Shown here one piece after another: positions 1-36,256 of a DNA stretch of 36,256 nt. The stretch spans positions 1-36,256 of the IMG/VR virus record IMGVR_UViG_3300042289_001789. One strand, given 5' to 3'. Positions within the stretch are counted from its first letter, which is position 1. Each line of letters starts with the position of its first letter. The notes under the pieces are model-generated. The model was not told the DNA's origin and searched no databases. It worked only from the letters and a program-made list of their open reading frames with translations. Origin of the DNA: a virus. The position numbers and the translations under genes were made by a program.

Positions 1-572
1 ATGATTTTTATGAAAACCCAATGGAGGTCAGAGATTTTGCGCTTAAACAAGAATTCAAAGTTCGTGGAAACTACCCTGGTCAAAGAACCAAGTCGTTTCT
101 CAATCCTGCTTTGAAAAAAAGATTAAGAGACATTCTATACCCCTTTGCTGGTGAAATCACATATTGGGGTAGTGATGACCCAGAAAATAATTATACAGGT
201 TCTTTTCAATACACAGTCGCCGCTGATAGGTCTTGGATACATGCCGATTCTACAACGGATTGGGCCGCGGTTCTTTATCTAACACCCGATGCACCATTAA
301 GTTCAGGTACAGGAATTTTCAGACACAAGGCAACAGGATGGATGCATTATGACTATAAAAGAGAAAATGAGCCAGGATATAAAGAGCTAGCACCTCCAGG
401 TTTTGACTGTCAGGATATGACCAAGTGGGACTTGGTTGACAGAATTGGAAATGTATTCAATAGAATGATTATGTATCGTGCCGACAATTACCACGTATCA
501 CTAGATTATTTCGGAAGAGATATGTTTGACGGAAGACTATTCCAAGTGTTTTTCTTCAACACTGAACGTTAG
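1..572 (+). CDS. DUF6445-type 2OG-Fe(II) oxygenase-like protein (5' partial)
   Basis: The frame is open from base 3 and reads DFYENPMEVRDFAL before the first ATG at 21. That is the usual opening of this family (a D-x-F-Y..P..VR pattern), so the true start lies upstream of the window. Counting from the ATG at 21, a metal-binding pair H74-x-D76 sits in WIHADS, followed by the hydrophobic strand AAVLYLTPDAP, the SGTGIFRHK turn, and a distal His158 before a G-R pair at 171-172. These are the facial-triad features of the double-stranded beta-helix oxygenases. Known members act as Fe(II)/2-oxoglutarate hydroxylases; the substrate here is unknown. Phages often carry such oxygenases, and a second one lies at 1023-1619. 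The stop overlaps the stop of the convergent gene at 569 by 4 nt. Confidence 0.8.
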   Translation, partial: DFYENPMEVRDFALKQEFKVRGNYPGQRTKSFLNPALKKRLRDILYPFAGEITYWGSDDPENNYTGSFQYTVAADRSWIHADSTTDWAAVLYLTPDAPLSSGTGIFRHKATGWMHYDYKRENEPGYKELAPPGFDCQDMTKWDLVDRIGNVFNRMIMYRADNYHVSLDYFGRDMFDGRLFQVFFFNTER

Positions 573-1042
573 TCAAAATGTGAATTCAAAATGAATTTTG
601 GATTGAGTTCCATTATCAATTCTATCAAATAATCAGAGCAGTAACATTTCTGAGGTGAAGAACCAACCATCATAAAACGATTGAATGTAATGAATAATGG
701 TGAAAATTTCTGTTCTTTGGTTATGTAAAACTTATCATTGAAATTTCTTTGATACAAGAAATTTTCTTTGAAACCTAAATCGAGTAAAAAATCCATGCTT
801 TCCTCTGTGTAGGATTCAAAGTAAGGAATATCTATGGAGTTGAAGATGTATTTTATTGTATGGGTGATTTGACTCAATCCTCCTGTGTAATTATCGAAAT
901 AGGAACATAATTCATGTTGACCAGCACATTGATTTTTTTTTAAGAAATGCCAAATGAAAAATTCATTTTCTCTAGCAACTCTATGGAAGTCTTTTATTGT
1001 AATAACTTCTCTCGGAACTTTATTATCTGAAATTTGCACCAC
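569..1042 (-). CDS. Hypothetical protein, 157 aa
   Basis: I do not recognise this protein. It starts at a GTG (1042) inside the last 20 nt of the upstream oxygenase gene on the same strand, which points to translational coupling. It ends by sharing 4 nt with the convergent gene at its 3' end. The sequence is mixed alpha/beta and rich in Phe, Tyr and Asn, with several scattered Cys residues (NQCAGQHELCSYF near residues 37-48 and QKCYCSDY near 131-138). The segment KFYITKEQKFSPLFITFNRF could be a beta-strand pair. No signal peptide or membrane segment is visible. Its position downstream of the oxygenase suggests a joint role, but that is inference. Confidence 0.6.
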   Translation of the reverse strand: MVQISDNKVPREVITIKDFHRVARENEFFIWHFLKKNQCAGQHELCSYFDNYTGGLSQITHTIKYIFNSIDIPYFESYTEESMDFLLDLGFKENFLYQRNFNDKFYITKEQKFSPLFITFNRFMMVGSSPQKCYCSDYLIELIMELNPKFILNSHFD

Positions 1043-1619
1043 AAAACCAATTTACTAAAGATTTCCTAACACCACCATTCAATGGGGTAACTCGGTGAAG
1101 AAGAAACGATGGAAAAAAACAAAGGGTTCCTAAACCTTTTGGAACTGTCAAAATATTTCCTCCTGGGTTCATTTGTAAATCACCACCTTCATACTCACCT
1201 GGGTCAGAAAGTTGTAGAACACAAGATATTTTTCTGTTTGAAATACCCGGACCTAAATCAGCGTGCCAGTCATAGTGACCACCATCTCCGTAATAAACAG
1301 TGTATTGAAAACCGTCCTGATATCCCCATATATCAAAGTTCCACATATTTTTATTTGCAATCTTACAAAGGTCTGCCATTTTTTCAAATAACCACCTTGT
1401 ATCATCGTTATCTCCTATCCACGCAATCTCACTCTTTCTGTAATCTGAAACGTGTTCATCATAGTCGGCAACAGTAGTGCCAGACATTTTGGGTAATGCA
1501 TCACCTAATCTTCTTATTTCTATCAGTTCATCTTTTGTGAAAGCGTCTGTAAAATAGTAATAATTCAAGTGGTTCATAGTTCCACGATGTTCGTTTAGAA
1601 AATATCTTGATAGTGACAT
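1023..1619 (-). CDS. 2OG-Fe(II) oxygenase (prolyl-4-hydroxylase-like)
   Basis: Fe(II)/2-oxoglutarate-dependent dioxygenase of the P4Hc/PiuC type. Visible catalytic features are H119-x-D121 in YDWHADLG, the strand KISCVLQLSDPGEYEGGDL (EGG motif near 144), distal H175 in FLLHRVTP, and the 2-oxoglutarate-binding basic residue R185 or K186 in GGVRKSLV. The length (198 aa) suits a single oxygenase domain. The annotated ATG is at 1619; an internal ATG at 1577 (MNHLNYYYF) starts just before the conserved N-terminal strand and is a credible alternative. Similar enzymes are common in T4-like and marine phages, where substrates are mostly unknown. The following gene overlaps this one by 20 nt. Confidence 0.85.
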   Translation of the reverse strand: MSLSRYFLNEHRGTMNHLNYYYFTDAFTKDELIEIRRLGDALPKMSGTTVADYDEHVSDYRKSEIAWIGDNDDTRWLFEKMADLCKIANKNMWNFDIWGYQDGFQYTVYYGDGGHYDWHADLGPGISNRKISCVLQLSDPGEYEGGDLQMNPGGNILTVPKGLGTLCFFPSFLLHRVTPLNGGVRKSLVNWFCGANFR

Positions 1620-1674
1620 TTGAAAAAATTTTTATATCTTAATTATAAGAAAAAAGAAACTGATTTCAACAAAT

Positions 1675-2811
1675 ATGATTAGTCAACTAAAAAAAAATAA
1701 AATTGTTGAGGTAATCAATCTCACTGAAGATTTGGAAATACTCAAACATCATCTAAAAAATGTTTATAAAGACCTTTATCACATAATCATAACAACACCA
1801 AATAGTTTTTCAGAAATTAATAGATTAAAAAAAATTTGCTCTGAATGGATAGATAAAATTACGATTATTGAAACGGACAATAACGACACTTGGCTATCAG
1901 TAAACTCCCAAAGTTTATTTGATATTTTTTCTGAGTTATTATTGGATTTTGAAGATATAATTTGTTTTTCCGAAGCATCAGAAGTCCCAGATTTTCGAAT
2001 TTTTGAAAAGGTTTCTGAACACTTAAAGTTTGAACCTGTTATTTTAAGAATGACAGATTTTGTTTTTAACACCAAAATTTATTGTAAAAATAGACACATG
2101 GGTAGTATTTGTGTTTCATATTCAAATTTACTTAAAAACAATAATCTTGTTACAGAAATTCGTCAGGTCAAGAAAAATATAATTGGAGATAGTTTTTATG
2201 TTGTTGATAATGGAAACAATTTTAGTTTTTTCTTAGAAAAATCCAAAATTTTAGATTACTTCCACACAAAAAACTTAGATGTTGATGAAAATGAATTTGA
2301 TAATTGTATCTCAAATAACTTCCACCCCAATTTCTTCGAAAATAAGAAAAAAAGTTATTTCACAGATTATGAAGGAGATATATCTTTCGACGTCTCAAAT
2401 CTCAAAGAATTCTTTTTTCATGAAAATACTGAAAAAAAGATTTTAATTATTTTGAACGTATATCAAAAAAAAGTACTTAGTGAGTGGTGCGAACCATATC
2501 AAAGAGTTTTAAATTTCAATTTTACTGAAGATTATAGATTTTCAGAATTGTCTTTGGAAAATAACTTGGAGACCTACAATATTTTTTTACCAAAGTACCA
2601 ACTTTATCAACGGAATAATTTGGAGGACTTTTGGATTACATATAAAGTGAATGAACTCAAAAGATTATTGAAAAACTCAAATTTAATGAATAATCGACTT
2701 GTAGATTTGATTGTTTTCAAAGATGATATTGAATCCGAATCAAAAATGACATTTTCTTTTGAAGAATTGAAAAAATTTTCTTTTGAGAACGTTTTTACTG
2801 AAATCTTTTGA
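1675..2811 (+). CDS. Possible GT17-like glycosyltransferase, 378 aa
   Basis: Not recognised with certainty. The N-terminal half reads like a nucleotide-sugar transferase: an early beta strand and helix (YHIIITTPNSF), then TWLSVNSQSLFD, then DFEDIICFSEASEVPDFRIF (residues about 92-111). In family GT17 the corresponding place reads like DDIIIISDVDEIP, an acidic D-x-D that binds the metal-nucleotide. Here the first Asp pair is replaced by S-E-A-S-E, so if it is a GT17 relative the metal site is altered. The C-terminal half is charged, rich in Asn, Phe and Lys, and unlike anything I know. No signal peptide is visible. The gene is very AT-rich even for this window. Its 3' end overlaps the next convergent gene by 17 nt. 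Confidence 0.6.
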   Translation: MISQLKKNKIVEVINLTEDLEILKHHLKNVYKDLYHIIITTPNSFSEINRLKKICSEWIDKITIIETDNNDTWLSVNSQSLFDIFSELLLDFEDIICFSEASEVPDFRIFEKVSEHLKFEPVILRMTDFVFNTKIYCKNRHMGSICVSYSNLLKNNNLVTEIRQVKKNIIGDSFYVVDNGNNFSFFLEKSKILDYFHTKNLDVDENEFDNCISNNFHPNFFENKKKSYFTDYEGDISFDVSNLKEFFFHENTEKKILIILNVYQKKVLSEWCEPYQRVLNFNFTEDYRFSELSLENNLETYNIFLPKYQLYQRNNLEDFWITYKVNELKRLLKNSNLMNNRLVDLIVFKDDIESESKMTFSFEELKKFSFENVFTEIF

Positions 2812-4297
2812 ACCTCTCGAACATTTCAAGAATTTTACCTTGCTGTTTTTCTAGCTTTTCTTTCACATCTTCATTCAAGTGTGCAAATTCATCTTCACCT
2901 GTATGTGCGGTTATTTCTTCCCAAGACTTGTCTTCAGGATTGAACTTTGTAAGGTCTAAATTAAGTTCGTTAGGTTCCAAATCTTCCTCCCAATAAACAT
3001 CTTCATCTTCTGACTCATAACCTTCTTCACTTAATTGTTCTCCACCCCAGCTATGAGTTTGGTATGGACCTGCTTTACCAGGACCCGTGCTAACGAACGC
3101 GTATGGTTTTTCTGCCGCCCCATATATTCCTTGTACACCAGAAACATCTTGTTCATCTACTTCTTCAGTCCATGCTGATTCCATTTTTTCCCAACATTCT
3201 TCACACTCACCCTCTTCGTTCATCGGATACGCATCTCCTCCATTATCAGGTCCACCTGACATGAAGTCATAAGCTTTCCAAGACTGTTTTTCATCCAAAT
3301 CCATATCATCTGCTGGTTCTGTGTAAGTATCCTCAATTGGACCATCCGTTTCAAAATCAAAAGCTGGGTCAATATCGGCCTCAAAATCTGGAGAATTTCC
3401 ACCGCCAGTGTAACTGCCTTCATTCACATCTTTTTGTCTTAGAGTTCCACCATCCCCGACAGGTCCATTGGATTTAAAATCATAAGGAGGTTCAATTTCG
3501 TTGTAATGTTTTCCATATGACAAAGGAGCATTTGATGTTGCAGTTTCCTCGTTTTTTATATCTTTCATATGGTGCATTTTTTCAAAAGTACCGTAATCAT
3601 TTCCACCACCTTCTACATAATCGAAATCGTCTGATGGATTTAAATCTTCCTGATGATAAATGTCAGATAATTTGCCTGTTTTATATTCCTTGATGTCCAG
3701 TTTTTTTAACATGGATTTATCCAAATAGAAATCGAGTTCTTGGGCTTTCCTCTTAAAAGCATTAATTATTCTATCTTTATAAACGTCTAAAAGGTCATCA
3801 TTAGTGTCCAAAATATTTTCGAACATTTTCAAAGTACTTTTGAGTTGCTCTTCGTTTTTTGAACCTTTGATTGATGATATAATTTTATCAACCGCTTCCG
3901 CCGTGTAAGGTTTTTTAGAGTCTTTTTGTTTACCATAGACAAATTCCTTAGCTTTCTTAACCCCTTTTTTTATAACCTTTTCTATATCAACTTTTTCGTT
4001 CATTTGTCCACCCCAACCACATTCAGAACATTCACCTTCATTCATCGTTCCTCCACATTGTTCACAAGTATCCATAACATGTGACTCATTGATTCTATAA
4101 TCAGTATAAGGTTTTACAGTACCATCATTTGTGATAGTTGCACCCAACTTATCTTTTGCAAAGTCTTGAACATAAAGGGGTTGTGTGTTATTAACTTTTG
4201 GTTGCATTGTTTGGTAACCATTATAAACCTCTTTGTGTTTGGATAAGATATTTTCTTTCTCCTCATTTGACATTTGTCCTAAACTCCAATACTGCAT
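2795..4297 (-). CDS. Acidic repeat protein with zinc ribbon, probable head-associated protein
   Basis: A 500-aa, strongly acidic protein. The N-terminus (SNEEKENILSKHKEVYNGY) looks like the charged helical leaders on other probable virion proteins here. Residues about 78-93 hold a zinc-ribbon pattern, CEQCGG then CSECGW. The C-terminal half carries four copies of a Y/F-x-F-x-S/T-x-G-P motif (YDFKSNGP, FDFETDGP, YDFMSGGP, YAFVSTGP), each in an acidic, Gly-rich linker. It is studded with x-N-E followed by G, K or E (for example TMNEGE, QMNEKV, DVNEGS, PMNEEG), resembling sites of T4-type prohead proteases (I/L-x-E before A/G). A TATTTATA element lies 13 nt before the start. Role as a scaffold or internal head protein is inference; family not recognised. 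Confidence 0.75.
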   Translation of the reverse strand: MQYWSLGQMSNEEKENILSKHKEVYNGYQTMQPKVNNTQPLYVQDFAKDKLGATITNDGTVKPYTDYRINESHVMDTCEQCGGTMNEGECSECGWGGQMNEKVDIEKVIKKGVKKAKEFVYGKQKDSKKPYTAEAVDKIISSIKGSKNEEQLKSTLKMFENILDTNDDLLDVYKDRIINAFKRKAQELDFYLDKSMLKKLDIKEYKTGKLSDIYHQEDLNPSDDFDYVEGGGNDYGTFEKMHHMKDIKNEETATSNAPLSYGKHYNEIEPPYDFKSNGPVGDGGTLRQKDVNEGSYTGGGNSPDFEADIDPAFDFETDGPIEDTYTEPADDMDLDEKQSWKAYDFMSGGPDNGGDAYPMNEEGECEECWEKMESAWTEEVDEQDVSGVQGIYGAAEKPYAFVSTGPGKAGPYQTHSWGGEQLSEEGYESEDEDVYWEEDLEPNELNLDLTKFNPEDKSWEEITAHTGEDEFAHLNEDVKEKLEKQQGKILEMFERFKRFQ

Positions 4298-4310
4298 AGT
4301 AATTTTTCTT

Positions 4311-4318
4311 TATAAATA
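4311..4318 (-). promoter_or_regulatory. TATTTATA late-type element
   Basis: On the minus strand this reads CTATTTATAAAG, 13 nt before the ATG at 4297. It belongs to the TATTTAT set found upstream of many probable virion genes in this window. Confidence 0.5.
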
Positions 4319-4375
4319 GTTTAATTTTTACATTTGAGTTGACTTTGGCGTTTTAAAACGATAGAATTAATTAGA

Positions 4376-4448
4376 CAAGTGAACCTCTCAATTTTTGATA
4401 GTATCTTGGTAATTTACTATTCGCCAAAAATTTTTATGAGTTCACTTG
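4376..4448 (+). other. Three-tier nested hairpin followed by a T run
   Basis: Three inverted-repeat pairs nest perfectly: CAAGTGAAC (4376-4384) with GTTCACTTG (4440-4448), AATTTTTG (4390-4397) with CAAAAATT (4425-4432), and ATAGTA (4398-4403) with TACTAT (4415-4420). The outer stem is followed at once by eight T residues. It lies in the 200-nt gap between the acidic protein gene and the small-gene/thyA operon, on the side of the operon. It could be an unusually large terminator, a small RNA, or a structured leader. Nothing else is obvious in the gap. Confidence 0.55.
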
Positions 4449-4497
4449 TTTTTTTTATGCTCTTTTTTTCTTAAATTTACAATACAAAAACAAACAA

Positions 4498-4713
4498 ATG
4501 CACACACTAGTATTCAACACAACCGAAAAAACAGTTAAGGTACTTGATGGACCTGTTGGTGACTCAAAAATTATTTCCAACTTCGGGTCTGTACCGACCG
4601 TAAAAGTAGATGATAGAGGTTATTATGAAGTTTTACAGGAACTACCTGAAGTTGGTAGATTACCTGTTGCAAGACTTCCAATTGCAAACACCGTAATGTT
4701 TATTGAAAAATGA
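4498..4713 (+). CDS. Hypothetical small protein, 71 aa
   Basis: Not recognised. It starts at an ATG after an A-rich leader (ACAAAAACAAACAA) typical of Bacteroidota translation starts, about 20 nt downstream of a TAAATTTA that weakly resembles the host -7 element. The sequence is beta-rich (HTLVFNTTEKTVKVLDGPVG, YYEVLQEL, RLPIANTVMFIEK). No export signal. It is the first gene of a tightly overlapping four-gene run ending with thymidylate synthase: its stop overlaps the next ATG (ATGA). Small phage genes in front of thyA are common and usually of unknown function. Confidence 0.7.
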   Translation: MHTLVFNTTEKTVKVLDGPVGDSKIISNFGSVPTVKVDDRGYYEVLQELPEVGRLPVARLPIANTVMFIEK

Positions 4714-4922
4714 CAAAAGAAAATTATATCGACCTAATTCGTGAACATAATGTTCATAGTGTCTTATTAAATCAGGAGGGTTTAGTTGATGCCATGCAGA
4801 AATGTTATGAAAAGGGAAAATATGATGGTCAAGACGAGCTTCTCGAATGGTTATCCAAAATGGATTACCTTTCTGACAACATAAACTATATGATTCAAGA
4901 ATGGAAAAATCAAAAAAAATGA
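4710..4922 (+). CDS. Hypothetical small protein, 70 aa
   Basis: Not recognised. The ATG at 4710 overlaps the upstream stop by 4 nt (ATGA), indicating translational coupling. The product is mostly helical and charged (MTKENYIDLIREHNVHSVLL, YEKGKYDGQDELLEWLSKM). No membrane segment, signal peptide or metal-binding motif is visible. It lies in the operon that ends with thymidylate synthase. Confidence 0.7.
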   Translation: MTKENYIDLIREHNVHSVLLNQEGLVDAMQKCYEKGKYDGQDELLEWLSKMDYLSDNINYMIQEWKNQKK

Positions 4923-5104
4923 CTAACGAAGAAATTGTGGACGAGCTTCTTCATGAAGCAGAAAAATTAAGAGTGAGAGAAGAAGTTTTAGAAAATGCAA
5001 GACGTATTTTGGAACTCAACCCCAAAATGGATAGAGTGGAGGCTTATAGACTTTCGATGGATAACGTTAAACTTCATGCTGGATTAAATTATCAAAGTGA
5101 ATAA
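4919..5104 (+). CDS. Hypothetical helical small protein, 61 aa
   Basis: Not recognised. I prefer the ATG at 4919, which overlaps the upstream stop as ATGA like the previous junction; an in-frame ATG at 4901 would add six Lys-rich residues. The product is helical and charged (MTNEEIVDELLHEAEKLRVR, ENARRILELNPKMDRVEAYRL) with the look of a three-helix bundle. Its last codons overlap the GTG start of thymidylate synthase by 8 nt, so the two are probably coupled. Confidence 0.7.
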   Translation: MTNEEIVDELLHEAEKLRVREEVLENARRILELNPKMDRVEAYRLSMDNVKLHAGLNYQSE

Positions 5105-6254
5105 TATAGACAAACAATATCGACGACTTCTACAAGATATTATTGACTACGGAGTAGAAAAGACGGACAGAACCGGTACTGGTACAAAGTCTATCTTCGG
5201 TTACACGATTAGACACAATATGAAAGAAGGTTTTCCTCTTCTGACAACAAAAAAAATGGCTTGGAAAACTTTGGTTACCGAATTGTTATGGTTTTTACGT
5301 GGTGATACCAATATCAAATATCTTGTTGATAATGATTGTCATATTTGGGACGGGGACGCTTATAAAAATTATTCTAATCATTTTGTTGGACACGAAGACA
5401 TTCCAACAAAAGAATGGTTCATCAATGAGATAAAAACAAATGATGAATTTGCAAAAAAGTGGGGTGAATTGGGACCTATATATGGTAAACAGTGGAGAAA
5501 ATGGCAGGGTTGGATGGATTTACACGATAACGATAGGCGAGGTTCGATTTGGTATGACCAAATTCAGACATTAATCTATCAATTGAAAACTAATCCTGAT
5601 TCAAGAAGACTAATGGTTTCTGCGTGGAATGTCGCCGAACTTGATGAAATGGTTTTACCTCCATGTCACTACGGATTTCAAGTTTATACAAGAGAGCTAT
5701 CGGTTGAAGAGAGGGTTGCTGAATATGAAAAAAGGGGATATATCAAAAATATCGACCCTTTGGATTACGCACCATCAAGAGCAATTTCTTTAATGTGGAA
5801 TCAACGTTCAGTGGATACATTCTTAGGTTTACCTTTCAATATCGCATCTTACGGACTTTTACTTTCACTAATCGCTAAGGAAGTTAACATGGTCCCTGAC
5901 CAACTAATAGGAAACTTAGGCGACGTTCATCTATATTTGAACCATATTGAACAGGCAAAACAACAAATTGGTCGTGAATTAGGTTATGAAGAAAGATATC
6001 ACATTTGGTTTGCAAACAACTACGAAACAGGTTTTGAATATAATGAATCAGAAAAAGTTGATTTCGATAACCCATATTGGACACCAACACCAAAAACAAC
6101 AAGAGAACCTTACTCTTTACCCAAAATCTCATTGAATTTTGAATATCAATATCAAGAGGGATATAAAATCTTATGGGATAAAATCAATGTCTCACAAATT
6201 GAACTTATCAATTATAAATCACACCCACCAATAAAAGCACCACTGAGTAATTAA
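5097..6254 (+). CDS. thyA: Thymidylate synthase (ThyA type)
   Basis: Methylates dUMP to dTMP using methylene-tetrahydrofolate, supplying thymidine for phage DNA synthesis. The start is a GTG at 5097, the only in-frame start that keeps the conserved N-terminus (QYRRLLQDIIDYG, DRTGTGT, FPLLTTKK). Catalytic Cys190 lies in LPPCHYGFQVY; the dUMP-binding RR pair is in PDSRRLMVSAWN (170-171); the folate/nucleotide segments LPFNIASYGLL and GDVHLYLNHIEQ are intact. At 385 aa it is much longer than the usual 260-320: insertions lie near residues 88-125 and 198-232, and a C-terminal tail extends beyond residue 300. Last gene of the operon, tail-to-tail with the gene ending at 6251 (4-nt overlap, TTAA). 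Confidence 0.97.
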   Translation: MNNIDKQYRRLLQDIIDYGVEKTDRTGTGTKSIFGYTIRHNMKEGFPLLTTKKMAWKTLVTELLWFLRGDTNIKYLVDNDCHIWDGDAYKNYSNHFVGHEDIPTKEWFINEIKTNDEFAKKWGELGPIYGKQWRKWQGWMDLHDNDRRGSIWYDQIQTLIYQLKTNPDSRRLMVSAWNVAELDEMVLPPCHYGFQVYTRELSVEERVAEYEKRGYIKNIDPLDYAPSRAISLMWNQRSVDTFLGLPFNIASYGLLLSLIAKEVNMVPDQLIGNLGDVHLYLNHIEQAKQQIGRELGYEERYHIWFANNYETGFEYNESEKVDFDNPYWTPTPKTTREPYSLPKISLNFEYQYQEGYKILWDKINVSQIELINYKSHPPIKAPLSN

Positions 6255-6853
6255 AAGGTGTTGATATACATAACAAGTATATCTTTTGCAAATTGTCTTG
6301 CTAATTGGTTTAGTTTGTTTTCGTCTTCCAAATCAATGTTTTGTTCCTTTGCAAAACTAACTAATCCTGAAACAAGTTTGTCCCTTGATTGGTCGGCAAT
6401 ATCCAACAACTCCTGAAAATTTTCATCGTCCTCTTTTCCTTCACCATAATATCTTTCAATGTGGTCTTTTCCCGCATAGATAAGAGGTGATGAGCCGTAC
6501 ATATTTGTAATCCCTGATTCTCTTAATTTTAATAAAAACTCTCTGAAAAAGTCCAAATCGAAATGTTTGAATAATGATTTGTTTTTTTTGAATAATTCCA
6601 TCATCGGGTCAAAAGATTTTTCCTCTCGGATTTCTTGTTCGAGTTTTTTCCAAGTGTCTGTATCTGTTAGTAAAGGTAATTTTGAACCATTTTCCCATTC
6701 AACTTTATACAAAAACCCATCCTTCACAAATGGGTCAATACTTTTATTTGTAACAACACCCTTTGTACCAGGCGGCACACTCATTTCACCCTCCATGTGG
6801 TAACAAACAACCTTATCACCAACATTCAATTCAGGATTAAGACCTTTACTCAT
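6251..6853 (-). CDS. Hypothetical protein with SH3/KOW-like N-terminal domain, 200 aa
   Basis: The open frame extends upstream to 7108, but that part lies antisense to the divergent gene at 6885. The real start is the ATG at 6853 (MSKGLNPELNVGDKVVCYHM), 4 nt after a TATTTATT element. Residues 8-60 (VGDKVVCYHMEGE, PPGTKGVVT, FLYKVEWENG) have the spacing of a small SH3-like or KOW barrel. The rest is helical and charged, with ESGITNMYGSSPLIYAGKDH near residues 120-140 and an acidic C-terminus. No export signal. Function unknown; the promoter class suggests late expression, possibly a virion component. Confidence 0.75.
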   Translation of the reverse strand: MSKGLNPELNVGDKVVCYHMEGEMSVPPGTKGVVTNKSIDPFVKDGFLYKVEWENGSKLPLLTDTDTWKKLEQEIREEKSFDPMMELFKKNKSLFKHFDLDFFREFLLKLRESGITNMYGSSPLIYAGKDHIERYYGEGKEDDENFQELLDIADQSRDKLVSGLVSFAKEQNIDLEDENKLNQLARQFAKDILVMYINTF

Positions 6854-6857
6854 ACTA

Positions 6858-6880
6858 AATAAATATACGAGGTATTTATT
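6858..6880. promoter_or_regulatory. Divergent pair of TATTTATT elements
   Basis: The 31-nt gap between the divergent starts at 6853 and 6885 contains TATTTATT on the minus strand (6858-6865) and TATTTATT on the plus strand (6873-6880). Each lies exactly 4 nt from its own ATG, the clearest evidence that the element is oriented and linked to gene starts. Confidence 0.65.
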
Positions 6881-6884
6881 GAAT

Positions 6885-7505
6885 ATGAATTTTTTAATCA
6901 CCGAAGGGCAACTAAAAATTTTGATGAACGAGGGATACAAAAGTTTTTTTGCGGAAAACATGAGAATTCTAAACGCGTTCACCAATAGTTTGATTAATAA
7001 GGTAAAAAGAAAATTTGCATTAAATTTAAAGTTACTTTCAACTTGGGGAACCTCTGTGGGTGGTTTGGTGTTACCTTTGGATGAATATATAAGAACTAAT
7101 GAGTTCAAAGTTGATGAAAATCAGGCAGCTCTCATATTATTAGGTGTTGTATCAATCATATATTTCGACAATAAATCTTTATTTGAAAAGATATATTCCA
7201 AAATAAAAGAAGAAGGATTAGAACAAATTTTTCTGAAAGTTTATACGAAAGGTCTAAAATTAAGAGAAGCTTTCTTAGGTTTTTTAAATTCTCTACAACT
7301 ATCTATTACAAGTATTTCAGAACTAATAAGTTATTCTTTTTTAATTCCAATAATTCTTGATATTCAAAATTTGGTTCGGAGCTCGGGTGATTTTGAAAAG
7401 ACAGCCGAAAACATAACTGAAAGAATTGTAGCTTCAGGATTGGTTTTAGTAAGTGCCGAAATTTTGAATGAAGTACTGCGAAAAATATCAAAGAGAATTA
7501 AATAA
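6885..7505 (+). CDS. Membrane-associated protein with capsid-targeting-like N-terminus
   Basis: Start chosen at the ATG 6885, 4 nt after TATTTATT; an upstream TTG at 6879 is unlikely. The N-terminus MNFLITEGQLKILMNEG matches the I-x-x-E-x-x-x-x-x-L-x-x-E leader found on other genes here, and MNE before G looks like a T4-type prohead protease site. Downstream are hydrophobic stretches (SVGGLVLPLDEYI near 58-70, AALILLGVVSIIYF near 81-94, SELISYSFLIPIILDI near 145-160, VASGLVLVSAEIL near 183-195). A membrane-active protein packaged in the head, for example one used during DNA entry, fits but is unproven. Its 3' end overlaps the next convergent gene by 18 nt. Confidence 0.7.
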   Translation: MNFLITEGQLKILMNEGYKSFFAENMRILNAFTNSLINKVKRKFALNLKLLSTWGTSVGGLVLPLDEYIRTNEFKVDENQAALILLGVVSIIYFDNKSLFEKIYSKIKEEGLEQIFLKVYTKGLKLREAFLGFLNSLQLSITSISELISYSFLIPIILDIQNLVRSSGDFEKTAENITERIVASGLVLVSAEILNEVLRKISKRIK

Positions 7506-8237
7506 TTGAACAAAAATTTCTTTATCACCGACGTAACCGCTTTTAGTTTCTAACGGAATTTCCTTATATTTCTTGAATCTGACGTAAGCATTATAATAGA
7601 AAGATTCATTACTACCAAATTGTAATTGAGGTTCCAAAACATCATACATTATATTTTCAATCTTGTTATGAAAATCATTATATTCTTCGATAATCTCCCT
7701 GAAAACACCAACATTTCTTTCGGTATCTAAATTTGGCATTACTTCATCTCCATCCATTTTTATTTCAATAATTTCTATGTAAACGATAAGTCCAACTCCA
7801 TCATCAAATTGAACTGCGCTTGAGATTTTTATTGGCGGATAAAACTTGGCTTTTATTTCAAAGTTGTGTTTATAATCTTTATCAGAAATAGAAAAAGTGT
7901 CTGTGTTTGCATTAAGATTTGCTAACTCAAATATTTTTACCACGTCTTCCCACGGTAGATAACTAGATTTTACATCCTTACCGTCAACTAAAACATCTAC
8001 GGAGATAGTAAACTGTTTTCCTATAGAATAAAAAAAGTCTCCAACAATATCCCCTATGTTTTCATAAATTTTTTCCAAAAGGTATGCACCACCTTTCACA
8101 GGTAAAATGGTGTTTACTACAAAGGTGAAATGATAGTCTTCGATATAAACATCCAAAAATTCGTATTCATATCCTTCATATTCAATAGTTTTTCCCTTGA
8201 ATTTTTTTTGAAGGTATTTGAGAACCTCTTCTTCCAT
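7488..8237 (-). CDS. Hypothetical protein, 249 aa
   Basis: Not recognised. The ATG at 8237 (MEEEVLKYLQKKFKGKTIEY) is preferred over a TTG two codons upstream: it lies 4 nt after TATTTATT and only 2 nt after the stop of the upstream gene. The protein is alpha/beta with long beta-rich stretches (YEYEFLDVYIEDYHFTFVVN, KQFTISVDVLVDGKDV, DGVGLIVYIEIIEIKMDG) and a helical C-terminal third (FREIIEEYNDFHNKIENIMY). No signal peptide or membrane segment. The promoter element suggests a late gene, so a virion structural role is possible. Confidence 0.7.
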   Translation of the reverse strand: MEEEVLKYLQKKFKGKTIEYEGYEYEFLDVYIEDYHFTFVVNTILPVKGGAYLLEKIYENIGDIVGDFFYSIGKQFTISVDVLVDGKDVKSSYLPWEDVVKIFELANLNANTDTFSISDKDYKHNFEIKAKFYPPIKISSAVQFDDGVGLIVYIEIIEIKMDGDEVMPNLDTERNVGVFREIIEEYNDFHNKIENIMYDVLEPQLQFGSNESFYYNAYVRFKKYKEIPLETKSGYVGDKEIFVQLFNSL

Positions 8238-8239
8238 AA

Positions 8240-8674
8240 TCAATAAATACCACGGATTGGGATTGATAAACCTATCGCATATCGAAACTCTTCCATGTAA
8301 TTTATTCCAATAGAAAAATCAAAACCACGGTCAGTTTTAAGAATTGTTCTCAAAGGGTTAATTTTAATCCACAAATCCGGTTTTAGCGTAAGACTGTCTG
8401 AATATGATTGAATGAAAAAACCACCCATAACAGAAATTTTATTATCATAATTTAAGTTTATACCTGCTCGATTGATGATGGATATTGGAGTGGTATAAAT
8501 GTAAGGTTGAGGAAAGTTGGTAACAAAATATCCTCCCACATAAAATCCTAGTGGACTCCAATTCTTGTAAGTTAACAAAAGAGACTTCTGTTTGGGAATA
8601 TAAAGTAAGTCCGTTGTTTGTGAAAAACAGTTCATGGACAAAACCAAAAAAATTGAAATTAATGTTGTTTTCAT
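8240..8674 (-). CDS. Exported small protein, probable outer-membrane strand protein
   Basis: A 144-aa protein with a clear Bacteroidota signal peptide (MKTTLISIFLVLSMNCFSQ, cleavage after FSQ). The mature part alternates aromatic and polar residues (WSPLGFYVGGYFVTNF, KISVMGGFFIQSY, GFDFSIGINYMEEFRYAIGL), typical of beta strands in outer-membrane or periplasmic barrels. Upstream is a near-perfect host promoter (TTTG-N20-TATATTTG) only 4 nt from the ATG, so transcription may begin very close to the start codon. Function unknown; host-surface modification is possible. Confidence 0.7.
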   Translation of the reverse strand: MKTTLISIFLVLSMNCFSQTTDLLYIPKQKSLLLTYKNWSPLGFYVGGYFVTNFPQPYIYTTPISIINRAGINLNYDNKISVMGGFFIQSYSDSLTLKPDLWIKINPLRTILKTDRGFDFSIGINYMEEFRYAIGLSIPIRGIY

Positions 8675-8678
8675 TCCA

Positions 8679-8709
8679 CAAATATAGTATTTTTATATAA
8701 ATCAAACAA
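8679..8709 (-). promoter_or_regulatory. Bacteroidota-type promoter before the gene at 8674
   Basis: On the minus strand TTG (8707-8709), 20 nt spacer, TATATTTG (8679-8686). This matches the -33 TTG / -7 TAnnTTTG consensus of Bacteroidota housekeeping promoters. The -7 box lies 4 nt before the ATG, implying a leaderless or very short-leader mRNA. Confidence 0.55.
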
Positions 8710-8711
8710 AT

Positions 8712-8799
8712 GGAAGAGTAGCCAAGTGGTTGTACGGCAACTGACTTGAAATCAGTCATACGGGTGACCGTATCGTGGGTTCGAATCCTACCTCTTCCG
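8712..8799 (+). tRNA. tRNA-Ser (UGA anticodon)
   Basis: Acceptor GGAAGAG (8712-8718) pairs with CTCTTCC (8792-8798), discriminator G at 8799. The anticodon loop CTTGAAA gives anticodon TGA (reads UCA). A long variable arm (CATACGGGTGACCGTATCG) and T arm GTGGG-TTCGAAT-CCTAC complete a class II tRNA. CCA is not encoded. A terminator follows at once. UCA is a common codon in this AT-rich genome, which fits a phage-carried tRNA. Confidence 0.95.
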
Positions 8800-8802
8800 C
8801 AG

Positions 8803-8830
8803 AAAAAAGGTGAATAACTCACCTTTTTTT
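8803..8830 (+). terminator. Intrinsic terminator after tRNA-Ser
   Basis: AAAAAAGGTGA-ATAAC-TCACCTTTTTTT: a 5-bp GC-containing stem extended by A/T pairs and ended by a T run. Confidence 0.8.
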
Positions 8831-8878
8831 TATTTGACGATGAATTTTATTTCAACTATTTTTCAAAAAAACTCATTT

Positions 8879-9826
8879 ATGTCTCGATTAGATGAATTAA
8901 AAAAACAATATCCGGAACTCAATGTTACGATGTTTGATGTATTCAAAGCTATTGACCCTACAAGTTCATACAAATATTTCCCATTACTCTGTAAAATTTT
9001 TAGTAAAAGATGGAGAATTAATGAGCAATATCCAAAAGACCAAGTACCCAAAGTGATTATGGAATATAGAACCTTGCTTACTAATTTAGGTATTAACACC
9101 AAAGGTTTCAGTGAAAATCAAAATTATTTCGTGAGGTACTTGATGGATTTCTATCCAAATAGTCATTTCGAAACTTTGAGAGATTTTGTCTCTTTGATGG
9201 AAAATAAAAGAATTGACAACAATGATGTAACTTCTTACAGTACAATTGAGGACATCAGAAATGCGGTCTCCTTAGCAAGTATCAAAGAATTGAATCGTGA
9301 ATTAGAAGGTCAAGTGATAAAAGAATATGAAGATGAGAAATGGGTCATTGTTAGACCTCTCACATTTGCATCATCTGCGAGATACGGAGCGTCAACAAGA
9401 TGGTGCACCACTTATCAAACTGACAAACAATATTTCGAAAGATACTGGCGTCAAGGAATTTTAGTTTATTTTATAAACAAATACACGGGTTACAAGTTTG
9501 CAGGTTTCAAATCACTCAGTGAAAATGATATGAGTTTTTGGAATGCTGAAGATAGTAGAGTCGATTATTTAGATGTTGAAGCAGACGAGTACCTGTTTCC
9601 AATTGTTAGAAAAATATTCAAATCAAAAGATACAAATAAAAATTTGTGTAGTGATGAACTACAGGAAAAGGTTCATCAAGAGTGTTTAGGGGGAATGGAA
9701 TTAAAATGTCGTGTCGATGTACCAGAGCAGAGAGTCTATGTGGCTGAGGGGATAACATCAGAAATCCCTGAAATGACTTGGACAACAACAGTAACCTCAG
9801 AAATTTCTCCTCCTACTGTCAACTAA
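8879..9826 (+). CDS. Conserved phage protein of unknown function, 315 aa
   Basis: I choose the ATG at 8879 (MSRLDELKKQYPELNVTMFD); an ATG at 8840 would add 13 residues, and a GTG at 8810 falls in the tRNA terminator and is rejected. The recognisable part is near residues 165-205: a strand ending in VRPLTF, then SSARYGASTRWCTTY, then FERYWRQGILVYFINK. I know this Gly-Trp-Cys pattern from hypothetical proteins of several large phages; no function is established to my knowledge. The C-terminal 30 residues are Thr/Pro/Glu-rich and look flexible. Its stop abuts the next convergent gene with no gap. Confidence 0.75.
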   Translation: MSRLDELKKQYPELNVTMFDVFKAIDPTSSYKYFPLLCKIFSKRWRINEQYPKDQVPKVIMEYRTLLTNLGINTKGFSENQNYFVRYLMDFYPNSHFETLRDFVSLMENKRIDNNDVTSYSTIEDIRNAVSLASIKELNRELEGQVIKEYEDEKWVIVRPLTFASSARYGASTRWCTTYQTDKQYFERYWRQGILVYFINKYTGYKFAGFKSLSENDMSFWNAEDSRVDYLDVEADEYLFPIVRKIFKSKDTNKNLCSDELQEKVHQECLGGMELKCRVDVPEQRVYVAEGITSEIPEMTWTTTVTSEISPPTVN

Positions 9827-10090
9827 TCAAAATTCCTCGATTTCAACAATTAAATCAGAGTGACCTTTTATTACTCTGTGCCAAACAAATTTTGGAATAA
9901 AAATTTGTTCGGCAATTTGTAATTTGCTTGGCAAACTGTCATCCATTTGGAAAGACCATCCACCGGATTCCAAAACAGTTACTTTTCTATCCTTCAAATC
10001 TTGGTGCCATTTCAGTTCTTCGGAATCGATATTGGGACTAAATGTACGTAAAATTTTGCCGTCATTAATAGTCTGCTGATAGGGTTGCAT
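9827..10090 (-). CDS. Small cupin-like protein, 87 aa
   Basis: A single small jelly-roll domain. The recognisable pattern is LKWHQDLKDRKVTVLESGGW, FQMDDSLP and FIPKFVWHRVIKGHSDL: H29-x-D31 and H71 could bind a metal as in cupins. Very similar small proteins occur in marine and freshwater T4-like phages, where their function is unknown. No signal peptide. The start overlaps the end of the upstream gene by 26 nt, which suggests co-translation within the unit 11029-9827. Confidence 0.75.
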   Translation of the reverse strand: MQPYQQTINDGKILRTFSPNIDSEELKWHQDLKDRKVTVLESGGWSFQMDDSLPSKLQIAEQIFIPKFVWHRVIKGHSDLIVEIEEF

Positions 10091-10409
10091 TTTTGAAAAT
10101 TGGTCTTTTATTCCAATGTATCTTTATTGGGAAATTTATAGAAAGTGCTTTCATAAAATTTTTAATATCATCTTCCACATTACTCATAAACATAATGGCC
10201 CAAGGCCTGTTAGTGTGAGATTTTTTCATCATGGGTTCTGAATCTAAAAAAATATGAAATATTGGAGGTTGGTAACTCCCTTTTATAATGTCATAAAGGG
10301 TAAACTCTATCGGACCCATACCTTTTTCCTCAGTAATTTTACTATATCTTGTATTCAAAACAGAGTTGAAGTAATTCTGTAAATATGTTTTCAAAACTTC
10401 CAAATCCAT
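10065..10409 (-). CDS. Hypothetical protein, 114 aa
   Basis: Not recognised. The ATG at 10409 overlaps the upstream stop (TAATG); a TTG two codons earlier is less likely. The protein is alpha/beta: an N-terminal helix (LEVLKTYLQNYFNSVL), a central IEFTLYDIIKG, then PPIFHIFLDSEPMM and RPWAIMFMSNVEDDIKNFMKAL. No export signal or known motif. It sits between a probable capsid-associated gene and the cupin, in one overlapping unit. Confidence 0.65.
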   Translation of the reverse strand: MDLEVLKTYLQNYFNSVLNTRYSKITEEKGMGPIEFTLYDIIKGSYQPPIFHIFLDSEPMMKKSHTNRPWAIMFMSNVEDDIKNFMKALSINFPIKIHWNKRPIFKNATLSADY

Positions 10410-11029
10410 TACCAAGAATTTTTTGAGGACAAACCAAGTTGTTTAGCATATCTTCCTACATTACATGACCAATAACCCGCTGTGGTTCTATCTTTTTTTT
10501 GGTCACATTTGTGTCTAGCTCTGAAAGATTTTGCAGCCACTTTATTTCTATTTCTGACTCTAAGATTTGGGTCACCGAATGTTACCTTTTTTACTCCACC
10601 ACCGGGACTTTTCACATAGACCGCAAACTTTTTGGGACCACCTGGTGTTCTGAAGGGTTTGTTCAAATTTACTTTTTTACCTCTGTGTTCCGCTTCCTCA
10701 ATAATATCTTCTTCCTCTTCCACAATGTAAGGAGCATCCAAATAAACGATTTCACCACGGATTTTAACTCTTTGTCCTAAATCTGATTCAACCATTAGAG
10801 TATCCTCCTCATTCAACTCAATCTTACCTTCTTTCCACAAATTTCTCACTTCATTTACCAAGTCAAAATAACTTTTTGAATATACTCTGAAAATATTATT
10901 TGTTAGAGTTAAATCATTATCAATGTGATATTGTAAGGACTCTGAAATTTCAGTATTCTCTTTTAAAATAAGAGATTTATCTAAGTGTTCTTCCAATGCC
11001 TCTTTTATCAAGTCTCGTAAATTTACCAT
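10409..11029 (-). CDS. Probable capsid-associated phage protein, 206 aa
   Basis: The N-terminus is an amphipathic leader (MVNLRDLIKEALEEHLDKS, then LILKENTE) of the kind found on T4-like internal head and core proteins. The C-terminal third (residues about 130-200) is a conserved module I know from many phages: KKFAVYVKSPGGGVKKVTFG, DPNLRVRNRNK, SFRARHKCDQKKD, then GYWSCNVGRYAKQLGL. Two Cys and one His there could bind zinc. A TATTTATT element lies 15 nt before the ATG. Proteins with this module are usually called hypothetical or structural; I infer a head or scaffold role. Confidence 0.75.
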   Translation of the reverse strand: MVNLRDLIKEALEEHLDKSLILKENTEISESLQYHIDNDLTLTNNIFRVYSKSYFDLVNEVRNLWKEGKIELNEEDTLMVESDLGQRVKIRGEIVYLDAPYIVEEEEDIIEEAEHRGKKVNLNKPFRTPGGPKKFAVYVKSPGGGVKKVTFGDPNLRVRNRNKVAAKSFRARHKCDQKKDRTTAGYWSCNVGRYAKQLGLSSKNSW

Positions 11030-11044
11030 GGCGTTGTCTTTGTA

Positions 11045-11052
11045 AATAAATA
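11045..11052 (-). promoter_or_regulatory. TATTTATT late-type element
   Basis: CTATTTATTTAC on the minus strand, 15 nt before the ATG at 11029. Confidence 0.5.
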
Positions 11053-11068
11053 GTTGTAATTTTGGATA

Positions 11069-11257
11069 ATGAAAACATTAACGGGTATACTTTTGCTATC
11101 AGTGAGAGTATTTTGTATGGTAAAAATTCTAATTTGGCTTTTCCAACAAAATTACTCTACAAATCATCCAATTTCAGAAATTCAACAATATCTCGTTTAT
11201 CTCCTTTTGGATATTTGGATTGTAATTTCTTCAAAACAATTCAACGAGGAAAATTAA
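11069..11257 (+). CDS. Small membrane protein, 62 aa
   Basis: This frame fills exactly the gap between two minus-strand genes: it begins 40 nt after the start at 11029 and ends sharing 4 nt (TTAA) with the stop of the PPK2 gene, the same tail-to-tail arrangement seen at thyA. It encodes two hydrophobic segments (LTGILLLSVRVF with MVKILIWLF, and YLVYLLLDIWIVIS) separated by a polar loop. No family recognised. An overlapping frame from 11062 (TTG start) is polar and looks spurious. Confidence 0.5.
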   Translation: MKTLTGILLLSVRVFCMVKILIWLFQQNYSTNHPISEIQQYLVYLLLDIWIVISSKQFNEEN

Positions 11258-12357
11258 GGTTTCAAAACAGCTAAAACTTCTGGGTATTCTACATCCAAAA
11301 CTTTCGTATTCTTCCCTTCATAAGGAATGTTTTGTAAAACGTATCTAATTGCGTTAAGTCCTGATATTCTTTTGTCTTCAGAGTCAATTACAACCCAAGG
11401 ATTGTTTACCGTTGAGGTCTTATCAAAAAGTTTTTCTTTGAATTCAGTGAACCTATCCCAAAGGTCTTGCATTTTTGCATCGTTTGGAGAATATTTCCAA
11501 TATTTCAAAGGTGATTTCTGACGAATATCAAATCTTCTTTTTTGAGTGTCTTTATCAATTGAAAACCATAATTTGAAAAGATAGTCTCCGTCTTTAACTA
11601 AATCATTTTCAAAGTCCTCAACATTTTCCATGAAATCAGCATATTCTTCAGGCGTTCCATATCCCATAACGGGCTCAACAAGTCCTCTATTATACCAACT
11701 ACGGTCAAAAAGATTGATTACTCCTGGTCTTATTTGTTTTCTGTATCTGTTCCACCAATCTTTTCTATCTTCTGGTGTTGGTACACCCAACGCAACCACA
11801 TTATAATATCTTGGGTTCAAGTTCTCAGTGAATTTTTTGATTGTAGAACCTTTACCCGCAGAGTCTCTTCCTTCGAAAACAACTATTACAGTTTTTCCAG
11901 TTTTTTTCAACCACTCCTGTAGTTTTAGTAACTCTACCTGAAGTTCATAAAGTTCTTTTTTATAAACTTTTTTTGGTATCAAGGAAGGCTCCTCAATTTC
12001 AAAACCATAATCTTCACTTTCAGGTTCAACACCATAACCATCTCTTTCTCTATATTTGAGAGATGTTAGAATTTTACCTAAGTAATCTTCAATATTCTTT
12101 TTTTTGTCACCTTTTTTCAAAAGTACTTTTCTCAATCCTCTATTCATCAAATCAAAATCTATAATTTGATTGTTTGCGTAGTCAGAAATATCAACCAACA
12201 TTTTCTCAATTTTGCCACCGTAGATTTTCAAAAATTGTAATGTTTCAACAACAGATTTGAGATTACGATTCATCTTTGGAGCTGAAGATTCTTCATCTTG
12301 TTCGTTCAAAATCCCCATGACCGATTTTATCCTATCTATTTCTGTCAATAACCGCAT
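11254..12357 (-). CDS. ppk2: Polyphosphate kinase 2 with capsid-targeting-like N-terminus
   Basis: The C-terminal 230 residues are a PPK2 domain, which uses polyphosphate to phosphorylate nucleotides (or the reverse). Walker A is GRDSAGKG (163-170), Walker B/lid is NLFDRSWYNRG (215-225), and the RKDWWNRYRKQI and KSPLKYWKYSP segments are typical. The first 130 residues are not part of the usual enzyme: the leader MRLLTEIDRIKSVMGILNEQ resembles the capsid-targeting motif on other genes here (LNE before Q as a possible prohead cleavage site), then a charged helical region. A TATTTATT element lies 15 nt before the ATG and a host-type TATCTTTG upstream of that, so both early and late expression are possible. 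Nucleotide supply or head-packaged kinase are both open. Confidence 0.93.
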   Translation of the reverse strand: MRLLTEIDRIKSVMGILNEQDEESSAPKMNRNLKSVVETLQFLKIYGGKIEKMLVDISDYANNQIIDFDLMNRGLRKVLLKKGDKKKNIEDYLGKILTSLKYRERDGYGVEPESEDYGFEIEEPSLIPKKVYKKELYELQVELLKLQEWLKKTGKTVIVVFEGRDSAGKGSTIKKFTENLNPRYYNVVALGVPTPEDRKDWWNRYRKQIRPGVINLFDRSWYNRGLVEPVMGYGTPEEYADFMENVEDFENDLVKDGDYLFKLWFSIDKDTQKRRFDIRQKSPLKYWKYSPNDAKMQDLWDRFTEFKEKLFDKTSTVNNPWVVIDSEDKRISGLNAIRYVLQNIPYEGKNTKVLDVEYPEVLAVLKP

Positions 12358-12372
12358 AAAAAATTAATTTAA

Positions 12373-12380
12373 AATAAATA
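12373..12380 (-). promoter_or_regulatory. TATTTATT late-type element before ppk2
   Basis: ATATTTATTTTA on the minus strand, 15 nt before the ATG at 12357. Confidence 0.5.
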
Positions 12381-12387
12381 TCGGGAA

Positions 12388-12416
12388 CAAAGATAAGATA
12401 TATTTATGAATACCAA
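12388..12416 (-). promoter_or_regulatory. Host-type promoter before ppk2
   Basis: On the minus strand TTG (12414-12416), 18-nt spacer, TATCTTTG (12388-12395). The spacer is one or two bases shorter than the others here. It lies 7 nt upstream of the late-type element, giving a tandem early/late arrangement. Confidence 0.4.
12401..12408 (+). promoter_or_regulatory. TATTTATG element before the exported-protein cluster
   Basis: ATATATTTATGAATAC on the plus strand, 22 nt before the ATG at 12431. It is the only promoter-like element I see for the seven-gene cluster. Confidence 0.4.
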
Positions 12417-12430
12417 GATACTACCGAAAA

Positions 12431-12922
12431 ATGAGAAAAATTTTCGTTACTTTATTATTGCTTTTTAGCACCCTTTTTTCTTATTCACAAGATAAAAAGG
12501 TTTGTATTTCATCTATTGAAAATAAAATCCAAATTGGACAAATGTTGGGTAATAGAAACCTAACATTTGGTTTCAAGAACATCTTACTTGAATACCTTCA
12601 AGACAGGGAGTTTCAACTAGTAGACAGTTGTAATTTATCTGAGAATAAATTGCAAATTGAATTGATTTTCTTTGATGTTCTTAACACCAAGACAGGATTT
12701 TCTGTAATTCATAAAGAAAATGATGAAACGGTTCTCAGAGTGAGAGCAAAACTTTTGGACTCAAAAGGAAAAAAAATAAAAGAAACGATAGTAACTGAAA
12801 AGTCTTCGGAAATTTCTATGTCTTCCCTGATAATTTCGGAAGGTGGTAAAATTAATCAACAATCCGTCTCTAATGTGATAAAAAAATCCTGTGAGACATT
12901 AATCAAAAATCTATTTGAATGA
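12431..12922 (+). CDS. Exported protein at head of CsgG-like cluster, 163 aa
   Basis: Bacteroidota signal peptide (MRKIFVTLLLLFSTLFSYSQ, cleavage after YSQ). The mature protein reads as alternating strands and helices (LTFGFKNILLEYLQDREFQL, LQIELIFFDVLNTKTGFSVI, TVLRVRAKLLDSKGKKIKET) and ends in a Ser- and Lys-rich helix (NVIKKSCETLIKNLFE). The helix-strand order, with a helix like FKNILLEYLQDREFQLVDS, recalls the periplasmic fold of CsgG-type curli-pore proteins, and a clearer CsgG relative is encoded at 15699. Family not certain. Its stop overlaps the next ATG by 4 nt, so it is the first gene of a coupled cluster. Confidence 0.7.
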   Translation: MRKIFVTLLLLFSTLFSYSQDKKVCISSIENKIQIGQMLGNRNLTFGFKNILLEYLQDREFQLVDSCNLSENKLQIELIFFDVLNTKTGFSVIHKENDETVLRVRAKLLDSKGKKIKETIVTEKSSEISMSSLIISEGGKINQQSVSNVIKKSCETLIKNLFE

Positions 12923-14823
12923 TGAAAAAATTATTGGCATTTATTTCATTATTGTCATTCCCATTTTTAGGTTTTTCACAAACACCAGAAATCGGTCACT
13001 TCCAACAATTGAAAACTGTAAGGAGAGGTGACACGTTAGATGTTGCTTGGTATTACAAACCAGCGACTGGTACGGATGTGAGAAGTTTTCAAGTGGACTG
13101 GCAATATAAAAAACGACTTTTTACACACATATCCACAACTGTTGACGCTGCGGTTAGTGGAAACGGTCCCGAAATTTCCTACAGAAGTTGGGATGATTAC
13201 AAATATCAATCCTACTCAAGTGGAAATTACACTTATGTGTCCGATACAAACTGGACTATAGCAAGAAACTATTTGGTTTTATCAAATGGTTCACAGGTTT
13301 CCTCTAATGGTTACATAATTCACAACAAATATAGAATTAACAACGTAATTCCAAACTTCGTATCAGATACTGTAACCCTTAATTGGGCAAGAATGTTCAA
13401 AGTTGACGGAACAACAATTGGAGACAACGTGGCGGTTTTGAATTATAACAAACTCGCAGTGAAATTACTTGGAAACCTTACAATTTCAGGTAAGGTTTGG
13501 CTTCCACCATCAGTGATTACAAGAGGTTGGGTTCCGACATTATATTGTTATGAAAATGCAACAGGAAATCTTGTTTCAACTACAGTTCCAGATATAAACA
13601 CAGGTTTATATGTTTTGGATAATATCGATGAAAACACAAGGTATAAAATCGAATTAAGATTCAATCCTGATAGTTTAGTTTCAATTAGAGACAATTCAGT
13701 TACTGTTACTGACGCAGTAAAAGCGTTCAACGAATTTGTAAACGCTGACATTTCTCAAACTTACCCTCGCACTCATTTACAAAATGGGTTGGCATATTTG
13801 ATTGCAGATATAAATTGGAACCAAAAGTTTGATGGTGGTGACCCTTATGGTATTTACGCTTCCGTTTCTGGACTTAGACCGATTGCAACAAATAACTTGA
13901 TTAAAGTTTTCACCAAAAACGAGTTTGATAGTTTGGCTTTAGGTACAAATCAGTGGTCAGATTGGACAACTTATACAAGTAGACAAAATTTCGTACTAGA
14001 TACGGTTCTTACTTCTAATTTGTCATTAGATTTGAAATATTATGTACAAGGAGATGTTGACAGAAGTCACTCTTCACCTGTTTATGACGCAAACGGGAAC
14101 CTTGTAAGAGGTCCTGTTTATACTGGAAGATATTCTGTTAATATTCCGAACTCATATTCTGTAGGTCAACCCATGTTTGTACCATTTAATGTATCCACAA
14201 ACGGACTAGTAAATTATGGATTACAATTCGAAATGAAATATGACCCAACAAAAGTTAGATTCGCAGAAATAATATCAAAAGTTCCGAATGAGTGGTTACA
14301 ATATGTAACTCATGATGACCAAAATGGAATCATCAGATTCGGTGGAATGAATAATCAAAAAAAGGGGGGGATAAGTGGTTTATCCACCCCCTTTAATTTA
14401 AAATTTACGCCAATTGACCCTTCGGAAGATATTTCTTCTTATGTTTTTGTTAGACAACTAATGGACGCCTCCAATTCTGAAGGTGAACATTTCAATATTG
14501 AATTAGCATCTGAAAGAATAGTTTTAACTTATAGAGCGGCAGGGCCAGTATTAGCCGTAACGAAGCCTATTGCAGAAATCAGACCAAATCCAAATTCGGG
14601 ACAATTTGAATTAACTGTTACATTTCCGAATAATTATTGGATGAAGGGTTATGTTTATGATTACAACGGAAGAAAGGTTTTGGATTTAGGAGATTTCAAA
14701 ACCGATGAGTTTACAAACGTAATCACAAGAGCCATTAACGCCAAAAATCTAGCACAAGGTAAATATTTGTTAGTGATGGCGAATAATAATGAAAGAATAA
14801 CTAAACCATTTGTAAAAATTTAA
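12919..14823 (+). CDS. T9SS-type secreted adhesin with cohesin- and dockerin-like parts
   Basis: A 634-aa exported protein. Signal peptide MMKKLLAFISLLSFPFLGFS. Residues about 190-382 form an Ig-like plus dockerin-like module (DINWNQKFDGGD, then GDVDRSHSS) shared with the lectin gene at 17897. Residues about 405-535 look cohesin-like (GLQFEMKYDPTKVRFAEI, NGIIRFGG). Residues 554-634 are a type A T9SS C-terminal domain: IRPNPNSGQFEL, GYVYDYNGRKVLDLG, AQGKYLLVM, KPFVKI. Known members are exported across the outer membrane by T9SS. The gene contains a dnaX-like slippery heptamer and hairpin at 14358-14394 that could give a truncated form without the T9SS domain. A T9SS cargo in a phage is unusual. 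Confidence 0.85.
   Translation: MMKKLLAFISLLSFPFLGFSQTPEIGHFQQLKTVRRGDTLDVAWYYKPATGTDVRSFQVDWQYKKRLFTHISTTVDAAVSGNGPEISYRSWDDYKYQSYSSGNYTYVSDTNWTIARNYLVLSNGSQVSSNGYIIHNKYRINNVIPNFVSDTVTLNWARMFKVDGTTIGDNVAVLNYNKLAVKLLGNLTISGKVWLPPSVITRGWVPTLYCYENATGNLVSTTVPDINTGLYVLDNIDENTRYKIELRFNPDSLVSIRDNSVTVTDAVKAFNEFVNADISQTYPRTHLQNGLAYLIADINWNQKFDGGDPYGIYASVSGLRPIATNNLIKVFTKNEFDSLALGTNQWSDWTTYTSRQNFVLDTVLTSNLSLDLKYYVQGDVDRSHSSPVYDANGNLVRGPVYTGRYSVNIPNSYSVGQPMFVPFNVSTNGLVNYGLQFEMKYDPTKVRFAEIISKVPNEWLQYVTHDDQNGIIRFGGMNNQKKGGISGLSTPFNLKFTPIDPSEDISSYVFVRQLMDASNSEGEHFNIELASERIVLTYRAAGPVLAVTKPIAEIRPNPNSGQFELTVTFPNNYWMKGYVYDYNGRKVLDLGDFKTDEFTNVITRAINAKNLAQGKYLLVMANNNERITKPFVKI
14358..14394 (+). promoter_or_regulatory. 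Candidate -1 frameshift site: A-AAA-AAG plus hairpin
   Basis: In the zero frame the bases CAA-AAA-AAG-GGG-GGG contain the heptamer A-AAA-AAG (14358-14364), the slippery sequence of Escherichia coli dnaX. A hairpin overlaps and follows it: AAAGGGGG pairs with CCCCCTTT and GGATAA with TTATCC around a 5-nt loop, one bulged A. A -1 shift would add GGDKWFIHPL and stop, removing residues 483-634. A7-G7 is also a possible transcriptional slippage site. Confidence 0.5.
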
Positions 14824-14827
14824 AACT

Positions 14828-15136
14828 ATGTCAGAAGAACAATTAGAACAAAATGATGGGTCTTGGTCAGGACTAAAGAAGACCATCGTAGGAACACTCG
14901 GAACTGTTGTTGCGGGTGGTGGCGTATGGCTAAGCACTTTGTTGTTTGGCGGTCATGAAGAAAAACAAGAACAAGCACCTCCTCCTCAACCAACAATCGT
15001 AATTAACAATTCTCAACAACAGCAAGCAGCACCTGAGAAAACTGTGATTATCAAAGAAAAAGCGTCGCAACCTGCTGCTAAACCAGCTGAACCTGCTCCA
15101 AAACCTAAACCTTTTTCAGAGGAACCAAAATGGTAA
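14828..15136 (+). CDS. Single-pass membrane protein with Pro/Ala/Gln-rich tail, 102 aa
   Basis: A short acidic N-terminus (MSEEQLEQNDGSWSGLKK) is followed by one hydrophobic segment (TIVGTLGTVVAGGGVWLSTLLF, residues 19-40) and then a low-complexity tail rich in Pro, Ala, Gln and Lys (EQAPPPQPTIVIN, PAAKPAEPAPKPKP). Such tails act as flexible spacers, as in TonB-like proteins, but no TonB domain follows. It lies 4 nt after the T9SS-cargo gene and 3 nt before the next gene. I infer an inner-membrane accessory of the exported-protein cluster. Confidence 0.7.
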   Translation: MSEEQLEQNDGSWSGLKKTIVGTLGTVVAGGGVWLSTLLFGGHEEKQEQAPPPQPTIVINNSQQQQAAPEKTVIIKEKASQPAAKPAEPAPKPKPFSEEPKW

Positions 15137-15139
15137 TTT

Positions 15140-15697
15140 ATGAGTCAACAAACACCAACAGGATTTAAAGATTTATTAAACTCCATGATGAAAAAGAGAT
15201 GGTGGATTACCGCTCTTGTTCTTGGAGGATTTGTTGTAATCATGGGCGCAATTTTTTTGGCTATTTTTGAACAAAGTGCTATCAGTGGAGAGTGGAAAGA
15301 GCTTCTACTTTTATTACTTGGTGCTTTTATCGGTTCTTATGGTAAGATTATTGACTATTGGTTCAGTGATACAGATAAGGACAAGATGTTAGTTCAAAAA
15401 ATGGACGAAGAGGATGGTGTATCTTTCTCATCTACTTTAGATATGAAAGATTTTGCATCGGCTCAACATAATGAACCTATTGTGGTATCCACCCCTCAAG
15501 TAACCCCTCAGGTCGCCCCTCAAGTCGGTGTCGAAATCGATGAAGATGGTGATGGTACAATGGATGGTATCGATGAGGATGGTGACGGTATTATAGACAT
15601 GTATTTCGAACATCGTCAGTGTGAACACGTTTGGGGTGACGCTGATGGTGATGGAGATGAAGAGTGTCTTAAATGTGGTCTTATTAAACAAGTTTAA
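15140..15697 (+). CDS. Two-helix membrane protein with Ca-loop repeats and zinc knuckle
   Basis: Two membrane segments (WWITALVLGGFVVIMGAIFL, residues 21-40, and ELLLLLLGAFIGSYGKIID, residues 54-72) are followed by a soluble tail. The tail has a V-P-Q repeat (TPQVTPQVAPQVG), two DxDxDG-type calcium loops (DEDGDGTMDG, DEDGDGIID), then C-E-H-V-W and C-L-K-C-G, a four-ligand zinc-knuckle pattern interrupted by a further acidic loop (DADGDGDEE). I know the C-x-H-x-W plus C-x-x-C-G pattern from small phage proteins; its fusion to calcium loops and a membrane anchor is unusual. Third gene of the cluster; its stop is 1 nt before the CsgG-like ATG. Confidence 0.7.
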   Translation: MSQQTPTGFKDLLNSMMKKRWWITALVLGGFVVIMGAIFLAIFEQSAISGEWKELLLLLLGAFIGSYGKIIDYWFSDTDKDKMLVQKMDEEDGVSFSSTLDMKDFASAQHNEPIVVSTPQVTPQVAPQVGVEIDEDGDGTMDGIDEDGDGIIDMYFEHRQCEHVWGDADGDGDEECLKCGLIKQV

Positions 15698-15698
15698 A

Positions 15699-16415
15699 AT
15701 GAAGAAAATTTTATTACCTGTATTTCTACTTGCATGCTCATTTGTCAACGCACAAGTTGTGGGGACAACAAAAACTGAGCAGTATAAAGCGAGTTTTGAA
15801 ACAAAGATTAATGTCGATTCACTTATGGACTATGATGGTCCACAAATTCCAATTCAAATCTTAACAATTGGAATTAGTGATGAGGTATATGAACAGTATC
15901 CTGAACTCAAAGAAAAGAAAGTTGGTCTTGGTGTTGCAAATATCAGTTTGGAGTTTTTGTCTGAACTAAACAGATTTACTTTTACTGAAGATAAAACCGA
16001 AATAAAAAACCGTATGGTTAAACAGTTTCAGGCATCCCAAGCAGGAATCAGTCAAGACAAATTGGACGGAAGAGGTAAGATTAGACTTGCTCATTATTTC
16101 GTTACAATCGAAGTTTATGACTTTTCTGTTTCTGAAGATGAGACTGTAAATTTAAAAGATGGAGTTAAAAATATTGTAAACACAAGACTCGGTCTTCAGG
16201 TTAGATTTACAAACGCAGAAACAGGTGAAATTATTGCAGCATCAGGTCTTGGTGAGGCAAAGACTGTCAGAGAATTATCTCTTTTAAATGATGATAATTT
16301 GAGTGACGTTAAATTCAATCAATCTACAATAGGAATTACTACAAAGAAAGCACTTGAAATTGCTTGTAGTAGAATTCTTGTAAGGATGATTAAAAAGGGC
16401 GTGTTCCCAAAATAA
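15699..16415 (+). CDS. CsgG/HfaB-like curli-type secretion protein
   Basis: An open frame begins at 15621, but the ATG at 15699 gives a signal peptide (MKKILLPVFLLACSFVNAQ). The mature protein resembles CsgG: GLGVANISLEFLSELNRFTF is like the helix before the L-x-x-S-x-R-F stretch of CsgG, followed by an R/K-Q motif region (NRMVKQFQASQAGISQD), a helix-strand LAHYFVTIEVYDFS, a Gly-rich strand with GLQVRFTNAETGEIIAA, and a final helix ALEIACSRILVRMIKKG. CsgG forms a nonameric outer-membrane pore for curli subunits. A Cys lies in the signal region (LLACS) but the lipobox is imperfect. Similarity is remote, so the export role is likely rather than certain. Confidence 0.75.
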   Translation: MKKILLPVFLLACSFVNAQVVGTTKTEQYKASFETKINVDSLMDYDGPQIPIQILTIGISDEVYEQYPELKEKKVGLGVANISLEFLSELNRFTFTEDKTEIKNRMVKQFQASQAGISQDKLDGRGKIRLAHYFVTIEVYDFSVSEDETVNLKDGVKNIVNTRLGLQVRFTNAETGEIIAASGLGEAKTVRELSLLNDDNLSDVKFNQSTIGITTKKALEIACSRILVRMIKKGVFPK

Positions 16416-17900
16416 ATGTGGAAAGGGTTAAAAATTTTTTTAAGTATTGTTTGTATCTTCTTTCTCAGCTTGAAAGTTGATGCTCAAACCATTAATTACG
16501 AGTTTATAGACCCTTGCACAAAAGCTGTCACAAACTTTTCAATCCCTATTCAGGGAGGAACAATAATTTATTTTTATGGAAAATCGGCATCATTCACCGC
16601 GGCTGACGTGGCGAGTGGTGCTTTTGCCTCTTGGGTCAATCAAGCTTATGTGGACTACAGAAAATTGACACCTTGCTCGGTTCAATCCGTAGGTGTCACA
16701 AGAAATCAAATAACCGCACAAGTAATCGGAAATGTGGTAAGTAGTGTTGTTGGTCAAATAAACTCATCCGTGATGCAAGGTTCATCTATGGGTGGAAATG
16801 ATGCGGGTTCAAAAGACAATAGGTCCGAAAAAACAAGAAATAGAAATGAAAATACTAATTCTAACTCTAATAATTCCGTTTCTAATACTAATAGTAGTGG
16901 GACTTCTCCAAATGGGGGCTCAGGTGTATCAGGCGGTCAGGGCAACAGTTCTGTACCTGTGGGAAGTTCTAACCAAGGGGGTCAAACTTCTTCTCAAGGG
17001 ACTTCAAATAACCCTACAAGCGGTGGCAGTGGTGTCGGGGGGAACAGTAATTCTCCTAATAGTGGGGGTAATAATAATAGTGGCGTTTCTACATCTTCTT
17101 CTACGGGAAGCGGTGAGAAAGATAAAGAAAAAGGTTCAGAGGTGGTGGCGACAACGGTAATGAACGTTGATGTAAGGAACGACCGTGGTTCAGAAAGTGG
17201 TGGTTCAAGTGGTGGAGGTGGAGGAAAAAAAGGTTCATCAAAATCAGGAAATTCGAACCCCATGATAGTCTCATCTGACCTTACTTCCGCTCAAAACTTA
17301 GACAAAAGTTTTACAGGAATTGCAAATGTCGGTGTATCAAGAACCTCTCTAATGGGAACAAGTTCTTGGGGTGTAACAGGAATGATTTGGTTTAATTTCA
17401 AACAATTTGCTATCAATTCAAGATATACAAAAATAAAAATTAACCAATCAGGAACCCTTAAATTCGTTCATAATGTAAATCTAACGGGTGCTTATTCATA
17501 CGGAAACCTATTTTCATTTTTGGGTTATAGTATGATAATAAACGCCAAGAAGTGGGGAATTACAGGATTTAATATAAGTGGAGCTGTTGCCAAACTTCCT
17601 GAAGATAGTAACTTATTTATCAGTCCATCATTCACTGCATTTTATACCAAGCCAATTGTTGCAAATAAAAAACTTACCATCTCCCCTGAGATTTATTTAA
17701 TTTCAACACCTGTGGTTTATTCTTCAGTAGATAAAGTAACTGTAACAGACAGAACATTCAGTGCGTTCATAGGAAGTGGATTTGATTACCAAATCTCAAG
17801 AAGATTCAAATTTAATGTAAATTATAAAGCCAATCTGAGTACCAATCCTGAGTTTCCTATTTTATCATTTTTCTTGATTGGTAGTAAAGTAAATCTATGA
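16416..17900 (+). CDS. Outer-membrane protein with Ser/Gly/Asn-rich linker
   Basis: A 494-aa protein. Signal peptide MWKGLKIFLSIVCIFFLSLK (ends VDAQ). Residues 24-115 form a small domain starting TINYEFIDPCTKAVTNFSIP and ending SVQSVGVTRNQI, not recognised. Residues about 125-285 are disordered Asn, Ser and Gly repeats (NSNSNNSVSNTNSSGTSPN and similar). Residues 295-494 alternate aromatic and polar residues in strand-like blocks (GVTGMIWFNFKQFAINSRYT, FSFLGYSMIINAKKWGIT, FIGSGFDYQISRRFKFNVNY) ending with a C-terminal leucine, as in outer-membrane barrels. It starts directly at the stop of the CsgG-like gene and overlaps the lectin gene by 4 nt. A surface anchor or translocation partner is likely. 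Confidence 0.75.
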   Translation: MWKGLKIFLSIVCIFFLSLKVDAQTINYEFIDPCTKAVTNFSIPIQGGTIIYFYGKSASFTAADVASGAFASWVNQAYVDYRKLTPCSVQSVGVTRNQITAQVIGNVVSSVVGQINSSVMQGSSMGGNDAGSKDNRSEKTRNRNENTNSNSNNSVSNTNSSGTSPNGGSGVSGGQGNSSVPVGSSNQGGQTSSQGTSNNPTSGGSGVGGNSNSPNSGGNNNSGVSTSSSTGSGEKDKEKGSEVVATTVMNVDVRNDRGSESGGSSGGGGGKKGSSKSGNSNPMIVSSDLTSAQNLDKSFTGIANVGVSRTSLMGTSSWGVTGMIWFNFKQFAINSRYTKIKINQSGTLKFVHNVNLTGAYSYGNLFSFLGYSMIINAKKWGITGFNISGAVAKLPEDSNLFISPSFTAFYTKPIVANKKLTISPEIYLISTPVVYSSVDKVTVTDRTFSAFIGSGFDYQISRRFKFNVNYKANLSTNPEFPILSFFLIGSKVNL

Positions 17901-19342
17901 AAATATTCCTTACCATATTTTTATTTTGTTTCGCACAGTTTGTTTCGCATGATTTTTGTTTCGCACAAAGTGTAACGGCACCTCCAGGAAGAACTTATCA
18001 GGTGAGTACCTCAGGTCAAGATGCAAGTGGATTTGTAATCAACGGATTCACATCTGAAACTTTATTAACTTCAATAGGTCTTGTTAATCCCCCCGCAGGA
18101 ACAACATTTTCAATCACAACAACTACAGGTTTATCTTTTGCCACAGGATATAACACTTGGTCAAATATCACAAGAATAAGTTTCACAGGAACTCAAGCAA
18201 ACGTAAATAACGCACTTGCCTCACTCAAAATCAACACAGGTTCTGCATTGGGAAGTGTTCAAATCTCAGTTTCAACAACAATAAACCCTGTGGGATATTA
18301 TTACAACGCAACAAATGGTCACTTTTATAGACCAATTTCGACCACCGCGACTTACACAAATTCAAAGGTTTTAGCTGCTCAACAAACCTTCAAAGGTCAA
18401 ACTGGTTATTTGGTGACAATTACGTCTGCGGATGAACAAAACTTTATTATTGCAAACGTTCCTCAGAATAATATATGGTTTGCTCTCTCAGACAGACTAC
18501 AAGAGGGTTATTGGAGAGTTGATGCGGGTCCTGAAAATGGAACTTTGGTCAATATTGGAAACTTTAATGGGAACCCTCAACCAGGAACATATCAAAATTG
18601 GTGTGGTGGTGAACCTAATGATGCTGGTGGTGAAGATTTTGCAGTAACAAAATGGGGTGGTGGTGGATGTTGGAATGATTTACCTGATTGGTCCAATCCT
18701 TACGTAATTGAGTTTGGTACGTGGTCAAATCCTCAGGATGCAACTTTTACAGGATACTACGCAGCAAACACAACTAATACTGTTGCAATTACAAATACAC
18801 TTTCGGGTACAGTTTCAGTTCCGACACTGAGCCCTTATCCAACTTTGACATTATATAGGGTGGTAAACGGAGTTGAAACCTTGGTCGATTATAAAACTTT
18901 AACTTCAAGTGGAACTTACACCTTTACTTTACCTCAACAAAATTCGACCTATAAATTAGTCCCCTCTCTTTCGATTCAAGGGATAACAACCGCCGATTTT
19001 ACCCCACTATTTAACGAAATTCAAAACGTAAATACACCTAATAATACTCCCTCAGGTTTATTTCTAACGGGAACAAAGCAGTGGAAAGCCGCTGACGCAA
19101 ATAAAAATGGTATTATTGATTTAGGTGACGCATATCTAATCTTAGCACATATTACAGGACTCAGACCTATTACGGAAGTGCTTTGGTTCACTGCAACAAA
19201 TTATGACTCCATCAATAGAACAAACTTTGGTTCTATATCACCCGTCACATTTTTTACAATAAATGTGACAACTTCGAACGTTACTCAAAACATCAAGTAT
19301 TGTATATTAGGTGATGTTAATCTATCACATTCTTCACAGTAG
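17897..19342 (+). CDS. Secreted C-type lectin-like protein, C-terminally truncated
   Basis: A 481-aa exported protein. Signal peptide MKIFLTIFLFCFAQF... with a second FCFAQ cleavage-like site, matching a DNA triplication of TGTTTCGCA at 17927-17965. Residues about 27-130 look like a beta-sandwich. Residues 133-274 are a C-type lectin-like domain with the EPN (239-241) and WND (259-261) motifs that bind Ca and mannose-type sugars in known lectins. Residues about 290-481 repeat the Ig-dockerin-like module of the gene at 12919 (DANKNGIIDLGD, ending LGDVNLSHSSQ) and stop exactly where that protein goes on to its cohesin-like and T9SS parts. It therefore lacks its own T9SS signal. Probably a glycan-binding surface protein. 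Confidence 0.85.
   Translation: MKIFLTIFLFCFAQFVSHDFCFAQSVTAPPGRTYQVSTSGQDASGFVINGFTSETLLTSIGLVNPPAGTTFSITTTTGLSFATGYNTWSNITRISFTGTQANVNNALASLKINTGSALGSVQISVSTTINPVGYYYNATNGHFYRPISTTATYTNSKVLAAQQTFKGQTGYLVTITSADEQNFIIANVPQNNIWFALSDRLQEGYWRVDAGPENGTLVNIGNFNGNPQPGTYQNWCGGEPNDAGGEDFAVTKWGGGGCWNDLPDWSNPYVIEFGTWSNPQDATFTGYYAANTTNTVAITNTLSGTVSVPTLSPYPTLTLYRVVNGVETLVDYKTLTSSGTYTFTLPQQNSTYKLVPSLSIQGITTADFTPLFNEIQNVNTPNNTPSGLFLTGTKQWKAADANKNGIIDLGDAYLILAHITGLRPITEVLWFTATNYDSINRTNFGSISPVTFFTINVTTSNVTQNIKYCILGDVNLSHSSQ
17927..17965 (+). repeat. Three copies of TGTTTCGCA
   Basis: The 9-mer occurs at 17927, 17941 and 17957 inside the signal-peptide region of the lectin gene, with spacings of 14 and 16 nt. 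It duplicates the FCFAQ signal-peptidase site. Function unclear; may be a slipped-strand duplication. Confidence 0.6.
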
Positions 19343-19346
19343 AAAA

Positions 19347-19354
19347 TATTTATT
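19347..19354 (+). promoter_or_regulatory. TATTTATT late-type element before the endolysin
   Basis: AAATATTTATTGAAA on the plus strand, 16 nt before the ATG at 19371. Lysis genes are late genes in nearly all phages, so this supports reading the element as a late promoter. Confidence 0.55.
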
Positions 19355-19370
19355 GAAAAAGTAAATTACT

Positions 19371-20204
19371 ATGCTACTAAAAGTTGGGTCTAAAGGAGAA
19401 GACGTTAAAAAACTTCAACAAAAATTGGGCTTAGGTGCCGATGGAATCTTCGGTAATGGAACTGAGCAAGCAGTAAAAAATTTCCAAACAAAAAATGGTT
19501 TAAGTCCCGATGGTATCGTGGGGGAACAAACATGGCAAAAAATTATGGGACAAGGAGTTCTAATTACTGAACCCGCTCCTGTACAACAAGCTCCAATTGT
19601 AAACACTGGTTCTTTGAAATTAGAAAATCTGAAGGGTCACATTCCTGATAATGTTATCGCTCAAATTCCTGATACCGCAAAAAAATTCGGTATCGATACA
19701 CCTTTAAAACTTGCTCACTTTCTTGCACAGTGTGGTCACGAATCAGGAGGATTTAGACTTACTCAAGAGAATTTAAATTATTCCGCTCAGGGTCTCAAAA
19801 ACATTTTCCCAAAATATTTTCCGGGAAATCTTTCTGAATCTTACGCAAGAAATCCTCAGAAAATTGCATCAAAGGTGTACGGAGGAAGAATGGGTAACGG
19901 TCCTGAATCAACAGGAGAAGGTTTCAAATTTCGTGGTAGAGGTTATATTCAACTCACAGGTAAAGACAATTACACCGCATTTGGAAAAGCAATAAATGAA
20001 GACATTGTTTCAAATCCTGATTTGGTTTCAACAAAATACCCTTTACTCTCAGCGGCATGGTTTTTCAGTAAAAATTGTTTGAAAAGATGTGTTGATGATT
20101 CCAACGCAACTGTAACTTCCGTTACAAAATGTGTAAATGGTGGAACCATAGGACTTGCTGATAGATTGAAACATTTTAAAGAATATTATCATTTATTAAA
20201 ATAA
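19371..20204 (+). CDS. Endolysin: peptidoglycan-binding domain plus GH19 lysozyme
   Basis: Degrades the host cell wall at the end of infection. Residues 1-60 form a PG_binding_1 domain (GSKGEDVKKLQQKLG, DGIFGNGTEQAVKNFQ, DGIVGEQTWQKI). A Pro-rich linker follows. Residues 80-277 are a GH19 (chitinase/lysozyme) domain: catalytic Glu124 in AQCGHESGGF, the region LNYSAQGLKNIFPKYF, the FKFRGRGYIQLTGKDNY motif, and the C-terminal CVNGGTIGLADRLKHF. The start ATG follows a TATTTATT element. It has no signal peptide, so release needs a holin, for which the gene at 24480 is a candidate. Length 277 aa is normal for modular endolysins. Confidence 0.95.
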   Translation: MLLKVGSKGEDVKKLQQKLGLGADGIFGNGTEQAVKNFQTKNGLSPDGIVGEQTWQKIMGQGVLITEPAPVQQAPIVNTGSLKLENLKGHIPDNVIAQIPDTAKKFGIDTPLKLAHFLAQCGHESGGFRLTQENLNYSAQGLKNIFPKYFPGNLSESYARNPQKIASKVYGGRMGNGPESTGEGFKFRGRGYIQLTGKDNYTAFGKAINEDIVSNPDLVSTKYPLLSAAWFFSKNCLKRCVDDSNATVTSVTKCVNGGTIGLADRLKHFKEYYHLLK

Positions 20205-20249
20205 CCCCTCTGGTTGTGTCTGAATTTGATAATTTTTGGTTCTTTATTA

Positions 20250-20257
20250 TATTTATA
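20250..20257 (+). promoter_or_regulatory. TATTTATA element in the post-endolysin gap
   Basis: TATATTTATAAATG lies in the 157-nt gap after the endolysin gene. No gene starts within 40 nt of it; a hairpin CACCGTAAGGTG (about 20266-20277) follows. It may be a chance match or drive the gene at 20362. Confidence 0.2.
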
Positions 20258-20296
20258 AATGACATCACCGTAAGGTGTTCTCATATATCCTTTCCA

Positions 20297-20337
20297 AAAG
20301 ACCCGTCAAAAATTATTTTGTCGGGTCTTATTTTTTT
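20297..20337 (+). terminator. Intrinsic terminator
   Basis: AAGACCCGTC pairs with a near-perfect complement around 20320-20330, ended by a T run of seven. It ends the transcript of the endolysin. It overlaps the -33/spacer region of the next promoter, so termination and re-initiation are fused. Confidence 0.8.
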
Positions 20338-20347
20338 CTTATCTTTG
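20318..20347 (+). promoter_or_regulatory. Bacteroidota-type promoter
   Basis: TTG (20318-20320), 19-nt spacer, TATCTTTG (20340-20347). An excellent match to the host housekeeping consensus, 14 nt before the ATG at 20362. It drives the small-gene cluster 20362-23021. Confidence 0.7.
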
Positions 20348-20361
20348 TTCAAACTATAAAA

Positions 20362-20592
20362 ATGGATAAACAAAGTAATCATTGGGGAGACGTTATCATT
20401 TGGTTAGAAAAAGTTGCTAAATCTTGTCAAACCAAAGAACAGGCAGAAAATTGTGAAAGGTTAGTATGGAACTTTCACAGAAAATACCAAAAAAAACTCG
20501 GTTTGGCAGAATGTTTTGACCTCACAAAAGAGATTGATAAAATACTTTTGGAATTCAAACTCCCCGCATTTTATAAAAAACAAAAATTATGA
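20362..20592 (+). CDS. Hypothetical small protein, 76 aa
   Basis: An open frame starts at 20275, but it runs through the terminator; the ATG at 20362 (MDKQSNHWGDVIIWLEKVAK) sits correctly behind the promoter. The product is helical (CQTKEQAENCERLVWNFHRK, EIDKILLEFKLPAFYKK). No motif recognised. It is the first gene of the host-promoter cluster and its stop overlaps the next ATG (ATGA). Confidence 0.7.
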   Translation: MDKQSNHWGDVIIWLEKVAKSCQTKEQAENCERLVWNFHRKYQKKLGLAECFDLTKEIDKILLEFKLPAFYKKQKL

Positions 20593-21194
20593 AAGTAGTC
20601 TTTACTGAAAGTTTTTGGAAGTCTTTAAAAATTATGGCTAGACACCAAACTTGGTGGTATAGAACCTATGAAGTTTTTAGATATAAGCTTCCCGCATTTT
20701 TCCGTAATCTTTATTATTTCAGACGAGAATTATGGGAATTTAGAGGATGGGATTATTCATTCAATCTAACTTTGTTTGCACGTTCCCTTGAGAAAACATC
20801 CGAAGTTTTAGAAAAACATGGAAATGAGGTGGATGTGACCCGTTTAAAGAAAGTTCAGAAAATAAACCGCGTAATCGAAATAATTGGAAATATTCGAGAG
20901 AATAACTATCTATCCAAAGCCGAGCTCGAACTCGGTGAAATTATTCTCCGTAATAATTGGATGTTCACTGACGAGGACGAAAATCCTGAAATTATCGCAC
21001 ACAATAAAAAAATTTACGATAGAGCGGATGTACTTGAAGAACTTGAGTGGAACGAATTATTTAACATTTTAAAGGGTCAAAATTTTGATGAGTATAAAAC
21101 CTTAATGGATAAAAAAAGTCCCGAAGAAAAGAATAAAATGAACGTCTGGAACGATTGGTATGACGGGTCAGGTATTCGTAACTGGTGGGATTAA
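20589..21194 (+). CDS. Trp-rich hypothetical phage protein, 201 aa
   Basis: I recognise the general pattern but not the function: an N-terminal Trp-, Tyr- and Arg-rich block (MARHQTWWYRTYEVFRY, FFRNLYYFRRELWEFRGWDY, LFARSLEKTSEVLE) is common in hypothetical proteins of large phages. The rest is helical and acidic (ENPEIIAHNKKIYDRADVLE, ending NDWYDGSGIRNWWD). No membrane segment despite the aromatic content. The gene overlaps the upstream one by 4 nt and is followed by a small membrane protein gene. Confidence 0.7.
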   Translation: MKVVFTESFWKSLKIMARHQTWWYRTYEVFRYKLPAFFRNLYYFRRELWEFRGWDYSFNLTLFARSLEKTSEVLEKHGNEVDVTRLKKVQKINRVIEIIGNIRENNYLSKAELELGEIILRNNWMFTDEDENPEIIAHNKKIYDRADVLEELEWNELFNILKGQNFDEYKTLMDKKSPEEKNKMNVWNDWYDGSGIRNWWD

Positions 21195-21205
21195 AATTTT
21201 TAAAT

Positions 21206-21367
21206 ATGATTGCACTTTTCTTTTTTATGTTTATCTTTGTTGTCCTGATTTCGTGGGCTTGGGCTAGTGGAATTGATAATATGAAAAAAAATCATCCTGA
21301 CTACAAGGGTGAGGATTTTTTGAATTGGGACAAAATTAAGAAATATGAAGATGACCTTTATAAGTGA
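21206..21367 (+). CDS. Small single-pass membrane protein, 53 aa
   Basis: Starts at the ATG 21206 (a GTG frame begins at 21185 but overlaps the previous gene). One hydrophobic segment fills the first 24 residues (MIALFFFMFIFVVLISWAWA), followed by a charged tail (MKKNHPDYKGEDFLNWDKIK). Not recognised. Its stop overlaps the metallophosphoesterase start by 23 nt. Confidence 0.6.
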   Translation: MIALFFFMFIFVVLISWAWASGIDNMKKNHPDYKGEDFLNWDKIKKYEDDLYK

Positions 21368-22019
21368 CACTCATGGAAAACATGAATATCTGACTTCCAA
21401 TAGAATGGGAAACATTCTTGGAAACGGTGATGTTCTAGTTCATGCTGGTGACATCTCAAACGTTGGAAAAACTCACGAAATTAAAGATTTTTTGGATTGG
21501 TTCAGCAATACCGACTTTACTCATAAAATCTTTATCGCAGGGAATCATGACTTTGGCTTTGAACAAGTTCATGATATAGCACCCGAATATAAAGAAAAAG
21601 GTGTTCACTATCTTTTTGACAGCGAGGTTGTTATAGATGGAATTAAGTTTTATGGAAGTCCTTGGCAGCCTGAGTTTTATGATTGGGCGTTCAATCTTCC
21701 AAGAGGAGAAAAGCTAGCTGAGAAGTGGGCATTAATCCCTGAAAACACTGACATCTTAATCACACACGGTCCCGCATCAGGAATGCTTGATTGGGTTCCA
21801 AGTGGTCTACAAGTAGGTTGTAAAGATTTGTTTCACAGAATCATGAAAGTTCAACCAAAAATTCATGTTTGCGGCCATATTCACTGCGCTTATGGACAAA
21901 AAAATTTTAATGGAGTTGAATTTTTAAATGCCGCTGTTCTTAATGAAAGATACGTGCATGAAAACAAACCAATTGTTATTGATTTTGATGTCAAAACAAA
22001 ACAATTTGATTACTTATAA
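21345..22019 (+). CDS. Calcineurin-like metallophosphoesterase, 224 aa
   Basis: A metal-dependent phosphoesterase with all five family motifs: D8-x-H10 (FISDTHGK), G-D36 (AGDISN), G-N67-H68-D (AGNHDF), H141 (ITHGP), and G-H178-x-H180 (CGHIH). Residues between 80 and 130 carry an added segment (SPWQPEFYDWAFNLPRG) that resembles the Rv0805/MPPED-type cyclic-nucleotide phosphodiesterases, so a cyclic-nucleotide or nucleotide-derived substrate is plausible. The ATG 21351 (MTFISDTHG) is an alternative start. It lies in the same host-promoter cluster as a cyclic-phosphate-processing receiver protein, which hints at RNA or nucleotide end processing. Confidence 0.9.
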   Translation: MKMTFISDTHGKHEYLTSNRMGNILGNGDVLVHAGDISNVGKTHEIKDFLDWFSNTDFTHKIFIAGNHDFGFEQVHDIAPEYKEKGVHYLFDSEVVIDGIKFYGSPWQPEFYDWAFNLPRGEKLAEKWALIPENTDILITHGPASGMLDWVPSGLQVGCKDLFHRIMKVQPKIHVCGHIHCAYGQKNFNGVEFLNAAVLNERYVHENKPIVIDFDVKTKQFDYL

Positions 22020-22032
22020 AAAACAAAATAAT

Positions 22033-22230
22033 ATGAATAACAAAATTAAAGCTTTATTAACCGTGGTTGGTTTTTTACTTACTTTAACCCTTCTATCTTT
22101 AGGAGTAATGTACTATGCAGAGGTAATGGGTTATATAATTGTCGGAGGTGCGTTAATTCTTTGCTTATGGATTGCATATAATATTGCACTTGAGTATTAT
22201 AACACAAAGGACAAATTGAATAACGACTAA
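22033..22230 (+). CDS. Small two-helix membrane protein, 65 aa
   Basis: The ATG at 22033 (MNNKIKALLTVVGFLLTLTL) is chosen over an upstream frame that overlaps the metallophosphoesterase. Two hydrophobic segments: TVVGFLLTLTLLSLGVMYYA (about 10-29) and GYIIVGGALILCLWIAYNIA (about 35-54), ending in a charged tail. No family recognised. Confidence 0.55.
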   Translation: MNNKIKALLTVVGFLLTLTLLSLGVMYYAEVMGYIIVGGALILCLWIAYNIALEYYNTKDKLNND

Positions 22231-22240
22231 AATACAAAAA

Positions 22241-22714
22241 ATGAAAAACAAAAATGTCATTGAAGAGTTAAAAAAGTTAAATCCTGAAGACCAAACAAAG
22301 GTTACTTTAATCTTCAATAAGAAATCTCTCAATGAAATAAATTACATCAACGGAACTTGGGAAGAGAAAAATTATTTTTGTGAGGCCTCCACAAATTGGA
22401 GGTCGGGAGAACTCTTCACCGAAGAAATGAACGTGGATGAACTCATAAAGTTATTAAAAAAGAAAAATATCTCTGAACTTGACCAATCCGATTTCAACGA
22501 CCTTCAACTAGTTGAAGCATCTGATGGCTCAACAGATATCTACGATGTGGAATGGGATGTTGAGCTCACTGAAGAAGAAGAGGAAAGAGCACCGTCAGGT
22601 ATGGATATGTATTGGGACGGTGATATTACTGATAACAGTTATGAATTTTCATCTGATTCAATTTATGAATTAAAAATTGAATGTGGGGATTATTCAACCT
22701 CCATTAGTGAATAA
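22241..22714 (+). CDS. Acidic hypothetical protein, 157 aa
   Basis: Not recognised. The protein is strongly acidic, with an N-terminal helix (VIEELKKLNPEDQTKVTLIF), a central segment FTEEMNVDELIKLLKKK, and a Glu/Asp-rich C-terminal half (VEWDVELTEEEEERAPSGMD, DMYWDGDITDNSYEFSSDS). No signal peptide or membrane helix. The acidity suggests binding to a basic partner or DNA mimicry; that is speculation. Confidence 0.6.
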   Translation: MKNKNVIEELKKLNPEDQTKVTLIFNKKSLNEINYINGTWEEKNYFCEASTNWRSGELFTEEMNVDELIKLLKKKNISELDQSDFNDLQLVEASDGSTDIYDVEWDVELTEEEEERAPSGMDMYWDGDITDNSYEFSSDSIYELKIECGDYSTSISE

Positions 22715-22715
22715 A

Positions 22716-23021
22716 ATGAAAAATAAAAAACTTTTCTTAGACGACGTAAGAAACCCAAAAACTGAAGGATGGACAATCGTTAGGAATTATGATGAATTTA
22801 TAAATCACATTAATCTTTACGGTTTACCGGAAGAACTTTCTTTTGACCACGATTTGGGTGAAGGACAAAAAACAGGATATGATTGTGCTAAATGGCTTTG
22901 TGACTATTGTTGGGGAAATGGACTCCCTATACCTGAGTATAACGTTCATTCCGCAAATCCTGTTGGGCGGGATAATATTGTATCGATTCTTCAAAACTTT
23001 GAAAAAAAACTAAATTATTAA
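22716..23021 (+). CDS. Cyclic-phosphate-processing receiver (cREC) domain protein, 101 aa
   Basis: The ATG at 22716 is chosen (MKNKKLFLDDVRNPKTEGW), 1 nt after the previous stop. The pattern is that of the cREC family: KLFLDDVRNP with acidic D9-D10, WTIVRNYDEFI, SFDHDLG (42-48), GYDCAKWL, and VHSANPVGRDNI (77-87). Known cREC domains are predicted to act on cyclic phosphates at RNA ends or on nucleotide derivatives and often sit in RNA-repair or conflict loci. The neighbouring metallophosphoesterase supports a shared role. The cluster ends in a bidirectional terminator directly behind this gene. Confidence 0.85.
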   Translation: MKNKKLFLDDVRNPKTEGWTIVRNYDEFINHINLYGLPEELSFDHDLGEGQKTGYDCAKWLCDYCWGNGLPIPEYNVHSANPVGRDNIVSILQNFEKKLNY

Positions 23022-23057
23022 AAAATGGGACTTTTACTCTTGAGTCCCATTTTTTAT
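23020..23057. terminator. Bidirectional intrinsic terminator
   Basis: AAAAAATGGGACT and AGTCCCATTTTTT flank a 10-nt loop, between convergent genes ending at 23021 and 23034. The stem serves both strands; the minus gene ends inside it. Confidence 0.85.
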
Positions 23058-23243
23058 TAAGTCTTTCATCGTTTTTTTCTTATCTTTTGGGTGAGTGTAA
23101 CCCCTCTTATATTTGTACTCAACTTCAATAGGCCCATTTGGAAACTTTTTTTTGTTGTATTTCCAAATAGAAATAGTTTCCTCATCTTCGAAGGTTATTT
23201 CCCATTTATCAGGTCTTGGTTGTGGTGCTTTTTCGAATGGCAT
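23034..23243 (-). CDS. Small conserved phage protein, 69 aa
   Basis: Not assigned a function. It reads PDKWEITFEDEETISIWKYN, NGPIEVEYKYKRG, HPKDKKKTMKDL: a small beta-rich domain I have seen in phage hypothetical proteins (pattern W-x-I-x-F-x-D-E-E-T). Upstream on the minus strand TAAATTTG (23256-23263) resembles the host -7 box, 12 nt before the ATG, although no good -33 is visible. Its last codons lie in the terminator hairpin. Confidence 0.65.
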   Translation of the reverse strand: MPFEKAPQPRPDKWEITFEDEETISIWKYNKKKFPNGPIEVEYKYKRGYTHPKDKKKTMKDLIKNGTQE

Positions 23244-23295
23244 ATTGCTAATTTACAAATTTAATTTGATTTCTTATGAAAAATAAATTAAGTAA

Positions 23296-24168
23296 TTAAA
23301 TGTTTGTGCTATAATTGCCAATTAAGGTTAGTGGTTTCGGATTTTGTAAGGCGTCAAGTAATGCACTTTCAATTTTACTTGTAGGGAATTTATAATGTAT
23401 TCTAATCAAATTGATACCATTTTTTTCACAAAATTCATTTTTAATTCTATCGTTTTCTTTGGTAGTTTCAAATTTCGTACCTCCAAATTTTTCGCTTGGT
23501 CTGAAATGTTGTTCTCCATCATATTCAATGATGGTGTTTTTATCGGGTATGTAGAAATCAAAACGTAGAGGTTGACAATATCTTCCTACTTTAGTGTTTG
23601 TACAATTCTCAAAGGTCTTTTCCCTGAAATCACATTTTCTTGATTCCAAACAACTTTCATCAATAAAATTATTGTCTACGAGGATTTTTGCCACCAGCTT
23701 TTCACCACTAGATTCAGTTTCAGGAATAAAGTGAGCGGTTATCTTATCATAAAACTCTTTTCCTCTTTTGAGTGCGGCATTAAAATGTAAAAATGAATTT
23801 TTTTTAAATTCTGAGGTTGTCTTGTATTGATTAGCCTCTTTTTCTAGTTCCGAGTCAGTGTACTTTCGTTTGGATTCTAAATAATCAAATCTACATCCTT
23901 GTCCCTCCAAGTGTTTAGAAGGGATTATTTCAAAATATTCATTACCTGTTCTATCAATCCATTCATCTCTGTGTTTTGGACAGATAACTTTGACCTTAGT
24001 TCCTGAATCAACGTAATCCACTAATGAGTAATCGTATTTTGGATTACCGTTTTCACTATGGACTGTCTGAGCTCTTTTAATAAACTCGTCTTGTGATAGT
24101 TTATTCGAACCACCCTTTTGTTCATTAATCAACATTGAGAACTGAGACTCCGTGAGAATTATTTTCAT
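23296..24168 (-). CDS. DUF723 plus PD-(D/E)XK-like endonuclease with capsid-targeting-like N-terminus
   Basis: The ATG at 24168 (MKIILTESQFSMLINEQKGG) lies 4 nt after TATTTATT; a TTG two codons upstream is rejected. The leader matches the shared I-x-x-E-x-Q motif with INE before Q as a possible prohead cleavage site. Residues 27-95 form a DUF723-type zinc-binding domain (RAQTVHSE, YDYSLVDYV, VKVICPKHR, HLEGQGC). Residues 150-285 are a Vsr/DUF559-like nuclease: SSGEKLVAKIL (E156), LRFDFYIP (D204), IIEYDGEQHF (E215, D217, Q220), NGINLIRIHY. Such nucleases are usually free-standing homing enzymes. A packaging leader on one is unusual and suggests a nuclease injected with the genome. Confidence 0.88.
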   Translation of the reverse strand: MKIILTESQFSMLINEQKGGSNKLSQDEFIKRAQTVHSENGNPKYDYSLVDYVDSGTKVKVICPKHRDEWIDRTGNEYFEIIPSKHLEGQGCRFDYLESKRKYTDSELEKEANQYKTTSEFKKNSFLHFNAALKRGKEFYDKITAHFIPETESSGEKLVAKILVDNNFIDESCLESRKCDFREKTFENCTNTKVGRYCQPLRFDFYIPDKNTIIEYDGEQHFRPSEKFGGTKFETTKENDRIKNEFCEKNGINLIRIHYKFPTSKIESALLDALQNPKPLTLIGNYSTNI

Positions 24169-24172
24169 TAAC

Positions 24173-24180
24173 AATAAATA
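24173..24180 (-). promoter_or_regulatory. TATTTATT element before the nuclease gene
   Basis: GTATTTATTGTTAATG on the minus strand: 4 nt between the element and the ATG. Confidence 0.55.
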
Positions 24181-24194
24181 CCGAATTTAAATAA

Positions 24195-24227
24195 AAATCC
24201 CCTCTTTATGGGAGGGGATTTCAATTT
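24195..24227 (-). terminator. Intrinsic terminator after the holin-like gene
   Basis: On the minus strand AATCCCCTCCC-ATAAA-GAGGGGATTTTTATTT, just after the stop of the gene at 24229. Confidence 0.8.
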
Positions 24228-24228
24228 C

Positions 24229-24480
24229 TTACTCTTCAGTAGAGTCGCCTTTTGTTTTGTTAATCCATTTGTCTACGGAACCAATTCCAAAAGAACCTAA
24301 AACTAACCACATAAATGCATTAAAAATGAATTCGTTGATTACTAGGTCTTTCCCTAATGAACCTGTAACAATGTCTGCAATTGCAAACCCTGTCATCATA
24401 ATAAAAGCTAAAAAGCCTACAACAGATTTTTCGTTGATTGAATTGTTATCGTTAAACAACTGTGCAAAGAATTTTTTCAT
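24229..24480 (-). CDS. Small two-helix membrane protein, holin candidate, 83 aa
   Basis: The ATG at 24480 (MKKFFAQLFNDNNSINEKSV) is preferred over a TTG at 24504 that lies within the promoter region. Two hydrophobic segments, VVGFLAFIMMTGFAIADIV (about 20-38) and FIFNAFMWLVLGSFGIGSVD (about 50-69), and a short charged C-terminus (KWINKTKGDSTEE), are the layout of class II holins. A TATTTATT element is 22 nt upstream, the same class used by the endolysin. Class II holins are too variable in sequence for certainty. It could also be a generic virion membrane protein. Confidence 0.65.
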   Translation of the reverse strand: MKKFFAQLFNDNNSINEKSVVGFLAFIMMTGFAIADIVTGSLGKDLVINEFIFNAFMWLVLGSFGIGSVDKWINKTKGDSTEE

Positions 24481-24502
24481 AATATTTGGTAATTTACTTA
24501 CC

Positions 24503-24510
24503 AATAAATA
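24503..24510 (-). promoter_or_regulatory. TATTTATT element before the holin-like gene
   Basis: GATATTTATTGGTAAG on the minus strand, 22 nt before the ATG at 24480. Confidence 0.5.
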
Positions 24511-24534
24511 TCATTCAAAATTCAAATTCCTCAA

Positions 24535-27204
24535 TTAAAATGGTGGATTTGCTGGTGGTGTAAATGGTTTTACACTTGTTTGTGTTACACCATTATTATT
24601 TGTTACAGTTTGTGTTCCTGAACTATCAGTTGTCACCACAGCTCCCAACATTAAGTATTTGGTGTTTGCCAACGATGTAAGAGGTCCTCTTGGTGTTGAT
24701 TGAGTTGTTAGATTTGAATTATACACCGCAGTTCCAATTGTCATTCTCATATTAGTCCAATAACCTGGCCAATATCCACCATAGTATCTACCAATAGTGT
24801 CAGTTGCAGTGATATAATTAAGTGTATCAAGAGAAGTTGCAGTACATCTTACTCCATCAATATAAACCGCAGTTGTTCCGTCAGCATTTCTATTATAGAT
24901 TAAATAATGCCACTGATTTGCAGTAATGGTTGAACCCATTGTATAACTAAATGAACCTCCACCACCATTTCTGTCCGAAGTTATTGTTGTACCATTCGCA
25001 AAATATAAATTCAAACATCCTGTAGGACTAGTAACAGGAGAACCTACTATTCCCACATTATTAAAGAGACCATTATTATAAAACCATCCCTCCAATGTGA
25101 ATGTTCCCGCTCCGAAAGTTACACCAGGACTAATTCCTAATGATTGGTTACTACCATTGAATAGTAAACTACCCGCTAATGTTGTATATGGTGTAGGACT
25201 CGGAGTTTGTGTTAATGTTGGTGTAGGTGTTGGTGTTGATGAAGTCCTTGTAGGTGTTGGTGTTAATGTTGGTGTCGGTGTTGTCGTCTCCGTATTGGTT
25301 GGTGTTAATGTTGGTGTAACTGATGGTGTTTGAGTATTAGTCACACTTGGCGTTGGTGTATTTGTACTGGTTTCTGTTGGCGTTGGGGTAACTCCTACAT
25401 TAATTTCTGCACTGATATAAACAGGTAATCCAACGGTCCAATTTGTCGTTGCTGATTGGATTAAAACTGCGTTTCCTGACGGAGTGCCCAAAGGAGGAAC
25501 ACCTACTTGAGTACCAAACACAAATCCATCACCTGCCACACCTGGAGGTTCTCCTGTATTACCTGACCAATATTTGAATGCACTTGTATCACCAGAGTAA
25601 ATCGCGGTACTTCCTGTTTGAGTCATTGTAATTGTAATACTTTGACCTGTAAATTGTGAGAAATAACTTGTTCTATCTATACCGTCAGAATCAATTGAAT
25701 TGAAGTATATTCCTCTGCCATTTATAGTCAATTCATTAGGGTTGGTAGTTCCTGTTTGGACAGCACCTTGGTTCATAATTGTATTACCTGTAGCTGGGAA
25801 GTTGTAAGGTAATACTATTAAATTAAATGAATATCCTGTTACTGGTATTGGACTTGTTGATGGTGTTGGCGTTAATGTTGGTGTAACTGATGGTGTTCCA
25901 GTATTAGTTACACTTGGTGTTGGCGTACTTGTAGTTGTTGGTGTAGGTGTTACTAAAGTTGCCTCACATGCAGCACAGTTAACATAGAAAAGAAGTGGTG
26001 TTGCACCGTCTGTTGGAGTTGCCACGGTCTTCTCAACAATTCTATAACATCCACTTGGTGTTCCTCCTGTGAATGTAAAGTTAAATACGTCACCAGGTGC
26101 TAATGATGATGGTCCTAAATCAGCAACTAATACGTTCAAGTTGGTACATCCCGAAATTGTGAATGTTGTAACTGAAGTTAAGTCAGTTGTAGTTGGTGTT
26201 GGTGTGTTCGTTGGTGTTTCACTTGGTGTAGGAGTACTTGTCGTTGTTGGAGTTGACGTTACTGGTAATGTTCCTGTTGGTGTTGGTGTTACTGAAACAT
26301 ATGAATTCCAAAAACCATTGGTTGTTAACCATGTACTTGCATCGGTTGCCGATGAAAATGTTTGAGGTATACCATAAGCACTTGATACTGATTGAGACAA
26401 ATTAATAAATTCACTATCTGAAAATCCACTTGTCCCATAAAATCCAACGGATGCGGTTATATCTCCTAAAAATGTAAATCCTGCCGGTACCGAATAAATT
26501 GGTTGTGGTAATAAAGTAACTTGACCTTGAATATTTACAGGGAAAGGTGTAATTGCTGGATACAAATTATTTAATCCTGCCGAATTAACACTTCCAGTTC
26601 CCGATGATGGGTCTTCATTTCTAGTTCCATTCCAGTTTCCACCATTAACCCTAATCCACCATATACCGGTATTCAAATCTAAGGCAATATCAACAACATC
26701 ATTCACACTTCCCCATGTTGGTAAACCTGAGTCTTGTACCGTTCCAGCATGAAGATAATCCCCGTCGCTGCTGAACCCAATACTTTTTGCATCAAATCCA
26801 CCAACATAGGAATTTAAGTCCATATCTTGTAAACCAAACCCAATTTGTCCTGTGACTAATTGATTTACCCTTAGGCTATACATCACCTTATTAGGTGAGG
26901 TTATAAGTCTTGTTCCCAAAACAGAACTTTGTATTTGACCTGATGTTGCGACAGTATTTCCACTTGATAAAACAATACCTGTTCCGGCATAGTTGGGGTC
27001 CCAAGTTAAAGAAAGTGGTGTAGGTTGAGTATCTCCTGAAACAGGAGCCGCAATAACATACCCTAAATCTTCGTCAGGTCCATTCCAATATTGTGGGCTA
27101 CTTGTAAATCCTGAAGTTGGAGTACCAACTGATAAATCTCCAACTTGTTCTGTACCTGGTATGGTGCTTCCTGTATTATATGCAAAGGGTCTTGTTGTTG
27201 CCAT
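24535..27204 (-). CDS. Modular tail fibre or adhesin with SPRY and LamG-like domains
   Basis: An 889-aa protein. The N-terminus (MATTRPFAYNTGSTIPGTEQ, then GDLSVG) is the kind that attaches to a tail or baseplate and is common on Bacteroidota phage fibres. Residues about 75-235 resemble a SPRY domain (GFGLQDMDLNSYVGGFD, VVDIALDLNTGIWWIRVNGG). Three Thr/Pro linkers follow at about residues 303-340, 415-455 and 605-673, separating strand-rich domains. Residues 675-889 form a LamG/concanavalin-like lectin domain (GTFTLEGWFYNNG, WHYLIYNRNADGTTAVYIDG). No signal peptide. A TATTTATC element precedes the start by 12 nt. It is likely a receptor-binding protein. Confidence 0.85.
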   Translation of the reverse strand: MATTRPFAYNTGSTIPGTEQVGDLSVGTPTSGFTSSPQYWNGPDEDLGYVIAAPVSGDTQPTPLSLTWDPNYAGTGIVLSSGNTVATSGQIQSSVLGTRLITSPNKVMYSLRVNQLVTGQIGFGLQDMDLNSYVGGFDAKSIGFSSDGDYLHAGTVQDSGLPTWGSVNDVVDIALDLNTGIWWIRVNGGNWNGTRNEDPSSGTGSVNSAGLNNLYPAITPFPVNIQGQVTLLPQPIYSVPAGFTFLGDITASVGFYGTSGFSDSEFINLSQSVSSAYGIPQTFSSATDASTWLTTNGFWNSYVSVTPTPTGTLPVTSTPTTTSTPTPSETPTNTPTPTTTDLTSVTTFTISGCTNLNVLVADLGPSSLAPGDVFNFTFTGGTPSGCYRIVEKTVATPTDGATPLLFYVNCAACEATLVTPTPTTTSTPTPSVTNTGTPSVTPTLTPTPSTSPIPVTGYSFNLIVLPYNFPATGNTIMNQGAVQTGTTNPNELTINGRGIYFNSIDSDGIDRTSYFSQFTGQSITITMTQTGSTAIYSGDTSAFKYWSGNTGEPPGVAGDGFVFGTQVGVPPLGTPSGNAVLIQSATTNWTVGLPVYISAEINVGVTPTPTETSTNTPTPSVTNTQTPSVTPTLTPTNTETTTPTPTLTPTPTRTSSTPTPTPTLTQTPSPTPYTTLAGSLLFNGSNQSLGISPGVTFGAGTFTLEGWFYNNGLFNNVGIVGSPVTSPTGCLNLYFANGTTITSDRNGGGGSFSYTMGSTITANQWHYLIYNRNADGTTAVYIDGVRCTATSLDTLNYITATDTIGRYYGGYWPGYWTNMRMTIGTAVYNSNLTTQSTPRGPLTSLANTKYLMLGAVVTTDSSGTQTVTNNNGVTQTSVKPFTPPANPPF
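25185..25392 (-). repeat. Thr/Pro linker repeat, largest of three
   Basis: Degenerate tandem units (TPTPTLTPTPT, TPTPSVTNTQTPSVTPTLTP) coded by ACACCAACACC-like triplets. Related arrays lie near 25850-25955 and 26195-26300 and share near-identical stretches (STPTPSVTNTGTPSVTPTLT). They separate fibre domains and are candidate recombination points. Confidence 0.75.
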
Positions 27205-27216
27205 TTTTTCTTTATT

Positions 27217-27224
27217 GATAAATA
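27217..27224 (-). promoter_or_regulatory. TATTTATC element before the tail-fibre gene
   Basis: AGTATTTATCAATAA on the minus strand, 12 nt before the ATG at 27204. Confidence 0.45.
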
Positions 27225-27237
27225 CTTAAATGGCATA

Positions 27238-27266
27238 AAAAAAGGGAGACACCGTCGTGTCTCCCA
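27238..27266 (-). terminator. Strong intrinsic terminator
   Basis: On the minus strand GGGAGACAC-GACG-GTGTCTCCC followed by seven T residues: a 9-bp GC-rich stem, the strongest terminator in the window. It closes the candidate RNA gene. Confidence 0.9.
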
Positions 27267-27540
27267 AAGTCCCCGTCAGGACAAACAGGTCAAAATTTTT
27301 TTGGGTTGGGAATAGACCGACTAAACCCGATGAGTGGACAACTCTTGTTTTAATATTACGACCAAAACGCCCGAAATGTCTGTGGTTGTTTGCTTATTCA
27401 GGATGAAGCCGGAATTTTCCTTTCCTCATAAACCTCCCGTGTTTTGTTCGTCACTGTATTTCTAATTTGTAGAGCGGAGAAGAAAATTGGACGGGTGAGT
27501 ATGGGTAACCACCACAAAGTAAACATTCCGCTGTCCGTTT
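27238..27540 (-). ncRNA. Candidate structured non-coding RNA, about 300 nt
   Basis: This gap has no convincing reading frame but has a promoter (TTTG-N20-TATCTTTA, 27546-27576) and a strong terminator (27238-27266) on the minus strand. It is less AT-rich than neighbouring coding DNA and holds several short inverted repeats: AGCGGA near the 5' end with TCCGCT about 60 nt later, GGAAAATTCC, GAGTTG with CACTC, GGGTT with AACCC, and GTCC with GGAC. A segment GAGGAAAG...CCGGCTTCATCC loosely resembles one conserved block of RNase P RNA, but the other blocks are not seen. It may be a phage-specific regulatory or virion RNA. Identity unknown. Confidence 0.5.
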
Positions 27541-27545
27541 TTTTG

Positions 27546-27576
27546 TAAAGATAAGGAAGATTCTAATGCCTTCCAA
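27546..27576 (-). promoter_or_regulatory. Bacteroidota-type promoter of the candidate RNA
   Basis: Minus strand TTG (27574-27576), 20 nt, TATCTTTA (27546-27553). Confidence 0.6.
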
Positions 27577-27584
27577 ATCTTCTG

Positions 27585-27608
27585 ATGAAAAATCAGATAA
27601 AAATCTGA
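27585..27608 (-). terminator. Weak intrinsic terminator after tRNA-Phe
   Basis: Minus strand CAGAT-TTTT-ATCTG-ATTTTTC. The overlapping inverted repeat TCTGATTTTTCATCAGA could form an alternative hairpin. Confidence 0.5.
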
Positions 27609-27617
27609 AAATTTTCG

Positions 27618-27706
27618 TGGTTGGGGGTGGAGTCGAACCACCGGCACAAGACTGTTCAGGTCCTTGCTCTACCTAAACCCCGAAGAGTTACTGAGCTACC
27701 ACAACC
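27618..27706 (-). tRNA. tRNA-Phe-like (GAA) with a hairpin inserted in the D loop
   Basis: Read on the minus strand: acceptor GGTTGTGG pairs with CCCAACC if one T bulges; D-stem GCTC/GAGC; anticodon arm AGGAC-CTGAACA-GTCTT gives anticodon GAA; T arm GGTGG-TTCGACT-CCACC. The D loop is 23 nt instead of 7-10: it contains AACTC-TTCG-GGGTT, a UUCG-capped stem. Without those 14 bases the loop reads like a normal AGTTAGGTA. Base 37 is C where A is usual. No CCA is encoded. A host-type promoter starts 11 nt upstream. It may be a diverged functional tRNA or a tRNA-like decoy. Confidence 0.75.
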
Positions 27707-27716
27707 AAATGTCTTA

Positions 27717-27747
27717 CAAAGATAAGAAACCTTTTTCAGACCACCAA
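27717..27747 (-). promoter_or_regulatory. Bacteroidota-type promoter of tRNA-Phe
   Basis: Minus strand TTTG (TTG at 27745-27747), 20 nt, TATCTTTG (27717-27724), 10 nt before the first base of the tRNA. Confidence 0.7.
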
Positions 27748-27817
27748 ACTTTATAAGAACTTTTTTTGAGTTAGAATACCGAGTATCTTTCATCGCCTAT
27801 AAGTTTCAAACTCTTTA

Positions 27818-27848
27818 CAAAGATAGGAAATTATTTTATCCCGTCCAA
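27818..27848 (-). promoter_or_regulatory. Third tandem Bacteroidota-type promoter
   Basis: Minus strand TTG (27846-27848), 20 nt, TATCTTTG (27818-27825). It lies across the 3' end of the gene at 27831 and would give a leader RNA of about 105 nt before the tRNA. No gene in that leader is convincing. Confidence 0.6.
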
Positions 27849-28121
27849 AAAATATTTCACAGTTTTTCTGATTTTTGGAATCCCAAGGTGTATCCACTCA
27901 TCCTCAACCACATCTGAAATTTTAGATGTGAGGAATTTTTTGTTTTCGTATAAGGAATACCCCTTTTCATTTATCACAATCATTTTGATAGGCGAAGTCA
28001 TCCAATCGTAATTAAGTTCGAAGGTCCTAAAGTGTCTTTTGAGATGATTCAAAAGTTCAGGAGAATATCCTCCATCATAGTTAGATTTTATTTCATTTAT
28101 TTCTTTTTCTGTCATTCTCAT
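27831..28121 (-). CDS. Hypothetical protein, 96 aa
   Basis: Not recognised. It starts at the ATG 28121, 4 nt after TATTTATT; a second ATG two codons on is possible. The N-terminal part is helical (MTEKEINEIKSNYDGGYSPE, LLNHLKRHFRTFE), then a strand pair (PIKMIVINEKGYSLYENKKF), then a helix that ends ...RKTVKYFLDGIK. It overlaps the third tandem promoter at its 3' end. Possibly a virion or early-entry protein given its promoter class. Confidence 0.6.
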   Translation of the reverse strand: MRMTEKEINEIKSNYDGGYSPELLNHLKRHFRTFELNYDWMTSPIKMIVINEKGYSLYENKKFLTSKISDVVEDEWIHLGIPKIRKTVKYFLDGIK

Positions 28122-28125
28122 AAAA

Positions 28126-28147
28126 AATAAATATAAAAATATTTATT
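28126..28147. promoter_or_regulatory. Divergent pair of TATTTATT elements
   Basis: Minus-strand TATTTATT at 28126-28133 (4 nt from the ATG at 28121) and plus-strand TATTTATT at 28140-28147 (16 nt from the ATG at 28164), in a 42-nt divergent gap. Confidence 0.55.
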
Positions 28148-28163
28148 CATAAAATCTTAAATC

Positions 28164-28295
28164 ATGGCAAAAGGTTCAAAATCGACAGGTGTATCAAGAA
28201 AAATTACTTTCGGAAAAAGAAAGGGTGGAAACGCAAAAAAATCATATAACAAACATTCTCCAAGACCTAAAGCCTATAGAGGTCAGGGTAGATAA
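28164..28295 (+). CDS. Small basic protein, 43 aa
   Basis: A short gene with the sequence start MAKGSKSTGVSRKITFGKRK and end HSPRPKAYRGQGR. Fifteen or more of 43 residues are Lys or Arg, with no acidic residues that I can see, as in nucleic-acid-condensing or ribosomal-type peptides. It has its own TATTTATT element, an ATG, and a clean stop. A charged, Gly-rich late protein of this size could bind packaged DNA, but the function is unknown. I have some memory of similar small basic proteins in large phage genomes, not of a name. Confidence 0.7.
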   Translation: MAKGSKSTGVSRKITFGKRKGGNAKKSYNKHSPRPKAYRGQGR

Positions 28296-28329
28296 TTCAC
28301 TCTGAATTTTTTTTCTCTATTATTTCCTT

Positions 28330-28614
28330 ATGAAGGACAAGGAGCGTATTATCCGAATTTTGGAACATTATATCAATGTCATAAAAAAATCGGACGTCCA
28401 AACTATGTACGGCTCAGATTCAAAAATTGCAATCACAAATTTGGATTACAGTATCACTTCTAAATCATTATACATCGAAGCTAAAATAATTTTGGGTGAT
28501 GAAATTAATGAATCCCTTTTGGATAGATACTTGGCAGATGTATTGATTACAGATGCGGTGTCTTATATCTACAACGATATTCCCGTAAAAGTTTCAGTAA
28601 ATTTTGATGTCTAA
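28330..28614 (+). CDS. Hypothetical protein, 94 aa
   Basis: Not recognised. Alpha/beta: an N-terminal helix (KERIIRILEHYINVIKKSD), strands IAITNLDYSITSKSLYIEAK, a helix LLDRYLADVLITDAVSYIY and a last strand VKVSVNFDV. No export signal. It is convergent with the spanin-like gene (stops 1 nt apart). Confidence 0.65.
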   Translation: MKDKERIIRILEHYINVIKKSDVQTMYGSDSKIAITNLDYSITSKSLYIEAKIILGDEINESLLDRYLADVLITDAVSYIYNDIPVKVSVNFDV

Positions 28615-28615
28615 A

Positions 28616-28921
28616 TTATTTGGACTTTCTGATTTCCTCTAACAACTCCATATTTTCTTTCTGTAAAAATTCAACCTTTACTGTAAGTGCAGAAACTTTT
28701 TCTGTGAGTGTTAAAATTGTGCTTCTCATGTCGTCTTTCTCACGAGAACTTTCTTGTAATAATACTTCTAATTTTGATATTCTATCCCTACAATCGTGTC
28801 TGATGAAATCCTCATCTCTTTCTTTTCTCATTGCTCTTTTTTCGTAAAATCTGAAAGCGGTTGCCGAACCCAAAACGGTTATGAGTGTGACCATGACGGC
28901 ATATAATGATTGTGGTTCCAT
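28616..28921 (-). CDS. Membrane-anchored coiled-coil protein, i-spanin candidate, 101 aa
   Basis: One N-terminal membrane segment (LYAVMVTLITVLGSATAFRF, residues 6-25) is followed by a charged region and a long coiled coil (heptads in ISKLEVLLQESSREKDDM, ILTLTEKVSALTVKVEFLQK). This is the layout of Rz-type inner-membrane spanins and of small phage tail/membrane proteins. A TATTTATT element is 12 nt upstream, the same class as the endolysin and holin-like genes. No outer-membrane spanin partner was found nearby, so the call is tentative. Confidence 0.65.
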   Translation of the reverse strand: MEPQSLYAVMVTLITVLGSATAFRFYEKRAMRKERDEDFIRHDCRDRISKLEVLLQESSREKDDMRSTILTLTEKVSALTVKVEFLQKENMELLEEIRKSK

Positions 28922-28933
28922 TAATTTTTATTT

Positions 28934-28941
28934 AATAAATA
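28934..28941 (-). promoter_or_regulatory. TATTTATT element before the spanin-like gene
   Basis: TATATTTATTAAATAA on the minus strand, 12 nt before the ATG at 28921. Confidence 0.5.
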
Positions 28942-28998
28942 TAAAAGATTATTAAAAGTTTTTTTTGGTGAAATTTGGACTTTTGAAAGGAGGGAAAT

Positions 28999-29062
28999 AA
29001 TTATTATTCTTATAGAATAATAATAGAAATAAAAAAAATTAAAAAAACTAGCAATACTAGTT
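28999..29062. repeat. Two perfect inverted repeats
   Basis: ATTATTATTC-TTATA-GAATAATAAT (about 29000-29025) and AACTAG-CAATA-CTAGTT (about 29046-29062) in the 170-nt gap between the spanin-like gene and DUF2452. A perfect Shine-Dalgarno-like AAAGGAGGG sits just before the first repeat with no ATG after it. Operator or transcript-end structures are possible. Confidence 0.5.
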
Positions 29063-29091
29063 CTAGGAAATTTTCCCGTTTTCTGAGATGG

Positions 29092-29472
29092 TCAGATTTT
29101 AGACCACGTCATATCGGAGTTTAAAATAACAGAATATAAAAAGGACTTTGACCATTCGGTGGGTCCAATGAGAGAGAGGGTCTTTGACCCATCAGAATTC
29201 TCATATAAGTGATATATCTCTCCGATTTTGGGTTCAAATTTGTATTGTGACTCATAGACCTCCTGCTGAAGTAGAATTGAATTTTGGAGGGTTTCTGCCT
29301 CTTTAACGAGTTCGTCAAATCTTTTTTTCACAAATCGGTCCACTTTGTTTAGACCGTGTTTTTTAAATGCGGTCAAATCTTGGGGTTCAATCTTAGGTGC
29401 TCCCACGTGTGTTGGATATGGGATTACCATGGGTTGTAGGTTCACCTTATCGATATGTGATTGTGTTGACAT
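29092..29472 (-). CDS. DUF2452 family protein, 126 aa
   Basis: Matches the DUF2452 pattern: PYPTHVGAPKIEPQDLTAFK, a helix with RFVKKRFDELVKEAETLQN, KFEPKIGEIYHLYENSDGSK, LSLIGPTEWSK and a final DMTWSKI. The family occurs in bacteria and phages and has no established function that I know. The start codon directly follows the T run of a terminator (29473-29498), leaving no room for a promoter or ribosome site of its own except by read-through. It is followed downstream by the inverted-repeat gap. Confidence 0.85.
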   Translation of the reverse strand: MSTQSHIDKVNLQPMVIPYPTHVGAPKIEPQDLTAFKKHGLNKVDRFVKKRFDELVKEAETLQNSILLQQEVYESQYKFEPKIGEIYHLYENSDGSKTLSLIGPTEWSKSFLYSVILNSDMTWSKI

Positions 29473-29498
29473 AAAAAAAATGTCCCGTTGTGGGACAT
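29473..29498 (-). terminator. Intrinsic terminator abutting the DUF2452 start
   Basis: Minus strand ATGTCCC-ACAAC-GGGACAT then eight T residues that run into the ATG at 29472. Confidence 0.8.
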
Positions 29499-29527
29499 CA
29501 ATATATAAAATTTTTTTCGAAAAGTAA

Positions 29528-30022
29528 TTACTGACCTTTAGCGTATCCCATACAGTGTTTCAAAAATTCTTTTGCTCTCGGTGAAACGTGATTGTGGTTC
29601 ATAACTTTTTCGATGTCTTTTACTAATTCTTCACCGTGTTCATTTTCCTTGTAAAGTTCGATGATTTTGTCCATTGCTGTAGTACATTCTTTCTTAACCT
29701 CATCGAAATATTTGTAGGGTTTGAAACTTTTCAGTGTATTCATAAGTTCAAAAGCCAAATGTTCTCCACCGTCTGAAATGTTCGGATGAAGTCTTAAGGT
29801 TTTTAGAAGTTCCAATCTGTCTGCCAAACCACCAACACCTTGTTTTCTTAGAGTAACACCTTCGATGTAATCTTCAGGTTCATCTATACCCATAATTTCA
29901 TCTAGTGTCTTTACATTACCACTGTTACAAAACTTTTTTTCTTCTTGTTGAGGTTCCTCTATCAAATACATTTTTCTGATTAGACTTTTTTCATCTTCAG
30001 ACAAAATAAATTTCTTACTCAT
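29528..30022 (-). CDS. Protein with capsid-targeting-like N-terminus, 164 aa
   Basis: The leader MSKKFILSEDEKSLIRKMYL followed by IEE matches the shared pattern (I-L-S-E-x-E-x-x-x-L-I, then an I/L-x-E site). The ATG lies 3 nt after TATTTATT. The rest is helical with a Gly-rich turn (TLRKQGVGGLADRLELLKTL), GGEHLAFELMNTLKSFKPYK and an acidic helix (IIELYKENEHGEELVKDIEK) followed by NHNHVSPRAKEFLKHCMGYA. I do not recognise the core fold. It may be an internal head protein. Confidence 0.7.
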   Translation of the reverse strand: MSKKFILSEDEKSLIRKMYLIEEPQQEEKKFCNSGNVKTLDEIMGIDEPEDYIEGVTLRKQGVGGLADRLELLKTLRLHPNISDGGEHLAFELMNTLKSFKPYKYFDEVKKECTTAMDKIIELYKENEHGEELVKDIEKVMNHNHVSPRAKEFLKHCMGYAKGQ

Positions 30023-30025
30023 GAC

Positions 30026-30033
30026 AATAAATA
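30026..30033 (-). promoter_or_regulatory. TATTTATT element before the gene at 30022
   Basis: GTATATTTATTGTCATG on the minus strand: only 3 nt between the element and the ATG. Confidence 0.55.
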
Positions 30034-30042
30034 TACTTGAAA

Positions 30043-30759
30043 TTATAATATTCCGTGGATGAATTCGAATTTCTGTTCTTCAGTCAAAATTTCTTTTGTA
30101 AAAGAGAAGGGGTTATAATCACAAATGAAAAAATGTTTTTTATAGTAATTGTAAACTCTTGATGCAGCCTGAAATGAGTACAAATCTGTAAATTCAAAAG
30201 GTTTTTTATTGTAAAATTTGTTATTGGATATCAAATCGATTATTTCTCCGCTCTTCCAATGTGAACTTTCTGTGATAAATTCTAATTTGGATAGGTCCTC
30301 TACCAAATTCTCCATTCTTATCAAGTTATGGGGTATTATTCCATCAAAACTTAGTTTAGCGACGTAATCACGAACAGGAATTTTGTCAATTTTATTTTCC
30401 AAAATCCTTTGATTGATAGCGTATTCGAAAAGTTCCAAAGTGAAAGTATCAATTTTATTTTTTAATTCTTCTTTTTTGTTTTTTAAATAAACAAAATGTC
30501 TCCCGACAGAGGTAAAGTTCAAATAAAAACTCAAAATCTTGTCATAAGGGTTCCTTACATTACAAATTATTTTATAATCTTTGAATTCATCAGGTAAATC
30601 AATTGCATGAGAATGGTATTTTTCTGAAAGTGGTGTAAATTTCTTATTGATGGTGTTGTAAAATTCAAAATCAAATTTTCTGAAGATTTCTGCAGTTATT
30701 TTTGTACCACACCTTTCTGGTGCCCACCATACAATCTTTAATTCTCTATTGACGTTCAT
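30043..30759 (-). CDS. Sulfotransferase-like protein, 238 aa
   Basis: Transfers sulfate from PAPS to a hydroxyl, if active. The N-terminal strand-loop IVWWAPERCGTKITAEIFRK (residues 9-28) is the 5'-phosphosulfate loop (usually K-x-G-T-T/S; here R-C-G-T-K). The 3'-phosphate motif is ICNVRNPYDKILSFYLNF (R69, S77). The Lys-rich middle (YLKNKKEELKNKIDTF) and helical C-terminus fit the Golgi-type and bacterial sulfotransferases. Such enzymes occur in phages and viruses and probably modify surface glycans. No signal peptide; it acts in the cytoplasm. No promoter motif identified. Confidence 0.85.
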   Translation of the reverse strand: MNVNRELKIVWWAPERCGTKITAEIFRKFDFEFYNTINKKFTPLSEKYHSHAIDLPDEFKDYKIICNVRNPYDKILSFYLNFTSVGRHFVYLKNKKEELKNKIDTFTLELFEYAINQRILENKIDKIPVRDYVAKLSFDGIIPHNLIRMENLVEDLSKLEFITESSHWKSGEIIDLISNNKFYNKKPFEFTDLYSFQAASRVYNYYKKHFFICDYNPFSFTKEILTEEQKFEFIHGIL

Positions 30760-30803
30760 TTAGATAAACTTAATCAAGTTTTCCACAAACAAAATACCCA
30801 CAA

Positions 30804-30811
30804 TATTTATG
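30804..30811 (+). promoter_or_regulatory. TATTTATG element before the secreted nuclease
   Basis: ATATTTATGATTATG: the element and its ATG are 3 nt apart, as at 8237 (TATTTATTGATTATG). Confidence 0.45.
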
Positions 30812-30814
30812 ATT

Positions 30815-31447
30815 ATGAGAACTTCAATATTAATATTCCTGATTTCCTTAGTAAATATAGGTTTCGGTCAAGACACTGTAAGATTGAAACACACAAACTT
30901 CACAACAGTGTTCGATAAATCAAAAAAATATCCCGTTTTGGTCGAATGGTGGACCACAAAAGCGATGGTAAGTTGTTTAACTCCACTCAAAAGGAAAGAT
31001 AATTTCAAACCTGACCCTAAATTACCTATAGAAACCGATATTGCAAAGGATTATGTAAATAGTGGGATGGATAGAGGTCATATGATGCCAGCTGCGGACA
31101 ATTTATGTCAAACCCAACAGGTTCAAGACGAATGTTTCTATTTTTCGAACATGGTAGCTCAATATCACAGATTAAACGCTGGTGATTGGAAGAGTTTAGA
31201 GACTTTCATAAGGTACGAAGCCCAAAAGAAGGATTCAATAAGAGTTTGGACAGGAAATATTGGAGAAATTAAGAAAATAGGTAGAGTTAGTGTTCCAAAA
31301 CAGTGTTGGAAGGTCATTTATATCAAAAATGAAAAGAAGTTTAGAGGTTTTTTGTTTGAAAACGACCTTTCTACCCCGAACGGATTCGAGGATAATGAAG
31401 TCCCCGTAGAAAAAATCGAAAAACTTACAGGATTTAAATTTCGTTAA
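30815..31447 (+). CDS. Secreted DNA/RNA non-specific endonuclease (NUC1 type)
   Basis: Start chosen at ATG 30815, since the upstream ATG (30809) overlaps the promoter element. Signal peptide MRTSILIFLISLVNIGFGQ. Catalytic DRGH (H89) in MDRGHMMPAAD, metal-binding Asn112 in FSNMVAQYHRLN, and GDWKSLE with E129, as in Serratia nuclease. The usual N-M-x-P-Q is N-M-V-A-Q here, so one conserved Pro is replaced. Secretion to the periplasm or outside would spare phage DNA in the cytoplasm; possible roles are host DNA scavenging from lysed cells or clearing extracellular DNA. Its 3' end overlaps the convergent gene by 14 nt. Confidence 0.9.
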   Translation: MRTSILIFLISLVNIGFGQDTVRLKHTNFTTVFDKSKKYPVLVEWWTTKAMVSCLTPLKRKDNFKPDPKLPIETDIAKDYVNSGMDRGHMMPAADNLCQTQQVQDECFYFSNMVAQYHRLNAGDWKSLETFIRYEAQKKDSIRVWTGNIGEIKKIGRVSVPKQCWKVIYIKNEKKFRGFLFENDLSTPNGFEDNEVPVEKIEKLTGFKFR

Positions 31448-31658
31448 ACAAAAACTTGTTAATGTTATGGATTGTGTTGGCAGAATCCCTTCTGTCATAA
31501 CATAAATCCCACAAAGTTTTGTTTTTCAGAAAAGGGTGAGGGACCGACTTAGACCAACTTTTTCCCAATTCATAATCTTCAACCGTCCAAGTAAGTTTTC
31601 TTTCAGGTTTTTTCAAAAAAAACCTTCTGATTTGTAAAAATAAATTAAACATAAACAT
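31434..31658 (-). CDS. Hypothetical small protein, 74 aa
   Basis: Not recognised. N-terminus MFMFNLFLQIRRFFLKKPER (M3 at 31652 is an alternative start), then LTWTVEDYELGKSWSKSVPH, LWDLCYDRRDSANTIHNINK. The first 15 residues are hydrophobic with basic residues and could bind a membrane. It overlaps the nuclease gene tail-to-tail by 14 nt. Confidence 0.55.
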   Translation of the reverse strand: MFMFNLFLQIRRFFLKKPERKLTWTVEDYELGKSWSKSVPHPFLKNKTLWDLCYDRRDSANTIHNINKFLFNEI

Positions 31659-31667
31659 ATATTAAAT

Positions 31668-31694
31668 AAAAAACCCCCTTTTTCAAGGGGGGTT
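31668..31694 (-). terminator. Intrinsic terminator
   Basis: Minus strand CCCCCCTT-GAAA-AAGGGGG then a T run, immediately after the stop at 31698. Confidence 0.85.
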
Positions 31695-31697
31695 AGT

Positions 31698-32081
31698 TTA
31701 TAAGTTCCAAAAAGAAAGATTTACTGTGGTTTCAGGGTCAATTTCTGACCATTCCAACAATTTTCCTCCTGTTCCATTCTCTTCTTGAAGTATAACATTT
31801 CCTGCACCCGTAATATCTGCTTGCATTTTGACAAGCTGTGTTCCACTTATGTCTCCTCTGTCTGCAAAAATACCATCATTTGTGATGAAATTCAATGAAC
31901 CTTGACAGATTGGTGTATTATTAGCTTCTTCGTTGTCGAAGATTTGAATAGTTTTGTTTTCTGTGGAAATCCACTGAATTGTTTTATCTTCTATTTCAGA
32001 ATTTGGAACAATAACTTCATCAATGCCATTAACTCTAATGAAAAAAGTTGTGTTATTTCTTAAGTTTACCGTAACTGACAT
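31698..32081 (-). CDS. Beta-rich small protein, possible virion decoration, 127 aa
   Basis: Not recognised. Entirely strand-like (SVTVNLRNNTTFFIRVNGID, TIQWISTENKTIQIFD, ADITGAGNVILQEENGTGG, ETTVNLSFWNL), no signal peptide and no membrane segment. A TATTTATA element lies 31 nt upstream. The size and strand content fit a jelly-roll or Ig-like decoration or fibre-tip protein, but that is inference. It ends in a strong terminator. Confidence 0.65.
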   Translation of the reverse strand: MSVTVNLRNNTTFFIRVNGIDEVIVPNSEIEDKTIQWISTENKTIQIFDNEEANNTPICQGSLNFITNDGIFADRGDISGTQLVKMQADITGAGNVILQEENGTGGKLLEWSEIDPETTVNLSFWNL

Positions 32082-32112
32082 AATCTTTTATTTTTTCTGA
32101 TTTTATTGTCTA

Positions 32113-32120
32113 TATAAATA
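32113..32120 (-). promoter_or_regulatory. TATTTATA element
   Basis: GATATTTATATAG on the minus strand, 31 nt before the ATG at 32081. Confidence 0.4.
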
Positions 32121-32135
32121 TCATCAAACTATGGA

Positions 32136-32330
32136 TTAATATAGTCTTTGGGTATCATTGAAGATTTTTTTCATTTGAGCCTCTAGTTTTTGAACCTCTT
32201 GAAGTTGTTTTGCATTCAATTCCAAGTTTTCTGCCTTTATAAGTCTTACTTGCTCTTGTAATCTTTGATATTGAAAAAGCATTTGGTTGTATATTTTAGC
32301 TTTCTCTGAATTACTTAAATTTCTTTGCAT
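32136..32330 (-). CDS. Small coiled-coil protein, 64 aa
   Basis: Helical throughout with heptad spacing (SNSEKAKIYNQMLFQYQRLQ, EQVRLIKAENLELNAKQL, EVQKLEAQMKKIFNDT). Not recognised. It follows the 32340-32633 gene on the same strand by 9 nt. Similar short coiled coils serve as phage chaperones, scaffolds or tail proteins. Confidence 0.6.
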   Translation of the reverse strand: MQRNLSNSEKAKIYNQMLFQYQRLQEQVRLIKAENLELNAKQLQEVQKLEAQMKKIFNDTQRLY

Positions 32331-32339
32331 AAATTTTTT

Positions 32340-32633
32340 TTAAAACATAGGAACAATGTCAGATTTATCAACAAATTTAATTTTTTCATAAGTTTTATTG
32401 AATAAATCAACAAGACGATAAATCTCCCTCTTTTGTTCTCTATCAATTTCTTGACCATTATCTGACATCATTATAATCTCATCAATTCTTTGTTTTATTT
32501 CTTCCAAGGAATCGACAAAATCATCATTTCTACCAGGAATCGGAGGGTCAATCGGTTGAACATAGATGTCCAAGTCCATGGCTGTCTCCAAAAGTTTGAC
32601 GTATTGACTTTCTTTTATTATTATTGATGACAT
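32340..32633 (-). CDS. Protein with capsid-targeting-like N-terminus, 97 aa
   Basis: Start at the ATG 32633 (MSSIIIKESQYVKLLETAMD); a longer frame from 32693 would cross the divergent promoter. The leader IIIKESQYVKLLE matches IILTESQFSMLINE of the nuclease at 24168 (I-I-x-E-S-Q-Y/F-x-x-L-I/L). The body is helical with a Pro-rich turn (VQPIDPPIPGRND) and charged helices (DSLEEIKQRIDEIIMMSDNG, RLVDLFNKTYEKIKF). A TATTTATA element is 14 nt upstream. Probably an internal head protein. Confidence 0.65.
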   Translation of the reverse strand: MSSIIIKESQYVKLLETAMDLDIYVQPIDPPIPGRNDDFVDSLEEIKQRIDEIIMMSDNGQEIDREQKREIYRLVDLFNKTYEKIKFVDKSDIVPMF

Positions 32634-32643
32634 CGTGTGTGAA

Positions 32644-32655
32644 TATTTATAAATA
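32644..32655. promoter_or_regulatory. Palindromic bidirectional TATTTATAAATA element
   Basis: One 12-mer reads TATTTATA on both strands (32644-32651 plus, 32648-32655 minus) between divergent genes starting at 32633 and 32671. Confidence 0.5.
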
Positions 32656-32670
32656 GTGTAAATAGAAGAT

Positions 32671-33066
32671 ATGGCATATTCAGAAAAAGTCATCGACCAT
32701 TATTCCAATCCGAGAAATATTGGAACTTTGGATAAATCAAAATCAAACGTTGGGACAGGATTAGTTGGTGCCCCCGAGTGTGGTGATGTTATGAGACTTC
32801 AAATTGAGGTCGACGAAGCCGGTATTATATCCGACGCTAAATTCAAGACTTTCGGTTGTGGCTCAGCAATTGCATCATCAAGTTTAGCAACTGAATGGTT
32901 GAAAGGAAAATCAATAACAGAAGCGGTAAAAATTGATAACATGACTATTGTTGAGGAATTAAACCTACCCCCTGTAAAAATTCATTGTTCAGTGCTCGCA
33001 GAAGATGCAATCAAAGCAGCAATAAACGATTACCGTAAAAAAAACGGTTTAGAAGAATTAAACTAA
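32671..33066 (+). CDS. iscU: IscU/NifU-N iron-sulfur cluster scaffold, 131 aa
   Basis: Scaffold on which Fe-S clusters are built before transfer. All three cluster cysteines are present: C37 (GAPECGDV, with D39), C63 (FGCGSAIASS) and C106 (KIHCSVLAEDA). The LPPVK motif (99-103) recognised by the HscA chaperone is intact, as is the N-terminal YSEKVIDHYSNPRNIG. The length is normal. An A-type carrier follows two genes downstream. Phage-encoded IscU is uncommon; it probably supports Fe-S enzymes during infection. Bidirectional TATTTATAAATA element 19 nt upstream. Confidence 0.95.
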   Translation: MAYSEKVIDHYSNPRNIGTLDKSKSNVGTGLVGAPECGDVMRLQIEVDEAGIISDAKFKTFGCGSAIASSSLATEWLKGKSITEAVKIDNMTIVEELNLPPVKIHCSVLAEDAIKAAINDYRKKNGLEELN

Positions 33067-33067
33067 A

Positions 33068-33127
33068 ATGAAAAAATTCCTATCAGGTTTTTCAAACGCC
33101 CTTCTTGAAACCATAAAAATGTTTTAA
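33068..33127 (+). CDS. Possible 19-aa peptide
   Basis: ATG one base after the iscU stop encodes MKKFLSGFSNALLETIKMF then TAA, an amphipathic basic helix. It may be a chance frame or a leader; there is no independent evidence. Confidence 0.25.
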   Translation: MKKFLSGFSNALLETIKMF

Positions 33128-33138
33128 ACTACTTTACT

Positions 33139-33942
33139 ATGAAAAAGTTTATTTTTTCCTCAATTTTTATACTCTCAGTACAAATATTTGCCTTTTCTCA
33201 AACCAGTTCTTGGCGTACTACACCACCATCCCAAAACTCATCAACAAACACCACAACAAGTTCTTGGCGTAATCAGAACCCTACGGAATTCAACAAACCA
33301 AGAGAGGTTAGAACGCCCGTAATAATAGATAACCGACCTTTCGGTTGGAACAGATGGGAATGGAATAGGTGGAGTATGTGGGGTGCACCAGGTTTCGGTT
33401 GGAACTCATGGTTTCCATTTGATTATTGGAATTCATGGGGGTATAGACAACCTGCACGGGTGTTTTACTATGACAATGGAAGAAAAGACACAATCTTCGG
33501 TAAAAAACCTGTCTATAATTTTGGTTTACAAATGTCAAGTTCTAACCAAATCGGTGGTTTTTTTGCAGTGGGAACTAAGTCATACTTCATTATGGAATAC
33601 AACTCCACTTACCAAAAGGACAACTCTACTTTTTTCCCTTACGGAAACATAAATTTGGTAGATTTTCCTTTAGTTGATGATTTGGTTAAACTCAAAACAT
33701 ACTACGTGGGTATTGGAAAAAGATTCAAAAGAACAGGTGTTCACATGATGGTTGGAGGTAAGAATGAAATTGTAAGGTATAGAGGTAAAGACGATATTGG
33801 TTACATTACTTTTCCAAAGTATGAGGATAACTCCATGACAATTAAATTCGGTATTTTACACGATTTCAAAACGGCTAGTTTCAAAATCGATTATAATCCC
33901 ATTATAAATAATTTCTACTTCGGACTAGGTCTTAATTTTTAA
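33139..33942 (+). CDS. Exported Trp-rich outer-membrane-like protein, 267 aa
   Basis: Signal peptide MKKFIFSSIFILSVQIFAFS. Residues about 20-60 contain two S-S-W-R repeats in Ser/Thr/Asn linkers. Residues about 70-112 are extraordinary: GWNRWEWNRWSMWGAPGFG, then WNSWFPFDYWNSWGY, some ten Trp within forty residues. The C-terminal 150 residues alternate aromatic and polar residues (NFGLQMSSSNQIGGFFAVGT, TYYVGIGKRFKRTGVHMMVG, YFGLGLNF) and end in Phe, typical of outer-membrane barrels. It lies between iscU and the A-type carrier gene, starting 2 nt before the latter. Role unknown. Confidence 0.75.
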   Translation: MKKFIFSSIFILSVQIFAFSQTSSWRTTPPSQNSSTNTTTSSWRNQNPTEFNKPREVRTPVIIDNRPFGWNRWEWNRWSMWGAPGFGWNSWFPFDYWNSWGYRQPARVFYYDNGRKDTIFGKKPVYNFGLQMSSSNQIGGFFAVGTKSYFIMEYNSTYQKDNSTFFPYGNINLVDFPLVDDLVKLKTYYVGIGKRFKRTGVHMMVGGKNEIVRYRGKDDIGYITFPKYEDNSMTIKFGILHDFKTASFKIDYNPIINNFYFGLGLNF

Positions 33943-33944
33943 TT

Positions 33945-34277
33945 ATGGTAACGGTGACAGAAAATGCTAAAACACACATTCTAAAACTGATGAACGATTC
34001 AGGTTTGGAAACTACAACGCATTTTCTTCGAGTTGGTGTAAAAGGTGGGGGATGTAGTGGACTATCTTATGTTATGGACTTTGATGATAAAAAAGATGTG
34101 ACTGACGAAGTGGTGACACTTTCTGATGACCTCAGAATTGTAATAGATAGAAAATCTTTACTATATCTTTTTGGAACTGAGCTTAACTACTCTGATGGAT
34201 TGAATGGTAAAGGATTTGAGTGGGTAAACCCAAACGCCTCAAGAACTTGTGGTTGCGGAGAGAGTTTTTCCCTCTAA
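33945..34277 (+). CDS. A-type Fe-S carrier (IscA/HesB family), 110 aa
   Basis: Delivers Fe-S clusters to apo-enzymes. The three conserved Cys are in place: C37 (KGGGCSGLSY), C102 and C104 (SRTCGCGESF). The fold pattern is typical: N-terminal VTENAKTHILKLM, GVKGGGCSGLSYVMDF, LYLFGTELNYSDGLNGKGFEWVNPNA. The gene follows the Trp-rich protein by 2 nt and overlaps the convergent gene by 4 nt. IscA, SufA and ErpA cannot be told apart here. Confidence 0.95.
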   Translation: MVTVTENAKTHILKLMNDSGLETTTHFLRVGVKGGGCSGLSYVMDFDDKKDVTDEVVTLSDDLRIVIDRKSLLYLFGTELNYSDGLNGKGFEWVNPNASRTCGCGESFSL

Positions 34278-34717
34278 AATAATTCGGTGAAATACCATTT
34301 CCCTCCCTCGGATGTATTTTTTATATCCAAATATTTTTTTGCAAGATGATAAGGAAAACCATATCTATTTTTCAAATCCCAATCTTTTCTATTATTGGAG
34401 GTTACTATATTCAATTCCCATTTCAAATCACTTCCGACTCTTTGAGTATTTCTGATAGGATAATTAAAAGATTTTTCAACAATTTCTTTAAGAACCTTAC
34501 TGTATTTACTTTGGTCCATTGAGAATAGAAGAAAAGTTATATCAAAAAATTTACTGTTAAATCTCAATTCTCCATTGGAATTTATTATGAAATACCATTC
34601 CGAATTTTTTCTGTTGAAAATGTAAATTGACTCTGCATGCGGCAATATTTCTGCATTTTTCAGAGCACTTTTCAATCTGAGTTTTATTAAATGAGTTAGT
34701 CTTTCGTTTGTATCCAT
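34274..34717 (-). CDS. Hypothetical protein, 147 aa
   Basis: Not recognised. The ATG at 34717 (MDTNERLTHLIKLRLKSALK) directly follows the T run of the upstream terminator, as with DUF2452; a TTG at 34723 would lie inside it. N-terminal helices, then SIYIFNRKNSEWYFIINSNG, FFDITFLLFSMDQSKYSKVL and GSDLKWELNIVTSNNRKDWD. No export signal. It ends sharing 4 nt with the A-type carrier gene. Confidence 0.65.
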   Translation of the reverse strand: MDTNERLTHLIKLRLKSALKNAEILPHAESIYIFNRKNSEWYFIINSNGELRFNSKFFDITFLLFSMDQSKYSKVLKEIVEKSFNYPIRNTQRVGSDLKWELNIVTSNNRKDWDLKNRYGFPYHLAKKYLDIKNTSEGGKWYFTELF

Positions 34718-34723
34718 AATCAA

Positions 34724-34750
34724 AAACCCCCTACTTAGGAGGGGGTTTCG
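34724..34750 (-). terminator. Intrinsic terminator abutting the gene at 34717
   Basis: Minus strand AAACCCCCTCC-TAAGTA-GGGGGTTTTTG with the start codon only 7 nt after the stem. It ends the secreted-protein gene at 34753. Confidence 0.8.
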
Positions 34751-34752
34751 TT

Positions 34753-35160
34753 TTATTCACTTAGTTCTAAGAAATACCTGAAGTTGAATCCTTTTTTCAT
34801 GTTTACAATAGAAATGACACCAATATTTGAATTTTTTGACTTGAAAACATCAATCTTCACTTCGTCATCAGTTCTTAAATCTCTACCGTTATATCTAAGA
34901 CCTTCTAAGGACTTAGTTGTCATAGGTTCTTTACTGTTATTATAGACCTTGTACATAGTTGGGGTTTTTGCGTGAAAAGAAATAAACTCGTCTTCAACAG
35001 TAACATCAATCTTTAAATCTGATAGTTTTGTGTCAAGTTTCCACTCCTCTGTAGATGTGTTCCAAAGGTAAAGTTCTGCCATGTAGCAACGATAAACAGT
35101 TTGACTGAAACTGAATAGAGAGATAAAAGAAAAGGTTAAACTGAAAATAATTTTTTTCAT
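34753..35160 (-). CDS. Exported small protein, 135 aa
   Basis: Signal peptide MKKIIFSLTFSFISLFSFSQ. The mature part is beta-rich (VYRCYMAELYLWNTSTEEWK, DVTVEDEFISFHAKTPTMYK, VKIDVFKSKNSNIGVISI). Not recognised. A similar-sized secreted gene lies at 35699, and both flank the cyclophilin. Outer-face or periplasmic role inferred. Confidence 0.7.
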   Translation of the reverse strand: MKKIIFSLTFSFISLFSFSQTVYRCYMAELYLWNTSTEEWKLDTKLSDLKIDVTVEDEFISFHAKTPTMYKVYNNSKEPMTTKSLEGLRYNGRDLRTDDEVKIDVFKSKNSNIGVISIVNMKKGFNFRYFLELSE

Positions 35161-35165
35161 TTTGA

Positions 35166-35597
35166 TTAGATTAAAGTGATTGAATTGATTTTGTCTCCTT
35201 GTCTGATTTGGTCGATTACATCAAGACCTTCAACCACTTTACCAAAACAAGTGTGATTACCATCAAGATGTTGAGTATTTTGTCTATTATGACAGATGAA
35301 AAACTGTGACCCACCAGTGTTTCTACCAGCATGTGCCATTGAAAGAACTCCTTTATCATGGAATTGTTTGGGTGATGAAACTTCACATTGGATGGTATAC
35401 CCGGGTCCACCATTTCCAATACCATTAGGACACCCCCCTTGACAAACAAAACCAGGAATTACACGATGGAAATTTAATCCATCATAAAATTTTTCTCCAA
35501 TGAGTTTTAAGAAGTTATTTACTGTAATTGGTGTTTCATTGTCGTATAGTTCGGCAATCATATCACCCTTCGCTGTTGAGATTTTTACTTTTGACAT
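35166..35597 (-). CDS. Cyclophilin-type peptidyl-prolyl cis-trans isomerase, 143 aa
   Basis: Accelerates proline isomerisation in proteins. The ATG 35597 (MSKVKISTAKGDMIAELYDN) is chosen; an upstream in-frame ATG at 35636 overlaps the promoter region. Catalytic FHR (R45) in LNFHRVIPGFVCQGG, the AHAGRNTGGSQFFI core (Q98, F99), and LDGNHTCFGKVVEGLDVI. His115 stands where eukaryotic cyclophilins have the cyclosporin-binding Trp, as in many bacterial forms. Upstream TACATTTG (35613-35620) resembles the host -7 box but no clear -33 is seen. Phage-encoded cyclophilins are rare; folding of structural proteins is plausible. Confidence 0.95.
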   Translation of the reverse strand: MSKVKISTAKGDMIAELYDNETPITVNNFLKLIGEKFYDGLNFHRVIPGFVCQGGCPNGIGNGGPGYTIQCEVSSPKQFHDKGVLSMAHAGRNTGGSQFFICHNRQNTQHLDGNHTCFGKVVEGLDVIDQIRQGDKINSITLI

Positions 35598-35665
35598 ATT
35601 TTTTAATTTACACAAATGTACAAAAAAAATTTTCAATAGAAAACAAATTTGTATATGTAAAAAAA

Positions 35666-35673
35666 TATTTATA
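35666..35673 (+). promoter_or_regulatory. TATTTATA element
   Basis: AAATATTTATACTTTT on the plus strand, 25 nt before the ATG at 35699. Confidence 0.35.
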
Positions 35674-35698
35674 CTTTTGTTTTTATAAAACCATTAAA

Positions 35699-36124
35699 AT
35701 GAAAAAAGTTATTCTTCTTTTATTAATTCTTTCATGTTTAAAGTCTAACGGTCAAAAATATGTTGTTAATGTAGATAGAGGTCAAAACTTCTATCACGAT
35801 TCTTCTTACTCAACTATAGATGCAATTCGTCTGAATAAGGTTAATTATCTCTCAAGTGGTCAAAGTAATCTAACTTTCACTTTTGATTTTGATAATATGG
35901 TTTTTACAAGACAATTCAATTATGAAACACCTATTACAAAGAAAATGACAAAAAATTCATACTCAAATAATTTCATTGATGTTTTAGTTGATTACAGTGA
36001 TGGAGTTAGAAGTTATGTTGTTTTCAAAAATGATAGTAACTACCTTTTTGTTTCAAGAATTTATGAGGGGAATAAAATAACTGGTTGGTTTGATGACAAC
36101 GTAGAAATAAAAAAGAGACCATAA
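35699..36124 (+). CDS. Exported small protein, 141 aa
   Basis: The ATG 35699 gives a signal peptide (MKKVILLLLILSCLKSNGQ); an upstream open frame is antisense to the cyclophilin. The mature protein is beta-rich (YVVNVDRGQNFYHDSSYSTI, LTFTFDFDNMVFTRQFNYE, SYVVFKNDSNYLFVSRIYEG). Not recognised. Its stop lies inside the hairpin of the following terminator. Confidence 0.7.
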   Translation: MKKVILLLLILSCLKSNGQKYVVNVDRGQNFYHDSSYSTIDAIRLNKVNYLSSGQSNLTFTFDFDNMVFTRQFNYETPITKKMTKNSYSNNFIDVLVDYSDGVRSYVVFKNDSNYLFVSRIYEGNKITGWFDDNVEIKKRP

Positions 36125-36139
36125 GGTCTCTTTTTTTTT
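36109..36139. terminator. Terminator overlapping the stop codon
   Basis: AGAGACC-ATAA-GGTCTCT followed by a run of T; the ATAA loop contains the stop codon of the gene at 35699. Confidence 0.85.
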
Positions 36140-36256
36140 ATGATTTGATTTCGTTTGCTCTTATTTTAATGAAATCTCCAAGTTTTTTGAAAAACTCGTC
36201 CTCACTCATCATATAAAAATTAGAGTCAGGAGTTGTAACGGTTTCAATATATCTCC
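36138..36256 (-). CDS. Partial gene at right edge (C-terminal 38 aa)
   Basis: An open frame on the minus strand runs off the window edge and ends TAA at 36138-36140. The readable part is RYIETVTTPDSNFYMMSEDE followed by FFKKLGDFIKIRANEIKS. Not recognised; it looks coding because of its mixed helix composition and its convergent position behind the shared terminator. Confidence 0.5.
   Translation of the reverse strand, partial: RYIETVTTPDSNFYMMSEDEFFKKLGDFIKIRANEIKS

What the first reader, a model, noticed from the sequence alone, without database searches (positions are those of the whole stretch)
23296..24168. A DUF723 endonuclease with a packaging leader
Domain order (DUF723, then a Vsr/DUF559-like nuclease with EYDGEQHF) is that of free-standing homing endonucleases, but the N-terminus carries the same leader as the probable internal head proteins and the late-type element lies 4 nt before the ATG. 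An injected nuclease could attack host or competing phage DNA at the start of infection. This is a possible route by which a homing enzyme becomes a phage weapon.
Basis: partly seen in the sequence, partly recalled or inferred. Interest (0 to 1): 0.8.

Follow-up and report, generated by a model that had tools for sequence, protein, structure and literature searches.

The report
Phage nuclease with head-packaging leader
A large virus of bacteria appears to carry, tucked inside its head with its DNA, a DNA-cutting enzyme borrowed from a selfish gene, probably to be injected into the host and used on DNA other than its own; the sequence evidence for packaging is good, but injection and use are untested.

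Summary
The ORF is real (23296-24168, minus strand, 290 aa): a 16-residue leader, a variable linker, DUF723-like and helical modules, then a Vsr-fold nuclease close in structure to the homing endonuclease I-Bth0305I. The window is a fragment of a T4-like jumbo phage lineage; relatives reach about 320 kb and encode a gp21-type prohead protease and gp23. Their gp23 carries LINE|A before the mature head protein; the nuclease leader ends in the same tetrapeptide, LINE|Q. Such leaders sit on unrelated proteins: 23 of 387 ORFs in one relative, 0 of 2774 internal methionines. L/I-x-E follows the signature in 58 of 77 (shuffled mean 21.0). Of 14 leader-bearing nucleases, 13 have a TATTTAT element upstream. 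The gene occupies a variable slot beside tail-fibre-like genes; in 27 of 27 records where the slot was found, a nuclease-like gene fills it. Best reading: a homing-type nuclease recruited as capsid cargo. Virion presence, injection and target are inferred. New variant of a known kind (T4 internal proteins).

The parts
23296..24168 (-). CDS of leader-bearing Vsr-fold (EDxHD-type) nuclease, 290 aa
24121..24168 (-). Leader, residues 1-16 MKIILTESQFSMLINE; predicted prohead-protease cut after E16
   Evidence: M1, I3, E7, Q9 invariant in 9 clade members; pairwise identity 0.52 against 0.23 in the linker 17-27; helix 7-17 then low-confidence 18-21 in the model; L/I-x-E rule from PMC9026906 section 9
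23890..24087 (-). DUF723-like module, residues 28-93
   Evidence: alignment A3
23725..23889 (-). Second, helical, presumed DNA-binding module, residues 94-148
   Evidence: model helices; function inferred
23383..23724 (-). Vsr-fold nuclease domain, residues 149-262; E156, D204, H221, D240 conserved
24174..24180 (-). Late-type element TATTTAT, starting 12 nt before the ATG
23034..23243 (-). Conserved neighbour gene (MPFEK...) that marks one edge of the cargo slot
24229..24480 (-). Holin-like small gene at the other edge of the slot (name by appearance only)
24535..27204 (-). Thr/Pro-rich tail-fibre-like gene beyond the slot (by appearance)
6885..7505 (+). Another class-A leader protein MNFLITEGQLKILMNEG..., conserved in relatives
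32340..32633 (-). Another class-A leader protein MSSIIIKESQYVKLLE...
11254..12357 (-). PPK2 with class-B leader MRLLTEIDRIKSVMGILNEQ...

Best explanation
A free-standing homing-type nuclease (DUF723-like recognition modules plus a Vsr/EDxHD catalytic domain) has been recruited as capsid cargo in a lineage of T4-like jumbo phages, probably of Bacteroidetes. It is made late from a TATTTAT promoter; its N-terminal 16 residues target it to the prohead core; the gp21-type protease removes the leader after L-I-N-E; the mature 274-residue nuclease is enclosed with the genome and enters the next host at infection. There it most likely cuts DNA that is not the phage's own (host chromosome, prophage, plasmid or a co-infecting relative), its long-site specificity sparing the genome it travels with. 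The locus is a cargo slot in which related phages carry one or two interchangeable nuclease-like genes. Shown here: sequence anatomy, conservation, fold, head genes of the lineage, slot content. Inferred: packaging, cleavage, injection, specificity, target.
For: Leader present in all 11 distinct members of the close clade and conserved while the following linker is not. Same kind of leader on unrelated proteins: 23 of 387 ORFs of G014, 0 of 2774 internal Met. L/I-x-E within 18 aa after the signature in 58 of 77 leader proteins; shuffles mean 21.0, sd 3.7, maximum 35; control window 10 of 72; next residue Q in 27 of 58. gp21-type protease in 7 of 8 and gp23 in 6 of 8 long relatives; gp23 reads ...LINE|ASST in G014, G015, G019 and ...LLDE|ATR in G016; T4 gp23 reads ...LTE|AEI and gp21 cuts after L/I-x-E (PMC9026906 section 9). 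Leader ORFs: 29 in 216 kb around leader-bearing nucleases (16 loci; the nucleases and near-identical loci included) against 5, chance-like, in 962 kb around 66 leaderless ones. Late element shared with leader ORFs and found before gp20, gp21 and gp22-like genes. Vsr/I-Bth0305I fold, catalytic residues kept. Slot: 27 of 27 records in which the neighbour gene was found (30 examined, near-identical records included) have a nuclease-like gene next to it. Precedent: T4 CTS fused to staphylococcal nuclease or EcoRI is packaged and delivered (PMC9026906, PMC3012670 passages).
Against: No virion proteomics. The window fragment itself shows no head genes; gp21/gp23 are seen only in longer relatives (50-60% identical in a neighbour gene), which themselves lack this nuclease (0 of 8). 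The T4 CTS sequence (MKTYQEFIAE) is not the same sequence. Three of the nuclease clade lack a clean L/I-x-E: L008 (MLE), L246 (FLE) and the shorter copy in L010 (none). Slot proteins G024/G025 show no leader at the listed start. The cultured T4-like Flavobacterium phage immuto has no such leaders in the 100 of 160 kb scanned, so the leader is lineage-specific and no cultured example is at hand.
Confidence: 0.62

Rival explanations
1. An ordinary free-standing homing endonuclease that happens to sit in a late, tail-fibre-flanking exchange site; it drives gene conversion of its own gene and neighbours during co-infection, and the leader is a by-product of fusion to a local ORF start.
For: Domain order and fold are those of homing endonucleases. 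Present in some relatives and absent from the slot of others. Phage nucleases cluster at boundaries of genetic exchange (PMC10448857 passages).
Against: The leader stays conserved while the linker drifts; the expression element is late; unrelated nuclease-like families in the same slot also bear leaders; leaders occur on non-nucleases such as PPK2.
Confidence: 0.18
2. The nuclease is packaged and injected, but as a homing device: it cuts the empty allele of a co-infecting relative at once, so that its own gene is copied in. Packaging speeds homing and excludes rivals.
For: Same evidence for packaging; homing-type architecture; patchy presence in relatives; PhiPA3 gp210 shows that a homing nuclease can exclude a co-infecting phage (PMC11620839 passages).
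Against: No target site is known; the same position in seven relatives besides the window's own phage suggests retention rather than spread.
Confidence: 0.25
3. The leader is not a capsid signal but a lineage-specific N-terminal element of late proteins (for example tail or baseplate recruitment, or a translation-start effect), and the nuclease acts in the cell where it is made, such as in late DNA processing.
For: No direct virion data; some leader proteins resemble peptidoglycan peptidases that could be tail parts.
Against: A glutamate at a near-fixed distance with L/I-x-E far above shuffle, matching the gp23 maturation site in the same lineage; leader proteins include a kinase and nuclease-like proteins, hard to fit to tails.
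Confidence: 0.15
4. Packaged and injected, but acting as anti-defence (as T4 IPI-IPIII do) or in repair of the phage's own injected DNA, not as an attack on foreign DNA.
For: T4 internal proteins with known function inhibit type IV restriction (PMC12373910 and PMC9026906 passages); Vsr itself is a repair nuclease (entry title).
Against: Intact catalytic residues and homing-type recognition modules point to cutting at specific sites.
Confidence: 0.15

Closest known systems
T4 internal proteins IPI, IPII, IPIII and Alt with capsid-targeting sequence
   Same: Short N-terminal propeptide shared by otherwise unrelated late proteins; L/I-x-E cut by a gp21-type protease; hotspot loci with variable content (PMC9026906, PMC12373910 passages)
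   Different: Leader sequence differs from MKTYQEFIAE; cargo is a nuclease; known T4 IPs inhibit restriction enzymes, Alt modifies RNA polymerase
I-Bth0305I / EDxHD homing endonucleases, and Vsr
   Same: Catalytic fold (Z 9.9 and 12.3), conserved E, D, H, D; extra recognition modules
   Different: Carries a head-type leader and a late element; DNA target and homing untested
DUF723 / PHROG 559 and 9084 phage endonucleases
   Same: Sequence relatives over both modules
   Different: Outside the leader-bearing rows they begin directly at the DUF723-like module
PhiPA3 gp210, an intron homing endonuclease used in phage competition
   Same: Homing-type nuclease giving an advantage over a co-infecting phage (PMC11620839 passages)
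   Different: HNH, intron-encoded; not reported as packaged in the passages read
Engineered T4 CTS fusions to staphylococcal nuclease or EcoRI
   Same: Leader plus nuclease, packaged and delivered (PMC9026906, PMC3012670 passages)
   Different: Artificial; here the arrangement is natural
bS21-encoding Bacteroidetes jumbo phages (Chen et al. 2022, PMC9723584)
   Same: Relative G014 has an S21 gene (PF01165, 1.7e-10) on the strand opposite to its head genes, as described there (passages)
   Different: Internal proteins or leaders are not among the passages seen

Membership tests
T4-type internal head protein with capsid-targeting sequence | Short N-terminal leader shared by non-homologous proteins of the phage | tested here: met
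T4-type internal head protein with capsid-targeting sequence | Leader ends in the prohead-protease motif L/I-x-E | tested here: met
   INE at residues 14-16; 58 of 77 leader proteins, shuffled mean 21.0
T4-type internal head protein with capsid-targeting sequence | Phage encodes gp21-type protease and gp23 | tested here: inconclusive
   Found in long relatives, 7 of 8 and 6 of 8 records; not found in 13 closer, fragmentary records
T4-type internal head protein with capsid-targeting sequence | Same leader sequence as T4 IPs (MKTYQEFIAE/MKTFKEFT) | tested here: not met
   so it is not filed as a T4 IP family member, only as working like one
T4-type internal head protein with capsid-targeting sequence | Found processed in the head and injected | not testable with these tools
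   needs virion proteomics
EDxHD homing endonuclease | Vsr-like catalytic fold | tested here: met
   (1cw0 Z 12.3; 3r3p Z 9.9)
EDxHD homing endonuclease | Catalytic E, D, H, D | tested here: met
   E156, D240 near-invariant, D204, H221 invariant in 36 sequences; which residue answers to which letter of the motif is inferred
EDxHD homing endonuclease | Extra DNA-recognition modules | tested here: inconclusive
   DUF723-like by alignment, below Pfam detection in the window protein
EDxHD homing endonuclease | Site-specific cleavage of the empty allele and copying of the gene | not testable with these tools
   needs biochemistry and co-infection
PD-(D/E)XK nuclease (slot QxK family, not in the window) | Conserved E...D...QxK core | tested here: met
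   E282, D310, D316, Q329, K331 invariant in 14 sequences
PD-(D/E)XK nuclease (slot QxK family, not in the window) | Fold match | tested here: inconclusive
   model poor, pLDDT 42.6; no family or PDB sequence match

The most novel reading that the evidence does not exclude
These T4-like jumbo phages keep a dedicated late 'nuclease cargo slot' beside the tail-fibre genes: interchangeable nucleases of at least three families, most fitted with a head-targeting leader, ride in the virion and are injected with the genome as ready-made DNA-cutting effectors; at least one was recruited from homing endonucleases, giving a natural counterpart of the engineered T4 CTS-nuclease fusions and a route from selfish gene to injected weapon.
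Probability: 0.42. Interest if true: 0.82.

Novelty: new variant of a known kind. Interest (0 to 1): 0.68.

Why it matters
If true, phages deliver active nucleases from the virion at the first moment of infection, before any gene is expressed. It would explain how a homing enzyme can become a stable phage asset, tie a variable locus to attack on host or rival DNA, and give a simple sequence rule (leader plus L/I-x-E) with which to list the injected proteins of a whole lineage of uncultured jumbo phages. The leader rule is directly testable by virion proteomics.

Tried and rejected
Head genes in the window's own close contigs: PF03420 and PF07068 0 of 13 records, PF07230 0 of 8; all fragments, so not evidence of absence; long relatives answered instead. 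Structure of the slot QxK family: poor model, not searched further. Known families for the QxK family: none convincing in Pfam, PDB sequences, PADLOC, NCBIfam. Independent gains of the leader: 14 leader rows of 113 need 3 changes on the tree, but starred branches force only 1, and one row (L254) is probably misplaced because of its inserted module; independent origins are therefore not claimed (52 of 165 distinct ORFs were left out of the tree for short coverage). Annotated phages: 660 records match the nuclease, all under 60% identity; a short leader query found nothing; the best-listed PPK2 relatives match only from about residue 95 on; neighbour gene no match. Foldseek alone gave no match at E <= 0.001; the VIA-align second look gave the Vsr and I-Bth0305I rows. 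Cleavage target: not searched, because no recognition code for DUF723 is known to me. Literature: searches in the held library listed no natural phage homing nuclease with a capsid-targeting leader; only listings and the passages named in the report were seen, and bioRxiv and most subscription journals are not held.

Weak points of my counts: the leader patterns were written by me after seeing leaders; the 77 leader proteins include at least one clear false positive (window 20589, MKVVFTESFWKSL) and related proteins from related contigs; the nuclease class call in the slot census rests on short motifs, checked by alignment for 14 sequences, and the third family (IIIEVAG, two records) rests on a weak DUF559 match (0.059).

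Full report
What is there. The ORF runs from an ATG at 24168 to a stop ending at 23296 on the minus strand, 290 residues. The window is a 36 kb virus record. An identical gene lies in contigs of 20.5, 55 and 26 kb; the 55 kb one extends the window by 12,958 bases to the left.

Homologues with and without the leader. A scan of viral contigs found 358 stretches that encode relatives, of which 80 were kept. The close clade (44-68% identity) always begins with a leader of the type MKII[LI][TK]E[SN]Q[FY]xxL[IM]xE or close to it; the distant ones (at most about 41%) nearly all start directly at the DUF723-like module. Among distinct ORFs from the viral and genome scans, 14 of 115 viral ones carry a leader by my patterns: eleven in the close clade, a second, five-module nuclease in L010, and two with another leader type (L257, L258; MKQLIRHILRE, MRELIRHIIRE). 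Of 50 distinct ORFs from the bacterial and archaeal genome scan, one matched the pattern, L199, and it does not resemble the leader. On a 113-row tree the leader label needs three changes, and the core of ten rows is one supported clade; a single origin is not ruled out.

The leader is a constrained part of its own. In the alignment of nine clade members, M1, I3, E7 and Q9 are invariant; mean pairwise identity is 0.52 in residues 1-16, 0.23 in 17-27 and 0.58 in the nuclease domain. The AlphaFold2 model (36 sequences, mean pLDDT 90.5) has a helix at 7-17, then residues 18-21 below 50, then folded modules.

It is a lineage-wide system. A conserved neighbour gene (window 20589-21191) led to records of 317-321 kb. 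Seven of eight long records have the T4-type prohead protease (PF03420) and six of eight the gp23 capsid family (PF07068) over cut-off. In G014 the order is terminase, portal, a core-like gene, protease, an acidic gp22-like gene and gp23 (terminase, portal, core and gp22 named by appearance and position), with ribosomal protein S21 on the opposite strand, which is the arrangement reported for bS21 phages of freshwater Bacteroidetes, up to 331 kb (PMC9723584, passages). By strict patterns 23 of 387 G014 ORFs start with a leader of class A, B, C or D, against 0 of 2774 internal methionines pooled from all contigs then in hand; the second long record, G015, has 9 of 387 by the same patterns. Around leader-bearing nucleases (16 loci, near-identical ones included, the nuclease itself counted) there are 29 leader ORFs in 216 kb; around 66 leaderless nuclease loci there are 5 in 962 kb, which look like chance.

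The end of the leader looks like a protease site. T4 gp21 cuts after L/I-x-E (PMC9026906, section 9 read) and T4 internal proteins carry 10-19-residue N-terminal propeptides that target them to the core (same paper, passages). Choosing leader proteins by their first residues only, 58 of 77 have L/I-x-E in the next 18 residues; 1000 shuffles of those residues gave a mean of 21.0, sd 3.7, maximum 35; a control window at residues 61-78 gave 10 of 72; the residue after E is Q in 27 of the 58. The set includes related proteins and one clear false positive. gp23 of G014, G015 and G019 reads ...SHLINE or ...SFLINE followed by ASSTSDTG, just before the conserved body, and G016 reads ...QLLDE|ATR, where T4 gp23 reads ...FLTE|AEIGG. 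The window nuclease reads ...MLINE|QKGG. Exceptions in the nuclease clade: L008 has MLE, L246 has FLE, and the shorter nuclease of L010 has no such motif.

Late expression. TATTTAT or TATAAATA occurs within 40 nt upstream of 17 of 23 G014 leader ORFs, of 81 of 309 ORFs of at least 100 aa and in 65 of 5000 random 40-mers; it also precedes the gp20-, gp21-, gp22-like and core-like genes, but not gp23 or the terminase gene at the listed starts. Of the 14 leader nucleases 13 have it, twelve of them starting 12 or 13 nt before the ATG; of 92 leaderless nuclease ORFs, 17 have it. That T4's own late promoter is TATAAATA is recalled. If the element works as a -10 box, these messages would have almost no untranslated leader.

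What the protein is. The nuclease domain matches Vsr (1cw0, Z 12.3, 130 residues, rmsd 3.9) and the homing endonuclease I-Bth0305I catalytic domain (3r3p, Z 9.9, 95 residues, rmsd 3.0); Foldseek alone had Vsr first at E 0.027. E156 and D240 are nearly invariant, D204 and H221 invariant over 36 sequences. EDxHD is a recognised family of homing endonucleases (PMC3943268, passages). PHROG 559 (HNH endonuclease, 5e-37) and 9084 (homing endonuclease, 4e-23) match.

The slot. In the window the gene lies between a holin-like gene, beyond which is a Thr/Pro-rich fibre-like gene, and a small conserved gene MPFEK... I looked at 30 records or pieces (near-identical ones included): the small neighbour was found in 27, and in 27 of 27 the next gene is nuclease-like: this family in five (WIN, G002, G003, which are one phage, and G008, G047), a QxK family in 21, a third family in one (G041). 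In G004, G005, G006, G007 and G010 this nuclease is second, next to a QxK gene; in G031 the third family is second. The QxK family, with no convincing match in Pfam, PADLOC, NCBIfam or PDB sequences, keeps E282, D310, D316, Q329 and K331 in all of 14 divergent members, which is the PD-(D/E)XK signature; its model failed, so 'nuclease' there is by motif. Most slot proteins begin with a leader of one class or another (MKELIKKILKEE, MRDLIKKLLREE, MRIKITEDQ, MNIILKEQQ); the G024/G025 copies do not at their listed start. The long relatives lack this particular nuclease (0 of 8), and it or a relative was found in 3 of 30 further record entries, these three being records already chosen because they held it (two of the 30 had also been). 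So its presence varies, but the slot does not stay empty of nuclease-like genes.

Mechanism. The simplest account is late synthesis, incorporation into the prohead core by the leader, removal of the leader by the gp21-type protease, enclosure with DNA and injection. T4 shows that such a route tolerates nucleases: CTS fusions to staphylococcal nuclease and EcoRI were packaged and delivered (PMC9026906 and PMC3012670, passages). A nuclease that recognises a long rare site would be a safe passenger beside the phage's own genome; this is inference. What it cuts is unknown. A homing enzyme used against a co-infecting phage is known in PhiPA3 gp210 (PMC11620839, passages), and HEGs mark exchange boundaries in phages (PMC10448857, passages), so homing and rival exclusion remain open. 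T4's own internal proteins act against type IV restriction and share only the leader, in variable hotspots (PMC12373910, passages); the slot here resembles such a hotspot but with nuclease-like genes. Injected multidomain proteins are a wider theme in phages (PMC5512222 and PMC7824862, passages; PMC13282480, passages).

Verdict. Observation confirmed; interpretation partly supported. It works like a T4 internal head protein and has the fold of a homing endonuclease. It is not filed as a member of the T4 IP family, because the leader sequence differs and virion presence could not be tested. I saw no report of a natural homing-type nuclease with a capsid-targeting leader in the searches named in Tried and rejected; that is a statement about those searches only.

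Noticed in passing
window 11254-12357 (-): Polyphosphate kinase 2 (PPK2, 1.9e-72) with a class-B leader ending ILNE|Q and about 100 extra N-terminal residues that the listed phage-record PPK2 matches do not cover: perhaps a packaged kinase.
   Followed up: partly
G014 and other relatives, upstream of leader ORFs; window 24174-24180: The late element TATTTAT often starts 12-13 nt before the ATG, which would make these late messages nearly leaderless. Its letters are the reverse complement of most of T4's late box (recalled).
   Followed up: partly
L092:9014-9649 (G010), L092:11201-12145 (G010), L089:18435-19880 (G005): Other leader-bearing proteins look like an M23-type peptidoglycan peptidase (weak NCBIfam matches) and zincin-like proteins (HE-containing motifs, by eye; no NCBIfam match).
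   Followed up: partly
G005:61554-62228 (-): Leader protein made only of four repeats like the nuclease's residues 94-148 module (KYxTxxEF...TSHM), with no nuclease domain.
   Followed up: no
window 32671-33066 (+) and 33945-34277 (+): IscU-like and HesB/ErpA-like iron-sulphur assembly genes in a phage fragment (by appearance).
   Followed up: no
window protein residues 92-95 and clade members: The last zinc-type cysteine of the DUF723-like module (CxxC) is replaced by Asp in several clade members (CRFD, CMFD, CRYD) and kept in others.
   Followed up: no
L010:2124-3704 and L010:3790-4638 (+): Two leader-bearing nucleases of this superfamily lie in tandem, one with five DUF723-type repeats.
   Followed up: partly

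What the first reader, a model, noticed from the sequence alone, without database searches (positions are those of the whole stretch)
27238..27576. An independently transcribed, structured RNA of about 300 nt
Between tRNA-Phe and the tail-fibre gene a stretch without a convincing frame has its own -33/-7 promoter with N20 spacing, many short inverted repeats, higher GC than its neighbours and a very strong terminator. Part of the 5' end allows a pseudoknot-like order (ACGG/CCGT interleaved with AGCGGA/TCCGCT). The RNA class is unknown to me; a GAGGAAAG...CCGGCTTCAT block is reminiscent of RNase P RNA without its other signatures. It could be a phage regulator, packaging RNA or decoy.
Basis: partly seen in the sequence, partly recalled or inferred. 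Interest (0 to 1): 0.8.

Follow-up and report, generated by a model that had tools for sequence, protein, structure and literature searches.

The report
New pseudoknot-rich phage noncoding RNA
A large phage that probably infects Bacteroidota carries its own roughly 305-nucleotide noncoding RNA; related freshwater phages have kept its knotted shape (four predicted pseudoknots) through many matching pairs of mutations, it matches no RNA family in Rfam, and in every relative whose flank could be read it sits just behind an odd tRNA-like gene, so it looks like a new class of viral RNA.

Summary
On the minus strand, 27546-27238, lies a noncoding RNA gene of about 305 nt with a Bacteroidota-type promoter (TTTG-N20-TATCTTTA) and a strong intrinsic terminator. 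Twenty further distinct relatives (296-310 nt over the aligned part) were found in IMG/VR contigs of up to 326 kb. They keep no common reading frame but support one fold with four predicted pseudoknots (H2xH4, H8xH8b, H1xH9-loop, H10xH11). Change on both sides of a pair occurs in 124 cells, against 48 +/- 5.6 in shuffles and at most 41 when partners are slid. Swapping strands between relatives weakens pairing for H4, H7, H8, H8b, H9, H12 and H13 (p <= 1e-4). Rfam has no match; no relative turned up in GTDB genomes or INPHARED phages at the sensitivity tried. A tRNA(GAA)-like gene precedes the RNA in every relative examined; in five, the RNA's own promoter is missing and leader, tRNA-like gene and RNA read as one unit. 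The downstream gene varies, so it is not a tail-fibre leader. I read it as a trans-acting ncRNA of a new class, analogous but unrelated to GOLLD/ROOL. Its function is not shown; best guess a translation/tRNA-side role (about 0.3).

The parts
27238..27546 (-). RNA gene 'C': pseudoknot-rich noncoding RNA of about 305 nt (5' end near 27546-27541, 3' end in the T run at 27238-27243)
   Evidence: 21 distinct sequences including the window, 296-310 nt over the aligned part; covariation
27546..27577 (-). promoter of C: TTTG (27577-27574), N20, TATCTTTA (27553-27546)
   Evidence: kept in 15 of 15 non-fused loci examined, absent in 5 of 5 fused ones
27237..27265 (-). H13: intrinsic terminator GGGAGACAC-GACG-GTGTCTCCC-T7
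   Evidence: swap test p < 5e-5
27269..27282 (-). H12: hairpin GTCCT-GACG-GGGAC, with the same GACG loop as the terminator
   Evidence: (p = 1e-4)
27473..27532 (-). H2: AGCGGA (27532-27527) with TCCGCT (27478-27473), enclosing the invariant hairpin H3 (27513-27494)
   Evidence: AGAGGG/CCCTCT in L109; p = 0.014
27449..27493 (-). H4: CGTC (27493-27490) with GACG (27452-27449), pseudoknotted with H2
   Evidence: p < 5e-5 (12 representatives)
27336..27536 (-). H1: GGAC (27536-27533) with GTCC (27339-27336) in the loop of H9; long-range pseudoknot
   Evidence: GGAC/GTCC in 16, GGAT/ATCC in 5; p = 0.035
27384..27434 (-). H5 (GGTT/AACC) enclosing hairpins H6 (27425-27411) and H7 (27409-27392)
   Evidence: H6 p = 0.034, H7 p < 5e-5, H5 not supported by the test (p = 0.72)
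27347..27380 (-). H8 (GAC/GTC, 27380-27360) pseudoknotted with H8b (GTTTT/AAAAC, 27368-27347)
   Evidence: p = 5e-5 and 1e-4
27332..27344 (-). H9: hairpin whose loop carries the 3' strand of H1
   Evidence: p < 5e-5; all 4 pairs change on both sides
27288..27328 (-). H10 (GGGTT/AACCC, 27328-27303) pseudoknotted with H11 (GGTC/GACC, 27318-27288)
   Evidence: H11 p = 0.004; H10 not supported by the test (p = 0.87)
27618..27706 (-). element B: tRNA(GAA)-like gene with a hairpin inserted in the D-loop (27689-27676) and C after the anticodon; own promoter at 27748-27717
   Evidence: Rfam tRNA 30.6 bits, cut-off 29; precedes C in all 20 loci examined
27768..27813 (-). element A: leader hairpin with the loop ATAGGCGATGAAAGATACTC; own promoter at 27849-27818
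   Evidence: stem re-pairs by eye in L109, L141 and L034

Best explanation
Shown by comparison: region 27546-27238 (minus) is a noncoding RNA gene selected for its shape. Transcript C folds into a compact body of about 12 helices with four predicted pseudoknots plus a terminator. The 5' end is tied to a hairpin loop about 195 nt downstream. It is a separate unit, or part of one unit with the tRNA-like gene, not the leader of the next gene. Inferred: it is made by host RNA polymerase from a sigma-A-type promoter without phage factors, and it acts in trans as an RNA or RNA-protein particle. Best guess for its role (about 0.3): it works on the translation/tRNA side of infection, as the constant tRNA-like partner suggests, being freed from it by tRNA processing where the two are fused. 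The stated confidence is for the first part (a stand-alone, trans-acting structured RNA of a class not in Rfam); the role is a guess.
For: 21 distinct sequences of near-constant length. Alignment-light strand-swap test on 12 representatives: H4, H7, H8, H8b, H9, H12, H13 p <= 1e-4; H11 0.004; H2 0.014; H1 0.035; H6 0.034. 124 two-sided change cells, against 48.4 +/- 5.6 shuffled and at most 41 slid; covariation score 0.276 against 0.144 +/- 0.009 and at most 0.116. L109 was reached through a neighbouring protein, not through the H2 sequence, and re-pairs H2 as AGAGGG/CCCTCT. No common open frame. Promoter conserved in 15 of 15 non-fused loci. One copy in each of 17 records. Downstream gene not constant: tail fibre, an 83-aa membrane protein, a MACNYYE protein, or nothing close on the same strand. 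TRNA-like gene and C occur in the same order in all loci examined. No Rfam match.
Against: No transcript data. Free energy is not unusual for the composition. The sequences are closely related: an alignment-wide covariation test with a tree-based null gave only two terminator pairs below E = 0.05, with one H12-flank pair at 0.35. Regions were delimited after looking at the alignment, so the p-values are optimistic. H3, H5 and H10 gain no support from the swap test. The H4 and H11 pairing is weak or absent in the fused group and a few others. No partner or phenotype is known. Sister phages with the same 83-aa gene show no match, so the RNA is dispensable in that wider group.
Confidence: 0.82

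Rival explanations
1. A, B and C form one functional RNA: the tRNA-like element is a domain of a roughly 450-500 nt RNA, which the window phage makes in pieces from three promoters.
For: B and C always lie in the same order; in L012, L033, L034, L099 and L103 only the promoter before A remains and the tRNA 3' CCA runs straight into C. The anticodon arm is unusual in relatives: by eye a 6-nt loop in L043 and an 8-nt loop in L109, a 4-bp stem in several.
Against: In 15 loci C has its own promoter, and in the window a terminator-like hairpin follows B (27607-27588), so covalent linkage is not required. L103 carries a tRNA with a quite different acceptor stem.
Confidence: 0.25
2. C is a decoy or sponge that protects the phage against an RNA-targeting host defence, with the altered-anticodon tRNA as a resistant substitute.
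For: Phage tRNAs with anticodon-loop changes that evade anticodon nucleases are known (PMC10264068); element B has an odd anticodon loop; the sigma-A-type promoter suggests early expression.
Against: No defence target identified; the conserved fold is far more elaborate than a bait needs.
Confidence: 0.15
3. Packaging or virion RNA, as the pRNA of phi29-like phages.
For: Phage-specific, single copy, several pseudoknots, near a tail-fibre gene in some members.
Against: Present in contigs of 317-326 kb, whereas pRNA is known from small phi29-like phages (own knowledge); no match in sister phages; no Rfam match.
Confidence: 0.05
4. Cis-acting leader or attenuator of the downstream tail-fibre gene.
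For: It lies just upstream of that gene in the window and several relatives and ends in a terminator.
Against: The next gene differs between relatives and in L061 no same-strand gene follows closely; the terminator is conserved and strong in all.
Confidence: 0.06
5. Divergent known housekeeping RNA (RNase P RNA, tmRNA) or a protein-coding stretch.
For: Four pseudoknots and a tRNA recall tmRNA; GAGGAAAG recalls RNase P.
Against: No such Rfam match at E <= 10; ARAGORN finds no tmRNA; the tRNA-like part is complete and separate; no shared frame.
Confidence: 0.03

Closest known systems
GOLLD RNA (phages and prophages, near tRNA islands)
   Same: Phage-encoded structured RNA of unknown function, close to or containing a tRNA (PMC12286853)
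   Different: About 305 nt against many over 800 nt; no Rfam match; here four predicted pseudoknots; cage formation untested
ROOL RNA (phages and prophages, near tRNA islands)
   Same: Several predicted pseudoknots, phage setting, tRNA neighbourhood, no protein partner known (PMC12286853)
   Different: About 660 nt; no Rfam match; C lies tens of kb from the phage's main tRNA array
tmRNA
   Same: Several pseudoknots together with a tRNA-like element
   Different: tRNA-like part is a complete, separate unit with an anticodon arm; ARAGORN and Rfam negative
Phage T4 stable RNAs C and D (species 1 and 2; own knowledge, not looked up)
   Same: Stable noncoding RNAs of unknown role encoded beside phage tRNAs
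   Different: Smaller; no sequence comparison was made

Membership tests
GOLLD / ROOL | match to the Rfam covariance model | tested here: not met
   no match; the window stretch was searched up to E = 10
GOLLD / ROOL | located in or near a phage tRNA island | tested here: inconclusive
   one tRNA-like gene adjacent, but the main tRNA array lies tens of kb away
GOLLD / ROOL | self-assembly into a nanocage | not testable with these tools
   needs cryo-EM or native gels
tmRNA | tRNA-like domain made from the two ends of the RNA, and a tag reading frame | tested here: not met
   ARAGORN finds no tmRNA; no shared frame; tRNA-like part contiguous and upstream
RNase P RNA | conserved core recognised by the Rfam models | tested here: not met
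   no RNase P model at E <= 10
cis-regulatory leader of the tail-fibre gene | always upstream of the same gene in sense orientation | tested here: not met
   downstream genes differ, none close on the same strand in L061
tRNA-Phe (element B) | canonical cloverleaf with a 7-nt anticodon loop and GAA | tested here: inconclusive
   Rfam barely passes; ARAGORN calls tRNA-Phe only in L041 and L065; by eye non-7-nt loops in L043 and L109
Bacteroidota sigma-A promoter | TTTG ... TAnnTTTG (-33/-7; PMC6847099) | tested here: met
   the window's own -7 box before C reads TATCTTTA, one base off, while most relatives have TATCTTTG

The most novel reading that the evidence does not exclude
A new class of phage ribonucleoprotein or RNA-only machine: a 300-nt body with four pseudoknots, one possibly a U-A.U triple helix, made early and coupled to a tRNA-like element with an altered decoding arm. 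It would reprogram host translation or guard tRNAs. Some lineages make it as one transcript and others as two or three.
Probability: 0.35. Interest if true: 0.9.

Novelty: categorically new. Interest (0 to 1): 0.77.

Why it matters
Structured RNAs over 200 nt with a covariation-supported fold are rare, and those of phages (GOLLD, ROOL) have unknown roles. A compact one with four pseudoknots, always next to a tRNA-like gene with an abnormal anticodon arm, in phages of up to 326 kb, offers a smaller and more tractable case. The natural split and fused arrangements give ready-made tests of whether the tRNA-like element and the RNA must be linked.

Tried and rejected
Free-energy folding as evidence: not significant. 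RNase P, tmRNA, any Rfam family other than tRNA for element B: no match. Coding region: no common frame. Tail-fibre leader: downstream gene varies. SD-like GGAGGU pairing with 16S rRNA: lost in L041, L065, L072 and L075 (seen). Pattern scan of GTDB genomes: hits have no RNA-like surroundings, read as chance. INPHARED: no match; two weak hits to one mycobacteriophage sequence (E = 0.09) taken as chance. A first query from L048 used the wrong coordinates and was repeated. Model R1 on Flavobacterium phage immuto: no match. Alignment-wide covariation with a tree-based null: low power. A second protein profile (A2) was too divergent to scan. Viral-contig pattern scans with different parts of the motif left free added few or no new sequences, so close relatives in IMG/VR are probably nearly exhausted.

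Full report
WHAT WAS CHECKED. The window is an IMG/VR virus record of 36,256 bases. Two of its proteins have remote relatives in Flavobacterium phage immuto, one has a Por_Secre_tail domain, and the promoters are of the Bacteroidota type, so the host is probably a Bacteroidota; this is inference. The finding lies between a tail-fibre gene (24535-27204, minus) and a tRNA-like gene (27706-27618, minus). Everything relevant is on the minus strand.

PROMOTERS AND TERMINATOR. TTTG-N20-TATCTTT occurs three times in the window, 0.15 expected, 0 of 100 shuffles with three, at 27849, 27748 and 27577. They stand before a leader hairpin (A), the tRNA-like gene (B) and the RNA (C). TTTG / TAnnTTTG is the -33/-7 consensus of Bacteroidota (PMC6847099). 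The terminator is a 9-bp stem with T7.

RELATIVES. The tail-fibre search, DNA-pattern scans and a neighbour-protein scan gave 21 distinct C sequences including the window, 296-310 nt over the aligned part, plus one partial (L013). They come from contigs of up to 326 kb. Where whole records were searched, 17 have exactly one copy; ten related records have none. None was found in GTDB genomes or INPHARED, at the sensitivity tried.

FOLD. Free energy alone is not unusual. Comparative evidence is strong. In one search I took the two strands of each helix by region, let each pair find its best stem, and swapped strands between 12 representatives. Pairing is specific to the cognate partner for H4, H7, H9 and H13 (p < 5e-5), H8 (5e-5), H8b and H12 (1e-4), H11 (0.004), H2 (0.014), H6 (0.034) and H1 (0.035). 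H3, H5 and H10 gain no support, their pairing strands hardly varying. The regions were chosen after seeing the alignment, so these p-values are optimistic. On an ordinary MAFFT alignment, cells changed on both sides number 124 against 48.4 +/- 5.6 shuffled, and 23-41 when partners are slid. Examples: H9 GGAG/CTCC, GAAG/CTTC, AAGGA/TCCTT; H8 GTCT/AGAC, GCCC/GGGC, GACT/AGTC; H4 CGTC/GACG, AACCTT/AAGGTT, AACAA/TTGTT. Four pairs of helices interleave: H2xH4, H8xH8b, H1xH9-loop, H10xH11. The H8 pseudoknot has a U-rich first loop next to a GTTTT/AAAAC stem in most members, as in triple-helix pseudoknots; this is a resemblance only and is weaker in the fused group. An alignment-wide test with a tree-based null gave only two terminator pairs below E = 0.05, so the support is at helix level.

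ARRANGEMENT. All 20 loci examined have the tRNA-like gene before C. Fifteen have a promoter ending 6-10 nt before the 5' end of the aligned RNA. In the other five it is absent, and the encoded tRNA CCA runs straight into C. The leader hairpin A is present in nearly all; L072 has a different hairpin there, L043 one base change in the loop, and L012 a shortened loop. By eye the stem of A re-pairs (GAGTTCGG/CCGAACTC in L109, GGGTTTGG/CCAAACCC in L034, ATTTGAG/CTCAAAT in L141). A GTTCTT motif between A and B in many members resembles boxA of rRNA leaders, so A may be an antitermination leader; this is speculation.

THE tRNA-LIKE GENE. In the window it carries GAA in CTGAACA, with a C after the anticodon and a hairpin in the D-loop. 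ARAGORN misses it or calls it Sec in most relatives and tRNA-Phe only in L041 and L065. By eye the anticodon loop is 6 nt in L043 and 8 nt in L109. The main tRNA arrays of these phages lie tens of kb away. One (L183) has an ordinary tRNA-Phe as well; three others have none by ARAGORN. So it may or may not decode.

NOT A LEADER. The next gene downstream is a tail fibre, an 83-aa membrane protein, a MACNYYE protein, or nothing close on the same strand.

MECHANISM. Shown: a separate structured RNA gene selected for its fold. Inferred: transcription by host polymerase without phage factors, and action in trans. Guess: a role on the translation/tRNA side (0.3), from the constant tRNA-like partner and by analogy with GOLLD, which sits near tRNA islands and is reported to bind ribosomes in pull-downs (PMC12286853). 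Rivals: one composite RNA with the tRNA-like element; decoy against RNA-targeting defence; packaging RNA; cis-regulation.

NOVELTY. No Rfam family matches, and the few paper searches made did not turn it up; the library is incomplete. It is not a member of GOLLD, ROOL, tmRNA or RNase P by the tests made. As a kind of object it resembles GOLLD and ROOL; as an RNA class it appears new, which is why I rate it categorically new rather than a member or variant of either.

Noticed in passing
window 27618-27706 (-) and relatives: tRNA(GAA)-like gene with a hairpin in the D-loop and, in relatives, 6- to 8-nt anticodon loops by eye; ARAGORN misses it or calls it tRNA-Sec in most.
   Followed up: partly
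window 27768-27813 (-): Leader hairpin with a strongly conserved loop (ATAGGYGATGAAAGATACTC), often followed by a boxA-like GTTCTT; possible antitermination leader.
   Followed up: partly
L065 and L072, between the tRNA-like gene and C: An extra stretch (TTTTTGTGTCGTCTGTA...GACCT...AGACAGGAGGTC...CACAAAAA) that by eye allows another small pseudoknot.
   Followed up: no
L033, L034, L099, L103, upstream of A: Conserved hairpins (GAGAACGGTAGCGAATCGTTCTC ... a GC-rich hairpin followed by T7), perhaps another small RNA or a terminator.
   Followed up: no
window 12919-14823 (+): Protein with a Bacteroidota secretion (Por_Secre_tail) C-terminal domain and a weak cohesin match; unusual for a phage protein.
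   Followed up: no
window about 28164-28295 (+): 43-aa very basic protein (MAKGSKSTGVSRKITFGKRKGG...YRGQGR), conserved near the RNA in several relatives; a possible nucleic-acid binder.
   Followed up: no
L041, L048, L058, L065 and others, downstream of C: 83-aa membrane protein (NEKSVVGF...FGIGSVDK), conserved also in phages without the RNA; holin-like by size only.
   Followed up: partly
window 23296-24174 (-): HNH / homing-endonuclease-like gene (phrog_559, E = 5.5e-37) close to the tail-fibre gene.
   Followed up: no
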